64,000 nt of DNA. Source: a virus. Shown here piece after piece: positions 1 through 64,000 of this stretch. Every line of letters starts with the position of its first letter. Position 1 is the first letter of the stretch. The stretch spans positions 1-64,000 of IMG/VR virus record IMGVR_UViG_3300028840_002420. One strand, 5' to 3'. Made by a program: the position numbers and the translations under genes. The notes beneath the pieces were generated by a model. It was not told the DNA's origin. It worked only from the letters and a program-made list of their open reading frames with translations, and searched no databases.

Positions 1-783
1 CGTCAGTGGCAGATGATGATTGCGGGGGTTTCCAACGCCGGCAAAACGCCGATGACCAATGTCGATGAAGTGCAGTGGATCGATCTGCACAGCAACAATC
101 GCGACATGGAGTTTTCTGCGTGGATGGACTGGCTGATCAAGATCACGTGCGCTGTGATGCAGTTCGATCCGGCCGAGATGAATTTCTCGTACGGGAACAC
201 GGGCCAGCAAAGCCAGATGTTCGCAACGCCGGTTGAGTCCAAGATCCAGCAAAGTAAGGACAAGGGGCTTAAGCCGCTGCTTGAAGATCTAGCCCTGTGG
301 ATTAACACGCACCTGATCTGGCCGCTCGATCCTGCGATGGAGTTTGCGTTTCTGGGGCTGTCGGCGAAGTCCTCTGACCAGGCCGTGGACCTGGCGAAAA
401 AGCAGGTCACGTACCTCAAGACGGTGGACGAGCTGCGGGCCGAAGAGGATTTGGAGCCGCTGCCTGACGGCGCCGGCGAGGTCATCCTTGATCCGACGTG
501 GCTGCAGAACAAGCAGGCTCAGGAAGCAGCTCAGGCCGGGATGGGGGAGCCTGGTCAGGAGATGGGCGATGTCGCGAGCCTGGTCGGCGAGCAGCAGGAA
601 GAGGAAGAGCTGGACGAAGACGATAGTGGCTTCGGGGACATCTTCGCGGAGGACTCGCCGAGCGAGAAGTCTCTGAAGGCCTTTCACGCGCGGCGTCAAC
701 AGCTCGTTGCTTCGCGCATCCGCTCGCCAGGCGAGCTGCGGAAAAGCAAGGCCAAGGTCAAGGTCTACGAGATCGAGCTGTAA
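1..783 (+). CDS. Portal protein, C-terminal part (5' end outside window)
   Basis: The reading frame is open from base 1, so about 260 C-terminal residues of a longer protein are visible. Portals form the dodecameric DNA channel at the head vertex. The visible part has features of the HK97/SPP1-type family: an AGVSNAGKTPM stretch, then a segment with W-DWLIKITCAV and FDPAEMNF, which resembles the family's conserved block before the clip/crown region. It ends in an acidic low-complexity stretch (EEEELDEDD) and a basic tail. The position directly before the MuF and protease genes fits. The first ATG in the frame (base 13) is not the true start. Confidence 0.85.
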   Translation, partial: RQWQMMIAGVSNAGKTPMTNVDEVQWIDLHSNNRDMEFSAWMDWLIKITCAVMQFDPAEMNFSYGNTGQQSQMFATPVESKIQQSKDKGLKPLLEDLALWINTHLIWPLDPAMEFAFLGLSAKSSDQAVDLAKKQVTYLKTVDELRAEEDLEPLPDGAGEVILDPTWLQNKQAQEAAQAGMGEPGQEMGDVASLVGEQQEEEELDEDDSGFGDIFAEDSPSEKSLKAFHARRQQLVASRIRSPGELRKSKAKVKVYEIEL

Positions 784-795
784 CGGAGGCACGTC

Positions 796-1206
796 ATGTC
801 GATTCGAGTTCGTCACCAGATAATCCTTGTCGCGTCGGAGGTTCCCGATCCGGTCAACACCGACGAGTTGATGTGTCACTTCAAGCGCGAAGCCGAGTCG
901 ATCTCGCAGGTGATCGAGACCGACATGGATCACGAAGAATCGGGCTCATTTCTGGTGACCGCTTCGGGTGGAACGAAGACGCTGCCGATGGGTAACGTGG
1001 TCACGGGCAAGATCCTCTACATCGAGGCGTCGGGTGATTTGGAAGTGCGGCTTGATGGCGAAGGCTCCGGACATTCGCTCAAGGCGAAGGCCTCCGGGGT
1101 GAAACGCAAGCTGTTTCTGTCGTCTGAGTTCACTTCGGCTCCGGTCTTGGTCAATGCGGGCGCTGCCGATATCACGGGCTCGTTCTTTCTAGCCGGCGAT
1201 GTATAG
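796..1206 (+). CDS. Hypothetical head-region protein
   Basis: A 136-residue protein preceded by a strong GGAGG at 785-789. I do not recognise the family. The sequence looks mainly beta-stranded, with alternating hydrophobic residues and Gly/Ser turns, and has no membrane segment or cysteine cluster. It sits between portal and MuF minor head genes, so a small virion or head-assembly role is likely by position only. Confidence 0.7.
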   Translation: MSIRVRHQIILVASEVPDPVNTDELMCHFKREAESISQVIETDMDHEESGSFLVTASGGTKTLPMGNVVTGKILYIEASGDLEVRLDGEGSGHSLKAKASGVKRKLFLSSEFTSAPVLVNAGAADITGSFFLAGDV

Positions 1207-1211
1207 GCCTG

Positions 1212-1481
1212 ATGAAGCTGCGTATCGCAGAGGCGGTACCCGGTGAGCTGCTAAGCCGGGCTGTCGAGGCCGTCCGCGTTATCGAGCGGATAACAGGTCG
1301 CTGTCTGCTCAGAGACGATCTACGGAAGGCATCTTCCAAGTCAGCGCAGCCGTCGAAGACTTCGCCCAGTAAGCCTCAGTTCGAATATCCCGTGCTCGCC
1401 GGAACGGTGAAGCGCGGGGGTAAAGAGATCGAGCGGATCCGGAAGCTGATGCTCGAGCGCATGGGAGAGGTGCTCGACTGA
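1212..1481 (+). CDS. Small hypothetical protein
   Basis: An 89-residue basic protein of unknown family starting six bases after the previous gene. The N-terminal third looks helical (AVEAVRVIERITGR), the middle is Ser/Lys/Pro-rich, and the C-terminus is helical (ERIRKLMLERM). Its TGA overlaps the ATG of the MuF gene, so the two are probably translationally coupled. Confidence 0.6.
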   Translation: MKLRIAEAVPGELLSRAVEAVRVIERITGRCLLRDDLRKASSKSAQPSKTSPSKPQFEYPVLAGTVKRGGKEIERIRKLMLERMGEVLD

Positions 1482-3622
1482 TGGCGGCGCTGACCCCAGA
1501 GCAGATCAAGAAGCTGCGCCAGATCATCGCGGATGCGTCGACGGCCGCAGCCGTGGTGACCAGTGGCTACGAGATCCCGGATGAGGATCTGAAGCGGTTG
1601 ATCGATGAAGGGTTCATCGACCCCGAGCAGATCGAAAACTTCGTGTTGGACGGATTCACGTTCGGTCAGCTGATGTCGAAGATCCCGCAGGCTAAGGACT
1701 GGCTTTACTCACGTTTTCAAAAGTTCTTGGGCGCTAATCCCGTCGCGCTGACTTCAGCAGAGCAGCGGGCCTACGATTTTGCGAGCGCTCGAGCGGGGAC
1801 GTACATCGTTGGGCTGGGGAACCGATATAGCCAGGAGTTGGGGACGGTCCTGATTGACGCGGACCAGGCGTTGGCCGATCGGCTGCGGGTGGGGGTGAGA
1901 TCAGCTGTCGCGGAGAAAAAGGCCCGTCGTCAAACTGTTGGCGAGCTGAAGACGAATCTCGGCCGGTTGTCCGAAGATTGGGCGCGCGATTGGGATCGCG
2001 TAGCTGCGACGGAATCGCACAACGCCCATCAGGAGGGCGTGCTGTCGGCGACTGTCGCGCGGCATGGCGGCGGTGCGATGATGGCGAAGATCCCGGAGCC
2101 GGATGCCTGCAAGCATTGCAGGCGGCTTTACCTGGGATCGGATGGGCTGCCGATCGTTAAGCCGGCGAGCTGGTGGCAAGCTCAAGGCACCAATGCGGGG
2201 CTGAAGCCGGCCGATTGGAAACCGGTGCTCGGTGCGATGCACCCGTGGTGTCGGTGTCAGCTGGTTCGTGTTCCGGCCGGGTTTGGCTTCAATGACGACC
2301 TCGAGCTGCTCCCAGAGAGCGATCTCGACAAGTCGGATAGCTTGCCGGAGGGCAGCAAGCTAACGAAGGGCGACAAGCTGCCGGGAGGCAAGGCCGACAA
2401 ACGCAAGCCGGGTGATTTCGACCAGGCCTCGCTGAAAGAGGGGACCGAGCACGAGCTGGAGCACACCAACGATCGGAAGATCGCCCAAGAGATCGCGATG
2501 GACCATCTGGCCGAAGATCCGGACTACTACGTCAAGCTTCGGCGGATTGAGAAAGCTCGCAAGCTGCACGGCCGAAAGCGGTTCGCCGGGTTCAACATCT
2601 CGATCGAAAACCGCAAGGGTTCGGTTCGGCGTTGGTACGATCCGGGCACCAAGACTCACGGCGAAACGAAGATGTTGTGGCCTTATGGCTACATCCGGAT
2701 GACGGAGGGGATGGACGGCGATCACGTGGATGTGTTTCTGGGGCCGGATGAGGCTGCGCCGAATGTCTACGTGGTCCATCAGCTCAAAGCTCCGCATTTC
2801 GAGCGCTACGATGAAGATAAGGTGATGCTCGGGTGGCGATCGGCTAAGGCCGCAAAGCAGGCCTATCTGACGCACTACGATCGGCCGGAGTTCTTCGGCG
2901 GAATGACTACGATGCCGCTGGAGGTGTTCCGCAAAAAGGTCTATTCGCGGAAACGACAGATGATCAAGGCGGCGGAGCGCCGCAAGGCCAACGGACAGAT
3001 CGGGCTACCGTTTGAGGATCCGCTACAGTCGGTCGAGGTTTGGCAAAAGGCTGTCCAGTCCGCGGGTGTTCCGCTGGGGAGCTTCGGGCTGGTCGTGGCT
3101 AAGGCTCGAGCTGGTGATGCGGACGCTCGAGCGCAGCTCGAGACTGTCTACGATGAGCTGGAAAAGGCCAATGCGTTCGAGGTCTATCCGCGGAAAGACC
3201 TGGCGACACTCAACACGATGGGCAACTACGATGGCAAGGCGGCGCGGACAGCGGGCGCGAACGTACGGCCTGGTCCGCAGACGGCCAATCCGGTCGACTG
3301 GCCGCCAGGGCGTGATCCGAAGAAACGGCGCCGGAAGCCGCGCAAGGTCATTTCCGACTATCCAGGGGCGGAGCGGGTCGGAGATACTCCTGATCATCTG
3401 GTAGATCCGAAACGGCGGTTCGATGTGAAGGGGGCCGGGTTCGAGCCGGGCAATCGCACGAGCGGGGATATGGAGTTGGTCGAGCAGTATCAGGAGCCGG
3501 AAAGGCGTGCGGACGCGGCAAACAACAAAGAAGCGCTGATGGCTCAGACAGAGGGGCGGATCGAGCTACGTGGTCCGTTGCCGCTGAACGAGCCGGCCAA
3601 AAGCGGGCGGAGCGACAAATGA
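1481..3622 (+). CDS. MuF-type minor head protein fused to an inorganic-pyrophosphatase-like polyvalent domain
   Basis: A 713-residue multidomain protein. Residues about 80-265 match the Mu gpF/SPP1 gp7 head morphogenesis family: a helical part with ATESHNAHQEG, then the zinc-type cluster C210-x2-C213 and HPWCRC at 254-259. Residues about 360-490 carry a second domain (SIENRKGSVRRWY, GYIRMTEGMDGDHVDVFLGP, KVMLGWRS). This resembles the InPase domain described in phage polyvalent proteins. The rest is charged linker and tail. MuF proteins sit inside or on the capsid near the portal and can be injected; the fused domain may act on the host after delivery. The start overlaps the previous stop codon. 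Confidence 0.88.
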   Translation: MAALTPEQIKKLRQIIADASTAAAVVTSGYEIPDEDLKRLIDEGFIDPEQIENFVLDGFTFGQLMSKIPQAKDWLYSRFQKFLGANPVALTSAEQRAYDFASARAGTYIVGLGNRYSQELGTVLIDADQALADRLRVGVRSAVAEKKARRQTVGELKTNLGRLSEDWARDWDRVAATESHNAHQEGVLSATVARHGGGAMMAKIPEPDACKHCRRLYLGSDGLPIVKPASWWQAQGTNAGLKPADWKPVLGAMHPWCRCQLVRVPAGFGFNDDLELLPESDLDKSDSLPEGSKLTKGDKLPGGKADKRKPGDFDQASLKEGTEHELEHTNDRKIAQEIAMDHLAEDPDYYVKLRRIEKARKLHGRKRFAGFNISIENRKGSVRRWYDPGTKTHGETKMLWPYGYIRMTEGMDGDHVDVFLGPDEAAPNVYVVHQLKAPHFERYDEDKVMLGWRSAKAAKQAYLTHYDRPEFFGGMTTMPLEVFRKKVYSRKRQMIKAAERRKANGQIGLPFEDPLQSVEVWQKAVQSAGVPLGSFGLVVAKARAGDADARAQLETVYDELEKANAFEVYPRKDLATLNTMGNYDGKAARTAGANVRPGPQTANPVDWPPGRDPKKRRRKPRKVISDYPGAERVGDTPDHLVDPKRRFDVKGAGFEPGNRTSGDMELVEQYQEPERRADAANNKEALMAQTEGRIELRGPLPLNEPAKSGRSDK

Positions 3623-5550
3623 ATCCTTTGCAGTGGTTAGGAAACCTTATAAAGGCCGAGCAGTTGGGGTTGTTCAACCGACCAGCGAAGCCCAAGAAGG
3701 CGCCGGCCGCGTGGCAGGCGGTACCGCGTAGTAAAGTTCCCGGAGCTCAACGGCGCCGAAAGGGGACGGGCTGGGAGTACCGCTACCCCAAGCCGGGCGG
3801 GGGGTACTCGAGCACGCCTCCAGAAGAGCCGAAAGCGAAGCCAGCCGCGCCGAAGCCATCGGGGCCGGTCGAGGTCCGTAGGACGCAAAGTGGCTGGGTG
3901 GCGGTTCAGGGGGCCAAGATTGTTTACCGAGGCTCAGAGGCAGAGGTGCGGTCGTTTGCGGCTGGAGCGGCTGGAGAGCCTTCGCCGGCCGTGGCAGCGC
4001 TGCGGAAGCCCAAGAAGGGCTCGAAAGAGTGGGTGCAGTGGATCCGGGAGCAGACCCTGAAGTACCGCAAAAAGGGCTTCACAGTCACGCAGCTGCGCCA
4101 GACCCTCAAAGAGGAAGGTGCGGACGCTTCGCAGATTCGGGCGGCTCTGGAGTACGCTCGTGATCGGATGCCGAAGCCGGAGCCGCAATCAGCTCCGCGT
4201 TTGACGATCGCGGCCAAGCCGGTTGCGGAACGTGGAAAGGAGATCGAGGTTTCGGAGGGGCGCTACAAGGGTAAGGTGGCTCAGCTGTCCGCAAAGACGA
4301 GCCATGAAGACGCCAAAAAGCGAGCCGAGGCCATGACTCCGGAGCCTGAGCCGAACGAGGCCGGGCGGATCCATCGGACTCCGGGAAGAACGCCGGCGAC
4401 GGCGCTGGGGCCGGATGGGACCTGGTACGCGGGCAATCTGACGAATATCCGACTGCTCATCCAGGCCAAGCCGGAGACGAAGCTGGTCGGGAAGATTTAT
4501 AGCTCGGGGACAAAGCCGGGCTGGCACGGGGCGACGGCTGGTTGGATGGCGGATGAGGAGCTAGCTCGGGTGCGGGGCTATTTCGACCAGTCCAAAACAA
4601 AGCTGCCCGCTCCGAAGAAGCCGCTCAAGACTGCTCGAGCGCTCGAGAAGGAGTTGGCCAAGCACGGATTTGATGTTGCGGACGGACGGGGCTGGAAGCG
4701 CGGAGACTACGCCGCTGTGACGATTTACAGCGTCAAAGGTAAAGACGAGCGGGAGCAGCAGGGGCGCGCGGAGGCGGCAGCTGAGCAGCTTTGGGGACGT
4801 GGTTCTGTCACGGTGTACGTCTCACGCGATCCGAAGCCTGAGCCGCGTAAGAAGGGGGCGTTGAAGTGGCCTCCGGAGTCTGGAATCCAGGAGCGTCAGG
4901 GCTACGGTCCGAATCCATGGCAGGGGGGCAAGTACGAAGAGACTCAGCGGCTGTCGACGCCGGAGATCGCCAAGCGGATCCGTGAGGATTTGAAAGAGGC
5001 CGTCAAGCTCGGGTATTTGCCGAAGCAGTTCAAGGCCTCGGTAACGACTGAGAGTTTCTCGATGGGCTCGAGCCTCAGTCTGACGGTCAAGGATATGCCG
5101 GCCGATTTCAAGATGTTCGAGCGCGATCCAGATCCGATGCGCGAGCGGTACGGGCATATCACCGATGATCTGGCGATGACTCCGCAAGCCAAGGAGCTGA
5201 TGGACAACCTCAACGCGATGGTCAATCAGTACCGTTATCAGGACAACGACCCGATGACAGACTACTTTTCGACCAATTTCTACAGCCACGTCGAATTCGA
5301 TTCGGATTTGCGGACGTTCCATCAGCTGCTGGCGACGGACAAGGGTAAGGCCAACGCGTTCTATGCGGGAGTCGAGGTGCTGAATTCGAAAAAGCCGGAT
5401 GTCTCGATTGTCGGAGACGCGTTGGTCGGTATCCAGGGCAGCGGCTTGAGCAAGGACTATCCGCACCTGGAGCGGAAGGTGAAGGAGCTGCACGAGAAGC
5501 TGAGCGTCAAGAAGTCCGAAGGTGCGGAATCGGAGGACGCGCTGTCGTGA
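3619..5550 (+). CDS. Large polyvalent-type protein, possible LPD29-like C-terminal domain
   Basis: A 643-residue protein whose ATG overlaps the MuF stop (ATGA). It is modular: a basic N-terminus with KGTGWEYRYPKPGGGYSS near residues 45-65, Pro/Lys-rich linkers, a middle region with LGPDGTWYAGNLTN, and a C-terminal region (about 450-600). That region has IAKRIREDLKEAVKLGYLP followed by SVTTESFSMGSSLSL. This pattern, a helix then a strand with a polar SxGxS turn, recalls the large polyvalent-protein-associated domain LPD29. The assignment is from memory of the family and is tentative. Position suggests co-packaging with the MuF protein. Confidence 0.6.
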   Translation: MNPLQWLGNLIKAEQLGLFNRPAKPKKAPAAWQAVPRSKVPGAQRRRKGTGWEYRYPKPGGGYSSTPPEEPKAKPAAPKPSGPVEVRRTQSGWVAVQGAKIVYRGSEAEVRSFAAGAAGEPSPAVAALRKPKKGSKEWVQWIREQTLKYRKKGFTVTQLRQTLKEEGADASQIRAALEYARDRMPKPEPQSAPRLTIAAKPVAERGKEIEVSEGRYKGKVAQLSAKTSHEDAKKRAEAMTPEPEPNEAGRIHRTPGRTPATALGPDGTWYAGNLTNIRLLIQAKPETKLVGKIYSSGTKPGWHGATAGWMADEELARVRGYFDQSKTKLPAPKKPLKTARALEKELAKHGFDVADGRGWKRGDYAAVTIYSVKGKDEREQQGRAEAAAEQLWGRGSVTVYVSRDPKPEPRKKGALKWPPESGIQERQGYGPNPWQGGKYEETQRLSTPEIAKRIREDLKEAVKLGYLPKQFKASVTTESFSMGSSLSLTVKDMPADFKMFERDPDPMRERYGHITDDLAMTPQAKELMDNLNAMVNQYRYQDNDPMTDYFSTNFYSHVEFDSDLRTFHQLLATDKGKANAFYAGVEVLNSKKPDVSIVGDALVGIQGSGLSKDYPHLERKVKELHEKLSVKKSEGAESEDALS

Positions 5551-5786
5551 TTCCGCGTTGTCCACACTGTCGGGCTGTTATTCTTCAGAAGTCGCTGGAC
5601 GGAAAGATCAAGATCCGCACGAATATCGTGGTGTTTGACGAAGATCGGGCGATTGTCAAATGCCGGAGATGTAAGACGGATGTCCCGGTGGATGTCCAGC
5701 TCGGTGCGGAATTGCGGAAAGCGTTGAACGGTGGTCCGCGGCTCGTGGTGCGGAATTCCCTTGACGGTTCCGCAACTGACCCGTAG
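5547..5786 (+). CDS. Small zinc-ribbon protein
   Basis: 79 residues starting at a GTG that overlaps the previous stop (GTGA). Two CxxC knuckles are visible: CPHC at residues 5-8 and CRRC about 35 residues later. This makes a treble-clef or zinc-ribbon fold likely, similar in size to Mu Com-like zinc-finger proteins. Function unknown; it may bind nucleic acid or a virion protein. Confidence 0.7.
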   Translation: MIPRCPHCRAVILQKSLDGKIKIRTNIVVFDEDRAIVKCRRCKTDVPVDVQLGAELRKALNGGPRLVVRNSLDGSATDP

Positions 5787-5805
5787 CTTTCCATTCAGGA
5801 TCCCC

Positions 5806-5817
5806 ACTAGGCCTAGT
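5806..5817. promoter_or_regulatory. 12-bp perfect palindrome upstream of the protease gene
   Basis: ACTAGGCCTAGT is self-complementary. It lies in the only gap (5787-5839) between the zinc-ribbon gene and the prohead protease gene. It could be a protein-binding site or chance. No clear sigma70 promoter is visible beside it. Confidence 0.3.
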
Positions 5818-5839
5818 CGAGCGGACTGAGAGGCGCGGG

Positions 5840-6604
5840 ATGCGGAAACGCAGCTCGATGCTTCAGTCAGCCGACATTCCTTTCAAGTTCGAGATTCCGT
5901 TTGAGGTCTTTCACAAGGCCGGTGCGGAACCAGGGAAAGCGCGGCGCATCGGTGGGGTCATCTCGACAGAGGACAAGGATCGTCAAGGCGAGGTCGTGCT
6001 CCAGCGCGGCCTGGACTTCAGCGATTTCGTTACCAACGGCTGGTTCAACGACAACCACAGCAAGGCGACAACGGACATCGTTGGTTATCCGGAGATGATC
6101 GAAAAGCGGATCGTCGGCGGAAAGCCCGTCCACTACGTCGAGGGTTATCTGCTCGAAGGTCACGAGCCTGCGGACAAGATCTGGAATCTGGCTCAATCGC
6201 TGGCGCGGACCAATCGCCGGCTGGGCTTTTCGATCGAGGGCTCGGTATCGCGGCGGAGCGGTCACGATGGCTCGACCATCGCCAAGGCGAAGGTTCGCGA
6301 AGTCGCGATCACGAAATGTCCGGTCAACACATCGACAGGGTTGGAGATCCTGGCCAAGAGTCTGATGGCTGCGGAATCCGAAGGAGACGACTGGCGGAGA
6401 GCGCTGGCGGCCGGGCAGGCGGTCAGCAATCCCGGAGTCGCTCCGGGCTGCGGATTTGCTCTGCGGACCGAATCGATGGAGCGGAAACCGAAGAAACTGA
6501 CTCGCGGACAAGCTCGCGAGTTTCTGATGAAGCGATACCGCGGCATGTCGAAGGCGCTCGCGGATAGGATAATCGATAACGTCGTGGCGAGAAGCCTCGC
6601 CTGA
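5840..6604 (+). CDS. Prohead protease (HK97-type serine protease)
   Basis: 254 residues. It matches the caudoviral prohead protease family that matures the capsid: RIGGVISTEDKDRQGEVV near the N-terminus, a WFNDNHS motif with the probable catalytic His at residue 73, and GFSIEG with the probable nucleophile Ser131, followed by KVREVAITKCPVN. The C-terminal tail (185-215) carries a motif shared with the N-terminus of the major capsid protein (see findings). It is followed by the scaffold-like and capsid genes, the usual order. Confidence 0.92.
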   Translation: MRKRSSMLQSADIPFKFEIPFEVFHKAGAEPGKARRIGGVISTEDKDRQGEVVLQRGLDFSDFVTNGWFNDNHSKATTDIVGYPEMIEKRIVGGKPVHYVEGYLLEGHEPADKIWNLAQSLARTNRRLGFSIEGSVSRRSGHDGSTIAKAKVREVAITKCPVNTSTGLEILAKSLMAAESEGDDWRRALAAGQAVSNPGVAPGCGFALRTESMERKPKKLTRGQAREFLMKRYRGMSKALADRIIDNVVARSLA

Positions 6605-6620
6605 GTGCAAGGAGAGCAAC

Positions 6621-8084
6621 ATGGACCCTCAAATGAGCCTCGACGAGATGGCTGCCCAGATGGCGGAAAACATGGATCTGGGTCAGGGGCGCGGACGGCC
6701 GATCATGAAACCTGCAGCTGACGAGATGGCGAAAGGTGGCGCTCTGGGCGACATGCCTGGTTCGCGGCCAGGCCGTTCGGGAGCTGAAGGTGGGTTCACG
6801 CCGGACGCGGGCGGCCAGGTCATCGATGCGGCGGCGAAGAGCGGCGGAGCGCCGAGCGCGGCGGAGCTGGTGTCTAAAGCTGGCCCGTACACGGGTAGCC
6901 AGACCACCAAGGAGCCGGGCCGCCAGGGCGGTACACCGAAGGTGACCGACGACACCACGAGCGAGCCGAAAGGTGAAATCGGCGGTGGCGCTGGCGAGGG
7001 CGGCAACGTTGCCACAGCCGGCGACGAGTCCACGCGTGGGCGCAAGCCGGGCAAGGTCGGGATCTCGGGCGGCGGTGGCGAAGGCCAGCCGGGAGAGCCG
7101 GGGCTGCCTCAGAATCAGGACCAGTCCACGCGCGGCCGAAAGTCGGGCAAGGTCGGGATCAGCAAGTCCGAGCTGCGGGCCGAGATTGCCAAGGCGCAAG
7201 CCAATCTCGCCGAGCTGCAGGAGCTGGCCAAGGCCGCGGACGAAGATGACGACTTCGGCGACGAGGCCGAGAAGGGCCGGACCTGCAAGTCGGACGCCGA
7301 AGAGGTCGATCCGGATCAGCTGGTCAAGGCTCTCGATGTGCTGGAGAACCTTGGACAGGGCATTGCCGCGCCGACTCCCCAGGAGCGGAGCGCCGAGCTG
7401 GCCAAGGGTCTTTCGGAAGGAACGCTCACATCGGAAGAGATGATCGAGCTGACCGATCTGATGAAGGCCGAAGCTGAAGCCGACACGTCTGATCCGCTCG
7501 TCAAGAGCGACAGCGATCCCGAGTCTGATCTGGATCTGGAAGGAGAGCCCGAGCCGATGGGCAAGAGCGACAGTTTCCAAGAGCGTTGGGGCTCGGATCC
7601 CGAGAACCAGGAAGACTACGACGTGCAGCCGTTCTTGGAGCGGTTCAGTCAGCAGCATGCGGCCGGGCTCGACGAAGTGCAGGATCGGCTGTCCAAGTCG
7701 ATCGAGCAGCAGCAGTCTGAGCGGCGGGCGTATAACACGCAGCTGGCCAAGTCGCTGAAATTCATGGCTCAGCGCAATCTTCAGCAGGAAGAGCTGATCA
7801 AGTCGCTGACGCAGCGGCTCGAGCGGGTCGAAAACACGCCGATGCCTCGTGCGGGAGCGTCTGGCGCTCAGGCGATGCAGAAATCGATGGACGGCGAGGT
7901 CGGAGCCGGGCAGCAGCTCGATTACGATGTCATCGGCGACACGCTCGTCGACATGTCCATGCGCATGGACAAGGCTCCGTGCGGTGAGGATCTTCGCCGA
8001 GCGATGGCCGATTTCGAAACGTCGGGCAACCTGTCCAAGTCGCTGTATCGCGACGTGGTGAAGTACCGCCAGGAGAACCAGTAA
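6621..8084 (+). CDS. Scaffold-like protein between protease and capsid genes
   Basis: 487 residues with no known enzymatic motif. The first 190 residues are Gly/Pro/Lys low complexity and contain two near-identical segments ending GRKPGKVGIS and GRKSGKVGIS. After that come acidic helical and coiled-coil-like stretches (SELRAEIAKAQANLAELQELAK; later QQQSERRAYNTQLAK). Low complexity, coiled coils and position between protease and major capsid are typical of internal scaffolding proteins. The assignment is by position and composition, not by family match. It has a good SD (AAGGAG) upstream. Confidence 0.6.
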   Translation: MDPQMSLDEMAAQMAENMDLGQGRGRPIMKPAADEMAKGGALGDMPGSRPGRSGAEGGFTPDAGGQVIDAAAKSGGAPSAAELVSKAGPYTGSQTTKEPGRQGGTPKVTDDTTSEPKGEIGGGAGEGGNVATAGDESTRGRKPGKVGISGGGGEGQPGEPGLPQNQDQSTRGRKSGKVGISKSELRAEIAKAQANLAELQELAKAADEDDDFGDEAEKGRTCKSDAEEVDPDQLVKALDVLENLGQGIAAPTPQERSAELAKGLSEGTLTSEEMIELTDLMKAEAEADTSDPLVKSDSDPESDLDLEGEPEPMGKSDSFQERWGSDPENQEDYDVQPFLERFSQQHAAGLDEVQDRLSKSIEQQQSERRAYNTQLAKSLKFMAQRNLQQEELIKSLTQRLERVENTPMPRAGASGAQAMQKSMDGEVGAGQQLDYDVIGDTLVDMSMRMDKAPCGEDLRRAMADFETSGNLSKSLYRDVVKYRQENQ

Positions 8085-8107
8085 CGGCCCTGAAGGGTCG
8101 TCGAGGA

Positions 8108-8148
8108 ACGCGCTGAAAGCGCATTGATAGAGACGCGCTGAAAGCGCA
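8108..8148 (+). repeat. Two tandem identical hairpins in the capsid gene leader
   Basis: A 16-base word, ACGCGCTGAAAGCGCA, occurs at 8108-8123 and again at 8133-8148, a 25-base period. Each copy folds as GCGCT/AGCGC around a short GAA loop. They occupy most of the 81-base gap before the major capsid gene, just upstream of its SD (AAGGAG). They may stabilise or process the capsid mRNA, or bind a protein. Confidence 0.7.
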
Positions 8149-8165
8149 GAACAAGGAGATCCAGC

Positions 8166-9602
8166 ATGAACGAAACGGCATTCGTAAGCTGGCGCGACTA
8201 CGAGGGCCTCGACGGATTCGGGGCACGCGGTCAGCAAGACCTTCACGACCTGCGCAAGGCCTTGACGGCAGGTCAGGACGTGGCCAATCCGGGCGTAAGC
8301 GCCGGAGAGGGTTTCCCACTCCGGATCGAGTCGCTCGAGCGCACCCTGAAGGTAGTCACCTACCGGATGGACGATGTTCGCCTGTGGCGCAACATCACGC
8401 GCTTGCCTGCGTTCAACACGGTCGAAGAGTACAACCGTCTGCGGGAGTACGGTTCGGCGCGTGGTACGGCGTTCATCGACGAAGGTGATCTGCCGGCCAG
8501 CGAGGACTCGACCTACAGCCGTGAGTTCACGGTCATCAAGTACGTGGGAACTACGCGGTCGGTGACTCACGTCATGAGCTTGGTCCGACCCGCGCACGGT
8601 CCGGTCATCGCTCAGGAGACCGTCAACGGAACGGCCTGGTTGCTCCGCGAGATCGAGTCCGCGCTGTTCTTCGGCGATTCGACGTTGGTCGCCGAGCAGT
8701 GGGATGGGCTGTACAAGCTCATCACAGATGGTGCTCCGTCGGCCAACATCATCGACCTTCGGGGCCTCCCGCTGGATGAAGACAAGCTCAACGATGGCGC
8801 GCTGACCGTCAAGACCACGCCCAACTTCGGGCGCCCCACGGACCTGTACTGCGCCGATGGTGCGTACAGCGACCTGGCGAAGTCCTTCTATCCGGCCGAG
8901 CGGTACAACATCCCGACCGGTGGCTGGCAGGACGGGATGGTCGGTCTGTCGATCCGTGGCTTCCACAGCATGGTCGGGCCGATCCTTTTCAATCCGGACG
9001 TGTTCATCGAGTTCGGTGGTCCCAAGCCGAGCGCGGCGATTGGTCCCGCTGCGACCAGGCCGGGAACGCCCACCGAAGACGTGGCACCTGCAGCCGCGGG
9101 CACGGGCTCTCAGTTCGATGCCAGCGATGCCGGTGACTACAACTACGCAGTCGTGGCGGTCAACCGCTACGGCAAGAGTGCAGCTCTGGCGCTGACCGGT
9201 CCGGTGACCGTGGCCGCGGGCGAGAATGTGACATTCTCGATCGGCGACGGTTCGCCAGTCGCGACAGCCTACGAGGTCTATCGCAGCACCAAGGATGGCG
9301 CCGCGGCGACCGAGCGCCTGATGGAGACGGTGGCCTGGACCGCAGACCCGACCGTCATCACGGATGATAACTCGGATCTTCCGGGCACGTCCAAGGCGTT
9401 CCTCATCCAGCAGAACGTGGAGTTCTTCAGCTTCAAACAGTTGGCTCCGTTCGTGAAGATCCCGCTCGCGACGATCGACACGAGCATCCGCTGGATGCAG
9501 CTGCTGTACGGCGCTCCGTGCGTATACGCGCCTGGCAAGAGCGTCATCTACAAGAACGTTGGCCGCTCGAGCGGTTCGGTCGGTGGGGGCGGCGCTAGCT
9601 AA
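8166..9602 (+). CDS. Major capsid protein with an inserted Ig/FN3-like domain
   Basis: 478 residues with an HK97-fold capsid pattern: FPLRIESLERTLKVVTYR, VEEYNRLREYG, FIDEGDLP, then KYVGTTRSVTHVMSLV and a C-terminal SFKQLAPFVKIPLA. Residues about 300-410 break the fold with a beta-rich segment (YNYAVVAVNRYGKSAAL, ATAYEVYRSTKDGA) that reads as a fibronectin/Ig-like insertion, probably exposed on the capsid surface. The start is well supported by AAGGAG eight bases upstream. Highly expressed genes like this often carry leader structures, as seen here. Confidence 0.92.
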   Translation: MNETAFVSWRDYEGLDGFGARGQQDLHDLRKALTAGQDVANPGVSAGEGFPLRIESLERTLKVVTYRMDDVRLWRNITRLPAFNTVEEYNRLREYGSARGTAFIDEGDLPASEDSTYSREFTVIKYVGTTRSVTHVMSLVRPAHGPVIAQETVNGTAWLLREIESALFFGDSTLVAEQWDGLYKLITDGAPSANIIDLRGLPLDEDKLNDGALTVKTTPNFGRPTDLYCADGAYSDLAKSFYPAERYNIPTGGWQDGMVGLSIRGFHSMVGPILFNPDVFIEFGGPKPSAAIGPAATRPGTPTEDVAPAAAGTGSQFDASDAGDYNYAVVAVNRYGKSAALALTGPVTVAAGENVTFSIGDGSPVATAYEVYRSTKDGAAATERLMETVAWTADPTVITDDNSDLPGTSKAFLIQQNVEFFSFKQLAPFVKIPLATIDTSIRWMQLLYGAPCVYAPGKSVIYKNVGRSSGSVGGGGAS

Positions 9603-9612
9603 CCCCTAACCG

Positions 9613-9650
9613 GTCTAGGGGCTAGACACTCCGCAGTTTAGCCCCTAGAC
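9613..9650 (+). terminator. Strong hairpin after the capsid gene (terminator or mRNA 3' end)
   Basis: A perfect 12-base inverted repeat, GTCTAGGGGCTA (9613-9624) and TAGCCCCTAGAC (9639-9650), with a 14-base loop. It begins 11 bases after the capsid stop codon. No U-tract follows, so it may act as a stability or processing element, or a weak terminator, rather than a classic intrinsic terminator. Confidence 0.55.
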
Positions 9651-9655
9651 TTCAC

Positions 9656-9671
9656 CCTCCTACTGAGGAGG
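9656..9671 (+). promoter_or_regulatory. Small hairpin that pairs with a Shine-Dalgarno sequence
   Basis: CCTCC (9656-9660) is complementary to GGAGG (9667-9671) across a 6-base loop. GGAGG is the SD for the next gene, whose best start is the ATG at 9681; the ATG at 9672 is too close to the SD. The hairpin would hide the SD and could reduce translation after the capsid gene. Confidence 0.45.
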
Positions 9672-9680
9672 ATGGAGCCG

Positions 9681-10151
9681 ATGCAGAGAGTGCAGCATCA
9701 GACCCGCCGTGAGGGCGGGATCACTGTGGGCGATACCCGTTACGAGCTGGACTCGGAGGGAGTCGTCGAGGTCTCTGACGAGCATGCTGCGAAGCTGCTC
9801 CAGGGGGCTAAGTGGAAGCTCGAAGGCGAATGGAAGGAGTGGCAGCGGAAGGTTGTTGATACCGCGCCTCCGATCGTCGCAGGAGCTCGACGCGCCAGAA
9901 CGCGCGCAGAGCTTCTAGGGCTGGCTGACGCCGAAGGTGTTGCCGGAGCTGCAGAGGCTCTGGAGAAGGAGCACGAGCCGCCAGCGGTGGCTTCTGAGCC
10001 TGATCCAGAAGAGGACGAAGAGGAAGAGGTCGTGGTCAGTATGGACAGGACCAAGGCGGAGCTGGTGGACATCGCCGAGCAGCTCGGGTTGGATGTTCGT
10101 GGCAAGACCAAGCTCCAGATCATTGAGGCGATTGAAGCCTCGCAGGAGTGA
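9681..10151 (+). CDS. Head-region protein with C-terminal HeH/SAP-like helix motif
   Basis: 156 residues from the ATG at 9681; an in-frame ATG at 9672 abuts the SD and is less likely. The N-terminus is beta-like (GGITVGDTRYELDSEGVVEV), typical of small phage head proteins. An acidic linker (EPDPEEDEEEEVVV) leads to a C-terminal TKAELVDIAEQLGLDVRGKTK segment, which resembles the HeH/LEM or SAP helix-extended-helix motif common in phage head-associated proteins. Exact function unknown. Confidence 0.65.
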   Translation: MQRVQHQTRREGGITVGDTRYELDSEGVVEVSDEHAAKLLQGAKWKLEGEWKEWQRKVVDTAPPIVAGARRARTRAELLGLADAEGVAGAAEALEKEHEPPAVASEPDPEEDEEEEVVVSMDRTKAELVDIAEQLGLDVRGKTKLQIIEAIEASQE

Positions 10152-10154
10152 CCG

Positions 10155-10472
10155 ATGCAGGGCAGGGAAACACATCGCGAAGGCGAAGCTCTCAAAGGTG
10201 TCAAGGCTCAAGCTGGTGAGAAGTTCGTCAGCTTCAAGCACACGTTGGCGGCAGACCCCGAAGCGATCACGTTCGCAGAGCATGATCTGCCGAACATGAA
10301 GGACGCGGACTACCGCGTTTTCTTGACCGGCGAGTTCGCGACAGCTCAGGGCTTGACGGCCACGGGGACGTATGTCGACGAATCGACGATCACGCCGGAG
10401 GGCTTCTCGATCGTGGGCGGCACGGGTGCGGAAGTCGCGCACATCTTGGTGCACGGGAACGTCGACGAGTAA
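10155..10472 (+). CDS. Hypothetical small head protein
   Basis: 105 residues, unknown family, beta-rich appearance (FVSFKHTLAADPEAITFAEHD). It starts three bases after the previous stop. Location among head accessory genes suggests a decoration or completion role. No cysteine clusters or membrane segments. Confidence 0.6.
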   Translation: MQGRETHREGEALKGVKAQAGEKFVSFKHTLAADPEAITFAEHDLPNMKDADYRVFLTGEFATAQGLTATGTYVDESTITPEGFSIVGGTGAEVAHILVHGNVDE

Positions 10473-10475
10473 TCG

Positions 10476-10820
10476 GTGGGGGCCGCTAACGTATACCTCC
10501 GTGGTGGTCAGCCGGCCACCATGCAGGAGTCGGTCGCCGCTGCCACGCCTGAGCAGTGGCATTGGCGGGGTGTGCTCAAGGATGCGCAAGGCGGCGCGGC
10601 CTACGGGACGGCCAATTGGTTCCGATTCGAAAACACGGGCGGCGGCGCCGGCGACGATATCCTGCTGAGCTTCTGTGAAGCGGATTTGTTGGGTGGTATC
10701 GGAGTCACGCTGGCCGCTGGTGAGGTTTTCGAGGGGCCGTTGGAGATTGCTCGGTTCTGGACTGTTTCCACGCTCGGTTCGACGTTCACGGCCTTAGCGG
10801 CGATAAGGAGAGGCGGCTGA
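10476..10820 (+). CDS. Small virion-type protein, copy 1 of a tandem pair
   Basis: 114 residues from a GTG start. The protein is clearly related to the next gene: both share ANVYxRGG at the start, QWHWR, YGTANWxRFENTG, a GIGxT strand, EIARF and a final RRGG. Compact beta-rich proteins of this size near the capsid gene are often decoration proteins, but the family is not recognised. Confidence 0.65.
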   Translation: MGAANVYLRGGQPATMQESVAAATPEQWHWRGVLKDAQGGAAYGTANWFRFENTGGGAGDDILLSFCEADLLGGIGVTLAAGEVFEGPLEIARFWTVSTLGSTFTALAAIRRGG

Positions 10821-11155
10821 TGTCAGCGAACGTCTACGCCCGCGGAGGTATCCCGGCATTCGTGGCCGGAACGACGGTCAACCCAGCGGCCACACAGCAG
10901 TGGCACTGGCGGAATTCCCCGCTGCCGGATGGACCGGCCAGCGGGTACGGGACAGCGAATTGGCTCCGTTTCGAAAACACGGGAACGGGGCCGATCGTGT
11001 TGTCTTTCTCAGAGGAGGATGCAGACAACGGTATCGGAATCACGGTAGCAGCATCCGCTGTGGTCGAGATGCCGGTGGAGATAGCGAGATTCTTCACCAG
11101 GTCGGCGGCGGCTCAGACCTTCGTCGCACTGGTGGCCTTGAGACGTGGCGGCTAA
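10820..11155 (+). CDS. Small virion-type protein, copy 2 of a tandem pair
   Basis: 111 residues, paralogue of the previous gene and overlapping its stop (TGATG). Same order of motifs: ANVYARGG, QWHWR, YGTANWLRFENTG, GIGITVAA, PVEIARFFT, ALRRGG. The two have diverged in the middle, so the duplication is not recent. Confidence 0.7.
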   Translation: MSANVYARGGIPAFVAGTTVNPAATQQWHWRNSPLPDGPASGYGTANWLRFENTGTGPIVLSFSEEDADNGIGITVAASAVVEMPVEIARFFTRSAAAQTFVALVALRRGG

Positions 11156-11213
11156 ATGTCGGGGTACCGGCGAGGTAAGCCGATGGCTGCATATACCAGC
11201 GGGGGGTTACTAG

Positions 11214-11615
11214 ATGGCGACTTCCCGGCGACGCGTTCCACCGGAATCGTTCCGGGCCTACTGCTTCAACACAGACGCGGTGGGCGATGTTGTGTACATC
11301 ATGGGACCGAAAGTAGGGCAGCTCTACCAGGTCACAGGGGCGGATATCGATGATATCTCTAAGATGCCTGCCATCGGAGTGCTCACCCAGAAGTCCGCAG
11401 CGACTGAGTGTCTGGTCCAGACTTCTGGGCTTCTAGTCGGACTGTTCTCTGGCCTCACGCCAGGCCGTCCGCTCTTTATCGGAACAGATTCACGCCCCAC
11501 GCACACGGTGCCGGCCCCATTGGTGGGGCGGCGCTGGCAGCAGGGGATTGGTACGGCGCTGAGCGCCACGGACATTTTGATCAACATTGTGATCCCGATA
11601 GGGATCCGACCATGA
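11214..11615 (+). CDS. Hypothetical capsid accessory protein
   Basis: 133 residues. The frame has a stop immediately before the ATG (TAG-ATG), so the start is fixed. The text AVGDVVYIMGPKVGQLYQVTGADIDDI followed by GVLTQKSAATECLVQTSGLL is the pattern of head-fibre or decoration proteins that list surface properties. The fold is not recognised with certainty. The 58 bases before it hold no convincing gene. Confidence 0.65.
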   Translation: MATSRRRVPPESFRAYCFNTDAVGDVVYIMGPKVGQLYQVTGADIDDISKMPAIGVLTQKSAATECLVQTSGLLVGLFSGLTPGRPLFIGTDSRPTHTVPAPLVGRRWQQGIGTALSATDILINIVIPIGIRP

Positions 11616-11624
11616 GGTGACACG

Positions 11625-12077
11625 ATGGGTAAGCGGAGACCCCAGTGCACAGTGAAGGGCTGCCGGAAGCTGCAGATGCCGGACAGCGATTTTTGCAAGC
11701 TTCATCAGGAGCAGGCAGCGGCCAAGGGCGGAAACGGCCAGGCGGCCGTGGAGTCGACCGTGATGATGGTCGATGAGATGAAGCGGCTGAAGCTGGTCGC
11801 TGTCGATCTTGAAATCCAAAACTTGCGACAAGCGGCTGAGTTGATCGATCATGAACAACGTCAGTCAGATTACGAATACGAGCAGCTGAAGCGGAAGCGG
11901 AGTCAGCGCAAGCTGCAGACTCTGGACCGCCAGCGAAAGAAGGAGCGCGAGTTGACGGCGCTGCTGCAAGAGATCGCTACGGAATTCAAGCTCGATATCG
12001 ATCAGATGGCTGTCGATGAAACAACAGGGGTGGTCCGTGATTTGGGGGTGGTCACTGAAGCGAACAGTGGGAACTAG
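11625..12077 (+). CDS. Zinc-knuckle plus coiled-coil protein
   Basis: 150 residues. The N-terminus has a compact metal-site pattern (C-x4-C-x10-C-x2-H, from CTVKGC to CKLH). From residue 45 the protein is almost wholly charged helix (DHEQRQSDYEYEQLKRKR and following), likely a coiled coil. Start supported by GAGGTG upstream. Function unknown; perhaps an internal head or assembly factor. Confidence 0.6.
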   Translation: MGKRRPQCTVKGCRKLQMPDSDFCKLHQEQAAAKGGNGQAAVESTVMMVDEMKRLKLVAVDLEIQNLRQAAELIDHEQRQSDYEYEQLKRKRSQRKLQTLDRQRKKERELTALLQEIATEFKLDIDQMAVDETTGVVRDLGVVTEANSGN

Positions 12078-12108
12078 TCGAAACGACTCAACATAGGGAG
12101 GAAACGTC

Positions 12109-13689
12109 ATGGCAATCAAAGTTCCGCAAATTCGAAACACTGACAGTGGTACCGGTTGGCCCGAGGATCTAGACATTGCCAATGACGGCATGGATCTCGG
12201 CAACGCAGCTCAAATCAGCGGTGATCTGACCTTCGACAGCGGGGGCGAGCCTCGCGGGCTGCCGACAACTCCGGGCGCGTCAGATGCAGGCGCCTCGAAG
12301 GCCTATGTGGACTCTGTGGCGGTCCAATCGCGATCCTGGAAGGAAATCCTGCTCGTGGCCGAGCAGCTCCTTGACGGGGCTTCTGGGGGCGTCCTGCAGG
12401 CGATTCTGATCGCCTTCGATTCCCAGCCGACGGCCAACGACACCTTCATCATCACGGACGGTACGACCACGGAGACCTTCACGTTCAAGGCCAGCGAGTC
12501 TGCGGCGTTCGACGTGGCGATCGGAGCGACGGCCGCGGACACGCTGGCCAACCTCATCCAGGCGATCAATGACGACAGCACGCTTTGGAGCGGTGTCGAC
12601 ACGACCGGGCTGGATGACTACTTCGCTAGCGCGTACGCGAATCAGGGCGTCATCTACCGCACGGCGGTCAGCAGCAATGACGATCGCGTGTACGGCTCGA
12701 GCACGACGGCCACGCAGATCAAGGTGGTCGAGTTCGTGACGGGCGGGATCGACGACTACTCGAGCGGAGCTGGCACGGAAGGCAATCTGCCAGCGGCCGA
12801 TCCATCTGCGAAGCGATTCGGTTTCGCGCGAACGTTCGCGAACCTGGTCACAGTCGAGACGCACCCGATCGCCGAGGACATTTCGACCTGGACGTGGGAT
12901 GAGGATGACAACCTGTGGCGCCAGACTGACAGCAGCGCGATTACGGCTGGTGCTGGTCTGGATCGGTCGGGTTCCACGATATCGGTCGATCTGGACACCA
13001 CAGCGGCCGAGACGGGTGCGGGGACGGGTGGTGGTTCGTCGGGTCTCGAGTTCGACACGTCGGGCAACAGCGGCGAGCTGCGTGCTGCTGTGTCGGCTAC
13101 CGGGGCTATCGGCCGACAAGCCGACGGTTTGGGGATCCGGCTGCCGTCGTCCAACCCCGGATTGCAGATCTCCGGCAACGAGCTGGATGCCAAGTTGGAC
13201 GGGACGCGCGGTCTGGCCAAGGATGCTTCCGGCCAGTACATCAAGATCGACAACTCGTCGATCACGTTCGACGGTTCCGGAAACCTCCAAGCATCTGGGG
13301 CTACCGAGGCGCAGCGCATCGAAAACGAGATGGAGGTCAATGCGGCGGTCGTGGTGGCTGATGCTGTCGAGTGGGACGGCGCCAACGATCGTGTCGAGCC
13401 TTGCGATGCCGATACGGTCGGGGAAGCTCGAGTGGTGGGTATCGCGACTTCGGCGCAGCCGACTCCGGGCAGCGACTGCACGGTGGTTTCGTTGGGTGTG
13501 GCTGCGAGCGTCATCAGTGGTGCGACCGTGGGCGATCCCTACTTCCTCCAGACGGGTGGTGGAATCGGGCCTGGCCTTCCCACGGGCTCGAGCGGAGATT
13601 TCCGCCGTGTCGTTCGCGTTGGTTATGCCAAGAACGCGACCGATTTGTGGGTGGAGATCCAAGACTTTGGTCGACGGCGCATTCCGTAG
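12109..13689 (+). CDS. Head-fibre-like structural protein
   Basis: 526 residues with an excellent SD (GGGAGG). The N-terminal part has a SDAGASKAYVDS motif common in phage fibres. The middle is Ser/Thr/Gly/Asp-rich beta (TANDTFIITDGTTTETFTF). The C-terminus (from about 410: VVVADAVEWDGANDRVEPC, GDPYFLQTGGG, RRVVRVGYAKNATDLWVEI) matches the pattern of head-fibre and capsid-decoration C-terminal domains. Likely a trimeric exterior fibre of the capsid, though a tail role is not excluded. Confidence 0.65.
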   Translation: MAIKVPQIRNTDSGTGWPEDLDIANDGMDLGNAAQISGDLTFDSGGEPRGLPTTPGASDAGASKAYVDSVAVQSRSWKEILLVAEQLLDGASGGVLQAILIAFDSQPTANDTFIITDGTTTETFTFKASESAAFDVAIGATAADTLANLIQAINDDSTLWSGVDTTGLDDYFASAYANQGVIYRTAVSSNDDRVYGSSTTATQIKVVEFVTGGIDDYSSGAGTEGNLPAADPSAKRFGFARTFANLVTVETHPIAEDISTWTWDEDDNLWRQTDSSAITAGAGLDRSGSTISVDLDTTAAETGAGTGGGSSGLEFDTSGNSGELRAAVSATGAIGRQADGLGIRLPSSNPGLQISGNELDAKLDGTRGLAKDASGQYIKIDNSSITFDGSGNLQASGATEAQRIENEMEVNAAVVVADAVEWDGANDRVEPCDADTVGEARVVGIATSAQPTPGSDCTVVSLGVAASVISGATVGDPYFLQTGGGIGPGLPTGSSGDFRRVVRVGYAKNATDLWVEIQDFGRRRIP

Positions 13690-13693
13690 GTGA

Positions 13694-13993
13694 TTGGTGC
13701 CATCGACGCCAGATAGCTTTACGTCCTTCATTCTGACCAGGGATGACTCCGGTCAGCCTTGGGATGATCCGATCGATCCGGAAACGGATGCGCCGCGGGT
13801 TCCGGCTGTCTTCTTGGATGAGGACGGCGACGGTTCGAAGGACTTGGCTATCTGGCCCGATGGTAACGATCTCCGATTCCGCGATGTAGCGAATCCCGGT
13901 TCGGGTGGCACGGGGTACACACTCAGCGAGCTTATCGGAGGTGCCGCCGTTGATTCGGGGTGGCGGCGGCACTTCCTATTGATGGGGGCGTAG
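13694..13993 (+). CDS. Hypothetical small structural protein
   Basis: 99 residues from TTG at 13694 (GTG at 13697 is an alternative). Acidic, with DEDGDGSKDLAIWPDG resembling a calcium-binding-like loop. It ends just before the ATG of the next gene. The family is unknown. Confidence 0.5.
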   Translation: MVPSTPDSFTSFILTRDDSGQPWDDPIDPETDAPRVPAVFLDEDGDGSKDLAIWPDGNDLRFRDVANPGSGGTGYTLSELIGGAAVDSGWRRHFLLMGA

Positions 13994-14323
13994 ATGGCTG
14001 AAGCGTTCGACGTAGCACAGGCAGCTATTGCGGCTGCGGACACAGAGCAGAGTCTCTATGTGGTGCCTGCTTCGACAGAAGCTATCGTGTCGACGGTCGT
14101 GATCTGCAACCGAAGCTCATCAAAGGTCACCTATCGGTGGGCCGTTGTTCCCAGCGGTGGCGCTGCTGCGGACGCGAATTGGCAGGAGTACGATACCGAG
14201 CTGCTTGGTAACCAGTCCGACTTCAGGACGTTGGGAGTTAGTCTACCGACTGGGGCGGAAATCAGGATTCGGGCTGATTCGACCAGTGTCAGCTTCAGTG
14301 CTTATTACGTTGAGGTGACGTGA
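13994..14323 (+). CDS. Small virion protein
   Basis: 109 residues. The text SLYVVPASTEAIVSTVVICNRSSSKVTYRWAVVP is a widespread pattern in small phage virion proteins with a beta-sandwich fold. It sits among accessory fibre-like genes and is followed immediately by the next gene. No enzymatic motif. Confidence 0.6.
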   Translation: MAEAFDVAQAAIAAADTEQSLYVVPASTEAIVSTVVICNRSSSKVTYRWAVVPSGGAAADANWQEYDTELLGNQSDFRTLGVSLPTGAEIRIRADSTSVSFSAYYVEVT

Positions 14324-15180
14324 TGAGCGCCACCAGGTCGATTCAAGCGACGACGCTTCGAGATAAGACAACGCCCGATAACGCGGCTGCTGTCGACAGC
14401 AACGGCCGTGTGGCCCAGCAGGATTTTCCGGGGCTCGGTGAGGTTCAGGACACGCCGACAGCCAACACGCTGTTGGGGCGGCTCAAGGATAACTACACCG
14501 AGCTGACTTCGATTGATTCGTGGCTTGAGCTGATCGATACCACGCTGGATGCGATCAACCTGACGACAGGGATCAAGAAAATCGTTGATGCGCTGCCCAC
14601 GGGTGCGAATTGGATCGGCAAGATCTTGGTTGGCGATGGGACGAACACCGTCGATGTGCCTGCTGATGGCGAATCGCTGGCATCAGGGCGGGGTTTCGCC
14701 ATACTCGGGAAGGATGCTGAAGACTACGGGCGGTTTTTGCTCGCTGAAGAGAATGGGACACTTCGCGTAGCCTCGCAGCCTCCATCTCCGCCTCCAGGGA
14801 CAACAGAGTTTGTTCTTTCGCAGAGCGACACAGTGCTTGAAATCGGTTTAGCCGATAGTCCGCATGATACGGAGTCAGCCGTTATCGGCAACGGGGTGGA
14901 TCTGTACCTACAGTCGTTTTCTTCAGGAGCCGCTGGTGATCCATCCGAAAGGGGATCGCGCGTGGACATCGTGTGGACCGCTTCCTCTGTTGAGCATGTG
15001 GTCGCTCGGCTGTACATTGCCGGGCAGTCGGTTGAGCGGACACTTTCGGATGTGAACAAGGCGCGCGACGGGACGACAATGACGGGCAACGGGACGGATA
15101 CGAAGTTGATCATTCGCCGTTATCGGTTGTCGAATGCGGACCAAGAGGTCGACGCCGAAGTTCGCGGGTACACACAGTAG
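14323..15180 (+). CDS. Hypothetical structural protein
   Basis: 285 residues from the ATG at 14323; a GTG three bases earlier is possible, but the GAGGTG SD favours the ATG. The N-terminal half has helical segments (NTLLGRLKDNYTELTSIDSWLELID), and the C-terminal half is beta-rich. Phage structural proteins with this layout (short helical part followed by a beta-sandwich) are often accessory fibres. Not assigned. Confidence 0.55.
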   Translation: MSATRSIQATTLRDKTTPDNAAAVDSNGRVAQQDFPGLGEVQDTPTANTLLGRLKDNYTELTSIDSWLELIDTTLDAINLTTGIKKIVDALPTGANWIGKILVGDGTNTVDVPADGESLASGRGFAILGKDAEDYGRFLLAEENGTLRVASQPPSPPPGTTEFVLSQSDTVLEIGLADSPHDTESAVIGNGVDLYLQSFSSGAAGDPSERGSRVDIVWTASSVEHVVARLYIAGQSVERTLSDVNKARDGTTMTGNGTDTKLIIRRYRLSNADQEVDAEVRGYTQ

Positions 15181-15190
15181 GAGCGAAACG

Positions 15191-16030
15191 ATGCCGGTCA
15201 CGGTGGAAGGGACAGTCAATCTCGCGGTCCAGCTCGGCGCCGGCGAGGTGCGGCAGCATCCGGATCCTCTGAAGGTCAACGTTCTACCGTTCAAGTACGA
15301 TATCGGTGGGCTGCGGGGGACCTACGCAGGAGTGTTGGGGCAGTCGTGCACCGACGATGACACGACGTACCTCTATCTCGATGACGAGGGCACGCTTCAG
15401 GTCAACACCACAGGGTTTCCGACCGGGGTGATTTATCTTCCACTGGCTCGAGTGGTTTGTGCGAATGGTGAAATCGCCCAAATCTATGAAGAGCGGATCC
15501 TTCTGGCGGCGACGCCGGCCGCAGTGGGGACGTGCGTTATCACGCTGCCCGTCGATGGGGATGTGCGCGGCGGAGATACATCGGCCAGCTCAAACAACGA
15601 CTGGGCCGCTGTGAAGTACGAGCAGTCCGGGACAGGGGAGGCGCGGAATCGTCTCGTGCGGAAGTGTCCGCGAAACTACGTCGATGACGATGTTACCGTC
15701 CGCGTGGTTTATTCGCTGGCTTCGTCTGCTGTGGCCGGACAGAAGTCGCGGTGGGAGATCCAGCATCAGTGGGCGGATTTGGCCGATGCTCTCGGTACGA
15801 TGGCGACGATCGGCGTAACGCACACGCACACGGGCGAAGCTGCGGACACGCTGTACAGCATCGATTTGACGATCCCCGAGGCCAACGTCGGGATGGATAA
15901 GGAGTTCATGGCGTTCCAGATCAACCGTGACAATAACCACGCTGATGATACGTTGGCCCAAGATATCTATGTCCATAATCTCGAAATTCGTTACAACGGC
16001 CGCTTGTTGGCTGGACAGGCTGGTCAATAG
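15191..16030 (+). CDS. Hypothetical beta-rich virion protein
   Basis: 279 residues; the ATG at 15191 has TAGGAG upstream and is preferred over earlier in-frame starts that overlap the previous gene. The C-terminal 160 residues (VRVVYSLASSAVAGQKSRWEIQHQWADLAD, then EFMAFQINRDNNHADDTLAQDIYVHNLEIRYN cut short here) show a jelly-roll-like strand pattern. It is probably a virion component; the partner is unknown. Confidence 0.55.
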   Translation: MPVTVEGTVNLAVQLGAGEVRQHPDPLKVNVLPFKYDIGGLRGTYAGVLGQSCTDDDTTYLYLDDEGTLQVNTTGFPTGVIYLPLARVVCANGEIAQIYEERILLAATPAAVGTCVITLPVDGDVRGGDTSASSNNDWAAVKYEQSGTGEARNRLVRKCPRNYVDDDVTVRVVYSLASSAVAGQKSRWEIQHQWADLADALGTMATIGVTHTHTGEAADTLYSIDLTIPEANVGMDKEFMAFQINRDNNHADDTLAQDIYVHNLEIRYNGRLLAGQAGQ

Positions 16031-16055
16031 GATCGGCTGCAACAGGAGACGACAG

Positions 16056-16949
16056 ATGAGTAAGCAGATCGACGTTTTGAAGGCCAAAACCGAACAGCTC
16101 GCGTTTCTCACGAGCGAAAACTGTTGCATCGATCCGGAGCTGCGGAGCGGTCAGAGCTTCGTGCTCGGCCAGCAGGTCAAGGTGACGGTCAAGTCCGACA
16201 CGGACAAGTACGGCCTGGTCACGCTGCACAGCGACTACCAGGACGGCACTGACAACGATGACATCCGCATGCGGCTCAGCGGCCGTCAGCGTTTCGATCA
16301 GTCGGATTCCTTCGACGCCTATCTTGATGACGCGGGCGTCGAGCAGAGCAAGACCAAGGCTCAGTTGGAGGCAGACAATCTGCTTGGGGAGTTTCTCGAT
16401 GAGCTGAACAGCACGCACACAGGCGTGGTCTGTTGCGCTCCACACGGCGGCGTGATCGAAAACTACACCGATGAGCAGGCCGAGAGGATGCACGATCGGT
16501 TGGTCAACTATCACGGCTCCAAGCCGTCTAGCTGTTGGCGCTGCTGTGGTTGGCAGGACGAGATCGGGGCGTTCGACGCGTGGCACATCACGAGCACGGA
16601 CATCTCGCGGGACAGCTTTCCGAAGCTAGACAGCATCGGCGATCGGGGCTTCGAATATGCCGTGTCGTTCCACGGCTGGAGCAACGACGGCATTCTGATT
16701 GGCGGCAACGCACCGGCCGACCTGAAATGCACGCTGCGCAAGGCGATCGAAGACGCCTGTGAGGGCAATGTGGAAGTCGCTATCACCACGAGCGGTGACT
16801 ACAGCGGCACCGATCCGGACAACTTCGTCAACTGGCTGACGAGCGGTGGTTCGGGGGGCATCCAGATCGAACAGTCGTATTACGCGCGGCAGAATTACGG
16901 TCAGGACATCGCGGATGCCGTCGCGGCCGTGTTTGCGGATCTGCTATAA
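16056..16949 (+). CDS. Poly-gamma-glutamate hydrolase-like metallopeptidase (PghP/YmaC family)
   Basis: 297 residues, start fixed by AGGAG at 16044-16048. The C-terminal 175 residues resemble the phage PghP family of zinc enzymes that cut poly-gamma-glutamate capsules: CCAPHGGVIENYTDEQAERM (residues about 125-144), WHITSTD (about 175), a SFHGWS strand (about 205), ILIGGNAP, and IQIEQSYYARQ (about 269). The conserved His, Glu and His residues expected for zinc binding are present. It may be virion-borne and clear host capsule, or remodel released polymer. The assignment rests on motifs, not on alignment. Confidence 0.72.
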   Translation: MSKQIDVLKAKTEQLAFLTSENCCIDPELRSGQSFVLGQQVKVTVKSDTDKYGLVTLHSDYQDGTDNDDIRMRLSGRQRFDQSDSFDAYLDDAGVEQSKTKAQLEADNLLGEFLDELNSTHTGVVCCAPHGGVIENYTDEQAERMHDRLVNYHGSKPSSCWRCCGWQDEIGAFDAWHITSTDISRDSFPKLDSIGDRGFEYAVSFHGWSNDGILIGGNAPADLKCTLRKAIEDACEGNVEVAITTSGDYSGTDPDNFVNWLTSGGSGGIQIEQSYYARQNYGQDIADAVAAVFADLL

Positions 16950-16955
16950 GAGAGC

Positions 16956-17498
16956 ATGTCCTTCTATGCTCCGGGTGAAACGGTCCCTTTGACCCTGCAA
17001 CTTGACGACGGGGCGGAGACCTTTTACCCGCGAGCATTTGTCTACCGCGGCTCTACCCAGGAAACAGCGATTTCGTTGGCCCATGTCGCTCGGGGGCATT
17101 ACCGGGGGGTGTGGGCGCCGGCGACGGATGAGGACTACACGGTGGTCTTCATCGTCTACGTGGACGCGGCTCGCACCGTCGAGGCTGTGGAGTATTCTCG
17201 CGAGTCGGAAGGCTGGCGGCCGGTTCCGGCTGTCAGTCCTCCGATCGCAGATGCGGTTTGGGATGAGCTGTTGTCCGGCCATCTGACGGCGGGCAGTACT
17301 GGCGAGGCGCTGCAGCGGACGTACCTCATCGAGGCCATTTTACGGAATCGGCTCGAGTTGGAGGAGGGGGATACCAACAACTGGGTGCTCCGTGACGAAA
17401 ATGACAACATCTTGCTGCGGTGGTCGGTCACGGATAAGGACGGCGACGGGATCCTGATGGACAAGTTCATTCCAGCTCGACGGACGCGCGGTGTATGA
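16956..17498 (+). CDS. Hypothetical structural protein with common phage VWDE motif
   Basis: 180 residues. The phrase IADAVWDELLSGHLTAGSTGEAL is very widespread in phage virion-associated proteins and prophage regions, but its function is unknown. The N-terminal half is beta-rich (GETVPLTLQLDDGAE), the rest helical. Its stop overlaps the start of the next gene (ATGA). Confidence 0.65.
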   Translation: MSFYAPGETVPLTLQLDDGAETFYPRAFVYRGSTQETAISLAHVARGHYRGVWAPATDEDYTVVFIVYVDAARTVEAVEYSRESEGWRPVPAVSPPIADAVWDELLSGHLTAGSTGEALQRTYLIEAILRNRLELEEGDTNNWVLRDENDNILLRWSVTDKDGDGILMDKFIPARRTRGV

Positions 17499-17962
17499 GC
17501 GGAATCACCACACGGGGCTGGGGTGTCCGCGCGGGCTTGATTACCACGCTGGGCTGGGGCGGCAGTGCTGGGGCGCCGGCGCAGCAGCCGTACCTTCCGC
17601 CTCCTGAGATTGTCGAGTCGCTCGAGCTGCGGCCGGAGATCATCTCTGAACGGGACGAAGATTTGCCGTCTCTGGACGCGCTGCAGCTCCGTCCGGAGCT
17701 TGGCGGCTGTCGAGATGAATTGGTGCCGGAAGTTTCCGCAGACGAGCTAGTACCTCAACTGGCTTCGTCTGAGGACGCTTTGCGGCCGGGGACTGCGGCG
17801 AAGGAGCTGCGGCCGGAGCTTGTTGCGGAAGAGGACAGCCCGGTTCCGCAGACGAGTGCAAAGGAATTGGTGCCGGCTGCGGAGTCCGATCGTTCCGATC
17901 TGGCGCCGCGGATGGTAAGTTCTGGGGAGTTGGTGCCCGAGACCGACACGGGAGATGACTGA
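17495..17962 (+). CDS. Acidic 20-residue-repeat protein
   Basis: 155 residues. After an N-terminal Gly/Trp segment, the chain is made of about five imperfect repeats of 20 residues with a consensus like LRPEL----D-L-P--SA-E (see LRPEIISERDEDLPSLDALQ, LRPELGGCRDELVPEVSADE). It is highly acidic and proline-rich. No known family. Repeats of this kind suggest an extended spacer or a binding array. Stop/start overlaps with both neighbours. Confidence 0.65.
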   Translation: MSGITTRGWGVRAGLITTLGWGGSAGAPAQQPYLPPPEIVESLELRPEIISERDEDLPSLDALQLRPELGGCRDELVPEVSADELVPQLASSEDALRPGTAAKELRPELVAEEDSPVPQTSAKELVPAAESDRSDLAPRMVSSGELVPETDTGDD

Positions 17963-18987
17963 TGGCCACAGTGATCAAGCTCAAAATCGCGGTCGATGAG
18001 CTCGACAACGTTCTCAAAAGCTTCAATAGAATCAAGGTCTATCGAAGCACGACGGGCATCAATGGGACGTACACGGAGCTGACGACGGTTGCAACGCGGA
18101 TCGTTCTCACGTCGGGTGTCGAGCTGTACGAGTTCGACGATACCGCTGGGGAAATCACCTATTATTATAAGACTTCTTACTACGACGCGGATTCCGGGCT
18201 CGAGTCGAACCTATCCGATCCGCGGCTCGGTGATGATCCATCGCTGGGCAACATCCTGACGATCAGCGAGCTGAAGCAGGTCTTTCTGTTTGGGCTGGAC
18301 CTGACGGATGATGCCGGCAATCCGTTTCCTGATGCGATGTTCGAGTGGGGGATCCGGTCGGCTATCGCATGGCTCGAGCGGCGGCTGGACATTCTGATCC
18401 GCCCGACGGTGTTCACCGATGAGCGTTACGACTACTACCGGGGCGATTATCTGACCTGGACGATTATCAATCTGCGAGAAAGTCCAGTGATCTCGGTCGA
18501 GGCGGTCAAGGTGATGTGGCCGAGTAACACGGCCGTGATCGAGTTTCCGGCCGATTGGATCCAGCTGCGGCCGGACGCGGGGCAAGTCAACATCGTGCCG
18601 TCCAGCGGGACGCTTTCGCAGGTGCTGCTGACCGCGGGGGGTTCGTTCCTTTCGCTCGTTGCCAGCGGGCGCGATTTTGTCCCCAACATCCTGTCAGTGG
18701 ATTTCACGGCCGGCTTTGCGGAGGGGCAGGTTCCGCAGGATATTCGCGATGCGATCGGCAAGCTGGCTGCGTTTGCTCCGCTCAATGTCGCCGGCGACCT
18801 GATCGTGGGTGCAGGCATCGCATCGACGAGTATCGGCATCGACGGGCTGAGCCAGTCGATCAACACGACCAGTTCGGCGACCAACGCCGGTTATGGGGCG
18901 AGGCTGACGCAGTACGAAAAAGAGCTGAAGATGGTCATGCCTGTACTCGAGAAGTATTACAAGGGCCTACGGTTAACGGCGTTGTAG
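17962..18987 (+). CDS. Head-tail adaptor (connector) protein with FN3-like N-terminus
   Basis: 341 residues. The first 90 are FN3/Ig-like (FNRIKVYRSTTGINGTYTEL, DTAGEITYYYKTSYYDADSG). The rest has an adaptor-type pattern: LTISELKQVFLFGLDLTDD, MFEWGIRSAIAWLERRLDIL, then beta strands and a C-terminal YEKELKMVMPVLEKYYKG helix. This is the typical layout of the phage connector that docks beneath the portal. It is followed by closure, completion and terminator genes in the expected order. Confidence 0.7.
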   Translation: MATVIKLKIAVDELDNVLKSFNRIKVYRSTTGINGTYTELTTVATRIVLTSGVELYEFDDTAGEITYYYKTSYYDADSGLESNLSDPRLGDDPSLGNILTISELKQVFLFGLDLTDDAGNPFPDAMFEWGIRSAIAWLERRLDILIRPTVFTDERYDYYRGDYLTWTIINLRESPVISVEAVKVMWPSNTAVIEFPADWIQLRPDAGQVNIVPSSGTLSQVLLTAGGSFLSLVASGRDFVPNILSVDFTAGFAEGQVPQDIRDAIGKLAAFAPLNVAGDLIVGAGIASTSIGIDGLSQSINTTSSATNAGYGARLTQYEKELKMVMPVLEKYYKGLRLTAL

Positions 18988-19000
18988 GAGAGGCGAGGCG

Positions 19001-19834
19001 ATGACTCTGACACCCAGGATCATCACGGGGCTGCCCAGCGGTATCAAGCCGCGGCCTCGTGCGGATTTCCGTCCGACCGAGTTTGACAAGGCGATTGCGA
19101 CCAAGGGCTACCGGGTGTATTGGAGCCGCGCGGCGGTCTGCCCCTGCCGGAACAACGAGCAGACCGATCAGCCGGATCCGACGTGCTCGCTGTGTCGGGG
19201 CTACGGGTATCTGTATTTCCTACCTGATCCCGCGCTGTCCGCGTCTTCGCAGGATGCGGAAGGCAATCCGATCATCCTCAACGAGGCACAGGACGGGGTG
19301 CTCATCTGGGTGCTGATGACGCAGCTCACCCAGGACGTGCAGGTGTTCGAGAAGTTCGGTGAGTGGGTGTTCGGGATGGCCCGATGTTCCGCCCAGCCTC
19401 AAAATCGGCTTGGGTATCGCGATCGGCTTGTGGCCGTTGATTCGGAAATGGTGTGGGCTCAGCTGATCGAAGCGGACGGCACGAACCAGATCCAGGTGGT
19501 CGGAGCCTACAAAGGCGGGGGGCCGATCAGCAAAGGCCTCCGATATGGGCTGTTGGTGGTCAATCTGCTCCGCAGTGCGTCCACAACCTACCAGCAGGGG
19601 GTCGACTTCACGCTGTCAGAAGTGGGCGGAATTAACTGGATGGCGACTCCTCCCGACGAAGGGACACTGCTGACAGTGCACGGCTACATCCATCCGCAGT
19701 GGGTGGTGATGGACCACGTGCACTCGGTCCGGGATACCGTCATCGCGGGCTCGACGCCATCCGTCCACACGCAAGAATTCCGCAAGCTGCCCGTCCAGGT
19801 GGTCGCAACGCTCGACTTCCTTGCAGACGCTTGA
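19001..19834 (+). CDS. Head-closure-like neck protein with a cysteine cluster
   Basis: 277 residues. The N-terminal part holds CPCRNNEQTDQPDPTCSLC followed by RGYGYLYF; three to four Cys in this arrangement look metal-binding and recur in phage neck proteins of this synteny. The rest is beta-rich. By position between adaptor and tail completion it probably seals the head after packaging. Confidence 0.6.
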   Translation: MTLTPRIITGLPSGIKPRPRADFRPTEFDKAIATKGYRVYWSRAAVCPCRNNEQTDQPDPTCSLCRGYGYLYFLPDPALSASSQDAEGNPIILNEAQDGVLIWVLMTQLTQDVQVFEKFGEWVFGMARCSAQPQNRLGYRDRLVAVDSEMVWAQLIEADGTNQIQVVGAYKGGGPISKGLRYGLLVVNLLRSASTTYQQGVDFTLSEVGGINWMATPPDEGTLLTVHGYIHPQWVVMDHVHSVRDTVIAGSTPSVHTQEFRKLPVQVVATLDFLADA

Positions 19835-19852
19835 TAGATTGCGGACGTTCAT

Positions 19853-20650
19853 ATGATCACGGTCGACTTTCAGGCGCTTATTCCGCAATCACTCCTAGCC
19901 CTGATTGGCGGTAATGCCTTCCTTCAGCAAGTCCTGGATGATATTGCGTCTTCTGCTCGAGCAAAGTGGATTCGGTTGGCTCAGCAGAGCTTGCGGAGCA
20001 GCAAGCGGGACTATATCGAGGGGATACAGGACATCGAGGGTGCGGGTGCGGAACGGTCGATCGCGCTGGTTGGGTGGTTAGCCAACGCTGTTGAGTCCGG
20101 GATGCCGTCGAGGGACTTGCGGACGACGCTGCTGCAGAACACCCGATCGGGAACGCGGGGAGGTGTCCGGATCTCCAAGGATGGCTCGCGGTACCGTTCG
20201 ATCCCGTTTCGACATGGTACGCCAGGCTCGAGCGGGCAGGCTGGACAGCCGATGGGCCGGCGCTACGGTCCGCAAGGTGCCGCTAGCTTCGCGCATGCTG
20301 CGGAAGGCTCGATGGACAAAGGCCAGGCCGCGCAGCTCGGGAAGCGGATTTATTCGCTGGCCAAGCAGCTCCGGCCGGGTCAACGGTTGGCGGCCGGGCA
20401 CGCTCCGCGGTTGGCGCCGTGGCATCAGACGGATGTGTTCGCGGGGATGCAGCGGACGCGGAAGACCTACGGCCGGTCCACGCAGTCGCATTACTCGACT
20501 TTCCGCACGATCAGCGAGGCCAATCCAACAGGCTGGATTCACCCAGGGATTCAAGGGCGCCATTTGATCCCACAGGTTGAGGAGCACGTCCGGAAGATCA
20601 TTCCGGCGACGATCGGGGCCGCAATCAAGGCGGCATTGGGGGATCTCTGA
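19853..20650 (+). CDS. Tail completion protein (HK97 gp10-like)
   Basis: 265 residues. RAKWIRLAQQSLRSSKRDYI, then a SIALVGWLANAVESGMPSRDLR stretch and RYRSIPFRHGTPG match the HK97 gp10-like neck/tail completion family, which joins the tail to the head connector. The start is an ATG at 19853 without a strong SD. Its stop overlaps the next ATG (TGATG). Confidence 0.72.
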   Translation: MITVDFQALIPQSLLALIGGNAFLQQVLDDIASSARAKWIRLAQQSLRSSKRDYIEGIQDIEGAGAERSIALVGWLANAVESGMPSRDLRTTLLQNTRSGTRGGVRISKDGSRYRSIPFRHGTPGSSGQAGQPMGRRYGPQGAASFAHAAEGSMDKGQAAQLGKRIYSLAKQLRPGQRLAAGHAPRLAPWHQTDVFAGMQRTRKTYGRSTQSHYSTFRTISEANPTGWIHPGIQGRHLIPQVEEHVRKIIPATIGAAIKAALGDL

Positions 20651-21381
20651 TGTCGATGGCCGAGCGCCGAATTTACGAGGTGATCGAGGACGGCTTGCAG
20701 GTCTTCAAAGACGATCCGGCTGCGCTCGAGCTGTGGGCTTTGGAGTCGCTCGAGCTCGATGCTACGGAAGCGGCCAAGCTCCGGTTGTATTTCGCTGGAG
20801 GGACAAACGCGGACGGTGACACGATCGAGGCGAGGCCTCCAATCTTGGTCCACGGCTACCCCAGAGTAGACGGGCCGTTTCCATGCTGGGCTATGACGCT
20901 GGGTGCGGAAGCGATTGAGCAGGATTACCTGGGTAAAGACGCGCCGTTTCTCGATTCGGACGGTGAGAAGTACTACGACAGCCGGTCCGGGGAGGTCGTC
21001 GATCCGAAGGCTCGAAGACTGCAGTATCGGTACGAACTCCTGGTAATCACAGACCATCCCGACATCACGGTGTACTACTACCACCTTCTGAAGCTGATCC
21101 TGATGGCCAATCAGAGCACGCTGGAGGAGAAGGATGTCGAGGACATGGGCTTTTCTGGGGCCGATGTTGCTCCAGACCCACGGTATTTGCCACCCGACGT
21201 GTTCACGCGGGTGCTGTCGATAACCGTTTCCGGGGATGAGGTTTGGTGCGAGAATCTCCGGGAAACGTACGCGAACCGGGTTTCCGGAATCGCGCTTGAT
21301 GACACCGGCGAAGGGGTCACTGCTGGCGATGAAGATGCTGCTGTCACGGCCAAGATGACCGTTTCGATCGAGGGGAGCTGA
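20650..21381 (+). CDS. Tail terminator-like protein
   Basis: 243 residues. Mixed alpha/beta with RIYEVIEDGLQVFKDDPAAL at the N-terminus and a later RYELLVITDHPDITVYYYHLLKLIL. The size is larger than the usual terminator (130-200) but the order (completion, this gene, tail sheath) fits a tail terminator capping the tube/sheath. Assignment is by position. Confidence 0.5.
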   Translation: MSMAERRIYEVIEDGLQVFKDDPAALELWALESLELDATEAAKLRLYFAGGTNADGDTIEARPPILVHGYPRVDGPFPCWAMTLGAEAIEQDYLGKDAPFLDSDGEKYYDSRSGEVVDPKARRLQYRYELLVITDHPDITVYYYHLLKLILMANQSTLEEKDVEDMGFSGADVAPDPRYLPPDVFTRVLSITVSGDEVWCENLRETYANRVSGIALDDTGEGVTAGDEDAAVTAKMTVSIEGS

Positions 21382-21382
21382 C

Positions 21383-22057
21383 ATGGCGAAGCCAAAGACG
21401 CGCAGGCCACCCAAGAAATCGCCCGATAATGGGGTTGTCACGTCCGCGGAGCCGCTCGAGAGCGCTTCGGAGGCCGAAGTCTCCCCAGAAGAGGGCTCGA
21501 AGGAAAAAACCGCAGAGGAGAAGCCAGCGGCTCTTCCAGAGGGCGACATCCGGGTCATTTGCCAGGATGAGGGCGCGGTTATCTCGGACGCGGACGGTAA
21601 GCCGGTCGGGAAGTTCCCGCAGAAGCTGCCGCGGCCAAAGAAGCCGACGTTGTACTGGGTGGACGGACCGCAATGTAAGCGGCGCCAGTTGGTGCTTCGT
21701 GCGGACTCGCCATCCGAGCTGGAGGTGGCGTTGCGGCGGGTGTCGTTGCGGACAATGCCTGCACCGGTCGCCAAGGAAGCCAAAGCTGCTGCCAAAAAGC
21801 ATGCGGACGCGATCGAGAAGGCTATCGCTGCTGCGGAAGCGAACCGAGGCAAGCCGGGGTTCCGCAAGCCGCCAAAGCAGGAAGTTCCCGATATCAAGAT
21901 CACAGCCCGACAGTACGTGCGTTCTCGCGGATTCCGCTGGGAGCAGTGTGCGGGCTTTCTGCACGACATGAAGGTTCAGCACGGAGCTGGAGCAAAGAAA
22001 ACCCGCCCCGAGTGGCTGCAGCTCTGGGAGGCTTTCAAAACCAGGCCGGTCAAGTAA
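21383..22057 (+). CDS. Hypothetical tail-region protein
   Basis: 224 residues. Charged low-complexity N-terminus (Lys/Pro/Glu/Ser), then a strand-rich middle (IRVICQDEGAVISDADGKP), an Ala/Lys helix, and a C-terminal segment with KITARQYVRSRGFRWEQCAG that resembles a small helical DNA- or protein-binding motif. Function unknown. Confidence 0.55.
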   Translation: MAKPKTRRPPKKSPDNGVVTSAEPLESASEAEVSPEEGSKEKTAEEKPAALPEGDIRVICQDEGAVISDADGKPVGKFPQKLPRPKKPTLYWVDGPQCKRRQLVLRADSPSELEVALRRVSLRTMPAPVAKEAKAAAKKHADAIEKAIAAAEANRGKPGFRKPPKQEVPDIKITARQYVRSRGFRWEQCAGFLHDMKVQHGAGAKKTRPEWLQLWEAFKTRPVK

Positions 22058-22069
22058 GGAGAGCATCCA

Positions 22070-24409
22070 ATGGCGCCAACCTCGATATTTTTCAATGGAA
22101 GGCTCATCTCGGTTCCGGGCTCGTACACCGAAGTCGATGCCAGCGGGCTCGAAGTCGTCGGCCTGGGTGCTTCCGGAATCGTAGCCCTGTTGGGTACGAG
22201 CTACGGAGGCAAACCGTACAGCGCGGTCGACGTGAGCGACGCGAAGGGCAACAGCCAGGTCGCGACGAGTCCACGGCAGCCGTTCAACTTCTTCCGAGAG
22301 GGCGATCTGCGCGAAGCCGCTCCGCTGTGCTTCGGCCCGAGTCTCGATCCGGACATCACGGGCGGCGCTCAGGAAATCGTTTTCGTCAAGATCAACGACG
22401 CCACGCAAAGTTCGGCGACGTTCGATAACGTCGACGGGGCGGCTCTGGTTCTCACATCGGAGGACTGGGGCTACTTCACGACGCAGATCAACGTGGAGAT
22501 CGCCGCTGGCACGAGCCAAGGCAAGCTCATCACGATCGTCTTCGAGGACCTGGAAGAGGAATTCGACGACGTGGGTGGAGATACCATCTTCACGCTGCAG
22601 TACCTGGCGACAACGCCGGCCGATGGCTTCACGACCATCACGTGCACGATCGACTCGGCGCGGTTGGATGCGGACTTCACGCGCACCCAGACGGGCCTTG
22701 ACGGCGAGGTCTCCAATCAGGTCACAGCCGGTCAAGCGATCGAGCTGCTGTCCAGCTCCGGATCGGACACGGCCGTGCAGGTGCGGCTGTACGGTACGGA
22801 CGCAAGCAACCAGGCTCAGGTAGCGACCTACACGTTGACCGGGGTGACCGTGGTCACGACCACCGAGACGTGGAACAGCTTCCATGGTGCGGAAGTCGTG
22901 GTGGGGACGCTGGTCGGTACCTGCACGATCCAGAACGTGTCAGCGGCTTCGACCATCGCGACCATCGCGCCGGCCGGTACTGAAGCGGCGGTGGAGTTCA
23001 CCAGCGATACGCCGGTCAGCGGTTCCGTAATCACGGTGGTTGCGGACGCTGCGGATACGTCGCGGATCACGATCACTGGGCTCAGCTCGACCGGGACATT
23101 CCAGACCGAGATGCTGCAGCTCAACGGGACAACTCCCGTGCCGGGCACGGCGCTTTGGTCTCGAATAGATGGGCTGGCGCTCGGAGAGCTGGCGGCTGCT
23201 CGAACGGTGACGGTCAGTGGCGTGGCGATCGACCTGCCCTACACCAGTTATCCGACCATCCAAAAGATGGCCGACAAGCTCAACAGCACGTTGGGCTTCA
23301 CGATGACTGTGAGCGTGTCCAATCCGTCGACGCATCCGAGCGACGAGCTGGATCACTTTACGGCGGTCGATATCAAGTCGGCGGCTATCCTGACGGTAAC
23401 CGCGGACCTGAAGGCGATCGTGGACAAGCTCAATGCCGAGTCCGAGCTGGTTACGGCCGCGTTCGGTTCGGTGGCCAGCGGGCCGCCCGACAACACGACG
23501 GCCGCGGTGTTCCTCGCAGGCGGTCACGAGGGCGATTCGACGCCGGGCAGCGAGGGTGTCCCGTACACCGAAGCTGCGGACTGGCAGGCAGGCTTCGACC
23601 TGCTCAACAAGATCCGCGTCAATACCGTGGTTCCGTTGACGGGTGATCCAGCCGTGCACGCGATGGCGCTGGCACATTGTCAGTACAACGCTGGGTACGG
23701 CCGGAGCGAGCGCGATTGCTTCGTCGGGCTGCGCGGAGTGGTGGATACGACCGACGTTCCGACCAAGACCGAAGCCAAAAGCGCGATCACGTCGCTCAAC
23801 AGCCGTCACATCCGGGCGTGTGCTCAGACGGTCGAGCGCTACAACACGTCCGGGGACCTGGAAGAGTTCCAAGCTCCATTCCAGGCGGTCATCGGCGCGG
23901 GGATGCAAGCCGGGTCTCCAGTCGGGACCAGCCTGACGCACAAGGTCGCCAACGTCGTCAAGATCCGCCAGGACAGCTCGTGGAATCCGTCCGACGATGC
24001 GGAAGAGATGATCAAGGCGGGCCTCTGGTTCATGGAGGTCGTTGACGAGACGGGAGTTCGTCGCGTCAAGCGCAACGTCACAACGCATTTGTCGACGAGC
24101 AACATCGCTTACACCGAGGGTTCGGTAAACGAGGCGGTCAACTACTCCGTCTACAACTTCCGGACCACGATGGAGGCCTTCGTTGGCAAGAGCGGCTTCG
24201 CTGGGACGGTCAACGCGGCCAAGGGCAAAGCGGTCAACGTGCTGGGCTTGCTCATCGGTGTGTCTCTGACCGCGTGGAGGTCGCTGGACATCCAGCTGAT
24301 CCTCGACGTGCTGGAGATTGCTGTCGAGATCAGCCCAGTGATTCCGATCAACTTCGTGCAGAGCACGATTCACCTGGTCGCCATCCCGCAGAGCGCGGCA
24401 GCGGCATAA
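22070..24409 (+). CDS. Tail sheath protein
   Basis: 779 residues. N-terminal FFNGRLISVPGSYTEVDAS with ALLGTSYGGKPY, and a C-terminal part with DWQAGFDLLNKIRVNTVVPL, TYEGS-like NIAYTEGSVNEAVNY and IEVSPVIPINFVQSTIHLVAIP, are the core of the contractile tail sheath fold. The middle (about 130-450) is a long beta-rich insertion that makes the protein larger than most sheaths and is probably surface-exposed. It has a strong SD (AAGGAG) and is followed by the tube gene. This gene shows that the phage has a contractile tail. Confidence 0.9.
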   Translation: MAPTSIFFNGRLISVPGSYTEVDASGLEVVGLGASGIVALLGTSYGGKPYSAVDVSDAKGNSQVATSPRQPFNFFREGDLREAAPLCFGPSLDPDITGGAQEIVFVKINDATQSSATFDNVDGAALVLTSEDWGYFTTQINVEIAAGTSQGKLITIVFEDLEEEFDDVGGDTIFTLQYLATTPADGFTTITCTIDSARLDADFTRTQTGLDGEVSNQVTAGQAIELLSSSGSDTAVQVRLYGTDASNQAQVATYTLTGVTVVTTTETWNSFHGAEVVVGTLVGTCTIQNVSAASTIATIAPAGTEAAVEFTSDTPVSGSVITVVADAADTSRITITGLSSTGTFQTEMLQLNGTTPVPGTALWSRIDGLALGELAAARTVTVSGVAIDLPYTSYPTIQKMADKLNSTLGFTMTVSVSNPSTHPSDELDHFTAVDIKSAAILTVTADLKAIVDKLNAESELVTAAFGSVASGPPDNTTAAVFLAGGHEGDSTPGSEGVPYTEAADWQAGFDLLNKIRVNTVVPLTGDPAVHAMALAHCQYNAGYGRSERDCFVGLRGVVDTTDVPTKTEAKSAITSLNSRHIRACAQTVERYNTSGDLEEFQAPFQAVIGAGMQAGSPVGTSLTHKVANVVKIRQDSSWNPSDDAEEMIKAGLWFMEVVDETGVRRVKRNVTTHLSTSNIAYTEGSVNEAVNYSVYNFRTTMEAFVGKSGFAGTVNAAKGKAVNVLGLLIGVSLTAWRSLDIQLILDVLEIAVEISPVIPINFVQSTIHLVAIPQSAAAA

Positions 24410-24441
24410 ACCGGGCCAGCGGGTCCGCATAGGAGCGAACG

Positions 24442-24894
24442 ATGCCAGGAGAGAAAGGCCGAGTATTCACCGGCGCGCGTGCCCGCTTCTCGATCGAAGG
24501 GAGCCGAGTGGGCTTCGCCACCAACTGTGCCGGGTCTGAGGAGATCCAATACGATCCGGTCGAGGTGCTCGATAACATCGAGGTCGACGAGTTCGTACCG
24601 GTCGCATATCGCGTCACCTTCACCAGCTCGCAGATCCGCGTGGTCGGTGAGACGATCAAGAGCCAAGGGTTCTTCCCCACGGCGGGAACCACGACCGAAG
24701 AGCACTTGCAGAATATCTTGCTGCAGGGCGACCTAGTGGCCACCATCGAGGACACCAAAACGCAGAAATTGGTGATGACGCTCGAGCAGATGAAGGTTGC
24801 GAGCCGCAACTTCACGATCAACGCGCGGGGCATCGTCGGTAAGGATGTGACCTACGTTGCCGTGCGGATGAAGGATGAGAGCGAAGTTTCCTAA
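24442..24894 (+). CDS. Tail tube protein
   Basis: 150 residues, right size and place for the inner tube protein of a contractile tail. The pattern GARARFSIEGSRVGFATNCAG, then EFVPVAYRVTFTSSQIRVVG and the C-terminal VTYVAVRMKDESEV fits the beta-barrel tube family. AGGAG precedes the ATG. Confidence 0.82.
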   Translation: MPGEKGRVFTGARARFSIEGSRVGFATNCAGSEEIQYDPVEVLDNIEVDEFVPVAYRVTFTSSQIRVVGETIKSQGFFPTAGTTTEEHLQNILLQGDLVATIEDTKTQKLVMTLEQMKVASRNFTINARGIVGKDVTYVAVRMKDESEVS

Positions 24895-24956
24895 CCTCGT
24901 AGGAGGTGATTGACGCTGTAGGCGCTGGCGCATAGGGCGTCCGCCGTTCAGCGGAG

Positions 24957-24972
24957 GCTCCTAGCCAGGAGC
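24957..24972 (+). promoter_or_regulatory. Hairpin covering the SD of the tail chaperone gene
   Basis: GCTCCT (24957-24962) and AGGAGC (24967-24972) form a perfect 6-base stem with a 4-base loop. The right arm contains the AGGAG used by the ATG at 24978. It may throttle chaperone expression relative to the abundant tube protein. The rest of 24895-24977 has a second weak hairpin (TCCGC/GCGGA) and no gene. Confidence 0.5.
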
Positions 24973-24977
24973 TGAAC

Positions 24978-25439
24978 ATGTCGACCGACACGGCCGCCAT
25001 TCCTGAGCTGCCGCGTGCTTCCGAGGCCGCGGCCAAGCTCGAGGGCAAATCGCCCGACGAATCTATCCCGAACGACAACCCAAAGGACCGGAAGGAATAC
25101 ACCTTCCAGTTCGATTGGACCGATGCGCGCGGACATCGCTGGCTCGGGGAGTTCACGAACCGGATCTTGTCCATCCGAGAGCGTCAGCGTCAGAAGGTGC
25201 TGAAGGCTCAGATGAGCGGCAATGTTCCGGTGCAGGCGTTGGACGCCGATGCTTGGACGCTCAATGAGATGATCAGTCACATGACCATCTCGCTGATCAA
25301 ACGGCCGGACTGGGCGAAGCATCTAGATGACTTACTCGATGAGGTGCTGATCGAGCAGCTGTATGAGGAGGTAGCCTCGCACGAGGCGACCTTTCATCGA
25401 CGGGGAGAGGATTCGGGCAAGGGCGAGAAGGCTCCATAA
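24978..25439 (+). CDS. Tail assembly chaperone, first reading frame
   Basis: 153 residues between tube and tape measure genes, the usual place of the G-like chaperone. Core features: YTFQFDWTDARGHRWLGEFTN followed by a helical part (LNEMISHMTISLIKRPDWAKHL). The C-terminal tail is charged. A second frame follows that lacks its own SD, so a recoded longer product is possible (see findings). Confidence 0.7.
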   Translation: MSTDTAAIPELPRASEAAAKLEGKSPDESIPNDNPKDRKEYTFQFDWTDARGHRWLGEFTNRILSIRERQRQKVLKAQMSGNVPVQALDADAWTLNEMISHMTISLIKRPDWAKHLDDLLDEVLIEQLYEEVASHEATFHRRGEDSGKGEKAP

Positions 25440-25470
25440 AGCACCACACGGCTCGCTGCGCCTTTGGCAC

Positions 25471-25911
25471 ATGAGCCGATACAAGCCCTATGGCCAGGTC
25501 CCGTTCGAAGACAGGACGCTGGGAGGGCTGTTAGAGGAGTACTATTTTGCGATTGCTCTGGAGGTCGAAAATCTTCGGGGGCAGTCAGGAGAGCTGGATG
25601 CGGATGACTTGGATCGTCTCGGGCGCTTGGAGGAAGAGCTACGGCCGAAGGTCGGGGAGCGAAGCTCGTTGCGCGGACTGTCCGAGCACCAATCACTCGA
25701 AGTGTGGAATACGCCGCACTACACGGGCGATCCGCTCACCGATTACTGGGAGTACCGAATCAGCCATGACCTGCTCGATCCAGAGGAGCTTGATTTGAAG
25801 GCGCCACCAGACCGTGGGATGTGGAATGAGCCTTGGTCGTTGATTCGGCCACAGGTCAAGCTGCTGCCGAAGCGTCGTCTGCAGGCGGCTGATTTCGTGG
25901 AGGCTGCCTAA
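25471..25911 (+). CDS. Tail assembly chaperone, second reading frame (possibly expressed by frameshift)
   Basis: 146 residues from the ATG at 25471, but no SD is visible upstream (GCTGCGCCTTTGGCAC). The frame stays open back to 25375, overlapping the end of the previous gene by 65 bases in a +1/-2 relation. In many contractile-tailed phages the second chaperone part is made only by frameshift; phage Mu uses -2. The protein is rich in acidic and aromatic residues (EEYYFAIALEVENL). Its stop overlaps the tape measure ATG (TAATG). Confidence 0.65.
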   Translation: MSRYKPYGQVPFEDRTLGGLLEEYYFAIALEVENLRGQSGELDADDLDRLGRLEEELRPKVGERSSLRGLSEHQSLEVWNTPHYTGDPLTDYWEYRISHDLLDPEELDLKAPPDRGMWNEPWSLIRPQVKLLPKRRLQAADFVEAA

Positions 25912-28037
25912 TGCCGACGACAACCACCGAGGTCGGAGTAAAAATCAGTGCGGACGATCGTGAGCTAAAGAAGCTCGCGCAGACGATTCCACAGGCCTTC
26001 GATAAGCGGTCCGTCAAAGAGTTTCAGCAGGCCAGCAAGGATGTTGAAGGCCAGCTGGCTTCGTTGGTCCGCAAGCAGGCGGAGCTGACCCGTCAACTCG
26101 AACGTGTGGACCGGGGAACGAAGGCCTACAAAGATCTGAACAAGGAGCTGCGCGGTGTCCGCCGAGAAGCGGACATGGTGTCGAAGTCTCTGGGGCAGAT
26201 CGACAGGCTGCTGCAGCGCCAGGAGCAGCAGCAGCGGCGGGCGCGGGGTCCGGGTTTTGTCGCCGGCATGGGGCAGGGCCTGGGCGTAGCGCAGTACATC
26301 CCTACGGGGCCGCAGATGGTTCCGCGGATGGCTGGGGCCATGGTGGGCGGAGCGCTGAGACGGGGCGCTGGGGCTGCTGCAGCGCCTTTTGCGATGCCAG
26401 GGATCGGCGGAGTCGCTCAGGGTTTGTCTGGGATCCCGATCGTCGGTGGATTTCTCGGCGGCGCGTTGCAGCAGGCGGCCGGGGCTTATCAGGCGGCCGT
26501 GGGCTATGACCGGGCGGTGCTTGAGGCCTTGCCGTTTGCCGGGGCTCCGCCTACAGCTGCAGCGCAGCAGGCTGCTCGGGCGCGGCAGATTGCTCGAGCA
26601 ACGGGCAAAGTTCAAGCTCAATTCGGTCCAGGGCTAACGGCGGCTAGGACGCAACGAGCGGCGGCGGTGCAGGCGGCAGCGGGTGCTGGTGGCCTTACAT
26701 TTACGGGCGGGGCCGTCCCTAGCGAAGCTGCCGGTGCTCGTGAACGAATGGCTGCACAAGGCGCCGGGGGCTGGTTCCTGTCTAAGTTCATGGCGGAAAC
26801 CGAGCGCGAGCAGACCAAGCGCGAAACACGTGATCGTTCTTCGGGGGCGTTGTCCGCAGCCGCTGAGCGTGTAAAAAACCTGGAAGAGCGCAAGCGCAAG
26901 GCGATGACAGCCGCTCGAGCGTCAGCCAGGGGGCTTCCACGGACGGGGCTGCCGACGCTTTCTGAGGGTGCGGAATTCGGGCTTGGTCCGCAGCAGATGA
27001 TCGGGTTCTTTTCCCAGATGATGCAGGCTCGCGGAGAGGCTCGGGATGATGTTTCTCGATCGGCGTTCCGCGAAGCTATGGCGGCCAAGACGCGGTTCGG
27101 TGTATCCGCACAGTTGGCGGGAGCGTTCGGCCGGATGGGGATCGCTGGCGGTGGTGGGCAGATGGGCGGGATGGATCTGTCGACGGCGTTGCAGACTGCG
27201 GTTGCTCAGGGGCTCAAGGGCAGCCAGGTCACCGAGTTTCTTCAGGAGCTGATCAGCTTAGGCCAGCGTGCGGAAAAGATGGGGGTCAAGTTCGATGTCC
27301 GCGAGTTTACGCGGATGACGGCGGGCCTTCGCGTTGCTGGGATGCAAGGGCTGCAGGCTCAGAGGATCGCTGGAGGTCTGCAGCAGGCAGCGATGGGAGT
27401 TGGTCAGCGTGGGGTCCAGGGGCCGCTGGATGTGATCATGGCCCGAGCTGCAGGCTTTGATCCAAGTCAGGGAGCCGAAGGCTACGCTCGCGCAATGAAC
27501 AAGCTCGCTGGGGGGATGTCCAGCGAGATGATGAATAACCTGCTCGGGATGATCACGCAGGGTGCCGGTGCTGGTGGTTTTGGGCCTGAGATGCAGCGGC
27601 TGATGTTCCGTCGAGCGATGGGCAAGATGGGTGTGCAGGTTGGTCCGGGACAGGCTTCGGATTTGATCGAGTCTTACAGACGGGGTGTCCGGCCGGACAT
27701 CTCGGAGCTGATCGAGCGCGGAGAACGCAAGGGAGCTCGGGGACGGCTCGAGCGCGAAGCGCTGCAGCTCGTCGGTCGAGAAGCGCCAACGGCTCGTGGA
27801 GCAGCGCGGTTGGAGGCCGGACGTATTGGCCTTGGCCGGGCAGCGGCTCCGTGGGTGCAGGCCTTCGAACGGAATGCTCAACAGTCGGGGCAGATCATCA
27901 ATCAGTTCGGCAAAGACCTGCAAAATCTGTCTGGTTACGTGACTCAGGCGATGTCCGCAGTCAAGCGAATCACCGAAGGCGGCTTGGAGGGGATCGTTGA
28001 GAAGATCGTTGCGAAAGTGCTGGGACTAGGAGGATAG
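25911..28037 (+). CDS. Tape measure protein
   Basis: 708 residues, the longest gene after the sheath and chaperones. N-terminal KISADDRELKKLAQTIPQAFD, then a long coiled coil (QASKDVEGQLASLVRKQAEL), then Gly/Ala-rich hydrophobic helices (AGAMVGGALRRGAGAAAAPF) and more helices to the end. This is the usual tape measure composition. Its length fixes tail length; by the rule of about 1.5 angstrom per residue a tail near 105 nm would be expected. Confidence 0.85.
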   Translation: MPTTTTEVGVKISADDRELKKLAQTIPQAFDKRSVKEFQQASKDVEGQLASLVRKQAELTRQLERVDRGTKAYKDLNKELRGVRREADMVSKSLGQIDRLLQRQEQQQRRARGPGFVAGMGQGLGVAQYIPTGPQMVPRMAGAMVGGALRRGAGAAAAPFAMPGIGGVAQGLSGIPIVGGFLGGALQQAAGAYQAAVGYDRAVLEALPFAGAPPTAAAQQAARARQIARATGKVQAQFGPGLTAARTQRAAAVQAAAGAGGLTFTGGAVPSEAAGARERMAAQGAGGWFLSKFMAETEREQTKRETRDRSSGALSAAAERVKNLEERKRKAMTAARASARGLPRTGLPTLSEGAEFGLGPQQMIGFFSQMMQARGEARDDVSRSAFREAMAAKTRFGVSAQLAGAFGRMGIAGGGGQMGGMDLSTALQTAVAQGLKGSQVTEFLQELISLGQRAEKMGVKFDVREFTRMTAGLRVAGMQGLQAQRIAGGLQQAAMGVGQRGVQGPLDVIMARAAGFDPSQGAEGYARAMNKLAGGMSSEMMNNLLGMITQGAGAGGFGPEMQRLMFRRAMGKMGVQVGPGQASDLIESYRRGVRPDISELIERGERKGARGRLEREALQLVGREAPTARGAARLEAGRIGLGRAAAPWVQAFERNAQQSGQIINQFGKDLQNLSGYVTQAMSAVKRITEGGLEGIVEKIVAKVLGLGG

Positions 28038-28038
28038 G

Positions 28039-29700
28039 ATGCCGCCGATTCCAGCGCTGCAGTACTTTCCGGGGCTGCCAAATAATCAGTGGGCGTTTTT
28101 GGCGCCGCATCTGCGGATCAATATGCGGTTCTATCCGCTTGCAGGCTTGGCCCCAGACGCTTTCATGCCGTTCCGGGACGGTCGGGCCAAGATCATCAGT
28201 TCGGACGCTTCAGAGACGACAGCAAGCCTCACGGCGTTCAAATGGAACAAGGTGATGGGCCAGCCCAGCGGGCACTGGGAGGCGACGGTCAAGCGGCGTG
28301 TGGAGTCTTACGGACAGCACGAGTTTCAGGAGTTCGCTGTCGATGGAGACTGGGTGGACATCGAGATCGTCCGCAATGGCCTTCCGATCCCGCTATGCCG
28401 CGGAGTCGTGGATACTGTCCGGGAGCGGACGGTATCGGCCAAGGGCGCTACGATCGAGACGTGGTATATCACGGGGCGTGATCACGGGGCGTTCTTCGAA
28501 TATCCGATCACGTGGACCAATCTGTGGGTGCAGACGCTGGGCGAGCTTTCTCAGGGGCTGTTTACCGAGCGGGTCAAGGGCAAGATCGGCGGCCGTCCGG
28601 ATGAGATGTTCAAGATCCTGCTGGAGGCCACGTTCGCCAGCGGCAAGGATGCGGGGCAATGGGAGCTACCGCGGGCTCTGAGCGACGTGACGGGCATCGA
28701 CAAGGGCCTGTGGAAGTTGCTCAAGGTCATCACGTTCAACGCGTCACAGAGCGGCGCCGAAGGCCTCAGAGGGGCCTACTACAACGAGCCGCAGCTGTGG
28801 AGTACGGGCGGACAGACTCTCCATCAGACGCTCCATCAGTGGTGTAATCCGCTGCTTAATGAGATCTGGTACGACCTGATGCTACCCGCGGCCTATTTGC
28901 CTAAGCACGGGCTCGACGGCTTTTTGACCAGCAAGGTAATCGAGCGTGGCAAACTGCCGGCGACGGTCGACGAGCTGACGTTCACCGAGGACGGGATCGG
29001 CATCGGCCGGGACACAGGGACGACGGTCACGCAATCGTTAGCCTCGGAGGGCGACAAGTTCGCGACGATGGGAGCTTTCATCCGCGAGCGCCCATTCTTC
29101 AACACGATTGAAGGCCGCTCGGGCTCGATGTGGCCGAATCTGCCCACCTGGTATCTGCCGACGTGGATGCTCGAGCAGGCCGATCTGGGCCGGTCCGGGG
29201 CTGAGCGATACAACCTGTTCGAGCTGCTCGCCGAAGTGGGCTTTGTCGCCAGCAATGAGCAGGCAGCTCAGGCAAAGCCGGTCTGGCACAAGCAGGACAT
29301 TCGGGCGCACGGGCTGCGCACGATGTCGCAGTCGACGAAGTATCTTGCCCAGTTCCGCAAGGGGATCGGCGACTGGTTCAAGACCGAGCGCGTGACCTGG
29401 CAGCAGCTGATGGTCGACTGGTACGCGTCGATGCCTTATCTCCGTTCGGGAGTGCTCAACGCCAAAACGCTGCTCCCTGAGATCCGAATCGGTCAAAAGA
29501 TCGTGACCGATCCGGGCAATCCGGAAGGGCGGGAACAGCTCTATTGCGAGGGCGTGCAGATGGACTTTGAAGGCCCGACTCAAGCGGCGGGCGCGAAAGG
29601 GACAACGACGTTCACGGTCACCCATGGATTCCGCGGCGACGATGACGCCTATTATAGGGCGATCGAAGGACAGTCCGCGTTGTTTACGGAGACGTTCTGA
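28039..29700 (+). CDS. Baseplate hub-like protein (gpD-like position)
   Basis: 553 residues directly after the tape measure with a strong SD (AGGAGG). The sequence is mixed alpha/beta with AFKWNKVMGQPSGHWEATVKR, ETWYITGRDHGAFFEYPITW and a long helical middle. These fit tail hub proteins that cap the tube. No catalytic motif seen. Identification rests on order and general pattern. Confidence 0.65.
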   Translation: MPPIPALQYFPGLPNNQWAFLAPHLRINMRFYPLAGLAPDAFMPFRDGRAKIISSDASETTASLTAFKWNKVMGQPSGHWEATVKRRVESYGQHEFQEFAVDGDWVDIEIVRNGLPIPLCRGVVDTVRERTVSAKGATIETWYITGRDHGAFFEYPITWTNLWVQTLGELSQGLFTERVKGKIGGRPDEMFKILLEATFASGKDAGQWELPRALSDVTGIDKGLWKLLKVITFNASQSGAEGLRGAYYNEPQLWSTGGQTLHQTLHQWCNPLLNEIWYDLMLPAAYLPKHGLDGFLTSKVIERGKLPATVDELTFTEDGIGIGRDTGTTVTQSLASEGDKFATMGAFIRERPFFNTIEGRSGSMWPNLPTWYLPTWMLEQADLGRSGAERYNLFELLAEVGFVASNEQAAQAKPVWHKQDIRAHGLRTMSQSTKYLAQFRKGIGDWFKTERVTWQQLMVDWYASMPYLRSGVLNAKTLLPEIRIGQKIVTDPGNPEGREQLYCEGVQMDFEGPTQAAGAKGTTTFTVTHGFRGDDDAYYRAIEGQSALFTETF

Positions 29701-30671
29701 TGACTCGGCGGGCTGCCAACGTAGTTCACGCGACGGGCTATGAGACGATGCGATCGGCCGATGGGCTGGTGCTGCAGGCTGGGATCCCGAGTCGGTCGAT
29801 CGCGATGCACAAGGACGTGTTCAGTGCGTCCGGATGGATTACGCGGGCTGTGGTGATCAAGACCTACTACACCGAGGAAGACAAGCGGTGCGGCTGGACG
29901 AAGGGACTGCAGCGAAACGTTTTGTGTGATGTGCGGACGTACGGCCGCTACAGCCGGCCGCTGGCGAAAGTACCCGTGCTGCAGCGCACCCAGGGACTGC
30001 ACGATCGGGACATCTACATTCCGCGAGACAGCCGTCAGAACCTGGAAGGCGGCGAGCTGGTGACTGGGGGCAGCAAGAGCACGTCCGTTCCGACAGCTGC
30101 GGAAAACATGGACGGGGACCATGTGCTCATCGGCTTTTTGGACAACGATCCGAGCCAACCGGTGATCTTGCCGTTTCAGTTCAGCCATCCGAAAAGCTCG
30201 TTTCAGCCGGAGTTGGCCGACGGCCGGGTGCGGGAGATCCGCCACCAGGGGACGTTGCTCGCTTGGGATAAGGACGGCAACTTTACGATCGATGCGACGG
30301 GGGTCGCCGAAGAGATCTTGGAGGCTGGCGGTACGGAGAAAGCGGCCGTCGGTAAAGGGACGCTGACGTTCGTCAACCAGGACGCGGGCGGCGCCAAGCT
30401 GAGCGTGGTGCTGGATGCAAGCAGCTCGCCGGGTGCGGTGCTGCTCGGGTCCGATCCGGCCTCGCCGGCGACCGAGCCGTTCGTGTGCGGAAACCTGCTG
30501 AAGTCGCTGCTCGAAGACATCTTGGATACGCTTGCGTCGCACAAGCACACTGGGGTGACGACGGGAAGCGGAGTATCTGGGATCGCCGATGTCGCGGCAG
30601 ATTGGACGGCGCAGAAGGGCCAGATCCCAGGGACACTATCTGACTTCATACGCGGCAAGAAGGCGCAGTAA
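29700..30671 (+). CDS. Baseplate spike protein with OB-fold (gpV-like)
   Basis: 323 residues overlapping the hub stop (TGATG). Residues about 130-165 show ENMDGDHVLIGFLDNDPSQP, the gpV/gp5-type OB-fold pattern, followed by ILPFQFSHP. After that comes a stretch with LLAWDKDGNFTIDATG and repeated beta strands, as in the trimeric spike helix, and a C-terminal HKHTGVTTG. It is the cell-puncturing tip at the end of the tube. Confidence 0.8.
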   Translation: MTRRAANVVHATGYETMRSADGLVLQAGIPSRSIAMHKDVFSASGWITRAVVIKTYYTEEDKRCGWTKGLQRNVLCDVRTYGRYSRPLAKVPVLQRTQGLHDRDIYIPRDSRQNLEGGELVTGGSKSTSVPTAAENMDGDHVLIGFLDNDPSQPVILPFQFSHPKSSFQPELADGRVREIRHQGTLLAWDKDGNFTIDATGVAEEILEAGGTEKAAVGKGTLTFVNQDAGGAKLSVVLDASSSPGAVLLGSDPASPATEPFVCGNLLKSLLEDILDTLASHKHTGVTTGSGVSGIADVAADWTAQKGQIPGTLSDFIRGKKAQ

Positions 30672-30680
30672 GGAGGCAAC

Positions 30681-32570
30681 GTGGCTGCGAGCATCATCGA
30701 CATCCTTTCTGAGGAAGCCCGACAGTCCAGAACCGGCGATAAGCTGTATTACAAGTCGCTGCCTTACGCGTTTGTGATGCGAGGCAAGCCGATGTCAGGT
30801 CCGATCGGGCCATCTGGTCAAGCGGTGTTTCCGCTGCCGATGAATCCGGAATCCTTCGAATACAGCATGCCGTTTGCGGCGGAGATCACGGCGTTGCAGG
30901 AGGGCGGAGTTATCTCGGAGGAGGCCGGGATCACTATCGGTGAAATCAACCTGACTGCAACGACAGGATGGCGGCTACGGACAAACTTTGACACGACGTG
31001 GGGACCAGGTGACGGCGAATTCACGGGGCTACTGGGTGCGGAAGGGGGGTACTTCGAGGATATCTCAGGCCAGCTCGCGTTTTGGCGGCTGGCCAATCGT
31101 TGTTTCGATGCGTACTCGTCATTCAAAAAGGATCCGCAGACGGCCGCTCAGACCGTTTTGGAATTCCACAGCCTCAAAGACGATCTGCATCTGACCGTGA
31201 TACCGCGCGAGTTTTCGTTACGTCGCGAAGTCGCTCGGGAGCGCGTGACCTATCGATACACAGCGAGGCTCGCGGTAGTTGGACCAGCGTCTGCGGATAT
31301 CGTGGTGCTCTCGCCGGATGCGAGTTTGCTCGATGGTTTCAAGAACGCGATCAGCAAGATTCGATCGACGATTCAGAGCATCTCGGCTGCGGTTGACGAT
31401 CTCACAGCAGCCATTGATGATCTGCGACGTTCGATTACCAGTATCGCGAGCATCCTGGACGACGTGGCGAGTATCGTCGACTCGTTCACCGATTTAGTAA
31501 ACGGCGTGAAGGCCTTCGCTGATATTCCTCGGGCGTTTATTACGGCTACAGCCAATTTGTTGGAGTCGACAGCTGATTACGCGGTGACTGTGGGAAATTT
31601 CCCAGCGGACGTAGCTCAGTCATTCCGTACTATCTCCGATGACTGCGATCGGCTCAATGTCGCGGCGACCAATCTGTTTCGGGAGACCTATGATGAAGCA
31701 GCTCGGAAGTACGAAAAGCGGACCACGCCTCCCAGGCTGGGCGACGATCCAACGCGCGATTCGCAATCTCAGGCGCTGGCTGACAAGGCAGCTGCAGGTT
31801 CGCTGAAGGTCCGGGAGGTCTTTGGCGGCGCGGTCAAGCCTGGCGATGTCGGACGGGCTCAGGTGAAGCCGTGGCGGGATTACGCACGGCTCCGCGAGCA
31901 GAAATACCAAGGCTTCGAAGAGCGCGTGGTGGGCCAAGGGGACACGTTGCAGAGCCTGGCGGCGAAGCACCTTGGCAATGCTCGCGACTGGTTGATCCTC
32001 GCCAAGCTCAATCAGCTGCAAGCTCCGTACATCACGAACGGAGCCAAGATGCCTCACACGCTGCAGCCAGGCAGCAAGTTCATTATTCCGATTGCCGATC
32101 CGAGCAACTCGCCAGACGTGATCACGACAGGAGCGGCGGCCGTGGGGGAGTCTCAGGCGGATAAGCACCTGGGGACAGACTTCGAGCTGGTCCAGCTCAA
32201 AACGGCGACAGGAGCGAAGTCCGGGACGTTCGGGTGGGCTATCGACACGGCCGGGGGTTCGACGGATGTTCGACGGATCAGCGGCTTTAAGAACATGGCT
32301 CAGGCGATCGAGTCACGGTTCCGTACGGAGCGCGGAACGAACATCCTCTATCCGGCGATCGGGCTGCCTCGATTGATCGGAATCAAGGGCTTCGGTGAAA
32401 CGATTGTGGAGGCGCGTTACGAGGCGCGGCGTCAGTTGTTGGCCGATCCACGCGTGTCCCGAATCGGAAAGTTCGCTTTCCGTCAAGAAAACGATGTGCT
32501 GACGCTCGAGGCCGATGTTCAGCCGAAGGGGTTCAACACGACGCGTCCGATCAGTCGGACGCTCACATAG
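30681..32570 (+). CDS. Baseplate protein with LysM domain fused to gp25-like wedge domain
   Basis: 629 residues from a GTG with AAGGAGG upstream. The first 200 residues are beta-rich with FPLPMNPESFEYSMPF, the pattern of tube-initiation or hub-associated proteins that precede LysM. The middle (about 210-350) is helical coiled coil. Residues about 407-472 (EERVVGQGDTLQSLAAKHLG) form a LysM domain. Residues about 499-620 (FGWAIDTAGG, NMAQAIESRFRTERGTNIL, RQLLADPRVSRIGKFAF) match the gp25/gpW-like wedge fold. In most phages these are separate genes. Confidence 0.8.
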   Translation: MAASIIDILSEEARQSRTGDKLYYKSLPYAFVMRGKPMSGPIGPSGQAVFPLPMNPESFEYSMPFAAEITALQEGGVISEEAGITIGEINLTATTGWRLRTNFDTTWGPGDGEFTGLLGAEGGYFEDISGQLAFWRLANRCFDAYSSFKKDPQTAAQTVLEFHSLKDDLHLTVIPREFSLRREVARERVTYRYTARLAVVGPASADIVVLSPDASLLDGFKNAISKIRSTIQSISAAVDDLTAAIDDLRRSITSIASILDDVASIVDSFTDLVNGVKAFADIPRAFITATANLLESTADYAVTVGNFPADVAQSFRTISDDCDRLNVAATNLFRETYDEAARKYEKRTTPPRLGDDPTRDSQSQALADKAAAGSLKVREVFGGAVKPGDVGRAQVKPWRDYARLREQKYQGFEERVVGQGDTLQSLAAKHLGNARDWLILAKLNQLQAPYITNGAKMPHTLQPGSKFIIPIADPSNSPDVITTGAAAVGESQADKHLGTDFELVQLKTATGAKSGTFGWAIDTAGGSTDVRRISGFKNMAQAIESRFRTERGTNILYPAIGLPRLIGIKGFGETIVEARYEARRQLLADPRVSRIGKFAFRQENDVLTLEADVQPKGFNTTRPISRTLT

Positions 32571-32582
32571 CAGGAGGCCGCG

Positions 32583-33974
32583 ATGGGCCAATTCGCGCCG
32601 AGACAGTTCGACGATATTTTGGAGCGGATGATCAACCGGGTGGTCGCGCGGTCGGATCTGAACGACATCAATGACGGCTCGAGCGTCAAGCAGGTGCTCG
32701 CTGCAGCTGCCCGAGAAGATGACGATCAGTACTACCAGATGATCAACCTGCTCGATCTGTTCGACATCGCCAAGGTGATCGGCGTCGACCTGGACGAACG
32801 AGCGAAGGAATTCAATCCGTCACTGATCACGCGCAACCAGGCACAGAAAGCGACTGGTGAGGTTCAGTTCAGCCGAACGGGAACCGTGGGAACGGTGACG
32901 ATCCCGATCGGGACTGAGGTCGAGGTGCCGGCGACGGGAGCCGCAGATCCGATCACGTTCGTTACCACGGAGGAGGGGACGATCTCGGGCGGCTCGACTA
33001 CCTCCAACCTGGTCGACGTGGTGGCGGCCAAGGCTGGTGTGGCCGGTAATGTGGCTTTGGGGACGGTGACCGGATTCGTGTCCAAACCGAGCGGTGTGGA
33101 CTTCGTGACCAACCCGGCAGCTTTCACCAACGGGCTCGACCTGGAAAGTGATGACGCTTTCCGCGAACGGCTGCTCAACCAGATCAAGGGGCTCGCTCGA
33201 GCGCACGTGGATGGACTCGAGTCAGCAGCTCTGACGGCCGAGGATACAGCTTCGGGAAAGCGAGTGGTGTTCGCCGAAGTGGTCGAGGATACGGTCAACC
33301 TGGGGAACGTGACGGTCTATATCGACGACGGGTCCGGGACCGCGGAAAGCTCGACGGTTGTTCCGCAGTGGACCACGATTCCGCCGGGGACCGCGGTTGG
33401 TGGCGAAACGATCCTGTGGGTGCCCAACAAGCCGATTGATACGTCGGCGGCTTTCGGTCTCCGGATCAACTCGGTGCTTCAGACGGAAGGGACGGACTAC
33501 ACGCTCAATCCGGCCAACGGTCAGATCAATCTGCTACCAGCCAGCTACCCTACGGGTCTGACGGCCGGCGACGTGATCGACGGAGAGTGGACCTATTTCG
33601 ATGGGCTGATCGCGGAGTGTCAGAAGATCATCGACGGGGACGCGGCTGATCGGGTCAACTATCCGGGCTATCGCGCCGCGGGCGTACTCGTGCGGGTGCT
33701 GGCTCCGACGACTTCACAGCAGGTCGTGACAGCCAACATCACGGTGTTGCAGGGCTACGACCAGACCACCGTGGCTACCGAGGTCGCTGCCGAGATCAGC
33801 GCCTACATCAATGCTCTGGGAATCGGCGAGGACGTGATCCTCAACGAGCTGCGCGAGCGTTCGATGTCGGTACCAGGGATGTACGATATCGAATTCACGG
33901 CGCCGACCGAAAACGTGGTCATTCTGGAGAACCGGCTAGCTCGGATTTTGGCAAGCAACCTTTCGATCAACTAG
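32583..33974 (+). CDS. Baseplate J-like protein
   Basis: 463 residues, start with AGGAGG upstream. The pattern ATGEVQFSRTGTVGTVTIPIG, followed by FVTTEEGTIS, AGVAGNVALGTVTGFV and ESDDAFRERLLNQIKGLARA, is that of the gpJ/gp6-like baseplate wedge family. These form the outer ring of the baseplate. It directly follows the LysM/gp25 gene, matching the usual gp25-gpJ order. Confidence 0.88.
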   Translation: MGQFAPRQFDDILERMINRVVARSDLNDINDGSSVKQVLAAAAREDDDQYYQMINLLDLFDIAKVIGVDLDERAKEFNPSLITRNQAQKATGEVQFSRTGTVGTVTIPIGTEVEVPATGAADPITFVTTEEGTISGGSTTSNLVDVVAAKAGVAGNVALGTVTGFVSKPSGVDFVTNPAAFTNGLDLESDDAFRERLLNQIKGLARAHVDGLESAALTAEDTASGKRVVFAEVVEDTVNLGNVTVYIDDGSGTAESSTVVPQWTTIPPGTAVGGETILWVPNKPIDTSAAFGLRINSVLQTEGTDYTLNPANGQINLLPASYPTGLTAGDVIDGEWTYFDGLIAECQKIIDGDAADRVNYPGYRAAGVLVRVLAPTTSQQVVTANITVLQGYDQTTVATEVAAEISAYINALGIGEDVILNELRERSMSVPGMYDIEFTAPTENVVILENRLARILASNLSIN

Positions 33975-34358
33975 ATGGCGAGCTTGGGCAACATAAGCGA
34001 AGTCGGCGGCCACCAGCTCGAGCTGACCGGTACGTTTCCCGCGGGGACCGATTTGGAGGTGTACATAGGTCCAAGCGGGGACGAAACGGATCCCCCAGCG
34101 TATGGCGGCGAGGATCGCGGATATCGACCGGTATCCGAAGACGGCTCGAGCGTGGCTGTGGTAACGCCTCCGTTGGCGCCAGGGACGCATTCTGTCTCGT
34201 GGAGGACTGCGGGGTCCGGGAGCCCTCCGGCCGTTCTGGGGACGCTCCAGGTGCTCGAGCGTAACTGGCCGGCGAAGCTGTACATCCAGCGCAACAACTT
34301 CCCCCCGTGGACGGGCGTCGGTAGGCGGCGGCTCGAGATCGAAGGGGGCCGCTGGTGA
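33975..34358 (+). CDS. Single-module Ig-like protein, first of three sharing the same module
   Basis: 127 residues made of one beta-sandwich-like module: GHQLELTGTFPAGTDLEVYIG, a PPAYGGEDRGYRP segment, then VAVVTPPLAPGTHSVSWR and LERNWPAK, ending PPWTGVGRRRLEIE. The same module recurs at the C-terminus of the next gene and as the third gene. It resembles IPT/TIG-like Ig domains of surface proteins. Starts directly at the preceding stop (TAG-ATG). Confidence 0.7.
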   Translation: MASLGNISEVGGHQLELTGTFPAGTDLEVYIGPSGDETDPPAYGGEDRGYRPVSEDGSSVAVVTPPLAPGTHSVSWRTAGSGSPPAVLGTLQVLERNWPAKLYIQRNNFPPWTGVGRRRLEIEGGRW

Positions 34359-35794
34359 GCAACCTTGGGATCTATGTCGCGGCGGCCGTCGTTGATGGAG
34401 GGGTCGGGGACAACTTCGGGGTTGTCCTGTTTCGAGAGCCGGGAACCAGCAACTGGGTAGAGGTCCACCGAAACACGGTGGCGCACACCAGCACGGCCGG
34501 GACAGGCTTTTGCGGAATCAGCGGACTGCCTAACGGCTCGTTTATCGTGGCTGTCGGTCAAGGGCTGTACAAAGCGTCGGTCACTCCGACGGCTGGCTGT
34601 TTGTCGTGGTTCGATGGCTTTCAGTGGCATGAAGTGACGGTGCCGGCGACGTACCGATTCACGGACGTGTACGTGCCTCAGAGAAACCTCGCCTACGTCA
34701 CAGGCTACGATACGGGCTCTCAGGGAACGGGCCGGATTTGGCGCTGGGAGGCGACCAACCCAACGGTCTTCACCGAGGTGCATTCTCGTTACGACGGTGG
34801 GGGGCCGTGGCCGAACACTTATTATCACATCAGTGGATCGGGGCTGGACAACATCTGGGTGTCGCTGGTCGTCAACAGTAACTCTGTCTACAACAAGCCG
34901 TGGGTTTCTCATTACGATGGGGTCTCATGGACCGATTACTCGATGACCCCCTACTCGAATGCGAATCTGCCGTTCATCGTGTCAGAGGATCACGGCTGGA
35001 TGCAGGGCGGCAACTTTTCTGGAGGAGACGCAGTTGTTCGACGATGGGAGCCGCCACCTGTAAGCAACTGGCCGATCATCCACAGCCACAATCCAAGCGG
35101 CAGTGAAGTCGCCTATTCGACTGTGGGGACCGACGACTACGCGCTGATCGCTGGATTCCGTGACGGGGCGAATCGCATCTATAAGTGGACGCAAGGCGGC
35201 GGGTTGGTGTCCAAGTGGGCGCAGTCCGCGTGGCGGCTTCAACGGATCGCTTTGGACCGCGATGGTCAACACGCGTTTGCGGTGGCCAACAACATCTTCA
35301 GCAACTTAGATGCTGTGTTCACCGAGTCGCTTGACGCTGGCGAGACGTGGACAGCGCTCGCCTATTTCCAGCAGTACGTCTATCGGTGGGCTGGCGGGAT
35401 CTTGTTTGCCAGCGGCTACAGTGACCTGGGTGTCGTTGCGGAAGACGGCGGCTACGAAGTCGAAATTGAGGGGACGTTTCCGATTGGGGCTCCGCTCGAA
35501 GTTTTCATGGGTCAGGATGCCGCGGATACCGATAGTCCATGCTACGGCGGTTCCGGTCGGGGCTACCAGCCGATATCGCTCGATGGGGCCACGCTGCGGG
35601 TGATCACTCCGCCGAGCTCGCTCGGGAGCCAAATTCTGAGCTGGCGTCAAGCCGGTGGTGGCGATCCGTCCCCAGTCGGAGAGCTGACGGTTATCGAGCG
35701 GAATTGGGCGCACAAACAGTTGAGCACACGGGTTTGTTATCCGCCGTGGGCTGGTGTTGGACGGAGGCGGCTTGAGATTGAGGAGCAACGCTGA
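34355..35794 (+). CDS. Propeller-like receptor protein with C-terminal Ig-like module
   Basis: 479 residues from a GTG overlapping the previous stop. The first 365 residues show repeated strands with Trp/Tyr/Gly (WFDGFQWHEVTVP, RIWRWEATNP, WVSHYDGVSWTDYS, GANRIYKWTQGGG) typical of a beta-propeller. The last 115 residues (VEIEGTFPIGAPLEVFMG and PPWAGVGRRRLEIEEQR) repeat the module of the preceding gene. Likely a tail-tip binding protein. Function is inferred from fold type and context. Confidence 0.65.
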   Translation: MSNLGIYVAAAVVDGGVGDNFGVVLFREPGTSNWVEVHRNTVAHTSTAGTGFCGISGLPNGSFIVAVGQGLYKASVTPTAGCLSWFDGFQWHEVTVPATYRFTDVYVPQRNLAYVTGYDTGSQGTGRIWRWEATNPTVFTEVHSRYDGGGPWPNTYYHISGSGLDNIWVSLVVNSNSVYNKPWVSHYDGVSWTDYSMTPYSNANLPFIVSEDHGWMQGGNFSGGDAVVRRWEPPPVSNWPIIHSHNPSGSEVAYSTVGTDDYALIAGFRDGANRIYKWTQGGGLVSKWAQSAWRLQRIALDRDGQHAFAVANNIFSNLDAVFTESLDAGETWTALAYFQQYVYRWAGGILFASGYSDLGVVAEDGGYEVEIEGTFPIGAPLEVFMGQDAADTDSPCYGGSGRGYQPISLDGATLRVITPPSSLGSQILSWRQAGGGDPSPVGELTVIERNWAHKQLSTRVCYPPWAGVGRRRLEIEEQR

Positions 35795-36261
35795 TGGCGG
35801 CAGTCGACGCGGGCATCATCGAGGAAGTCGGAGGCGAGCTGCTGACGATCGTGAATCCGTCCGTGACCTATCCGTTGGATACACCGCTGGAGGTGTTTTT
35901 GGGACCGAACGGCAACGCGACAGATCCGCAGTGTTACGGTGGGCAGGGTTACGGATATCTGCCTGAAGCGGACAACGTGACAACGCTGACGATCGTAACT
36001 CCGCCAGTTGGTGCAGGCTCACCGAGGTACGTCAGCTGGCGCGAAGAGGGCGGCGGTTCGATAGAAGTTGTTGCGGTGCTGGTCGTGCTCGAGCGTAATT
36101 GGCCTTCAAAAGGGCACGTCGCGCGGAAGTCCTATCCGCCGTGGGTGGGCATAGGAGCGCGGAGGTTGGACCTGGAGGGGCTTTCGGAAGGCGAGGAAGC
36201 CGCGGAAGCGGAACACACGTACGGCACGATTACGTACGGTACAGACACATACGGAGGCTGA
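35794..36261 (+). CDS. Single-module Ig-like protein, third of the set, with Tyr/Thr tail
   Basis: 155 residues; residues 5-130 repeat the shared module (PLEVFLGPNG, CYGGQGYGYLPEAD, LTIVTPPVGAG, VLERNWPSK, YPPWVGIGARRLDLE). The last 25 residues are acidic then end with YGTITYGTDTYGG, a short tandem of YGT/TYG. Its start overlaps the previous stop (TGATG). Confidence 0.7.
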   Translation: MAAVDAGIIEEVGGELLTIVNPSVTYPLDTPLEVFLGPNGNATDPQCYGGQGYGYLPEADNVTTLTIVTPPVGAGSPRYVSWREEGGGSIEVVAVLVVLERNWPSKGHVARKSYPPWVGIGARRLDLEGLSEGEEAAEAEHTYGTITYGTDTYGG

Positions 36262-36265
36262 GAGG

Positions 36266-39200
36266 ATGGCCCCTAAAAATACCCCATGGTCCACGAAACG
36301 ACCGACTGCTGACGACACGCCGGGCGTCGAGCAGCCGACACTGACTGACGATACTGTGCCGGGAGCGCTTGACGGTGATCGGGCGTTGGTTTCTCACGCG
36401 AACACGCTGCGGGACAAGATCGCTTACCTGGACACCAAGATCGAAAACTCGACGGTGCTTCCCACAGGAACGCTCGGTAGCCACGCATCTCGACACCAGA
36501 ACGGCGGCGGAGACGAGATCAGCGTTGCGGGGCTCAGTGGCGAGCTGGCCGATCCGCAGCCTCCGAAGTCTCACAGCCACACAGCATCCGATGTGACGGA
36601 CTTTGATACCGAGGTATCCAACAACGCGGACGTGGACGCCAACACGACTCACCGCGGAGCTGCGGCGCCACACAGCGGGCATGCGGCCACCAGCCATACC
36701 CACAACGAGGTCGACATTCTCGACCTGGACCACGATGATCCGACGGCCGTCCACACTGACCAGGCAAGCGAGCTGTCCGGTCTGACGGCCGAAGCTTCTC
36801 CAGCGGACACTGATCTGTTCCTGATGGAGCGGGCGAGCGATGGAGCCAAGCGGAAGGTCGAGGCTCAGAATCTGCCAGGTAGCGGAGGCGGCGGTGGAAC
36901 GTTGGCTCTGGGCGGGACGGCGGCCGAAACCATCGACATGATCGTCAAGCTGGCGACCACAACGCAGTCACACGGATCTGCGACGTGGGTAGATATCGAA
37001 TCGGGAGTGCTGACCGATACGTTCGAAGTCGAGACAGAGGGGGCGTACGACATCTTTGTCCGGCCGAATGCTTATCCAGCCAGCTCGTGGGTGGCTGGCT
37101 ACATCGGTTTGATCGTTGATGAGAGCGGATACAACGGCCATCCTGAGCAGTTGATGCGTTCAACGGACGCTTCGAACAAGCTGCTTTTAGCGACGGCTGG
37201 GCGGCCGGGCGGTACGATCAAGCTGGGAACGATCACGCTGGCAGCAGGGACGCACAAATCCGAGCTGCAGTGGTATCGGGAATCGGGCGGCGGCAACATC
37301 AATACCAACAGCGGCTCGCCGTGGCACGTGTGGGCCGTCTTTCGGCCAGCGGCACTGCCAGCGGCCGTCACAGCTCCTGGAGATCTTGATCAGCAGTCGG
37401 AACAACGAACGGCCGACCTAAATCTGTCATCCGCTTACCAGCAAGCCGCACCGTCATCGGGATCGTGGGCTTTCAATAATCTGCAGGCTGGGAGGCACAA
37501 AGTTAAAGTCAAGGTCCCGATCTACAATAGTAGTGGCGGGGCTTCAGTGCAGGTTAAGGTGGTATTCGATGCAACAGCTTCGTTAACACTTGGGGATAGT
37601 GCGGATGGGCCTGGTGAGGATTGGATCTGCCGTGCTGATGCCGGTACGAGCCAGTATGTTATTTTTGACGGTGAGCTGACTTTAGAGGCGGGAAATCATA
37701 CTGCGATCGTGTACGCCAAAGAAGTCGATGGCAGTAATGCTTATGTTTCGGGCACGTCTTCTGTCGAGGTTCCGCATTGCGTGGTTATCGTCGAACCGAT
37801 CACGGGCAGCGGTGCCCAAGGCCTGCTGCTCAGTCAAAAATCGATGGCCTCGGATGTATCGGGCATTGATGCAACGACCGTCCTTTCTGATCTTACTCAG
37901 ACTGTCCACGTAGGAAACGAAAAGATCGAGCTGACGGTTCGAATGATCGGCGATTTGCAGACTGCGCCGAACACACTGAACCTCCGTTATCGCATTGATG
38001 GAGGCAGCTGGGTATTTTTCACGAAAGAGAGCGTTGGTTCGACAGGGTATGCTCTGAGCTTGACGGCTTCTACCGTTTTGACAATGACAGTGGGGTCTTA
38101 TCTGTTCGAGTTTGGCGCGGATGTCGACGGATCTGGACCAACAGGAACGGTGCGATCTGGTTCGGAAGCGTACATAAAGCAATTTCGGGGGGGCGTGGTA
38201 GAAGTCCGCGAAGACGGAGTGCCCCAGGGTAACGCATACGGTGCGATCGATGTCCATCGGCCGCTGCGAGCTTCGCTACAAAACGACATCTTGCACCTGC
38301 GATCTGAGGGAACGGCCGAAGGAATGGCGGTCGAAACAGCGCAGCTCGCGTCAGACGTGACTATCACAGGAACGCTGACATCGCTTGCCGCGGTTACCGG
38401 CCTGGAGAAGACGATCAGCTGCGTGCCCGGTGAGCAGATCATGTTGACGTTTTCGGGTGTGCTGAAGACCGGGACCGATGCCCACACAGCGGCCGTTGGA
38501 TTCTCGGTGGATGGGACGGTTATCGACAAAATCCAAGATCCGACCTACGAAGGCCTTGTTGGGGCCGGGGAACACAGCATCAATTTTTGGAATGTCTTTT
38601 CGGCAACGCGCTGGTTCACAGCGACAGCTTCGTCGCACACAATTCGTGTGGCTGCCGGAGATAATGCGACGGCTAAGGGATCGCTGCTCGAAGGTTTCCG
38701 GATGGACGTGGCACAGTATCAAGGGGGCTACGTCGTTCCGGAAAACGTCCCGTTCCTGCAGTACAACGACGCCGACACTGTTGATGTGGTCAAGAATCCA
38801 GGAGCCAGCGATCGGTTGTGGCTGGAGCTGAGCGACGGCAAGCGCTACTACTTCGATCTTGGGACGTTGCAGGTGGATTTCACATCCAGCGGGCTTGGTG
38901 GCCTCATCGGCACGCGGACAGCCAGCAAGTGGTATCCGATTTTTGCCGTGGACAACGGCAATCAGTTTGGTGTCGTCGCCGAAGACGTTTCGCCAACTAC
39001 GTGCCCGACTGGGTACAGCGCTTTCAAGTTCCTGGGTTGGGTGTACAACGATGCCTCCGACGATATCCGCAAGTTCCATTACGTCGGAGACATGCACATC
39101 ACGACCAACGACGGGGCCACGCAGTCTCCGACGGAAGTTCTCAATACCGCGAGCCCGACCCTCGACAGCTGGACGGCTTTGACCATTAGTCACTGTGCTC

Positions 39201-40282
39201 CAAGCGGTGGCTACGATGCGTTGCTGGTTGATGGGTTCTGCCTGGGAGCCAGCGGCAAATACGCCTGGCTCGCCGTTGAAGCTACAGGCCATTCATGGGG
39301 GGCGACGCCGGGCGATAATGCGTCTGAGGCTGGCAGGGCGCTTCTGTTCCATCAGTCACTGGAGAGCGTGCACAACTCACGGCTGATTCCAGCCACGGGT
39401 GGAATTGAGTACTACTGCAAAAATCGAGGCGGCGGTAACCCGATCTATTCACAGCTTTGTCTTAGGGTGACGGGGTTCCGGGACAAGCACCTTCGGGGAA
39501 ACTACAGCCAGGCTCAGGCTAAGTTTATTCCAGATTCGCGGCTGCCAAATGGGACGTGGCAGGCTGGAGCGGCTTCTGTTGTCTTTGACGCTAAATCCGG
39601 GCAGCCGTCGACGCTGCGAGCTACGGCGCCTCAGAGTGGCACGCAGCGGACGATGAGTTTGCCGGCAACGTGGGCTATCGCAAACGGAGTCGGAAACCTC
39701 GGCTATGACGAGGCCGGCAGTCAAGGCAACAGCAAGTGGCTGTATGGTTACCTGGTAGACGACGGAAGCGGGAATTGGACGATCAAGTTTTCGGACAATC
39801 CGCCGTCGGTCGGACCTGCCGGTCACACGGATTTCATCCCGATCTACGAGACGTACATTGATGGGAGTGGGAACCTGCTGCACGTCTTCCAAAACGGGCC
39901 TAATTTCCGTCACGAAGAGCGTAAGGCGCCGTCTGCATCAAGTGGTTACGGGACGACGTTTCAGGCGCAGGCCGACCTTTCGATTTCGGATCTGGTACCA
40001 GCGACGGCTGAAGAGGCTCAGATGGCCTTGGAGATCCAAAGGGGGTCTTCCGGTCTTGGAGAAGTTGTCTATCAGCGACTGTACGTCGACGGCGAATCCA
40101 ACCCGTTTGTCGAAATCAGACAGCCGGGGCAAGCTGGATATACAACCGAGATCAGCTGTTCGATTCCATTAGCGACAGTTCAGACCGTTGAGTATGAGTC
40201 TGCGCGAAGTGGAGGAACGGCTGATTTGAGTGCACAGAAGGTGTTTGTTACTGGCTGGACATCGGGAGCGATCAAAGACTGA
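36266..40282 (+). CDS. Large tail fibre protein
   Basis: 1338 residues, the largest gene here. The N-terminus has phage-fibre features: LDTKIENSTVLPTGTLGSHA, SHTASDVTDFDTEV, and GHAATSHTHNEVDILDLDHD, with His-rich HSHT/HTH turns. The remainder is a series of beta-rich segments with several repeats of a similar sandwich (EKIELTVRMIGD, ELTLEAGNHTAIVY). Probably a trimeric side fibre that contacts the host. GAGAGG upstream of the ATG. No chaperone domain identified. Confidence 0.75.
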   Translation: MAPKNTPWSTKRPTADDTPGVEQPTLTDDTVPGALDGDRALVSHANTLRDKIAYLDTKIENSTVLPTGTLGSHASRHQNGGGDEISVAGLSGELADPQPPKSHSHTASDVTDFDTEVSNNADVDANTTHRGAAAPHSGHAATSHTHNEVDILDLDHDDPTAVHTDQASELSGLTAEASPADTDLFLMERASDGAKRKVEAQNLPGSGGGGGTLALGGTAAETIDMIVKLATTTQSHGSATWVDIESGVLTDTFEVETEGAYDIFVRPNAYPASSWVAGYIGLIVDESGYNGHPEQLMRSTDASNKLLLATAGRPGGTIKLGTITLAAGTHKSELQWYRESGGGNINTNSGSPWHVWAVFRPAALPAAVTAPGDLDQQSEQRTADLNLSSAYQQAAPSSGSWAFNNLQAGRHKVKVKVPIYNSSGGASVQVKVVFDATASLTLGDSADGPGEDWICRADAGTSQYVIFDGELTLEAGNHTAIVYAKEVDGSNAYVSGTSSVEVPHCVVIVEPITGSGAQGLLLSQKSMASDVSGIDATTVLSDLTQTVHVGNEKIELTVRMIGDLQTAPNTLNLRYRIDGGSWVFFTKESVGSTGYALSLTASTVLTMTVGSYLFEFGADVDGSGPTGTVRSGSEAYIKQFRGGVVEVREDGVPQGNAYGAIDVHRPLRASLQNDILHLRSEGTAEGMAVETAQLASDVTITGTLTSLAAVTGLEKTISCVPGEQIMLTFSGVLKTGTDAHTAAVGFSVDGTVIDKIQDPTYEGLVGAGEHSINFWNVFSATRWFTATASSHTIRVAAGDNATAKGSLLEGFRMDVAQYQGGYVVPENVPFLQYNDADTVDVVKNPGASDRLWLELSDGKRYYFDLGTLQVDFTSSGLGGLIGTRTASKWYPIFAVDNGNQFGVVAEDVSPTTCPTGYSAFKFLGWVYNDASDDIRKFHYVGDMHITTNDGATQSPTEVLNTASPTLDSWTALTISHCAPSGGYDALLVDGFCLGASGKYAWLAVEATGHSWGATPGDNASEAGRALLFHQSLESVHNSRLIPATGGIEYYCKNRGGGNPIYSQLCLRVTGFRDKHLRGNYSQAQAKFIPDSRLPNGTWQAGAASVVFDAKSGQPSTLRATAPQSGTQRTMSLPATWAIANGVGNLGYDEAGSQGNSKWLYGYLVDDGSGNWTIKFSDNPPSVGPAGHTDFIPIYETYIDGSGNLLHVFQNGPNFRHEERKAPSASSGYGTTFQAQADLSISDLVPATAEEAQMALEIQRGSSGLGEVVYQRLYVDGESNPFVEIRQPGQAGYTTEISCSIPLATVQTVEYESARSGGTADLSAQKVFVTGWTSGAIKD

Positions 40283-40536
40283 TGCCGCCTTCGTTAGATA
40301 AAAAAGAAAAGCCGGCCAACGAGAAGCCAGGCAAGAAGAACAAGCCCTACAAATGTCACCATCCTCAGTGTCCGGAAACGTTCGATGCGCTGCCTGATGA
40401 GAATGAGGGCTATCTAACTGAGATGGGGCACACAGCGATTCTGGTAGAATGTCCGGGCTGCCAGAGGACGATCGCGTTGGACATTGCCGACGAAGCGACG
40501 TTGCTCGACGGTGGACAGAACGACGTAGGAGAATGA
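40282..40536 (+). CDS. Small zinc-binding protein
   Basis: 84 residues, ATG overlapping the fibre stop (TGATG). Lys-rich N-terminus, then C-H-H-P-Q-C and a later CPGC knuckle about 32 residues downstream, which suggests one zinc site. Function unknown; small Cys-paired proteins are frequent throughout this genome. Confidence 0.6.
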   Translation: MPPSLDKKEKPANEKPGKKNKPYKCHHPQCPETFDALPDENEGYLTEMGHTAILVECPGCQRTIALDIADEATLLDGGQNDVGE

Positions 40537-40539
40537 GAG

Positions 40540-43362
40540 ATGTCCGATAACGTGCACAAGGCGGTCGTCGATGCCATCGCGGAGGAAGACAACGATATCG
40601 GTGGGCAGCTGATCACGCGGCTCCGAGAAGCGACTGAGTTCGGCCGGGATAACGGCTCAGTCTTGGCGTCCGCTCCGACTGTCCTGACAAGCCCTGTAGA
40701 CGTTTTCGTTGCGGGTGATGCTGGAAGGGGCATCGACATCATCGAGCCTATCTCAGGCGTCGCCAGCGGCAACGAGGGCAGCTATATCATCGATACGGTC
40801 ACCGACTCCAAGAACGTGGTGCTGACCAAAATCGATGCTTCGGCTCCATCATTTACCGATCAGGATCCGGTCCGCTGGAGGTTTACCACGATCCGCGTGG
40901 AGACCACGTGGGAGTTTCCCGATAACGATCGGCTGATGCAGTTGTGGATCGGCGACGAGCCGGACGCTTGTCCGTATGCCGAGCTGGACAACTCGCCGGG
41001 CGCTCAAGAGATCCGCGGGCTGGGCGGTCACCGGCTGATCATGGACGGAGTGATCGACAGTGGGGCCACCACGACGTTGACCACGGTTGATGATCGGTTT
41101 ACGTCGGCCGATGTTGGGAAAGCGGCCTGGGTGCTGCCGAAGGACACGGCCAACGGCAACGAGGGTCCGCAGCTGATCACGGCGTTCGTCGACTCTAAAA
41201 ACGTGACTGTGAGTCCGGGAGGCCTGTCTGCGGATGAGACTTCCGCACGGATCGTGATCAAGTCCTACGAGGGCGATGGCTATATGACGGACCGCAGTCC
41301 GCGAGCTGCGCCGCTGTCAAAGTCCTACCATCGGCTGTTGACGGAGGTCATCGACGCAAGCGGCAGCTACAGCGCGTTGGACAGGCTGCGCCGGGCGATG
41401 CTCGTGGACTATGCGACAGAAGAGGAGCTCGATCGCGTCGGCCGTAACCTGGCGGTCATCCGGCCGCGGGGCCTGGACGATGAGCACTTCCGATGCCTGA
41501 TCAAAAACATGGCCTATCTGCCCAAGGCGACCAACTACGGGATAGAGCTGGTGCTCGAGTGCCTGTTTCCAGGGGGCGGTTGGGAGCTGTACGAAGATCT
41601 GGTCAACTTCCCGAACAACGTCTTTATCATCCTGCCTGAGATGGCCGGCGACTCGGAGGTGTACGAAGGTAAGACCTTCTTTTCGCCGAGCGGAAACACG
41701 ACGGCTCCGGCCGTCATTGATCCACCTGGCCGCGGCGGGCGGGAGCAGCAAACTTCCAGTTCCGCAACCTCGGTGACGGTGACGCACGACATTATCACGG
41801 TCGTCGATGTGCTGCTTGCGGACAAAGACGACACGCTGGATATGGACGTGCTGCCCAGTGCGGACACGCCGGCTTGGACGTTCAATGCGGAATCCGCTGG
41901 AGCCGAGGGCAACACGTTCGCGGTCGTCAATATCTCGGGCTCGCACAACGTGCTGCAGCACACGCCGGACACTCCGCCGTCGGCCGCTGGCGGCCATTAC
42001 AGCCGGGTGATCAACGCGATGGATGTTCCGGAAGGCTCGGTTGTCCGCATCGGAAGCTGGTTCCGCAGAACAGCACAGTCGGTGATCAACGGGCGGCCGT
42101 GGATGCTGGCGATCAAGCACAACGGGATCGACAAAGAGGTCTATCTGCGTTGGAGCGATACGGACATCGCGTTGACCAACAGTACCGGATCTATTCCGGC
42201 TGGGGCTCCGGCTGCGGAAACGATCAGCCTTCCGCTTGGGGAGTGGCATTATCTCGAGCTGGCCGTGTGCGTTGCGGAAAAGGGCGATTTCGCTCGAGCG
42301 AAGCTCGACGGCCACGATCTGTTCGGCGCGGTCAATCTGTATCCGTTCAGTTCCGCAACAGCCAACGAATGTGCGTTTGGCTACGAAGATCTGGGCTCCG
42401 GAAACCAAAACTGGACCGTGCAGTGGGATGAGCTGCGGACGTACGTGCGGAATCAGCGGAATCACTTCAATCGGCTGTCCAATGCCGCGTTGACGGGAGG
42501 CGGTTCCGCAAACCTGGTCGATTCGACAGCTCCGTTTGTCGCCGGCGATGCAGGCAAGCTGATCCGAGTCAGCGGTTACGAGCGGGTTGCGGACACGTTC
42601 GTTCACCGCAACAGCGGGATCTGGAAGATCGGCACGTACATCAGCACAACCACGGTGGCGCTCACTGGTGTCCAGCGCGGACCGAACGGAACAGGCGCCG
42701 GCGACGATATCGCCACCCAAGGCGCTACAGTATCCGGGGCCAATGCGGACGTGACTTCCGCAGACCGTCCGGGCTCGGGCGAGGGGGCGATCATCGAGAT
42801 TCCGGAAGGCGATGCTGGGATCTTCCGCAAAGAGGACGGGCCGACTGTGCTGGACAACAGTATCGGCGGCTACAATCCGCTTTCTGGCGGCTCGGGCGAC
42901 GGTAAGACGATCGTCATCAGCAACTCGGGCTCGGGCAACGATGGGGATTTTCCGATCATCGAGGTGCTCGACGATCGGCGGGTCCGGGTAGACGCATCAG
43001 CGCTCGGAGCTGGGGGCTTTACCTCAGAGACCGGGTTGAGCTGGAAGTTCAAAGAGACGCTGTTTGCGGCGACGGTGGGCAACACCGATTACGAGATTAT
43101 CGACAAGGGTAGCTTTGCGGCTAAGGTGTTGACGTTGGGCGACAGCTTGCCGTCCGCAACCGAGGACGTGGAGATCTGGTACACATCGGTGCTGTCCGCA
43201 CAGATCCTCCGCAATGAATTCGTGGTCAACGATGGTTCGGGCGGTTCGGAGCCGAACATCTATTATCCGGCCTACATATTTGACGTGGATCGCGCCACCA
43301 GGCAGATTCTGGACGATATCACCGCAGCGGGCGTGATCCCTGAATACGCACGCGTGTTCTAA
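40540..43362 (+). CDS. Baseplate/tail protein with gpI-like segment and LamG-like domain
   Basis: 940 residues. Residues about 260-370 (SYHRLLTEVIDASGSYSALD, EELDRVGRNLAVIRP, YGIELVLECLFPGGGWELYED) resemble gpI-type baseplate proteins that link fibres to the wedge. Residues about 480-640 (GSVVRIGSWFRRTAQS, WHYLELAVCVAEKGDFARAK) read as a concanavalin/LamG-like beta sandwich. The remaining parts are repetitive Gly/Asp-rich beta segments. The window's highest density of the TGCGGA word is in this gene. Confidence 0.6.
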   Translation: MSDNVHKAVVDAIAEEDNDIGGQLITRLREATEFGRDNGSVLASAPTVLTSPVDVFVAGDAGRGIDIIEPISGVASGNEGSYIIDTVTDSKNVVLTKIDASAPSFTDQDPVRWRFTTIRVETTWEFPDNDRLMQLWIGDEPDACPYAELDNSPGAQEIRGLGGHRLIMDGVIDSGATTTLTTVDDRFTSADVGKAAWVLPKDTANGNEGPQLITAFVDSKNVTVSPGGLSADETSARIVIKSYEGDGYMTDRSPRAAPLSKSYHRLLTEVIDASGSYSALDRLRRAMLVDYATEEELDRVGRNLAVIRPRGLDDEHFRCLIKNMAYLPKATNYGIELVLECLFPGGGWELYEDLVNFPNNVFIILPEMAGDSEVYEGKTFFSPSGNTTAPAVIDPPGRGGREQQTSSSATSVTVTHDIITVVDVLLADKDDTLDMDVLPSADTPAWTFNAESAGAEGNTFAVVNISGSHNVLQHTPDTPPSAAGGHYSRVINAMDVPEGSVVRIGSWFRRTAQSVINGRPWMLAIKHNGIDKEVYLRWSDTDIALTNSTGSIPAGAPAAETISLPLGEWHYLELAVCVAEKGDFARAKLDGHDLFGAVNLYPFSSATANECAFGYEDLGSGNQNWTVQWDELRTYVRNQRNHFNRLSNAALTGGGSANLVDSTAPFVAGDAGKLIRVSGYERVADTFVHRNSGIWKIGTYISTTTVALTGVQRGPNGTGAGDDIATQGATVSGANADVTSADRPGSGEGAIIEIPEGDAGIFRKEDGPTVLDNSIGGYNPLSGGSGDGKTIVISNSGSGNDGDFPIIEVLDDRRVRVDASALGAGGFTSETGLSWKFKETLFAATVGNTDYEIIDKGSFAAKVLTLGDSLPSATEDVEIWYTSVLSAQILRNEFVVNDGSGGSEPNIYYPAYIFDVDRATRQILDDITAAGVIPEYARVF

Positions 43363-43372
43363 GGAGCTTCAG

Positions 43373-45004
43373 ATGGACCGACTCAAGATTTACCCGAACG
43401 AGCGCCTTGGTTTGCCAGACGCGGAGGATGCTCTGGGAGGTAAGCTCGTTCTGGACGAGAACATTCGACGTGGCGAGGTCCTGTGGCTACCGACGGGGCG
43501 TACCACGGGGCAGGCAGCCGCTTCGGCTCGTATCTTCGGAGGGTTCGATTTCGCATCGAGTCCGGTGGGCAATGCGACGGCCACGCTCAACGCGGGGACA
43601 GGGATCTTTCCGTATCTCGACGGCAGCGATCTGAAGTTCGGGGTTCTCAACGGCGAGCAGGATCCAGCGAGTCAGATCCTCGATTACAGCTCGGAGCCGG
43701 ATGACACCTACGCGGTCTATGTCCGCGCGGTCTACAATCCCGCGGAAGTCCAAAACCGCGTGTTCTGGAATCCGAGCGGCTCTCCAGCTGCGGAGTACGT
43801 CGACAACATCTCGACGAGGGATGTGGCCACCTGGGAGGTGATCTCGCAGGATGCGGATGCGTCTCCGCCAGGTAACGGCGAGTGGGTGAAGATCTACGAG
43901 ATAACCGTGGTCTCCAACCTCATCACGGCGGTCACCGAATTCCGCCATTTCTTCTTCGAGGGATCGGCGCACGCGACTGATGCCTACGCTCAAGAGTGGG
44001 GGGACGGCGCGAACGATCGAAGCAATGATCGGACGCTGGCTCCGATCACGGACATGCACCGATTCGTGCAGTTCGTGCGGCGCCAATTTTCGGACATGAT
44101 CGACGGAGCGAATCACTGGAAGGATCCATTGAAGCGGCACGCGACGGCTCTGCACGTCGCGGGCAACGCTCAGCATTCCGCAGCTCCGACGAACGCTCGA
44201 AACCTCGTGGTAGACGCAAGCGGTCTGACCTATCCGGTATCGATCGAACAGAACCTGTTCACGGTGGTCGATGGCTGGGGCCGGCGCTGTTACGCTTGGG
44301 AAACCAGCGGCCGGTTGGCACGGCCTCCACGATTCTTTGATGATTTCACGCAATATGGATCGGCGTGGGCTGACCATACAACAGAGCCTTATGGCTACAC
44401 AGCGACACGGACCAACACAGGGGATGTATTCATCGCGCTATCAACAGCGCAGCAGGCTGAAAATGGGTGCGTTCGGCTAACTTGCAATGGAGGGGATACG
44501 GCGGATCTTGTCGGGCCCTATCCAGGGTTTTTCGTAGATCCAGCCAAAGGACGTTGGCGTTTTGCCGCTCGAGCGAAGGTCGATTGGGGCACGATTGGAG
44601 CCACAATATTCCGCATTGGTCTGACTTCCGCAGCGTGGGGTTTGTACTTTGACGTAGATCCGGCGACGTACGGCGATAACGATTGGAGGATCGCTGGTAC
44701 CGATGCAGCTTTGCCAGTCAATACTAGCTTCGGAGTGGATGATACGGGGCCTCCAACGAATTGGTTCCTATTCTATCTGTGGGTGGTCGATGCGACCACG
44801 ATCGGCTGGGCAATTCATATCGAAGACGCTCCGACGTATGAAGCCAAAGGAACAATTACGGTAGCGTCGCTGACAGGCAATGCGAATTCGTTACAATGCC
44901 TTGCGGTCGTTCAATCGAGCAGTGGTATCAGCACGATGAATATCGATTGGTGGGAAATGTGGGGCGACAAAGCATCGGGCATGGGGATCAACGTTCTTCC
45001 GTAG
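43373..45004 (+). CDS. Tail fibre-like protein
   Basis: 543 residues, AAGGAG before the ATG. The first 320 residues are linker and shaft-like with ITDMHRFVQFVRRQFSDMID; the C-terminal 230 residues (PPRFFDDFTQYGSAWADH, GRWRFAARAKVDWGTIGATI, LFYLWVVDATTIGWAIHIED) form a concanavalin/LamG-like sandwich, probably the receptor-binding head. The 3' part of the gene is somewhat AT-richer than its 5' part, which hints at a swapped tip domain. Confidence 0.65.
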   Translation: MDRLKIYPNERLGLPDAEDALGGKLVLDENIRRGEVLWLPTGRTTGQAAASARIFGGFDFASSPVGNATATLNAGTGIFPYLDGSDLKFGVLNGEQDPASQILDYSSEPDDTYAVYVRAVYNPAEVQNRVFWNPSGSPAAEYVDNISTRDVATWEVISQDADASPPGNGEWVKIYEITVVSNLITAVTEFRHFFFEGSAHATDAYAQEWGDGANDRSNDRTLAPITDMHRFVQFVRRQFSDMIDGANHWKDPLKRHATALHVAGNAQHSAAPTNARNLVVDASGLTYPVSIEQNLFTVVDGWGRRCYAWETSGRLARPPRFFDDFTQYGSAWADHTTEPYGYTATRTNTGDVFIALSTAQQAENGCVRLTCNGGDTADLVGPYPGFFVDPAKGRWRFAARAKVDWGTIGATIFRIGLTSAAWGLYFDVDPATYGDNDWRIAGTDAALPVNTSFGVDDTGPPTNWFLFYLWVVDATTIGWAIHIEDAPTYEAKGTITVASLTGNANSLQCLAVVQSSSGISTMNIDWWEMWGDKASGMGINVLP

Positions 45005-45013
45005 GAGAGTTCG

Positions 45014-45460
45014 ATGGACAGCAAAAATATGACCAAAGTGGGGGATGTCGGAAATTTCGGGGTCCTGATTGACGGGCCTTCTCGCGACTTCATCATCGCG
45101 TTGGAGACAGATTTGGGGACTGTCGCGGGGGCGTTGAGCCCGGAAGATGCACTGCGGCTCGGAATTCTCCTGATCCGTGAGACCGGAAAAAGGCGTATAT
45201 TCCATCCGAACGCTCAAGAAAAGCCGGCAATGACCAGGCCACAGCCTGGAAAGGAGAAGACCGATGCGAGCAATCTTGACGACCACAGTGGTGCTGCTGA
45301 TCCTGACAGCGCTGGCGATGGGGCCGACCCTCGCACAGAACGACGCGAGCCCGAATCCAGTAGACCAATCGATCTCAGTGAAGGACTCGGGGGCGGCAAC
45401 GGACGCGAAGCCAGCTGGAGACCCCCCGTTACCGCCGAAGGATCTCAAGGGGGCGGCTGA
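45014..45460 (+). CDS. Hypothetical protein with long overlap into the holin-like gene
   Basis: 148 residues. The N-terminal 83 residues before base 45264 look like a genuine protein (SRDFIIALETDLGTVAGALSPEDALRLGIL). The last 65 residues are read in a second frame of the next gene and are Gly/Ser/Glu-rich disorder. SD TAGGAG upstream. Function unknown. The C-terminal part may be only tolerated by the overlapping gene. Confidence 0.5.
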   Translation: MDSKNMTKVGDVGNFGVLIDGPSRDFIIALETDLGTVAGALSPEDALRLGILLIRETGKRRIFHPNAQEKPAMTRPQPGKEKTDASNLDDHSGAADPDSAGDGADPRTERREPESSRPIDLSEGLGGGNGREASWRPPVTAEGSQGGG

Positions 45461-45773
45461 GCAGGCCAAAGCCGCGATTGCCGCAGCCAAAGAAGGCCGG
45501 TGGTGGTATTTCTCTGCGTTGATCGTGATGCTGGTGATGTTCCTGCTCAAGTTCGCCGGGACGAAGATCGGATCGTGGTGGCCGAAGCTCGGAAGGTGGC
45601 GCTACGTCATTGCACCTGTGCTATCTCTGGCGGGCGCGCTACTGGCGGCTTTCCAGGGAGGGGTGAGTATCGACACGGCGATCACGGTGTTCACCAGCTC
45701 GTACGCAACGCCAGCGTTACAGGAATTGTACGAGCATGGGATCCTCGGTAAGCCGCACAGCGGCGGCGGCTGA
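45264..45773 (+). CDS. Holin-like membrane protein with signal peptide
   Basis: 169 residues with AAGGAG before the ATG. Residues 3-24 are hydrophobic and end in TLA-Q, a probable signal peptidase I site. Two further membrane segments follow (YFSALIVMLVMFLLKFAG near residue 80; VIAPVLSLAGALLAAF near 115). Size, number of membrane passes and position before spanin-like genes suggest a holin or related lysis regulator, but no family-specific motif is seen. Confidence 0.55.
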   Translation: MRAILTTTVVLLILTALAMGPTLAQNDASPNPVDQSISVKDSGAATDAKPAGDPPLPPKDLKGAAEQAKAAIAAAKEGRWWYFSALIVMLVMFLLKFAGTKIGSWWPKLGRWRYVIAPVLSLAGALLAAFQGGVSIDTAITVFTSSYATPALQELYEHGILGKPHSGGG

Positions 45774-46297
45774 TGGGCTCTGAGGATGTGACACCCGTCG
45801 AGGTTCCGCAGCCGTCTGAGAGGCCTCCAGCTCCTCCTAAAAACGGCCGCTGGAAACACTGGGGCGCCAAGGTTACCAAGCTGGTTGCGGCGGCTGCTAC
45901 GGCGGCTGCTGCAGCCTACGGGGCCACCAAGCCGGAAGCCGAAGGCCAGCGGGCGCAGATCCAGGTTGAGGCGAGCTATCGTGAGCTGACGCAGCAGGTC
46001 GCGCGGCTGCAGCGGTGGGCTCGAGCCAATCGGGACCGGGCCAAGGCTGCGGAAGCCGCTTGCCGGGCGGAAGTGGCCTCGCTGCAGGCCTTCACCAGCG
46101 GGTTCCTTCTGGGGCAAGCTGGCGGCCGTAGGAGCGCTCGAGCGAGCCGGGGTAGTAACGGCGGTCCGGAGGCTGTTGAAGCGCTGGTCAAGGCTCTGCG
46201 GGCTCAGCAGAAGGCAGCAGCGGCCAAGGTGTCGCGGACCAAGCTGCCGCGGCTCAAGCCGTCCGCGAAGAACGTTAAACAACTTCTCGACAAGTAG
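45773..46297 (+). CDS. Ala-rich membrane-associated coiled-coil protein
   Basis: 174 residues, start overlapping the previous stop (TGATG). A Pro-rich N-terminus, an Ala-rich short hydrophobic stretch (VTKLVAAAATAAAAAYGAT) and then a long positive coiled coil (ELTQQVARLQRWARANRDRA). It could be a lysis-cassette accessory or a second inner-membrane spanin-like protein. Not assigned. Confidence 0.5.
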   Translation: MGSEDVTPVEVPQPSERPPAPPKNGRWKHWGAKVTKLVAAAATAAAAAYGATKPEAEGQRAQIQVEASYRELTQQVARLQRWARANRDRAKAAEAACRAEVASLQAFTSGFLLGQAGGRRSARASRGSNGGPEAVEALVKALRAQQKAAAAKVSRTKLPRLKPSAKNVKQLLDK

Positions 46298-46306
46298 AGG
46301 TATTTC

Positions 46307-46627
46307 ATGGGCATTGCGATATCCGCGGGTGCCGGGCTTCTGCTCGGGCTCGGTCTGTTGATTTGGGGTCTGAGAGAGCGCAGTAAGCGCCACGCGGCCG
46401 AGCGGGCTGTTGACGCGGCTGAAAGGCTGAGAGATCAGGCAGTTGAAACGGCGAATCACAATGCGGTACACGCTGCGGAGATGGAAGATTACGCCGGCCG
46501 GTTGAACAAAGCGGTCGAGCTCCATCGGACGCGGCTCGCGGAAGTTCGAGAGCTGCTCGCCAAACACGCCTCGATCAAGACCATTCGCGAGCTGCTTGCT
46601 ACGGAGGGGGAGGAGGAAGAGATATGA
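46307..46627 (+). CDS. Inner-membrane spanin-like protein (Rz-like)
   Basis: 106 residues. One N-terminal membrane segment (AISAGAGLLLGLGLLIWGL, residues 4-22), then a periplasmic coiled coil to the end (ERAVDAAERLRDQAVETAN, ELLAKHASIKTIRELL). This matches i-spanin topology. It overlaps the next gene, a lipoprotein, by ATGA, as spanin pairs usually do. Confidence 0.65.
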   Translation: MGIAISAGAGLLLGLGLLIWGLRERSKRHAAERAVDAAERLRDQAVETANHNAVHAAEMEDYAGRLNKAVELHRTRLAEVRELLAKHASIKTIRELLATEGEEEEI

Positions 46628-46962
46628 AAGCTAGTATTTTTGTACTAGTAGCACTGCTATCTGGCTGCTGCTGGCTGTCAAAGCGGAGCTGCTTTCCGAA
46701 GTGCCCACCACAGCTGGCCGCGGAGGTGGTCAAGATCGAAAAGCCGTGCGAGCTGCCGCGGCTGAAGCTACCCGCGTTCAAGGAAACGGTGGAAGGCTGC
46801 CCGGAAGACCGGGTGTGCTTTGATCGGGCCAATTCCGGGGCGCTCTATACGCGGTTGGCGCGGCTGAAGGACTTCGCCAAGATAGCTCGAACGCGCTGTG
46901 CAAAGCCGTTACCCACAAGCCAGCCGGCCAGCAAACCTGCGACATCACAGCCGACGCAGTAA
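46624..46962 (+). CDS. Outer-membrane spanin-like lipoprotein (Rz1-like)
   Basis: 112 residues with a signal sequence ending in LLSGC: lipidation would be at Cys15. The mature part has several Cys residues and a Pro/Ser/Thr-rich C-terminus (PTSQPASKPATSQPT). Directly coupled to the i-spanin-like gene. Together the two would fuse inner and outer membrane at lysis, so the host is expected to be a Gram-negative (diderm) bacterium. The first 40 bases are unusually AT-rich. Confidence 0.65.
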   Translation: MKASIFVLVALLSGCCWLSKRSCFPKCPPQLAAEVVKIEKPCELPRLKLPAFKETVEGCPEDRVCFDRANSGALYTRLARLKDFAKIARTRCAKPLPTSQPASKPATSQPTQ

Positions 46963-47371
46963 CGGTCCCCAGGCTGTCCCCAGCTGTGGATAGAATGGCG
47001 GTACGCAGCAAGCTATACGCGCCTATACGCGGTCTATCTGCGGCTGGTTGTCACGTCTTTGGGTGTGCCGCTGCGGCTACACTCGAACGCCCGTGATTTT
47101 GGGGTGTTCGGCGCGCGTGACAGGGCCGCTGCGGTTTGGGTGTCACGGTTCCGCGTATAGAGAGTAGGAGCACGCTGCGGGTGCGGCTACCGAGGCAATC
47201 CCAAGGTAGGCCACAAACCATGCCCCAGATGGCCGCTGGAGTGGCGTGCTCCGCTATTGACATCCGAGGTCAATCCGATCATGGTGGTGGGCATGAGATC
47301 GCGAATTCGACGACTCTTGTATCTCCTGCGCTAGCTGCCCGGTCGGGGCGGCCAGAATCCATGTACAATTT
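46963..47371. other. Gene-free repeat-rich region, candidate replication origin or control region
   Basis: No credible gene in about 410 bases. A DnaA-box-like TGTGGATAG lies at 46985-46993. CTATACGCG occurs at 47013-47021 and 47023-47031 (10-base period) and inverted at 47152-47160. Inverted repeats: GTGTGCCGC/GCGGCTACAC (47063-47082) and CGTGACA (47116-47122) with TGTCACG (47141-47147). TTGAC/GTCAA lies at 47257-47273. The words GCTGCGG and TTTGGGTGT recur. This could be an origin, a promoter region for the tRNAs, or both. Confidence 0.5.
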
Positions 47372-47445
47372 GCTGCGGTAGGCTAATTGGCAAAGCCAAC
47401 AGGTTTAGGCCCTGTGTACTGAGGGTTCGAGTCCCTCCCGCAGTA
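47372..47445 (+). tRNA. tRNA-Leu (anticodon UAG), short variable loop
   Basis: Full cloverleaf: acceptor stem 7 bp with a G1-U72 wobble, D stem 4 bp (GGCT/AGCC), anticodon stem ACAGG/CCTGT with loop TTTAGGC (anticodon TAG at 47406-47408), variable loop of only 5 bases, T arm GAGGG-TTCGAGT-CCCTC, discriminator A. No encoded CCA. Reads CUA. Bacterial Leu tRNAs normally have a long variable arm, which is absent here. Confidence 0.88.
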
Positions 47446-47447
47446 AA

Positions 47448-47532
47448 GGGAGTGTGCGCGAATGGCTAAGCGTCCCGACTGTAAATCGGTGGACGGCTCA
47501 GATCCGTGGAGGTTCGAATCCTTCCGCTCCCA
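47448..47532 (+). tRNA. tRNA-Tyr (anticodon GUA)
   Basis: 85 bases, two bases after the previous tRNA. Acceptor GGGAGTG/CGCTCCC, anticodon loop CTGTAAA (anticodon GTA at 47481-47483), long variable arm (ACGG/CCGT stem) as expected for bacterial class II Tyr tRNA, T arm GGAGG-TTCGAAT-CCTTC, discriminator A. No encoded CCA. Confidence 0.93.
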
Positions 47533-47534
47533 AA

Positions 47535-47609
47535 GGCTGGGTAGCCCAACTGGAAGATGGCTACGGCTTCAAACGCCGTGAGATGAGGGTTCGAATCCCT
47601 CCCCAGCTA
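47535..47609 (+). tRNA. tRNA-Leu (anticodon CAA), short variable loop
   Basis: 75 bases. Acceptor GGCTGGG/CCCAGCT with a G1-U72 wobble, anticodon stem ACGGC/GCCGT and loop TTCAAAC (anticodon CAA at 47570-47572), variable loop GAGAT, T arm GAGGG-TTCGAAT-CCCTC, discriminator A. D stem only 3 bp. Reads UUG. The T arm is almost the same as in the UAG tRNA, which suggests duplication. Confidence 0.85.
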
Positions 47610-47682
47610 GAGCCCGTAGGCTAACAGGAAACGCCGGCCGGCTTAAACCCGGTGGTTCTGGGTTCGACTCCCAGCGGGCTTA
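47610..47682 (+). tRNA. tRNA-Leu (anticodon UAA), short variable loop
   Basis: 73 bases, starting at the base after the CAA tRNA with no spacer. Acceptor GAGCCCG/CGGGCTT with G1-U72 again, anticodon stem GCCGG/CCGGT and loop CTTAAAC (anticodon TAA at 47644-47646), variable loop of 4 bases, T arm CTGGG-TTCGACT-CCCAG, discriminator A. Reads UUA. Its last three bases are the stop codon of the minus-strand gene. Confidence 0.83.
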
Positions 47683-48258
47683 TCCAGTGAAGGTGGCGAA
47701 GTCCGTATCGACAGTCACGCCAAGGATCGGCCGCTTGCCGTTGTCCTGAGCTTCGTCGACCGTGGTATCGCCGGTGCGGTCCAGCGTGCACTCGCCGATT
47801 TTGATCCATTCGTTGCCGGCGCCGACGGCCGTCTGGATCTCGGTATCGGTCGGGGCGACTTCGCTGCCGGTGAGCGCGGGGGTGCCTTTTACGATGACCT
47901 GGGACACAGTGCCGGCGACGTTTTTCAGCACGATGGCAGCTTTGCAGCTGTTGCCGTCCGCAAGGCCTGTGAGGAATGATCCGCTGTGGATCGCCACATC
48001 GGCTTGAGCTGCGGATTCGAACGCGACCCCATTGACGATGGCGGCGAGCGCTTCGATGTCCACATTCCACGTGGTGTTACCCGTACCGGTGAGCTGGCTG
48101 CTGCCCGTGGTCGGGTCTTTGAGAAGCCCCCCAGCTAGGATCTTGTTGGCCTCGTGGGTTTTGATCTGGTTGAAGTACTTCGCGACGGCGTGAGTCTGGT
48201 GAGCGAGATCGCTCGGGTCCAGATCGACATCGGTCGGGGTTGCGCTTCGTCCGCTCAT
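47680..48258 (-). CDS. Virion-type structural protein on the minus strand
   Basis: 192 residues. A good SD (GGAGG, then six bases, then ATG) lies before the start at 48258. The protein has VAKYFNQIKTHEANKILAGG, AAIVNGVAFESAAQADVAIHSG and GAGNEWIKIGECTLDRTGDTT, the pattern of widely distributed phage structural proteins. It is one of only two convincing minus-strand genes. Its stop codon (47682-47680) overlaps the 3' end of the last tRNA, so the two transcription units converge. Confidence 0.75.
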   Translation of the reverse strand: MSGRSATPTDVDLDPSDLAHQTHAVAKYFNQIKTHEANKILAGGLLKDPTTGSSQLTGTGNTTWNVDIEALAAIVNGVAFESAAQADVAIHSGSFLTGLADGNSCKAAIVLKNVAGTVSQVIVKGTPALTGSEVAPTDTEIQTAVGAGNEWIKIGECTLDRTGDTTVDEAQDNGKRPILGVTVDTDFATFTG

Positions 48259-48343
48259 TAGAATCCTCCGTGTGTTGGAATGCGAGCAGAAAGGTACTAG
48301 GCGTGGACCTTGACTGTCCAGCTTTGCCGGTCAAGATGGCTGA

Positions 48344-48595
48344 ATGCAGATCGAACAGCAGATGACAGAGACGGTGAATTGGCGGAGCTTGCTCGCGAAA
48401 GCAAAGGCCGTTCAGGCTCGATACGAGGGCGGATTGTCAATGAGCGCGGCGATGATGGCGTTGCAGCGGGGGGATATCGTGGGCCACGCGTTGAACCTTC
48501 ACGCGAGCTTGCTGCACTATCAGGCGGCGGCGAAGTTCGAGGAGTGTGCTGCGGTACCCAGTGCCCGGAGCCGGCCGGCCGAAACAGCGAGCTGA
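48344..48595 (+). CDS. Doubtful small plus-strand gene
   Basis: 83 residues, mostly helical (LLAKAKAVQARYEGGLSMSA, HASLLHYQAAAKFEE). No clear SD; an internal ATG at 48362 is an alternative start. It lies divergent to the minus-strand structural gene and convergent to the lipoprotein gene. A longer overlapping frame from 48310 looks less protein-like. Family unknown. Confidence 0.4.
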   Translation: MQIEQQMTETVNWRSLLAKAKAVQARYEGGLSMSAAMMALQRGDIVGHALNLHASLLHYQAAAKFEECAAVPSARSRPAETAS

Positions 48596-48661
48596 ACGCC
48601 TATCAAGCCGGCCAGTCTCCGAGCCGCGATCAGCTACCCGCCCTGGGCACGCGGGTCCTTT

Positions 48662-48901
48662 CTATCCTCCGTCTCCGGAGTCGATTGCGGAATCATCATC
48701 GGTTGCGGAATCGGGACTACTGTCCGCACTTGCGGAATCCCCAGTAGCGGTGTCCGCACTGGTGTCGGCAGACGCTTCGGGTCCTGCTTCAACGGCTGTG
48801 GTTTCGGCGGCAGCATCTGCGGGTCCTTCGGGATCGTCTGTCGGACATGCTGACAGCCCGAAGGCACAAAGCAACAGCAGAACGGTCAGATAGAAGCGCA
48901 T
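48662..48901 (-). CDS. Small phage lipoprotein on the minus strand
   Basis: 79 residues. N-terminus MRFYLTVLLLLCAFGLSAC is a lipoprotein signal with the lipid-anchored Cys at residue 19. The mature part is disordered and made of Ala, Asp, Ser, Thr and Glu (for example ADTSADTATGDSASADSSPD). SD AGGAG lies seven bases before the ATG. Resembles moron-type lipoproteins that alter the host surface, for example to block superinfection. That role is inferred. Confidence 0.7.
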   Translation of the reverse strand: MRFYLTVLLLLCAFGLSACPTDDPEGPADAAAETTAVEAGPEASADTSADTATGDSASADSSPDSATDDDSAIDSGDGG

Positions 48902-48932
48902 CCTTGACTCCTATTGGCAGCCAGGCGATAAG

Positions 48933-48968
48933 AAAAAGCCCCAGCACCGGGCTGAATCGATGCTGGGG
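48933..48968 (-). terminator. Intrinsic terminator-like hairpin facing left
   Basis: Read on the minus strand, CCCCAGCA and TGCTGGGG form an 8-base stem (48968-48961 with 48946-48939, loop 14) followed directly by CTTTTTC. This is a good Rho-independent terminator for leftward transcription. It lies about 30 bases before the start of the lipoprotein gene, so it could be an attenuator in that gene's leader or an insulator. Confidence 0.65.
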
Positions 48969-49007
48969 TGAGGAAGGCGTTCCCATCGGCGGAAAGGAAG
49001 CAACCTG

Positions 49008-49583
49008 ATGAGCCAATCTGACAGTTCTCGCTCTCCAAAGTCAACCCCCGTCATCCAATACTCTGCCGAAGTTCAGAAAGTCATTGATCTTACAGTCGAG
49101 CGGAATCAGCGCCGAGCTGCGGAAAAGGCGGAACGTCGGCGGAAATGGGGGCGGCGCCAATCCTATCCGCACATGGCTTTCCAGGAGTGGAAGCGGCAGT
49201 TTGACGGCCTCCACTTGATCGACATTCTGGCGAGGCTGGGCAATCAACAGCCAAGTGATGACCCGTACAACTTCAAAACGGGGGGTGTCGGGCTGACCGT
49301 CAGGGAGCATCGGGTGATGCTGGCGGCGATCTCGTGGCACATGCGTCCGCAAGCGGGAAGGGGGGCACTCAATTCCGCAAAGCTGGCCCGAAAGACCGCG
49401 ATCTCTCCAAAGAAGATTCCGCAAGTCGTCAATGCGCTGGGCGAAGCCGGGCTGATCGTCAACCTAGCCGGTGATTCGGCGCCGAATTTGGCCCCCAATC
49501 CGATCTTGGGTTTTTGGGATCTTCGGAAATTAAAGGAGCTGCGGAAGGTCCGAACGGGCGCCGGGTCGCTGTGGAAACCATAG
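49008..49583 (+). CDS. Winged-helix-like putative regulator or replication protein
   Basis: 191 residues. The C-terminal half (LTVREHRVMLAAISWHMRPQ, LNSAKLARKTAISPKKIPQV, VNALGEAGLIV) has the helix arrangement of a winged HTH used in phage replication initiators and MarR/GntR-like regulators. The N-terminal half is basic and helical. It stands just before the repeat-rich control zone and the DNA-metabolism genes, which suits a regulator of that switch. Confidence 0.6.
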   Translation: MSQSDSSRSPKSTPVIQYSAEVQKVIDLTVERNQRRAAEKAERRRKWGRRQSYPHMAFQEWKRQFDGLHLIDILARLGNQQPSDDPYNFKTGGVGLTVREHRVMLAAISWHMRPQAGRGALNSAKLARKTAISPKKIPQVVNALGEAGLIVNLAGDSAPNLAPNPILGFWDLRKLKELRKVRTGAGSLWKP

Positions 49584-49623
49584 CCACCCACGGCGGTGGG
49601 TATGAAGCCACCCACGGCGGTGG
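49582..49623. repeat. 18-base direct repeat pair with hairpin potential
   Basis: AGCCACCCACGGCGGTGG occurs at 49582-49599 (overlapping the previous stop) and 49606-49623, 24 bases apart. Each copy contains CCACC/GGTGG as an inverted repeat around CACGGC; the second copy extends to AGCCACC/GGTGGCT. May be protein-binding sites. Confidence 0.7.
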
Positions 49624-49637
49624 CTCTAGGAGGTAGG

Positions 49638-49657
49638 AGTATGTGAAAACACATACT
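49638..49657. promoter_or_regulatory. 20-base perfect palindrome, candidate operator
   Basis: AGTATGTGAAAACACATACT: two 8-base arms around AAAA. It lies in the control zone with other repeats (CGGAGC/GCTCCG at 49677-49691). The symmetric form and AT-rich centre are typical of operator sites. Confidence 0.55.
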
Positions 49658-49693
49658 TACAGTTACCTTGTTTATACGGAGCGAAGCTCCGGG

Positions 49694-49729
49694 GATTCCG
49701 CAAATGAAATACCGATCGATTCCGCAAAT
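49694..49729. repeat. 12-base direct repeat pair
   Basis: GATTCCGCAAAT occurs at 49694-49705 and 49718-49729, again 24 bases apart, the same period as the repeat pair 112 bases upstream. Both copies contain the over-represented TTCCGCA word. Confidence 0.65.
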
Positions 49730-49779
49730 CTGCCTGCTACAGATCGGCTGGTCAGAGCATAGTAGAGAAGGAAGCGGCT

Positions 49780-49838
49780 GCATCTGTTGACCAGGCTTCG
49801 CCTGGTCCAGATGCGGGCACTTGTTCGATAGAGAACAA
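49780..49838 (+). promoter_or_regulatory. Strong hairpin and small palindrome in front of the DNA-metabolism genes
   Basis: GCATCTG (49780-49786) and GACCAGGC (49789-49796) pair with GCCTGGTC (49800-49807) and CAGATGC (49808-49814), 15 pairs with a 2-base bulge and a 3-base loop. No U-tract follows. A second inverted repeat, TTGTTC/GAACAA (49821-49838), lies just before the SD of the next gene. May form a transcript end or a control element. Confidence 0.55.
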
Positions 49839-49857
49839 CCAAAAAAGGAGACTCAAC

Positions 49858-50358
49858 GTGGAGACACCGAAGGACGCTCACAAGTACCTGGTCACCTACC
49901 AGCTCAAGCACCACCCGAACGGGATCGAGGCTCAGGACGTTCCAGCGATGCACGGGGCCAGTGACGCGTTGATCGTGATTAGCCAGCTCTATCTGGAGGA
50001 CGGATCCTATTCCCAGTGCACCAGCGGACTGGATGGCCGCACGGGCGGCGACATCGAGCCGGGAGAGATGTGGAAGGCGTGGATGATACTCGCGCGGAGT
50101 TTGGCGGTAGAGCATCCCAATCTGTCTCCAGGGCAGCGGCTCAGTGCGTGGACCGCGTTCAGCCTGGCTTCCCAGATGGTACACGGTAAGCAGCCGGAGC
50201 CGCCGCCAGACCTGCAGGCGCTTTTGGGGAAGCTGGACGGCCTGGTCGGCTACCAGCGGAATCCGGATGGACCGCAGGTCCAGGATACGCCGGTACCGGA
50301 AGCTCCAAAGCAAGGTCTGCGAGTGGTGGCAGATCCGACAGAGGATGGAGAGAGCTGA
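49858..50358 (+). CDS. Hypothetical early-region protein
   Basis: 166 residues from a GTG with AAAAAAGGAG upstream. Acidic, helical, with EMWKAWMILARSLAVEHPNL and a Pro-rich C-terminal part. No family recognised. It is the first gene after the control zone, so it may be the first expressed of the DNA-metabolism block. Its stop overlaps the next start. Confidence 0.6.
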   Translation: METPKDAHKYLVTYQLKHHPNGIEAQDVPAMHGASDALIVISQLYLEDGSYSQCTSGLDGRTGGDIEPGEMWKAWMILARSLAVEHPNLSPGQRLSAWTAFSLASQMVHGKQPEPPPDLQALLGKLDGLVGYQRNPDGPQVQDTPVPEAPKQGLRVVADPTEDGES

Positions 50359-50873
50359 TGCGCGATAACTGCGATCTTTGCGGAAAGGTGATTTCGACCA
50401 CGGCCGATCCGAACAACGTCGAAGGTTGGTTCGTCAGCCTGGAGCACGCCGAGCAGCTCGAAAGCGAGATCGCGCAGGGCCTGGATTATCCGCGCGGCTG
50501 GCTCAAGGAACGCTGCATGCAGTTGATCGTGTGCGCGGACTGTCAGGTTGAAAAGCCGAAGGCTGCACCACACGCGGTCCGATTGAACGTGGAAGGGACG
50601 CCGTTGTGCGTGATCGGTCCGGGAGCAGATGAGGCGGTTCAGGTGATGGCGGCCAGAAAGGCGTTCGTCGATCAGTACGCCGAGCGCAGAGGCTGGGATA
50701 TGTCCGCGGGTCCGACGATGGAGCAGATCGCGGAAATCCGACAGCAGCCCGAGTGGCAGCAGATTGGTTCGACTCCGATGGCTCAGATTGATCCGAACGA
50801 GCAGATCGATCCAGCGGCCGGTGAGCAGGGAGCGCCAAGCGGAATTGCTCAGCCGGGGGATGAGGACTATTGA
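50358..50873 (+). CDS. Small zinc-finger protein
   Basis: 171 residues. Near the N-terminus CDLCG (residues 5-9) and later CADC suggest one zinc site. The central part has helical segments, and the C-terminal tail is disordered (Gln/Pro/Asp). Function unknown. Confidence 0.55.
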   Translation: MRDNCDLCGKVISTTADPNNVEGWFVSLEHAEQLESEIAQGLDYPRGWLKERCMQLIVCADCQVEKPKAAPHAVRLNVEGTPLCVIGPGADEAVQVMAARKAFVDQYAERRGWDMSAGPTMEQIAEIRQQPEWQQIGSTPMAQIDPNEQIDPAAGEQGAPSGIAQPGDEDY

Positions 50874-51181
50874 GCACGACAGAAGAACAGATCGCTAAAT
50901 GGGCTGAGACGTATCGAGAGCGCGGCTGGCCGGTACCTTGTGCGGGCGAGGGCGATGCGGAGGGCTGTGATCGTTGTTGGTGCGCTGGAGGCGGAGACGC
51001 CGGGCCGTACTGTGCTGGAGGAGAGTACAAAATCCTTCGAGCGCAGTGGGTGATCGAGCATGGGCGTGAGTGGCTGTCGTGGTGCGGGTTATGGCTCTAT
51101 GGCCCGTTCCCGCCAGACTATCGCCAAAGGTGCATTGTTCGACACGATGCCTGGCAGCTGAAGATCCGAGGTAAAGCCTGA
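50870..51181 (+). CDS. Small Cys-rich protein
   Basis: 103 residues from TTG at 50870, overlapping the previous gene. Several Cys in the middle (CAGEGDAEGCDRCWCAGGG) suggest a metal site. The ending has many Trp and Tyr residues. Function unknown; it lies immediately before the helicase gene. Confidence 0.5.
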   Translation: MSTTEEQIAKWAETYRERGWPVPCAGEGDAEGCDRCWCAGGGDAGPYCAGGEYKILRAQWVIEHGREWLSWCGLWLYGPFPPDYRQRCIVRHDAWQLKIRGKA

Positions 51182-52659
51182 TGGGCCGGAAGGCTCAGAT
51201 ACATATCAACAACGCGCGCAGCCGCCTCGAGAACGTGCGTCCGGAGATCTTCAAGCTGCTGCGTCACGAGCTGTCATTTATGACGGGAGAGCCGGGCTGG
51301 CGGCGCCACATGCAGGCTGACGGCTCCGTCAAGACGCATTGGTGGGACGGCTATCGCCGGCTGCTGCAGAAGAACGGATCGTTTCCGAGCGGGCTGCTGC
51401 CGCGGTTGTCGCGGCTGATGCACAAGTGGTCGGTGGGCTACGAGGTTAACGATCATCGCCGAAGGCCTCCTGAGAATGTTCCGCTGTGGCGGTTCCGCGA
51501 TGATTTCGAGCTGCGGGATTACCAGATTGCGGACTGTGACGCGGCCGAGCGTTGGACCAGGGGTGTTATCGACTCGCCTCCCAGGACGGGCAAGACGGTG
51601 ATGATCGCCGAGCTGCTGCGTCGGATCAGCTCGTCACGGGCGGTCGTGACAGCTCCGACCAGGCCGATTGCAGAGCAGACCTATGAAAAGCTGCTCGAGC
51701 TGTTTTGCGATTGGGCCGGGATGCTGCCAGATCTCCACGGAGACTTCTTTTTGCTGGTTGGTGGGGCTCCAAAGAGCGCCAAAGCAAATCGGGCGCTCGA
51801 TCGAGCTCGAGTGGTTGTAGCGACGGCCGATAGCGCCGTGGGGATGCCAGATGCGTTCTGGGAGAAGACCGAGGCGCTGATTGTCGACGAGCGTCATCAT
51901 CAGGCGGCCAAGACCTACCACAAGCTGTCCGACAAGGCGGTCAACGCGTACTGGCGTTGGGGATTCACTGGGACCAACTACCGGAGCAAAGGCGGAGAGC
52001 AGATAGCGTTGGAGGCATGCTTGGGCCGGACGGTCGCCAGCCACAGTATCCAGGAGATGACTGAGCGTGGTGTGTTGGTGCCGGCAGAGGTGGAGTTTTG
52101 GCCGGTCGACTACGATGGACTGCGGACGGTCAAGTACCAGCGGGCTTATCCCAAGGGCGTGGTGCAGAGTGAAGTCCGCAACGAGCTGGTCGCGCTGGCT
52201 GCGTCCAATCTGCTCAACGAGGGGCGTAAGGTACTGGTGTTGGTCTATCGGCTCGAGCACGGCGAGCGACTTTCGCAGATGATCGCGGGCAGCCAGTTTG
52301 TCAAAGGCGAAGACGGCGACGAAGTGCGCCGGGCGGTGGCCAAGCTCGATTCGGGAAAGCTGCGGTGTTTGATCGGGTCACCGGTAGTCGGCGAAGGTCT
52401 GGATTGTCCGAGCGCCGACGGCCTGGTCTACGCCAAGGGCAACCAGGCTAAGGTGACGCACGTGCAGGACGTGTTTCGCGTGATGACGGGTCATCCAGGC
52501 AAGGTCAATGCAAAAATTATTGACTTCGCGGATCGGCACAACGCGAGCCTGATCGAGCATAGTGTCGCGAGGATGCAGCATTACCAAGATATGGGCATGA
52601 AGATCAGCGTTGTCCCGAAAGAGGCCCTTGACACGCGGCAGCTGGATCTGCCAGGGTAG
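51181..52659 (+). CDS. Superfamily 2 helicase, UvsW-like
   Basis: 492 residues. N-terminal substrate part, then helicase core: LRDYQIADCDAAERW (Q motif-like), Walker A PPRTGKT (about 132-138), motif Ia TAPTRPIAEQTYEKL, Walker B VDERHH (about 234-239, DERH in place of the usual DEAH), motif III GFTGT (about 260-264), and C-terminal motifs with VLVYRLEHGERLSQMI, GEGLDCPSAD and QDVFRVMTGHPGK. T4 UvsW-type enzymes unwind recombination and replication forks. The final motif lacks the second arginine of QxxGRxxR. Confidence 0.85.
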   Translation: MGRKAQIHINNARSRLENVRPEIFKLLRHELSFMTGEPGWRRHMQADGSVKTHWWDGYRRLLQKNGSFPSGLLPRLSRLMHKWSVGYEVNDHRRRPPENVPLWRFRDDFELRDYQIADCDAAERWTRGVIDSPPRTGKTVMIAELLRRISSSRAVVTAPTRPIAEQTYEKLLELFCDWAGMLPDLHGDFFLLVGGAPKSAKANRALDRARVVVATADSAVGMPDAFWEKTEALIVDERHHQAAKTYHKLSDKAVNAYWRWGFTGTNYRSKGGEQIALEACLGRTVASHSIQEMTERGVLVPAEVEFWPVDYDGLRTVKYQRAYPKGVVQSEVRNELVALAASNLLNEGRKVLVLVYRLEHGERLSQMIAGSQFVKGEDGDEVRRAVAKLDSGKLRCLIGSPVVGEGLDCPSADGLVYAKGNQAKVTHVQDVFRVMTGHPGKVNAKIIDFADRHNASLIEHSVARMQHYQDMGMKISVVPKEALDTRQLDLPG

Positions 52660-52693
52660 ATATACGGCTTCGGCCGGTAATCCAGGAGGCTCG

Positions 52694-52787
52694 ATGACTG
52701 ATATCGACTGACAACAACGATTGGGCGCAGCAGAGCGATTTGAGGGCGGCCATCGGCATCTTGCAGATGCACCTTCCGGCAGGATGA
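52694..52787 (+). pseudogene. Small gene apparently needing a +1 frame change
   Basis: After a strong AGGAGG, ATG ACT GAT ATC GAC is followed at once by TGA. If one T (52709) is skipped, the frame runs on as DNNDWAQQSDLRAAIGILQM and ends at TGA 52785-52787, a 30-residue protein. That end overlaps the ATG of the next small gene (ATGA). Either a one-base insertion broke a real gene, or a recoding event reads through it. The stop context is UGAC, as in the RF2 (prfB) recoding site. Confidence 0.4.
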
Positions 52788-52915
52788 CCATTCCGATGTT
52801 CACGCCCAAGAGTCTCCAACCTCTGCTGATTGCCCTTGTTATGCAACGCAGCTTTCGGTGTTGGCCCGTGCCGGGGCACATGACGCGTGATAACGGGCCT
52901 TCGTTTCAGGAGTAA
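52784..52915 (+). CDS. Very small hypothetical protein
   Basis: 43 residues from an ATG that overlaps the stop of the preceding small frame. The sequence includes LIALVMQRSFRCWPVPGHM and looks like real coding sequence, not a shadow of another frame. Function unknown. Ends just before the ATG of the next gene. Confidence 0.4.
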   Translation: MTIPMFTPKSLQPLLIALVMQRSFRCWPVPGHMTRDNGPSFQE

Positions 52916-52918
52916 CGG

Positions 52919-53119
52919 ATGGACGCGATAACGATCACGGTGCCCGTCGAATACGCGCAAAAGTGGGTGCGCGGAGATGCCGATCATGACGTGCTGCAGG
53001 ACGCAATAGAGCGTGCGCTGAAGTGCACAAAGCCGACGCGACAAGATGCGGAAGCAGCTATCAAAGTGCTGCACGCGGCTGGTTGGATCGACGACTGCGG
53101 GTGCATTTCCAAGAAGTGA
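52919..53119 (+). CDS. Small hypothetical protein
   Basis: 66 residues, CAGGAG before the ATG. N-terminal strand-like ITITVPVEYAQKWV, then a helix. The C-terminus has Asp-Cys-Gly-Cys. Unknown family. Confidence 0.55.
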   Translation: MDAITITVPVEYAQKWVRGDADHDVLQDAIERALKCTKPTRQDAEAAIKVLHAAGWIDDCGCISKK

Positions 53120-53126
53120 GGACGCG

Positions 53127-53630
53127 ATGTCACCTATCTACAGAACCGGGGCGATCGGCGACAAGCGGAAGCTGATCAAGTTTTTCGCAGCCAAGGAGCA
53201 CCAAAATCTCGTGCTGCGGATCGCTGATGTGCTCGATCTGAGAAATGATCAGCAGGACTGGCTGATCGGTTTGGTCGAGATCGTGAAGTCGGTCCCGCAG
53301 CCACCCGTCCGGAAGGAAGCGACAGGCTGGCGGAAACGCTGGCTGCTGCAGACGTGCCCGAACGGCTATATCGTGCTGCCGTTCGAGGATCTTCTGGGGC
53401 CGATGGACATGAAGGCCGTCATGCGTCTCCAGGAGGTCTGTTACGCCTACTACAACGTCCGGATGGGCAAGGGCGAGCCGAGCCGGGTCGACAAGTGCGA
53501 CAAGTGTGGGGGCAGCAAGCAGGTCGACGGTGCCAAGTGCAAGCAGTGCGACGGCACGGGGATCACGATTACGTTTCTCGAGATGTCCGACGAAGAGCGG
53601 CGGTTGGCGCGGGGCGAGGATGCTGATTAG
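53127..53630 (+). CDS. DnaJ-type zinc-finger protein
   Basis: 167 residues from the ATG at 53127 (GAGG nearby); upstream starts would overlap the previous gene. The N-terminal part is basic and helical; residues about 123-146 contain two adjoining CxxCxG knuckles (CDKCGG and CKQCDG), the signature of the DnaJ cysteine-rich domain, but with only two of the usual four repeats. No J domain is present here; one is found in the gene at 56540. Possibly a co-chaperone. Confidence 0.65.
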   Translation: MSPIYRTGAIGDKRKLIKFFAAKEHQNLVLRIADVLDLRNDQQDWLIGLVEIVKSVPQPPVRKEATGWRKRWLLQTCPNGYIVLPFEDLLGPMDMKAVMRLQEVCYAYYNVRMGKGEPSRVDKCDKCGGSKQVDGAKCKQCDGTGITITFLEMSDEERRLARGEDAD

Positions 53631-53814
53631 CGATAGGCCGCATGGACTTGTCGATGCGTTCTGGCAATTGATCTGCAAGCGGTGCGGATGGTCTCCAGGA
53701 CCACGGACCGCGTGCAAATCGATCTGTGCCGAGTGTCGGGAGCCTTTGACGGTCGTTCACGGGACTGAAGATGAGGTCAAAGGCAGACTCGCAGAGATCA
53801 GAGGTGAAGCATGA
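53620..53814 (+). CDS. Small zinc-ribbon protein
   Basis: 64 residues from the ATG at 53620, overlapping the previous gene by 11 bases. CKRCGW followed 17 residues later by CAEC forms a zinc-ribbon-type site. Its stop overlaps the next ATG (ATGA). Function unknown. Confidence 0.6.
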   Translation: MLISDRPHGLVDAFWQLICKRCGWSPGPRTACKSICAECREPLTVVHGTEDEVKGRLAEIRGEA

Positions 53815-54071
53815 GTGGTAAAGCGGGAGCTGCGACGGTGAAGGCTAATCGCGAGCAGAAACACGAGCTGGGCAAAAGCGCCAACGCGTGCGCGAACAAG
53901 TGGTTGGCGATGCACCGAGGTGAGACGGTCGCAGTCAGTTATCGCGGGCGTGAGATCGCGCGGGGAGTGCTTGAGGAGTTCGATCTGTACGCGATGATCA
54001 TCGTGCGCGAAGAAATTGAACATCCCGCGTTGGTGTTCAAGGGTCCGGGTGTGGTTATCGAGCCGGCCTGA
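53811..54071 (+). CDS. Sm/Hfq-like small protein (tentative)
   Basis: 86 residues. After a basic N-terminal helix, residues 38-86 follow an Sm-fold-like order of strands: ETVAVSYRGREIARGVLEEFD, AMIIVRE, then ALVFKGPGVVIEP. Hfq-type proteins have the same turn from a strand pair to a final strand near VFK. This would make a ring-shaped RNA-binding protein, but I have not aligned it. Confidence 0.45.
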   Translation: MSGKAGAATVKANREQKHELGKSANACANKWLAMHRGETVAVSYRGREIARGVLEEFDLYAMIIVREEIEHPALVFKGPGVVIEPA

Positions 54072-54559
54072 TGAGTCTCGAGCTGATCTATACCTACAAT
54101 CGCCTATCGGTGCGTGTAGTCCAAGCGCGGGTAAAGGTGATTCTGCCATCGGCGATCGTGAGGGCAGTCGCTCAAGATCTGCAGGACTGGCTTGAAGAGA
54201 ACGAGTTTCCGGCCGGGCCGTATATTGCGAGCTGTTTCGCGAAACACAGTTGGGCGTACGTGCCTGCGTTCGAGGCGTTGGCCCGGCCAAAGTACGCGAA
54301 GCACTACCGCGACAACGCGGAAGAGGCGGCGATGTGGTGGCGGCAGCACGAGATCGATCGCGAAGCTCACACGCCGCTCGAGTTGTCTCCAGGCAAGGAA
54401 ATCGTCAAGTCGCGGTTTCGTTATGACGGGCGGGAAAAGGCCTGTAGGGCTCAGCCCGAGCTGAGCGGTGGGTTCAACCAACTATCGAGGCACTGTCAGA
54501 CGTGCCCAGAGAAGGAGGAATGTCGTGCGGGAAGAAACAATGCAAGTGCTCGCCAGTAA
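54071..54559 (+). CDS. Hypothetical protein with four-cysteine C-terminus
   Basis: 162 residues. The C-terminal 45 residues contain Cys spaced C-x17-C-x2-C-x5-C around the Gly-Gly-Phe turn (SGGFNQLSRHCQTC then PEKEEC). Such spacing could bind zinc or an Fe-S cluster. The rest is helical. Function unknown. Coupled to its neighbours by overlaps at both ends. Confidence 0.5.
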   Translation: MSLELIYTYNRLSVRVVQARVKVILPSAIVRAVAQDLQDWLEENEFPAGPYIASCFAKHSWAYVPAFEALARPKYAKHYRDNAEEAAMWWRQHEIDREAHTPLELSPGKEIVKSRFRYDGREKACRAQPELSGGFNQLSRHCQTCPEKEECRAGRNNASARQ

Positions 54560-54836
54560 CGAGCTGGATCTGGGAGCTAGTCAAGCAGCGGGCGGCTTCA
54601 AGGGAGAGGCTCGATATGCTGGGGGGCCGCACGCCGGCGAGCTGATTATCCGAACCAAGAATGTCTATCCCACGACATTCGCGGCGATCAACGCGGTGGG
54701 CGCGGTAGCCGACGCTGCTAAGGAAGTGATCAGGCGCTCGGGCGCTGGTTTGGTCAAGATCGATCCGCTCGAGGATCATGAATACGCCGAGGAGCTCAAG
54801 CGGCAATTTCGCGAAGAGCAGCAGAAGGCCAAATAG
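54525..54836 (+). CDS. Small hypothetical protein
   Basis: 103 residues from a GTG at 54525, chosen because GGAGGAA (54514-54520) sits right before it; an ATG at 54540 is too far. It overlaps the end of the previous gene by 35 bases. Contains GELIIRTKNVYPTTFAAINA and a helical, charged C-terminus. Unknown family. Confidence 0.55.
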   Translation: MREETMQVLASNELDLGASQAAGGFKGEARYAGGPHAGELIIRTKNVYPTTFAAINAVGAVADAAKEVIRRSGAGLVKIDPLEDHEYAEELKRQFREEQQKAK

Positions 54837-54856
54837 CGATCGAAGAGGAGGGCGCC

Positions 54857-55081
54857 GTGTTGAAGCGTTTCAAAGAGCTGCTGCCGAACCTGTTGTACTA
54901 CGTCTGCATCGTCGGTTTCGTGTGGGGCGTGTCCTATCTCACCCGGTCGTGTAATGAAGATACGGCACGGTGGGTGTACCGCAAGGATCCGCGTACGGGG
55001 GTTTGCTACGTGCTCAATTGGTGGCGAACGAGCTTCGCGTATATCCCGTGTGAGAAGGTGCCGCGGGGCCAGCTGAAGTGA
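54857..55081 (+). CDS. Small membrane protein
   Basis: 74 residues from a GTG with GAGGAG upstream. A single membrane segment (LLYYVCIVGFVWGVSYL) near residues 11-27, then Cys-containing tail (CNEDTARW, CYVLNWWR). Function unknown; it could anchor a replication protein. Its stop overlaps the helicase start (GTGA). Confidence 0.6.
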   Translation: MLKRFKELLPNLLYYVCIVGFVWGVSYLTRSCNEDTARWVYRKDPRTGVCYVLNWWRTSFAYIPCEKVPRGQLK

Positions 55082-56547
55082 TCGCGTTTCCGTTCAATAG
55101 CGAGTTTCAGCGGAAGATCATCCGGCTTGCGCTGACTGATGATGGCTTCGCCACGATGGGGCTGAAGTACCTGCAGGCGTCGATGTTCGAGAGCGACGCG
55201 ATGCGGTGGGTGTGGAGGCAGGTCGAGCACGAGCGCAACGAAGGGCGCCGGGCGACGCTATTGGTCGTGCGCGATCGGCTGCGGGACATCGACGAAGTTC
55301 TGAGGCCGCGGTACCAGGCTGTCGTCGACGCGATCGAGCAAGAGGTGGTGCGGGAAGAGGCCTTCATCAAAGAGAGGCTCGCCGAGTTCATCAAGCGGAA
55401 CATGTTCGTTGCGGCCTACAACGACTCGCAGTCGATCTACAACAGCGGTCGTCCAGAACAGGCGATGCAGGCGATGTATGAGGCCTCGCAGAGCATTCAG
55501 CAGGTCTCGTTTGCTCCGCCCGATCGTGGTTGGTTTTACGATGAGCTGGATACGAGGCAGCGGGCCTATTTGGACTTCGGCCATCGTGAATTCGATTCGA
55601 TGTTTGCCACAGGGATCGATGGCGTCGACAAGGTGTTGGATGGGGGACTGTCGCGGGGCGAGCTGGGGGTGTGGATAGCGGACTCCAAGGGCGGCAAGTC
55701 GATGATGCTGCGGTTTCTGGCAGCTCACACGTGTCGGGCGCTTCAGCGTAACGTGCTGCTGATCATCCTTGAAGGTCGGCGGCAGCAGACAGAGGCTCAG
55801 CTTGACACGCTGCATGCCGGGATCCTGTACACGAACCTGAAGCGGGGCATTATCGATCGGGAGACTTATCAGCAGCTGCAGTCCGAGTATATGGCGCTTC
55901 GGCGCCGGCTGGTGATCCGGGCGATGGTCAAGGACTGGAGCTATACCGCTGCGGACATTCGTGCCGAGCTGGATGAGCTGCGATCGATTCACGGCTGGAT
56001 CCCGGATATGGTCGTGGTGGACTATGGCGACCTACTCCGAAGCCAGACGAAGGCGTTTTCCGAGGAAGAGCACCAGCGTAATGCCTTCGGTGATCTGAAG
56101 AGCCTGACTACCCAGGATTTCGGGTATGCGGTGTGGACCGCTAGCCAGGCTCAGCGGCCATCGAAGGAGATGTGGAAAAAGAAAAAGAAGGAGGAGGGCG
56201 ACGAGGGCGGCGATTTCAAGGTCTGGGGCAAGCCGGTCATTCGGGCACGAGACATCGCGGACAGCTACAACAAGATCCGTCGAGCGGACTTCATTGGCTC
56301 GATCAATCAGGACGAAAAGGACAAGCAGGAAAACATCGCGCGGCTGTGGTTGGACCGGTACCGCGACAATGCGGCCGGGCGCCTGGTCCAGGTGAGGCAA
56401 CATCTCGACCGGATGATGTTTGTTGATTTGCTTGATCCGTTGAACCGTCCCGATTCGCCAGACAGGGTGCAGGCCGATATTGAAAAGCGGCTCAAAAAGC
56501 AGCAGGAAGCCGCGAATAAGAAGCAGGAGGCGGCGAACAATGGCTGA
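55078..56547 (+). CDS. Replicative DNA helicase, DnaB-like
   Basis: 489 residues from a GTG that overlaps the previous stop. After an N-terminal helical region, the RecA-type core has Walker A ADSKGGKS (about 199-206), VLLIILEG, and Walker B DMVVVDYGDLL (about 310-320), then TASQAQRP and IADSYNKIRRAD. The C-terminal tail is Lys/Gln/Glu-rich. Works with the primase at 57136 as the primosome. The ring helicase will unwind the fork. Confidence 0.85.
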   Translation: MIAFPFNSEFQRKIIRLALTDDGFATMGLKYLQASMFESDAMRWVWRQVEHERNEGRRATLLVVRDRLRDIDEVLRPRYQAVVDAIEQEVVREEAFIKERLAEFIKRNMFVAAYNDSQSIYNSGRPEQAMQAMYEASQSIQQVSFAPPDRGWFYDELDTRQRAYLDFGHREFDSMFATGIDGVDKVLDGGLSRGELGVWIADSKGGKSMMLRFLAAHTCRALQRNVLLIILEGRRQQTEAQLDTLHAGILYTNLKRGIIDRETYQQLQSEYMALRRRLVIRAMVKDWSYTAADIRAELDELRSIHGWIPDMVVVDYGDLLRSQTKAFSEEEHQRNAFGDLKSLTTQDFGYAVWTASQAQRPSKEMWKKKKKEEGDEGGDFKVWGKPVIRARDIADSYNKIRRADFIGSINQDEKDKQENIARLWLDRYRDNAAGRLVQVRQHLDRMMFVDLLDPLNRPDSPDRVQADIEKRLKKQQEAANKKQEAANNG

Positions 56548-57136
56548 AGCTTTTCCTTTGTATTGGCCAGAAGGCTGGGATCGGACGAAACGACGGCGGC
56601 CGGGGCCGTACAAGGTGACGTTCGGTGCGGCGCTGAATGATCTGCGTGATGAGCTGAAGCGGTTCAACGCCCGATATCCGGTCATCAGCGCGAATGTCCC
56701 GTTGCGGAATGATGGGCTGCCCAAGGTTTCGTCGGTTGGGGATGGGACGCGATTCAGCGGTGATCCGGGGGTCGCGGTCTATTTTCGGCGGCGGGATCAG
56801 GAATTCGTGTTCGCGTGCGACAAGTACCTCCATCCGCGGGACAACATGCGGGCGGTCTTCCAGACGATCAACGCATTGCGGACGATCGAGCGCTGTGGGG
56901 TCACCGAGCTGACACAGCGGGCGTTCGCGGGATTCAAGGCGCTGCCTCCGCCAGAGAAGCCAAAACGCCCGTGGTGGGACGTATTTGGGCTGCGGCGTGA
57001 AGATGCCACGATCGAGGTGGTCCAGGCGGTGTATAAAGCTCGTTCACGGAAAGCACACCCGGATTTTGCCAAAGACGATGGCGAGGCCATGAAAGAGCTG
57101 AATGAGGCGTTGACGGAGGCGAAGAAAGATCTCTGA
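56540..57136 (+). CDS. J-domain protein of the replication region
   Basis: 198 residues from the ATG at 56540 (CAGGAGG upstream). The N-terminus (AFPLYWPEGWDRTKRRRPG) and the DPGVAVYFRRRDQEFVFACD part match a phage protein type found near replication genes. The last 55 residues (WWDVFGLRREDATIEVVQAVY and HPD at about 173) are a J domain, so it likely recruits Hsp70 (DnaK), perhaps for replication. Zinc-finger partner in the gene at 53127. Confidence 0.75.
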   Translation: MAEAFPLYWPEGWDRTKRRRPGPYKVTFGAALNDLRDELKRFNARYPVISANVPLRNDGLPKVSSVGDGTRFSGDPGVAVYFRRRDQEFVFACDKYLHPRDNMRAVFQTINALRTIERCGVTELTQRAFAGFKALPPPEKPKRPWWDVFGLRREDATIEVVQAVYKARSRKAHPDFAKDDGEAMKELNEALTEAKKDL

Positions 57137-58179
57137 TGGCTGGCTCGAGCGCGTACTGGCGGGCGGAAGCCCGCTTTGACTGGCAGCGCTATGTGATTGA
57201 CGCGGGGGGTGTGCGCGCGGTCCATAGTCGGCCGGAAGAGTATGTGCTGACGTGTCCGGACTGCTTCAAAGCTAAGTTGGCGGTCAATGTTGAGCGGCGG
57301 GCGTGGCAGTGCTGGACGTGCGGTGACGGCGGCCGGGACGCGTCGAGTCTGATTTCAAAGATCGAGCGCGTGATGTTCCACGAGGCGTTGGACCGGGTGA
57401 TGACCGGACACCAGCAGGCCGTGGGGCGGATCGATGTGCTGGATAAGCGGCTTGCTGGTCACCAGGATCGGCCGCGGGTTGAAGTCCCGAATGCGATGGT
57501 TTGGCCAGATGGATTTCATACACTGGCGCAGCCACCGACAGCGCGTGAGATGGTCGACTGGTGGGTGCAGGCGATCGGCTACTGTCGGTTTCGTGGAATT
57601 GAAGAGTACGTGGTCCAAGAGATGCAGCTCGGGTTTTGCACCAAGGGGCGGTATCGACGGCGGCTTATCTTCCCGGTGTTCGATTACGGCGGCCGGCTGG
57701 TTTTTTACCAGGGGCGTGCGATGTGGCCGAGAGTGACGCACAAGCGGTATATCAAGACGCTCAGTCCGAAGCTGGAGGAAGGCTACGCCGGCGCTTCGGA
57801 TGTGCTGCTCAATCTGGCCTATCTGGTGGCGCGCGGCATACCAGAGCGGTTGTTGGTTGTTGAGGGGCCGATTGATTGTGCCCATGGCTGGCCGGACTGT
57901 GTGGCGACGTTCGGCAAGCGGCTGTCCGATCGGCAGATGCAGTTGTTGGTCCGGGCTGGCGTCAAGCAGATCGATCTGGGTTGGGATCCAGAAGAGATGA
58001 AGACGACAGAGAAGCAAGCCGCGATGCTGACCGATCTGTTCGAAGTGCGGATTGTGCAGTGGCCTTCGGGGAAGGATCCGGGGGACCTTTCGAAAGAAGA
58101 GATTGAAGGGTTTCGCCGACAAGCGCGGGTGTGGGGGAGTGGTGATCGGCTTAGCCGTTTGACTAATGTGCTCAGGTAG
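57136..58179 (+). CDS. DNA primase (DnaG-like)
   Basis: 347 residues starting at the previous stop (TGATGG). Zinc-finger: CPDCFKAKL (about residue 40) and CWTCGDGG (about residue 58). Toprim-type core: LLVVEGPIDCAHGWPDCVA (about residue 239) and LGWDPEE (about residue 283). Shorter than bacterial DnaG because the helicase-binding part is missing or minimal. Makes RNA primers for lagging-strand synthesis together with the DnaB-like gene. Confidence 0.85.
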   Translation: MAGSSAYWRAEARFDWQRYVIDAGGVRAVHSRPEEYVLTCPDCFKAKLAVNVERRAWQCWTCGDGGRDASSLISKIERVMFHEALDRVMTGHQQAVGRIDVLDKRLAGHQDRPRVEVPNAMVWPDGFHTLAQPPTAREMVDWWVQAIGYCRFRGIEEYVVQEMQLGFCTKGRYRRRLIFPVFDYGGRLVFYQGRAMWPRVTHKRYIKTLSPKLEEGYAGASDVLLNLAYLVARGIPERLLVVEGPIDCAHGWPDCVATFGKRLSDRQMQLLVRAGVKQIDLGWDPEEMKTTEKQAAMLTDLFEVRIVQWPSGKDPGDLSKEEIEGFRRQARVWGSGDRLSRLTNVLR

Positions 58180-58183
58180 GCCT

Positions 58184-58200
58184 TTTGGGGCCTGAAAGGA
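58184..58200. promoter_or_regulatory. Small hairpin before the sigma-like gene
   Basis: AGGCC and GGCCT lie about six bases apart just after the primase stop, before the SD (AAAGGAGG) of the next gene. Could be a weak transcript-end hairpin. Exact arm borders within a base or two. Confidence 0.3.
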
Positions 58201-58206
58201 GGCTCG

Positions 58207-58677
58207 ATGATGTACCAGTGGGATCGGATTGTTGGCCAGATCGTGTGGGCTCGGGCTCGAGCTGCGAGGATCTTCGGCCTCCCTCCAGAAGAGTTGATGG
58301 CTGTCGGGCGAGCTGCAGCGGTGGAGGCTGAGCAGTCGTGGCAGTCATCGGGCGGCCGGTCGATGAGCAGTTGGGTGTATCTCAGCGTACAGATCGCGGT
58401 GCAGCGCGCCATGGTGGCCGCTGGTCGTTACGCTGCGGAAGAGGAAGAGGTCGGAGTCGATCCGGAGCCCGAAGCTCAGTATTTTATCCGGGAGGCGCTC
58501 GAGTACCTGGAAGCACGGTTACCCAGCGAGGACTGGGTGCTGTTGTGGCTATATCACGCGGAAGGTCGAAATTGCGTTGAGTTAGCTGAGCGTTGGGGGA
58601 TCGCGCATCAGTCGATGAGGCGGAAGATCAGCAAGGCGCGAAAAAAGGCGGCTACACTTTGCGCGCTGTACGCATAG
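58207..58677 (+). CDS. Sigma-factor-like HTH protein
   Basis: 156 residues; ATG at 58207 or the adjoining ATG at 58210, both behind AAAGGAGG. Residues 1-75 resemble sigma-70 region 2 helices (VGRAAAVEAEQSWQSSGGRS then SSWVYLSVQIAVQRAM), and 120-150 is an HTH (NCVELAERWGIAHQSMRRKI) like region 4. A small sigma factor could reprogramme host RNA polymerase to phage promoters; no matching promoters were identified. Confidence 0.6.
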   Translation: MMYQWDRIVGQIVWARARAARIFGLPPEELMAVGRAAAVEAEQSWQSSGGRSMSSWVYLSVQIAVQRAMVAAGRYAAEEEEVGVDPEPEAQYFIREALEYLEARLPSEDWVLLWLYHAEGRNCVELAERWGIAHQSMRRKISKARKKAATLCALYA

Positions 58678-58695
58678 TAGAGATAGGAGCGAGAA

Positions 58696-59715
58696 ATGTC
58701 GGACGAAGAACTGCCTGAAATCTCTGATGCTGACTTCGCGGCGATGACGGCTCAGGCTCACGAGCTGGGCATTCATTACACGGGGGTCGATCCGCTCGAG
58801 CTGCAGGCGTTTATCGCGATGGCTCAAGCGGATCGCGGACCAGAGCATCCTGTGCCGTGCTTTGGACTGAGCTACGATCCGAGTCATCGGCCGTGCAGGA
58901 TTTGTCAGATGCGGAATCCGTGCGCCGATGCTGACAAAAAGCCGCGGGTTGAGGTGGCGGATGTGCGGCGGCTCGAGCCAGTTCCGTGTGAAGCCTGCAG
59001 GAGGGGAGAGCTGAACATCGAGCTGCAGGATGTCGAGACGCACGAGATTCGGGACTACGGATGCTCGACCCATGGGTGTCAGAATACGCTGGGCATCCAG
59101 GTCGGGTGGGAAAGTGGCAGCCGTCCGACCGAGATTGTGCTGGGTGAGGCTGACGCCGATGAGGAAGCAGCAAAGGTAGAGACGGAGGCTGAAGCGGAGC
59201 CAGAGAAGCCCGCTCTTGAAGTGATCGATGGGGGAAAGTCCAAGCCCAAAAAGAAGGTCACGGTCAAAAAGCCTTCGGCGAAGAAAGCTCCGGCGAAGAA
59301 AGCTGCGAAGGCCCCAGCGAAGAAGGCCCCAGAGAAGAAGGCTCCAGCGAAGAAGGCTCCAGCGAAGAAGGCCCCAGCGAAGAAGGCCCCAGCGAAGAAG
59401 GCCCCAGCGAAGAAGGCCCCAACGAAGGCCGCGAAGAAGGCTCCAGCGAAGGCCGCGAAGAAGGCTCCAGCGAAGAAAATTACAGTCAAGCGAGCTCCGC
59501 CCAAGAAACCGCGAGCTGGGGCGGATCTGAGCTTCGTTTGGGATGGGCGTACTTACGATTCGCTAACGGCGATTGCGGAAGCAATCACCAAGACGCGGAA
59601 TTGGAGCGGGCCGAAGTTTTTCAAAATCCGGTCAGCTGATCTGCAGCCAGGGATCACGCTGAGCCGAGTTTTCGAGGGCGATGAGTACGTCGTCTCAGTG
59701 GAGAAGCGCAAATGA
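58696..59715 (+). CDS. Zinc-cluster, AKKAP-repeat, DUF2924/RAMA-like protein
   Basis: 339 residues in three parts. Residues 50-135 hold many Cys (CFGLSYDPSHRPCRICQMRN, CEACRRG, CSTHGC). Residues about 178-265 are a histone-H1-like run of lysine/alanine/proline repeats (AKKAP units, 15-base DNA repeats). Residues about 275-339 (SFVWDGRTYDSLTAIAEAIT and WSGPKFFKI) resemble the DUF2924/RAMA domain, found fused to DNA modification enzymes. It may bind or protect phage DNA. AGGAG before the ATG. Confidence 0.6.
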   Translation: MSDEELPEISDADFAAMTAQAHELGIHYTGVDPLELQAFIAMAQADRGPEHPVPCFGLSYDPSHRPCRICQMRNPCADADKKPRVEVADVRRLEPVPCEACRRGELNIELQDVETHEIRDYGCSTHGCQNTLGIQVGWESGSRPTEIVLGEADADEEAAKVETEAEAEPEKPALEVIDGGKSKPKKKVTVKKPSAKKAPAKKAAKAPAKKAPEKKAPAKKAPAKKAPAKKAPAKKAPAKKAPTKAAKKAPAKAAKKAPAKKITVKRAPPKKPRAGADLSFVWDGRTYDSLTAIAEAITKTRNWSGPKFFKIRSADLQPGITLSRVFEGDEYVVSVEKRK

Positions 59716-60266
59716 ACGGACATACAATCATCCGCGTCAAGAGCTTCGAGGACCTGATCCACAAGGTGATGGCGTTCAGCTCGTTTCGTATTCAGGATCG
59801 GCTTTACAGCGCGGAGTTATTGGTTCCGCAGCTGGTGATCGACAACAAGGATCTGCTCACCGAGTCGGCGATGTGTGCGGCTTTCGTGTTGTATTGGGGC
59901 CGAGAAGCTGCAGCGGCTCGACGGGCAAAGGCTCGGGTCGAGTCAGCCTATCGGACGTGGCGGGACCGGACGTGGCTGGAGATCAAGCACACGCCGTTGC
60001 CTGATACAGAAGGCAAGCCGAAGTATCCAACGGATGCTCACGTGGAGCGGCTGCTACACCAGCACCCAGAATACGGGGAATGGCGCGGCCGTCAGGACGA
60101 CGCTCAGGAAGCGGCCGAGAACGCCGAAGCGGTGCACCTGGCATTTCAGACCAAAGCTGAGCTGATCAAAAATCAACAGCGTCTGCTGCATGATGAGGCA
60201 GGCGGTCCTTACCAGATCGCGGAGGAGCCGCGACAGACTCAGGCTAGAGAGCCCAAAGTCAGCTAG
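59712..60266 (+). CDS. UvsY-like candidate recombination mediator (tentative)
   Basis: 184 residues. Mostly helical: [20 protein letters not shown], then [20 protein letters not shown], then an acidic end. Helical size and position beside ssDNA-binding and UvsX-like genes suggest a mediator that loads recombinase on ssDNA, like T4 UvsY. No direct motif supports it. Its ATG overlaps the previous stop (ATGA). Confidence 0.4.
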
Positions 60267-60276
60267 GAGGAAATCG

Positions 60277-61791
60277 ATGTCTGGCGATCAACGTTACCCA
60301 CAGTACCCATTGCCTGGGCAGGGCGCTGTTCACGGGGCGGTAGCGCCTCATGGGCATCCCGAGCAGGCTCCACAGGGCCAGCCTCCACAGGGCCAGCCTC
60401 CACAGGGCCAGCCTCCACAGGGCCAGCCTCCACAGGGCCAGCCTCCACAGCAGGCTCCGCAGCAGGGTTATCCGCAGCAGTTTTCTCCAGAGGCCGCAGT
60501 TGCCGAGGGAGTGCTGGCTGGTGCCGGTTATCCGCAGCAGTCGCCGCAGCAGTCGCCGCAGCAGTCGCCGCAGCAAGCGCCGGGACAGCCGTGGAATCAA
60601 TCGGCTGACTTGCCTCCAGAGATGGCGGCAGCGATGGCCGATGCTGTGGATCAGTCCCGTGTCGGCGGGTCCGATGCGGATTTCTGGCGACCGAACAAGC
60701 CGAAGAACGTCGGAGAGACGGCGGAGTCGGTTGTCCGGGTGTTCCCGAGCTGGACGGGGGATCCGCGTATGCCGTTCTGGCATATGTCGTGGCGGCATTT
60801 TTGCATGGTCCAGCTAGAGGACGGCAGCAAGCGGCGCCAGCCGCGGAATTGCCCAGCCAAGAACGTACCGCCAGGCAGTCCACCGGGTCGTTGTGCTATC
60901 TGCGACCGACGCGAGCGGGCGTTGGCGGCCGGCGACGAAAAGACGGCGAAGACGCTCGAGCCGAAACCGCGGTTCTACATGAACGTGATCGACGCCAATG
61001 ACCAGGACGCTCATTGGAAGGTCGATCCGCAGACCGGGCAGAATGTGCCTGTCGCTAAGGTGTGGGATTGCACGCCGGGGCTGTTCAAGAAGCTGACGAA
61101 CGTCATTTCTGCTAAGGGCGCGATTTACGATATGCAGGTCGGGCGCTATCTCAAGGTATTCGCAGCGAAGCACGGCAGCGAGGACCGAGATGTGCGGTTC
61201 GATTGCACCGACGCGACGGATCCATGTCCGGTTCCGGCTGGATTCGAGCAGACAGTGTTGGTCGCGTTGGACAAGCTCGATTCGGCTCGCTCGTATGAAG
61301 AGCTGGCGAACGATATCGCGGCGACCTATCCCGATCCCCAGGGAATGCCCGTTGGAGGCGCGCAGCAGCCGCCGCAGCAGCCGCCGCAAGCTCAGCCCCC
61401 TTATGGGCCACCAGCGGGTTACGGACAGCCACAGGCGCAGCAGGGCTATCCGCAGCAGGGCTATCCGCAGCAGGGCTATCCGCAGCAGGGCTATCCGCAG
61501 CAGGGCTATCCGCAGCAGGGCTATCCGCAGCAGGGCTATCCGCAGCAGGGCGCTCCGCAAGGTCCTCCGCAAGGTCCTCCACAGGGCTACCCGCAGCAGG
61601 CCGCTCCGCAGCAGGGCTATCCGCAGCAGGGCGCTCCGCAAGGTCCTCCACAGGGCTACCCGCAGCAGGGCGCTCCGCAAGGCGCTCCACAGGGCTACCC
61701 GCAGCAGGGCGCTCCGCAAGGCGCTCCGCAAGGTCCTCCGCAGCAGGGCGCTCCGCAAGGTGCACCGGGAGGTGATGATGTCCCTTTCTAG
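60277..61791 (+). CDS. gp32-like single-stranded DNA-binding protein with long low-complexity arms
   Basis: 504 residues from the ATG at 60277 (AGGAGG). The centre (about 130-350) matches the T4 gp32 type: [20 protein letters not shown], a zinc-site region with NCPAKN and CAICDRR, then [10 protein letters not shown] and a basic strand region. N-terminal side: five GQPPQ repeats (60370-60450) and more PQQ. C-terminal side: seven QGYPQ repeats (61440-61560) then QGAPQG. The last five residues (DDVPF) give an acidic-aromatic tip, as is usual for SSB partner docking. Low-complexity arms may promote condensates. Confidence 0.85.
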
Positions 61792-62003
61792 GGGATGGGA
61801 GCAGCACGCAGGCGCCGAAGCCCCCGGTTGATGGCCGGGGGATTCCGCGCTGCTGGGGCCGTTGGTGGGCCGACGATCGGACGTGTCGAGCTTGCTGGGT
61901 GGCTGAAGCATGCGAGCAGCAATCGCCGGGTGACAAGCCGCTCGAACCAGTCACTGGTGATCCCGCAGATCCTGAAGAATTGGAGCGGCAATTGCGGGGT
62001 TGA
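61778..62003 (+). CDS. Small Cys/Trp-rich protein, probably needs a frameshift
   Basis: GGAGG precedes ATG 61775/61778, but that frame stops at 61829 after [17 protein letters not shown]. The frame one base ahead (+1) continues as [19 protein letters not shown] and ends with TGA 62001-62003, overlapping the recombinase start. It has no good start codon of its own. The joint is at CCC-CCG (five C). Cys pairs (CWGRWW, CRAC, EACE) suggest a zinc site. Either a single-base indel or a +1 recoding site. Confidence 0.45.
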
Positions 62004-63169
62004 TGATGCCGAAACCTTCCAAAACGACCACCAAGAAAGCTACTAAGAAGGCTACCAAGAAGGTCTCGCCGAAGCGTAAATCGTCGGGCTCAAAAGCCAA
62101 GCAGGCGACACAGCTGCAGGTGCTCACTGAGGTTCACGATTACTTTTCGAATCACAAGCAATTCGCTGGCCAGCTGATCAAGATGGATTCGCTGGACAAT
62201 ACTGTGCCCGGCTACGTTTCGAGTCAGAGTCTGGCGCTGGATTGGATAGCGGGCAACGGTGGCTTTCCGATGTCGCGGGTGATCGATGTCAGCGGTGACG
62301 AAGGCACGGGCAAGAGTACGCTGGGTGATCACATCATGGCGGAAGTCCAGCGGCTTGGGGGTCACGCTTATTTGTGGGATCCGGAGAACGCTCGAGACAA
62401 CCGCTACCAGAAGCAGCTCGGAATCGCTCGGTCGCGAGCGGCTCAGATCGTCAGCCACACGATGGAGGATGGTTTCGAGCTGATGATCGAGATACTGCAG
62501 CAGCACCTGATGAAAGATCCTTTACGGCCTGGGATCATTCTTTGGGATACACCGGCCGGGACGCCAACACGTAACGAGGCCGATCCAGAAAAGACTGACG
62601 AGCGGATGGGGCCGGCGAAAATTATCCGGGGATACCTGCGTAAGCTGAATCAGATTCTGATGCAGACGCGTTGGGTCCTCTGCGTGATCAATCAGACCTA
62701 TCGCGGGCACATGCAGTCCGGACAGACCTACAAAGCTGTGTACGGGGGCGGTGGGATCCCGTTCTATTCGAGTTGTCGGCTGGAGATCAGTCACGTCAGT
62801 CGGTTTTGGCGCAGCTCTACGGACAAGTCGCGGGGAATGCCCCCGTTGGGGCAGACTGCGTGGGTGCGGAATATCAAAAATCGCTGCGGGATGCCGTGGC
62901 GGTCGCGTCAGATCTGCATCGAGTTCGGTCAGGGGATCGATAACTACTGGACGATGTTCGATACGCTCAAGGGCTACGGGGCGCTTGAAGTTAGCTCGAA
63001 CGGCTGGGCTGCTTTCGATCCGGACTGTTATCCGGAGCTGGCCAAGGCCGTACCAAAGAAGTGGCAGACCGGGTACCAGGGGCTCAAGCATTTCGTGGCT
63101 GAAGATCCGAATCTGTGGCCGCTGCTGATCGAGGTATATAAGTCGATTGAGGAGAGCTGGAATGTCTGA
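62003..63169 (+). CDS. UvsX/RecA-like recombinase
   Basis: 388 residues from ATG 62003 (62006 is an alternative). A Lys/Ala/Thr-rich N-terminal arm (KKATKKATKK) precedes the RecA core: Walker A GDEGTGKST (about 97-105), HAYLWDPENARDNR, Walker B GIILWDTPAG, VLCVINQTYRG, then a C-terminal part. The basic arm is unlike E. coli RecA and may help bind DNA. Drives strand exchange, T4 style. Confidence 0.88.
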   Translation: MMPKPSKTTTKKATKKATKKVSPKRKSSGSKAKQATQLQVLTEVHDYFSNHKQFAGQLIKMDSLDNTVPGYVSSQSLALDWIAGNGGFPMSRVIDVSGDEGTGKSTLGDHIMAEVQRLGGHAYLWDPENARDNRYQKQLGIARSRAAQIVSHTMEDGFELMIEILQQHLMKDPLRPGIILWDTPAGTPTRNEADPEKTDERMGPAKIIRGYLRKLNQILMQTRWVLCVINQTYRGHMQSGQTYKAVYGGGGIPFYSSCRLEISHVSRFWRSSTDKSRGMPPLGQTAWVRNIKNRCGMPWRSRQICIEFGQGIDNYWTMFDTLKGYGALEVSSNGWAAFDPDCYPELAKAVPKKWQTGYQGLKHFVAEDPNLWPLLIEVYKSIEESWNV

Positions 63170-63485
63170 CAGGGATGTTGTTGGCGAGCCGCGGATTATC
63201 GGTCTTGACAGTCCGGAGTCGATTGTCCGGGTTTGTGAGACGAAGATCGACGAGCTGCAGAAGCACTTGGACGCGTTCCCAGGACCGTACGAGCCGCTGA
63301 ACGGGACCGAGTACATTGTCTGGGAACGTCGGGCGATGATGAAGATGGGGATCGCTCAGGGCTGGGTAGCGGCATTGGCTGCGATCAAGGTGCTGCCGTT
63401 CGAGATCGGAGAGCGGCTCAAGCATCGAGCTGTCGGTGTGATCAATCGGGCCGCGGCCAAAGTGCAGATGGGAGAGCGCCGCTGA
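63162..63485 (+). CDS. Small hypothetical protein
   Basis: 107 residues from the ATG at 63162, which overlaps the recombinase stop and has GAGGAG before it. Helical pattern (SIVRVCETKIDELQKHLDAF, MGIAQGWVAALAAIKVL) and basic end. Unknown family. Its stop overlaps the next ATG (TGATG). Confidence 0.55.
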   Translation: MSDRDVVGEPRIIGLDSPESIVRVCETKIDELQKHLDAFPGPYEPLNGTEYIVWERRAMMKMGIAQGWVAALAAIKVLPFEIGERLKHRAVGVINRAAAKVQMGERR

Positions 63486-63940
63486 TGGTCTGCGTGCAGT
63501 GCGGGGCGCCGATGCCACAAGGTTATTGTCCCCACGGGCACAACCGTGGTGGGTTCGCAGCTCCGCTATCCGTCGAAGGGCAGAAGATCCGCGGGACGCT
63601 GCCGCCACCTGGACAGTGGCTCGGGTGGTCGATCAATCTGACGCTGCCAGAGCCAGAGCACGTGTTCGAGGTGACGTTTCCTGTACCTCCGATGTTCGAC
63701 ATCTCGACGGGGCCGGTGATGGAGGTGGTGTTCTGGTCGGATCTGGTCGCGAGATGGATTCACGGGGTGAGCTATCACTTCGATCAGGGGTTACCAGACG
63801 GCCATGTGCAGGTCGCTGTCGGTGATTTGGAGTGGGTTGGCCAGTGCGCTGATATCGGTGGGCGCGATGGCTTGATTCACGTGGTTCAGCAGCTGGAGGC
63901 TTATCAGCGTGGGATCCCCAGTCCTATCCCAGAGCATTAG
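63485..63940 (+). CDS. Small protein with N-terminal zinc knuckle
   Basis: 151 residues. The first 20 residues have CVQCGAPMPQGYCPHGH, a compact zinc site. The rest is beta-rich (LGWSINLTLPEPEHVFEVTF). Function unknown. The following gene begins inside its 3' end. Confidence 0.55.
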   Translation: MVCVQCGAPMPQGYCPHGHNRGGFAAPLSVEGQKIRGTLPPPGQWLGWSINLTLPEPEHVFEVTFPVPPMFDISTGPVMEVVFWSDLVARWIHGVSYHFDQGLPDGHVQVAVGDLEWVGQCADIGGRDGLIHVVQQLEAYQRGIPSPIPEH

Positions 63941-64000
63941 CGCGGCCAACGTTCCGTTGGAGAAGTCCGGGATTGACTGGACTGTCTGCCGAACCGTTGA
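63909..64000 (+). CDS. Start of the next gene (runs off the window)
   Basis: A GTG at 63909 with GGAGG nine bases upstream opens a frame that stays open to the window end (VGSPVLSQSISAANVPLEKS, then GIDWTVCRTV). It overlaps the previous gene by 32 bases. Too short to assign. Confidence 0.5.
   Translation, partial: MGSPVLSQSISAANVPLEKSGIDWTVCRTV

Follow-up and report, generated by a model that had tools for sequence, protein, structure and literature searches.

Class-I-like leucine tRNAs with short variable loops in a contractile-tailed phage and in many unrelated phages

Three tRNA genes with leucine anticodons in a phage genome have variable loops of only 4-5 nt, and they are probably genuine phage-borne, class-I-like leucine tRNAs that are charged by the leucyl-tRNA synthetase (LeuRS) of the host. 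Short-arm leucine tRNAs of this kind are not peculiar to this phage, but are widespread over many unrelated phages.

The stretch of DNA that was analysed, hereafter the window, has 64,000 nucleotides and is the first 64 kb of the 113,207-bp IMG/VR virus record IMGVR_UViG_3300028840_002420, which may be incomplete. Its GC content is ~60%. The phage is contractile-tailed, encoding a tail sheath and an SPO1-like major capsid protein, the latter being SPO1/Herelleviridae-like with an identity of at most 40%. Four tRNA genes form a tight array at 47372-47682, in the order of Table 1, with intergenic gaps of 0-2 nt; Leu(UAA) abuts Leu(CAA) without any spacer, and CCA is not encoded in the array. A sigma-70-type promoter was looked for upstream of the array, with no match. 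The gene convergent with the array (47680-48258, minus strand) has no PHROGs match. In a near relative (G001), a homologue of this gene lies on the other strand and in another place (L556 7060-7683), indicating that the array and the gene are situated at a rearranged site.

Table 1. The four tRNA genes of the array and their characteristic positions.
Gene	Coordinates	Strand	Variable loop	Other features
tRNA-Leu(UAG), class-I-like	47372..47445	+	GTACT, 47416-47420	G1-U72, A73, A15:U48, A20a
tRNA-Tyr(GUA)	47448..47532	+	class II arm of the normal bacterial type	internal control within the array
tRNA-Leu(CAA), class-I-like	47535..47609	+	GAGAT, 47580-47584	G1-U72, A73, A15:U48, A20a, open 13-22
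tRNA-Leu(UAA), class-I-like	47610..47682	+	GGTT, 47654-47657	G1-U72, A73, A15:U48, A20a, open 13-22

Both ARAGORN and the Rfam model RF00005 detect the three leucine tRNAs and the tyrosine tRNA. The trio carries its Leu anticodons on intact cloverleaf stems and scores 62.5, 56.1 and 53.3 bits with RF00005 (gathering score 29), and variable loops of 5, 5 and 4 nt place it outside class II, which has a long arm of about 11 nt or more. A preliminary description of this DNA had reported well-folded Leu-anticodon tRNAs with variable loops of 4-5 nt, G1-U72 and A73 in all three, and a class II arm in the neighbouring Tyr(GUA) that speaks against sequence loss across the cluster; these observations are confirmed. 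G001 has no tRNAs at all, so that the array is dispensable, which would suit tRNA genes that have decayed, shedding the arm as they became degenerate or non-functional. However, decay is most improbable in view of the intact stems, the Rfam scores far over the cut-off, and the recurrence of the form, with the same determinants, in many unrelated phages.

All of the 75 distinct Leu(UAG) tRNAs sampled from cellular genomes belong to class II, and none has a short arm, so that the short loop in the window is not a matter of chance; the variable arm in the cellular Leu sample is 11-15 nt long. Viral tRNAs were drawn from IMG/VR only by anticodon and T-loop sequence. Short-arm forms account for 30 of the 139 leucine tRNAs pooled from these samples (Leu(UAG), 5/52; Leu(CAA), 7/9; Leu(UAA), 18/78), including one in L676 in which several of the Leu marks are missing and which is possibly miscalled. 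All 53 viral Ser(UGA) tRNAs sampled from IMG/VR are class II (short-arm, 0/53), and so are all Ser (11) and Tyr (5) tRNAs in one examined phage set. Further short-arm leucine tRNAs were found by an IMG/VR scan directed at short arms, their counts being at least those of the matches listed. Among named phage isolates, three occur in each of Escherichia coli K-12 phage mistaenkt, Shigella phage Sf17, Mycobacterium phage ArcherS7 and Gordonia phage Sixama, and two in each of Proteus phage 2 and Myxococcus phage Mx1. The form is also present in Mycobacterium phages Winky and prophiT49-2, Streptomyces phages Manuel, HaugeAnator and pSt2308, Enterococcus phage EFDG1, Cronobacter phage CR8, Pseudomonas phage ZC03, Prochlorococcus phage P-RSM6 and Cellulophaga phage phi17:2. 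In pSt2308 (L471 2494-2688), a short-arm Leu(CAA) lies beside a class II Leu(UAG), both with G1-U72, and this pair is useful for comparison inside one phage. Two candidate examples were rejected. T5 Leu(UAG) is class II. The tRNA-Leu-CAA of mycobacteriophage Gaia, which has been reported to replace a host tRNA gene disrupted by integration and was considered as in vivo proof of short-arm function, is class II as well (L480 9121-9204).

The arrays of Mooglevirus Sf17, Bixzunavirus ArcherS7 and Manuelvirus resemble that of the window in being clusters with short-arm leucine tRNAs, although arrays of this type have up to about 26 tRNAs, unlike the four-gene array of the window. Their short-arm members are annotated simply as tRNA-Leu, and no comment on the missing arm was found there. 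No earlier account of short-arm phage leucine tRNAs was found in the open-access literature, and a 2023 review gives the contrary as the rule.

LeuRS of E. coli requires A73, the A15-U48 Levitt pair, G18G19, A20a and contacts between the D-loop and the T-loop (PMC9976931). Variants without the variable and anticodon arms remain active, and it is archaeal LeuRS alone that reads the arm specifically (PMC9976931). All five determinants tested (A14, A15:U48, G18G19, A20a and A73) are present in each of the three window tRNAs, the list being that of the E. coli enzyme. The suggestion of the preliminary description that the trio may be charged unusually is thus disfavoured, every tested E. coli Leu determinant outside the variable arm being there. 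With a search pattern that left all five positions unconstrained, the full set was found in 88% of 162 short-arm and 92% of 194 class II leucine tRNAs, against 12% of the other class I tRNAs that have A73 (n = 754) and 6% of non-Leu tRNAs as a whole (n = 1632). The open 13-22 pair, a trait of class II leucine tRNAs, is similarly shared (90% of short-arm and 95% of class II Leu, but 198/1372, or 14%, of other class I tRNAs).

The window trio therefore has the anticodons, A14, A15:U48, G18G19, A20a and A73 in common with bacterial class II tRNALeu, and in two of its three members also the open 13-22 pair, which is paired in Leu(UAG). It differs in the variable loop (4-5 versus 11-15 nt), in having G1-U72 instead of G1-C72, and in a diverged body. 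Animal mitochondrial tRNALeu likewise lacks the long variable arm, and A73 and A14 matter for its charging (PMC9976931). Unlike the phage trio, it is organellar and charged by mitochondrial LeuRS, and no descent is implied.

The meaning of the codons read by the trio was examined by comparing the window with G001, the capsid protein of which is 83% identical. Leucine in G001 is aligned with TTA in 17/22 cases, TTG in 153/248 and CTA in 25/46, which is about the rate of the comparison codon CTG (408/675). UUA, UUG and CUA are leucine codons in this phage, and its genetic code, as judged from these alignments, is standard. Codon reassignment, or a suppressor role for the tRNAs, is rejected on this ground, and phage-specific decoding, as had been envisaged earlier, is likewise disfavoured, since the three codons match leucine at about the same frequency as CUG does. 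TTG is common in the window (14 per 1000 codons), and CTA (3.1) and TTA (1.3) are rare; supplementation of codons by the trio is possible.

The bodies of the tRNAs were compared with a position model from which the anticodon loop and the variable loop were left out, and which was trained without the window. All three window tRNAs score best in the short-arm Leu group, with a margin of 5 to 14 natural-log units, and in leave-one-out analysis 188 of 204 short-arm leucine tRNAs are assigned to either of the two Leu groups. When the model was trained on class II Leu alone, the trio was not ranked as Leu and only 54 of 162 short-arm forms were called Leu, implying that the tRNA bodies have diverged. 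We record this as evidence against a simple descent from class II tRNALeu. Either arm loss or convergence of other class I tRNAs could have produced the short-arm form; arm loss is the origin that we infer. With published tRNAscan-SE isotype models, the three leucine tRNAs of Shigella phage Sf14 score best as Leu (PMC12482277), and the related Sf17 has the same anticodon loops, with variable loops of 5-7 nt.

Trained on class II Leu, the model gives the trio higher ranks as Glu, Arg and Lys than as Leu, as would be expected of class I bodies that bear Leu anticodons, are charged by another synthetase and cause mistranslation of leucine codons. Such mischarging is very unlikely, however, because the Leu determinants are complete in all three, the codons align with leucine, and the trio groups with other short-arm leucine tRNAs once those form a class of their own.

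The G1-U72 pair was described as an oddity of the trio. It is indeed common to all three, but it is neither trio- nor Leu-specific, being frequent in phage tRNAs of the isotypes served by class I synthetases. It occurs in 93/162 short-arm and 35/120 class II leucine tRNAs of viruses and in 3/75 cellular ones, and the difference is weaker in the samples not directed at short arms (15/30 short-arm versus 32/109 class II Leu, p = 0.05). Among viral tRNAs it is found in 282/1003 tRNAs (28%) with isotypes of class I synthetases, in 9/756 (1%) with those of class II synthetases, in 19/77 for Lys, and in 59% of Glu tRNAs; the sequences in these counts are interrelated, so that their independence is overstated, and the cellular sample is small for non-Leu isotypes. 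A plain reading of the counts is that many class II synthetases use the first pair as an identity element, whereas the others let it drift. Only a weak trend links G1-U72 to the absence of an encoded CCA.

The far greater frequency of G1-U72 in viral than in cellular leucine tRNAs also bears on whether the short arm and this pair were selected to escape host effectors that read tRNA, such as anticodon nucleases and toxins that read the acceptor stem (toxSAS, for example), so that leucine decoding would persist once host tRNALeu is destroyed. Phage tRNAs have been proposed to dodge tRNA-targeting defences by changes in the anticodon loop (PMC10264068). The toxSAS FaRel2 needs G1-C72, and tRNALeu of its native host has its acceptor determinants (PMC11559606), which U72 would break. 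On the other hand, the targets of FaRel2 are Gly and Thr tRNAs, in which phages retain G1-C72; the variable arm of tRNALeu is not known to be recognised by any such effector; Ser and Tyr tRNAs kept theirs; and the anticodon loop of Leu(UAG) in the trio, TTTAGGC, is also found, rarely, in cellular leucine tRNAs. Selection for escape, though compatible with charging by the host LeuRS, is thus unlikely as the explanation. A more elaborate proposal is that the missing long arm and the weakened first pair make up a distinct, widely shared phage tRNALeu architecture, accepted by the host LeuRS but not by host factors that read the arm or G1-C72, which would maintain the supply of leucine in the face of defences directed at tRNA; we consider it rather doubtful.

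In the explanation preferred here, charging by the host LeuRS, each gene would specify a tRNALeu core with a 4-5-nt loop in place of the long variable arm. The short array would be transcribed and processed, and CCA would be added by host enzymes, as proposed because none is encoded and a search of the 113-kb record found no CCA-adding enzyme domain. The tRNA-synt_1 domain (PF00133, Leu/Ile/Val/Met-type synthetases) was not found in the 113-kb record either. The host LeuRS would charge the trio via A73, A15:U48 and D-loop elements, and the trio would read CUA, UUG and UUA as leucine; we infer both its expression and its charging by this enzyme. Bacterial LeuRS, in contrast to SerRS and TyrRS, would not depend on the arm, which could therefore be lost; the retention of the arm in viral Ser and in bacterial-type Tyr tRNAs would be accounted for in this way. 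If arm loss is allowed by the bacterial enzyme, viruses of archaea should keep the arm. The archaeal halovirus HGTV-1, a single virus, is in line with this: all four of its leucine tRNAs are class II, and the Tyr tRNA belongs to class I, like that of archaea.

These results suggest that tRNA annotation based on class II rules goes wrong in phages, and compact leucine tRNAs become available for tRNA engineering. The in vitro claim of an arm-independent LeuRS becomes testable in real infections. Phages of bacteria often break the long-arm rule, in about a fifth of the leucine tRNAs of the IMG/VR sample, and they may be regarded as a natural experiment in which the features that LeuRS needs have been kept and those that it ignores have been lost, while Ser and Tyr tRNAs retain their arms.
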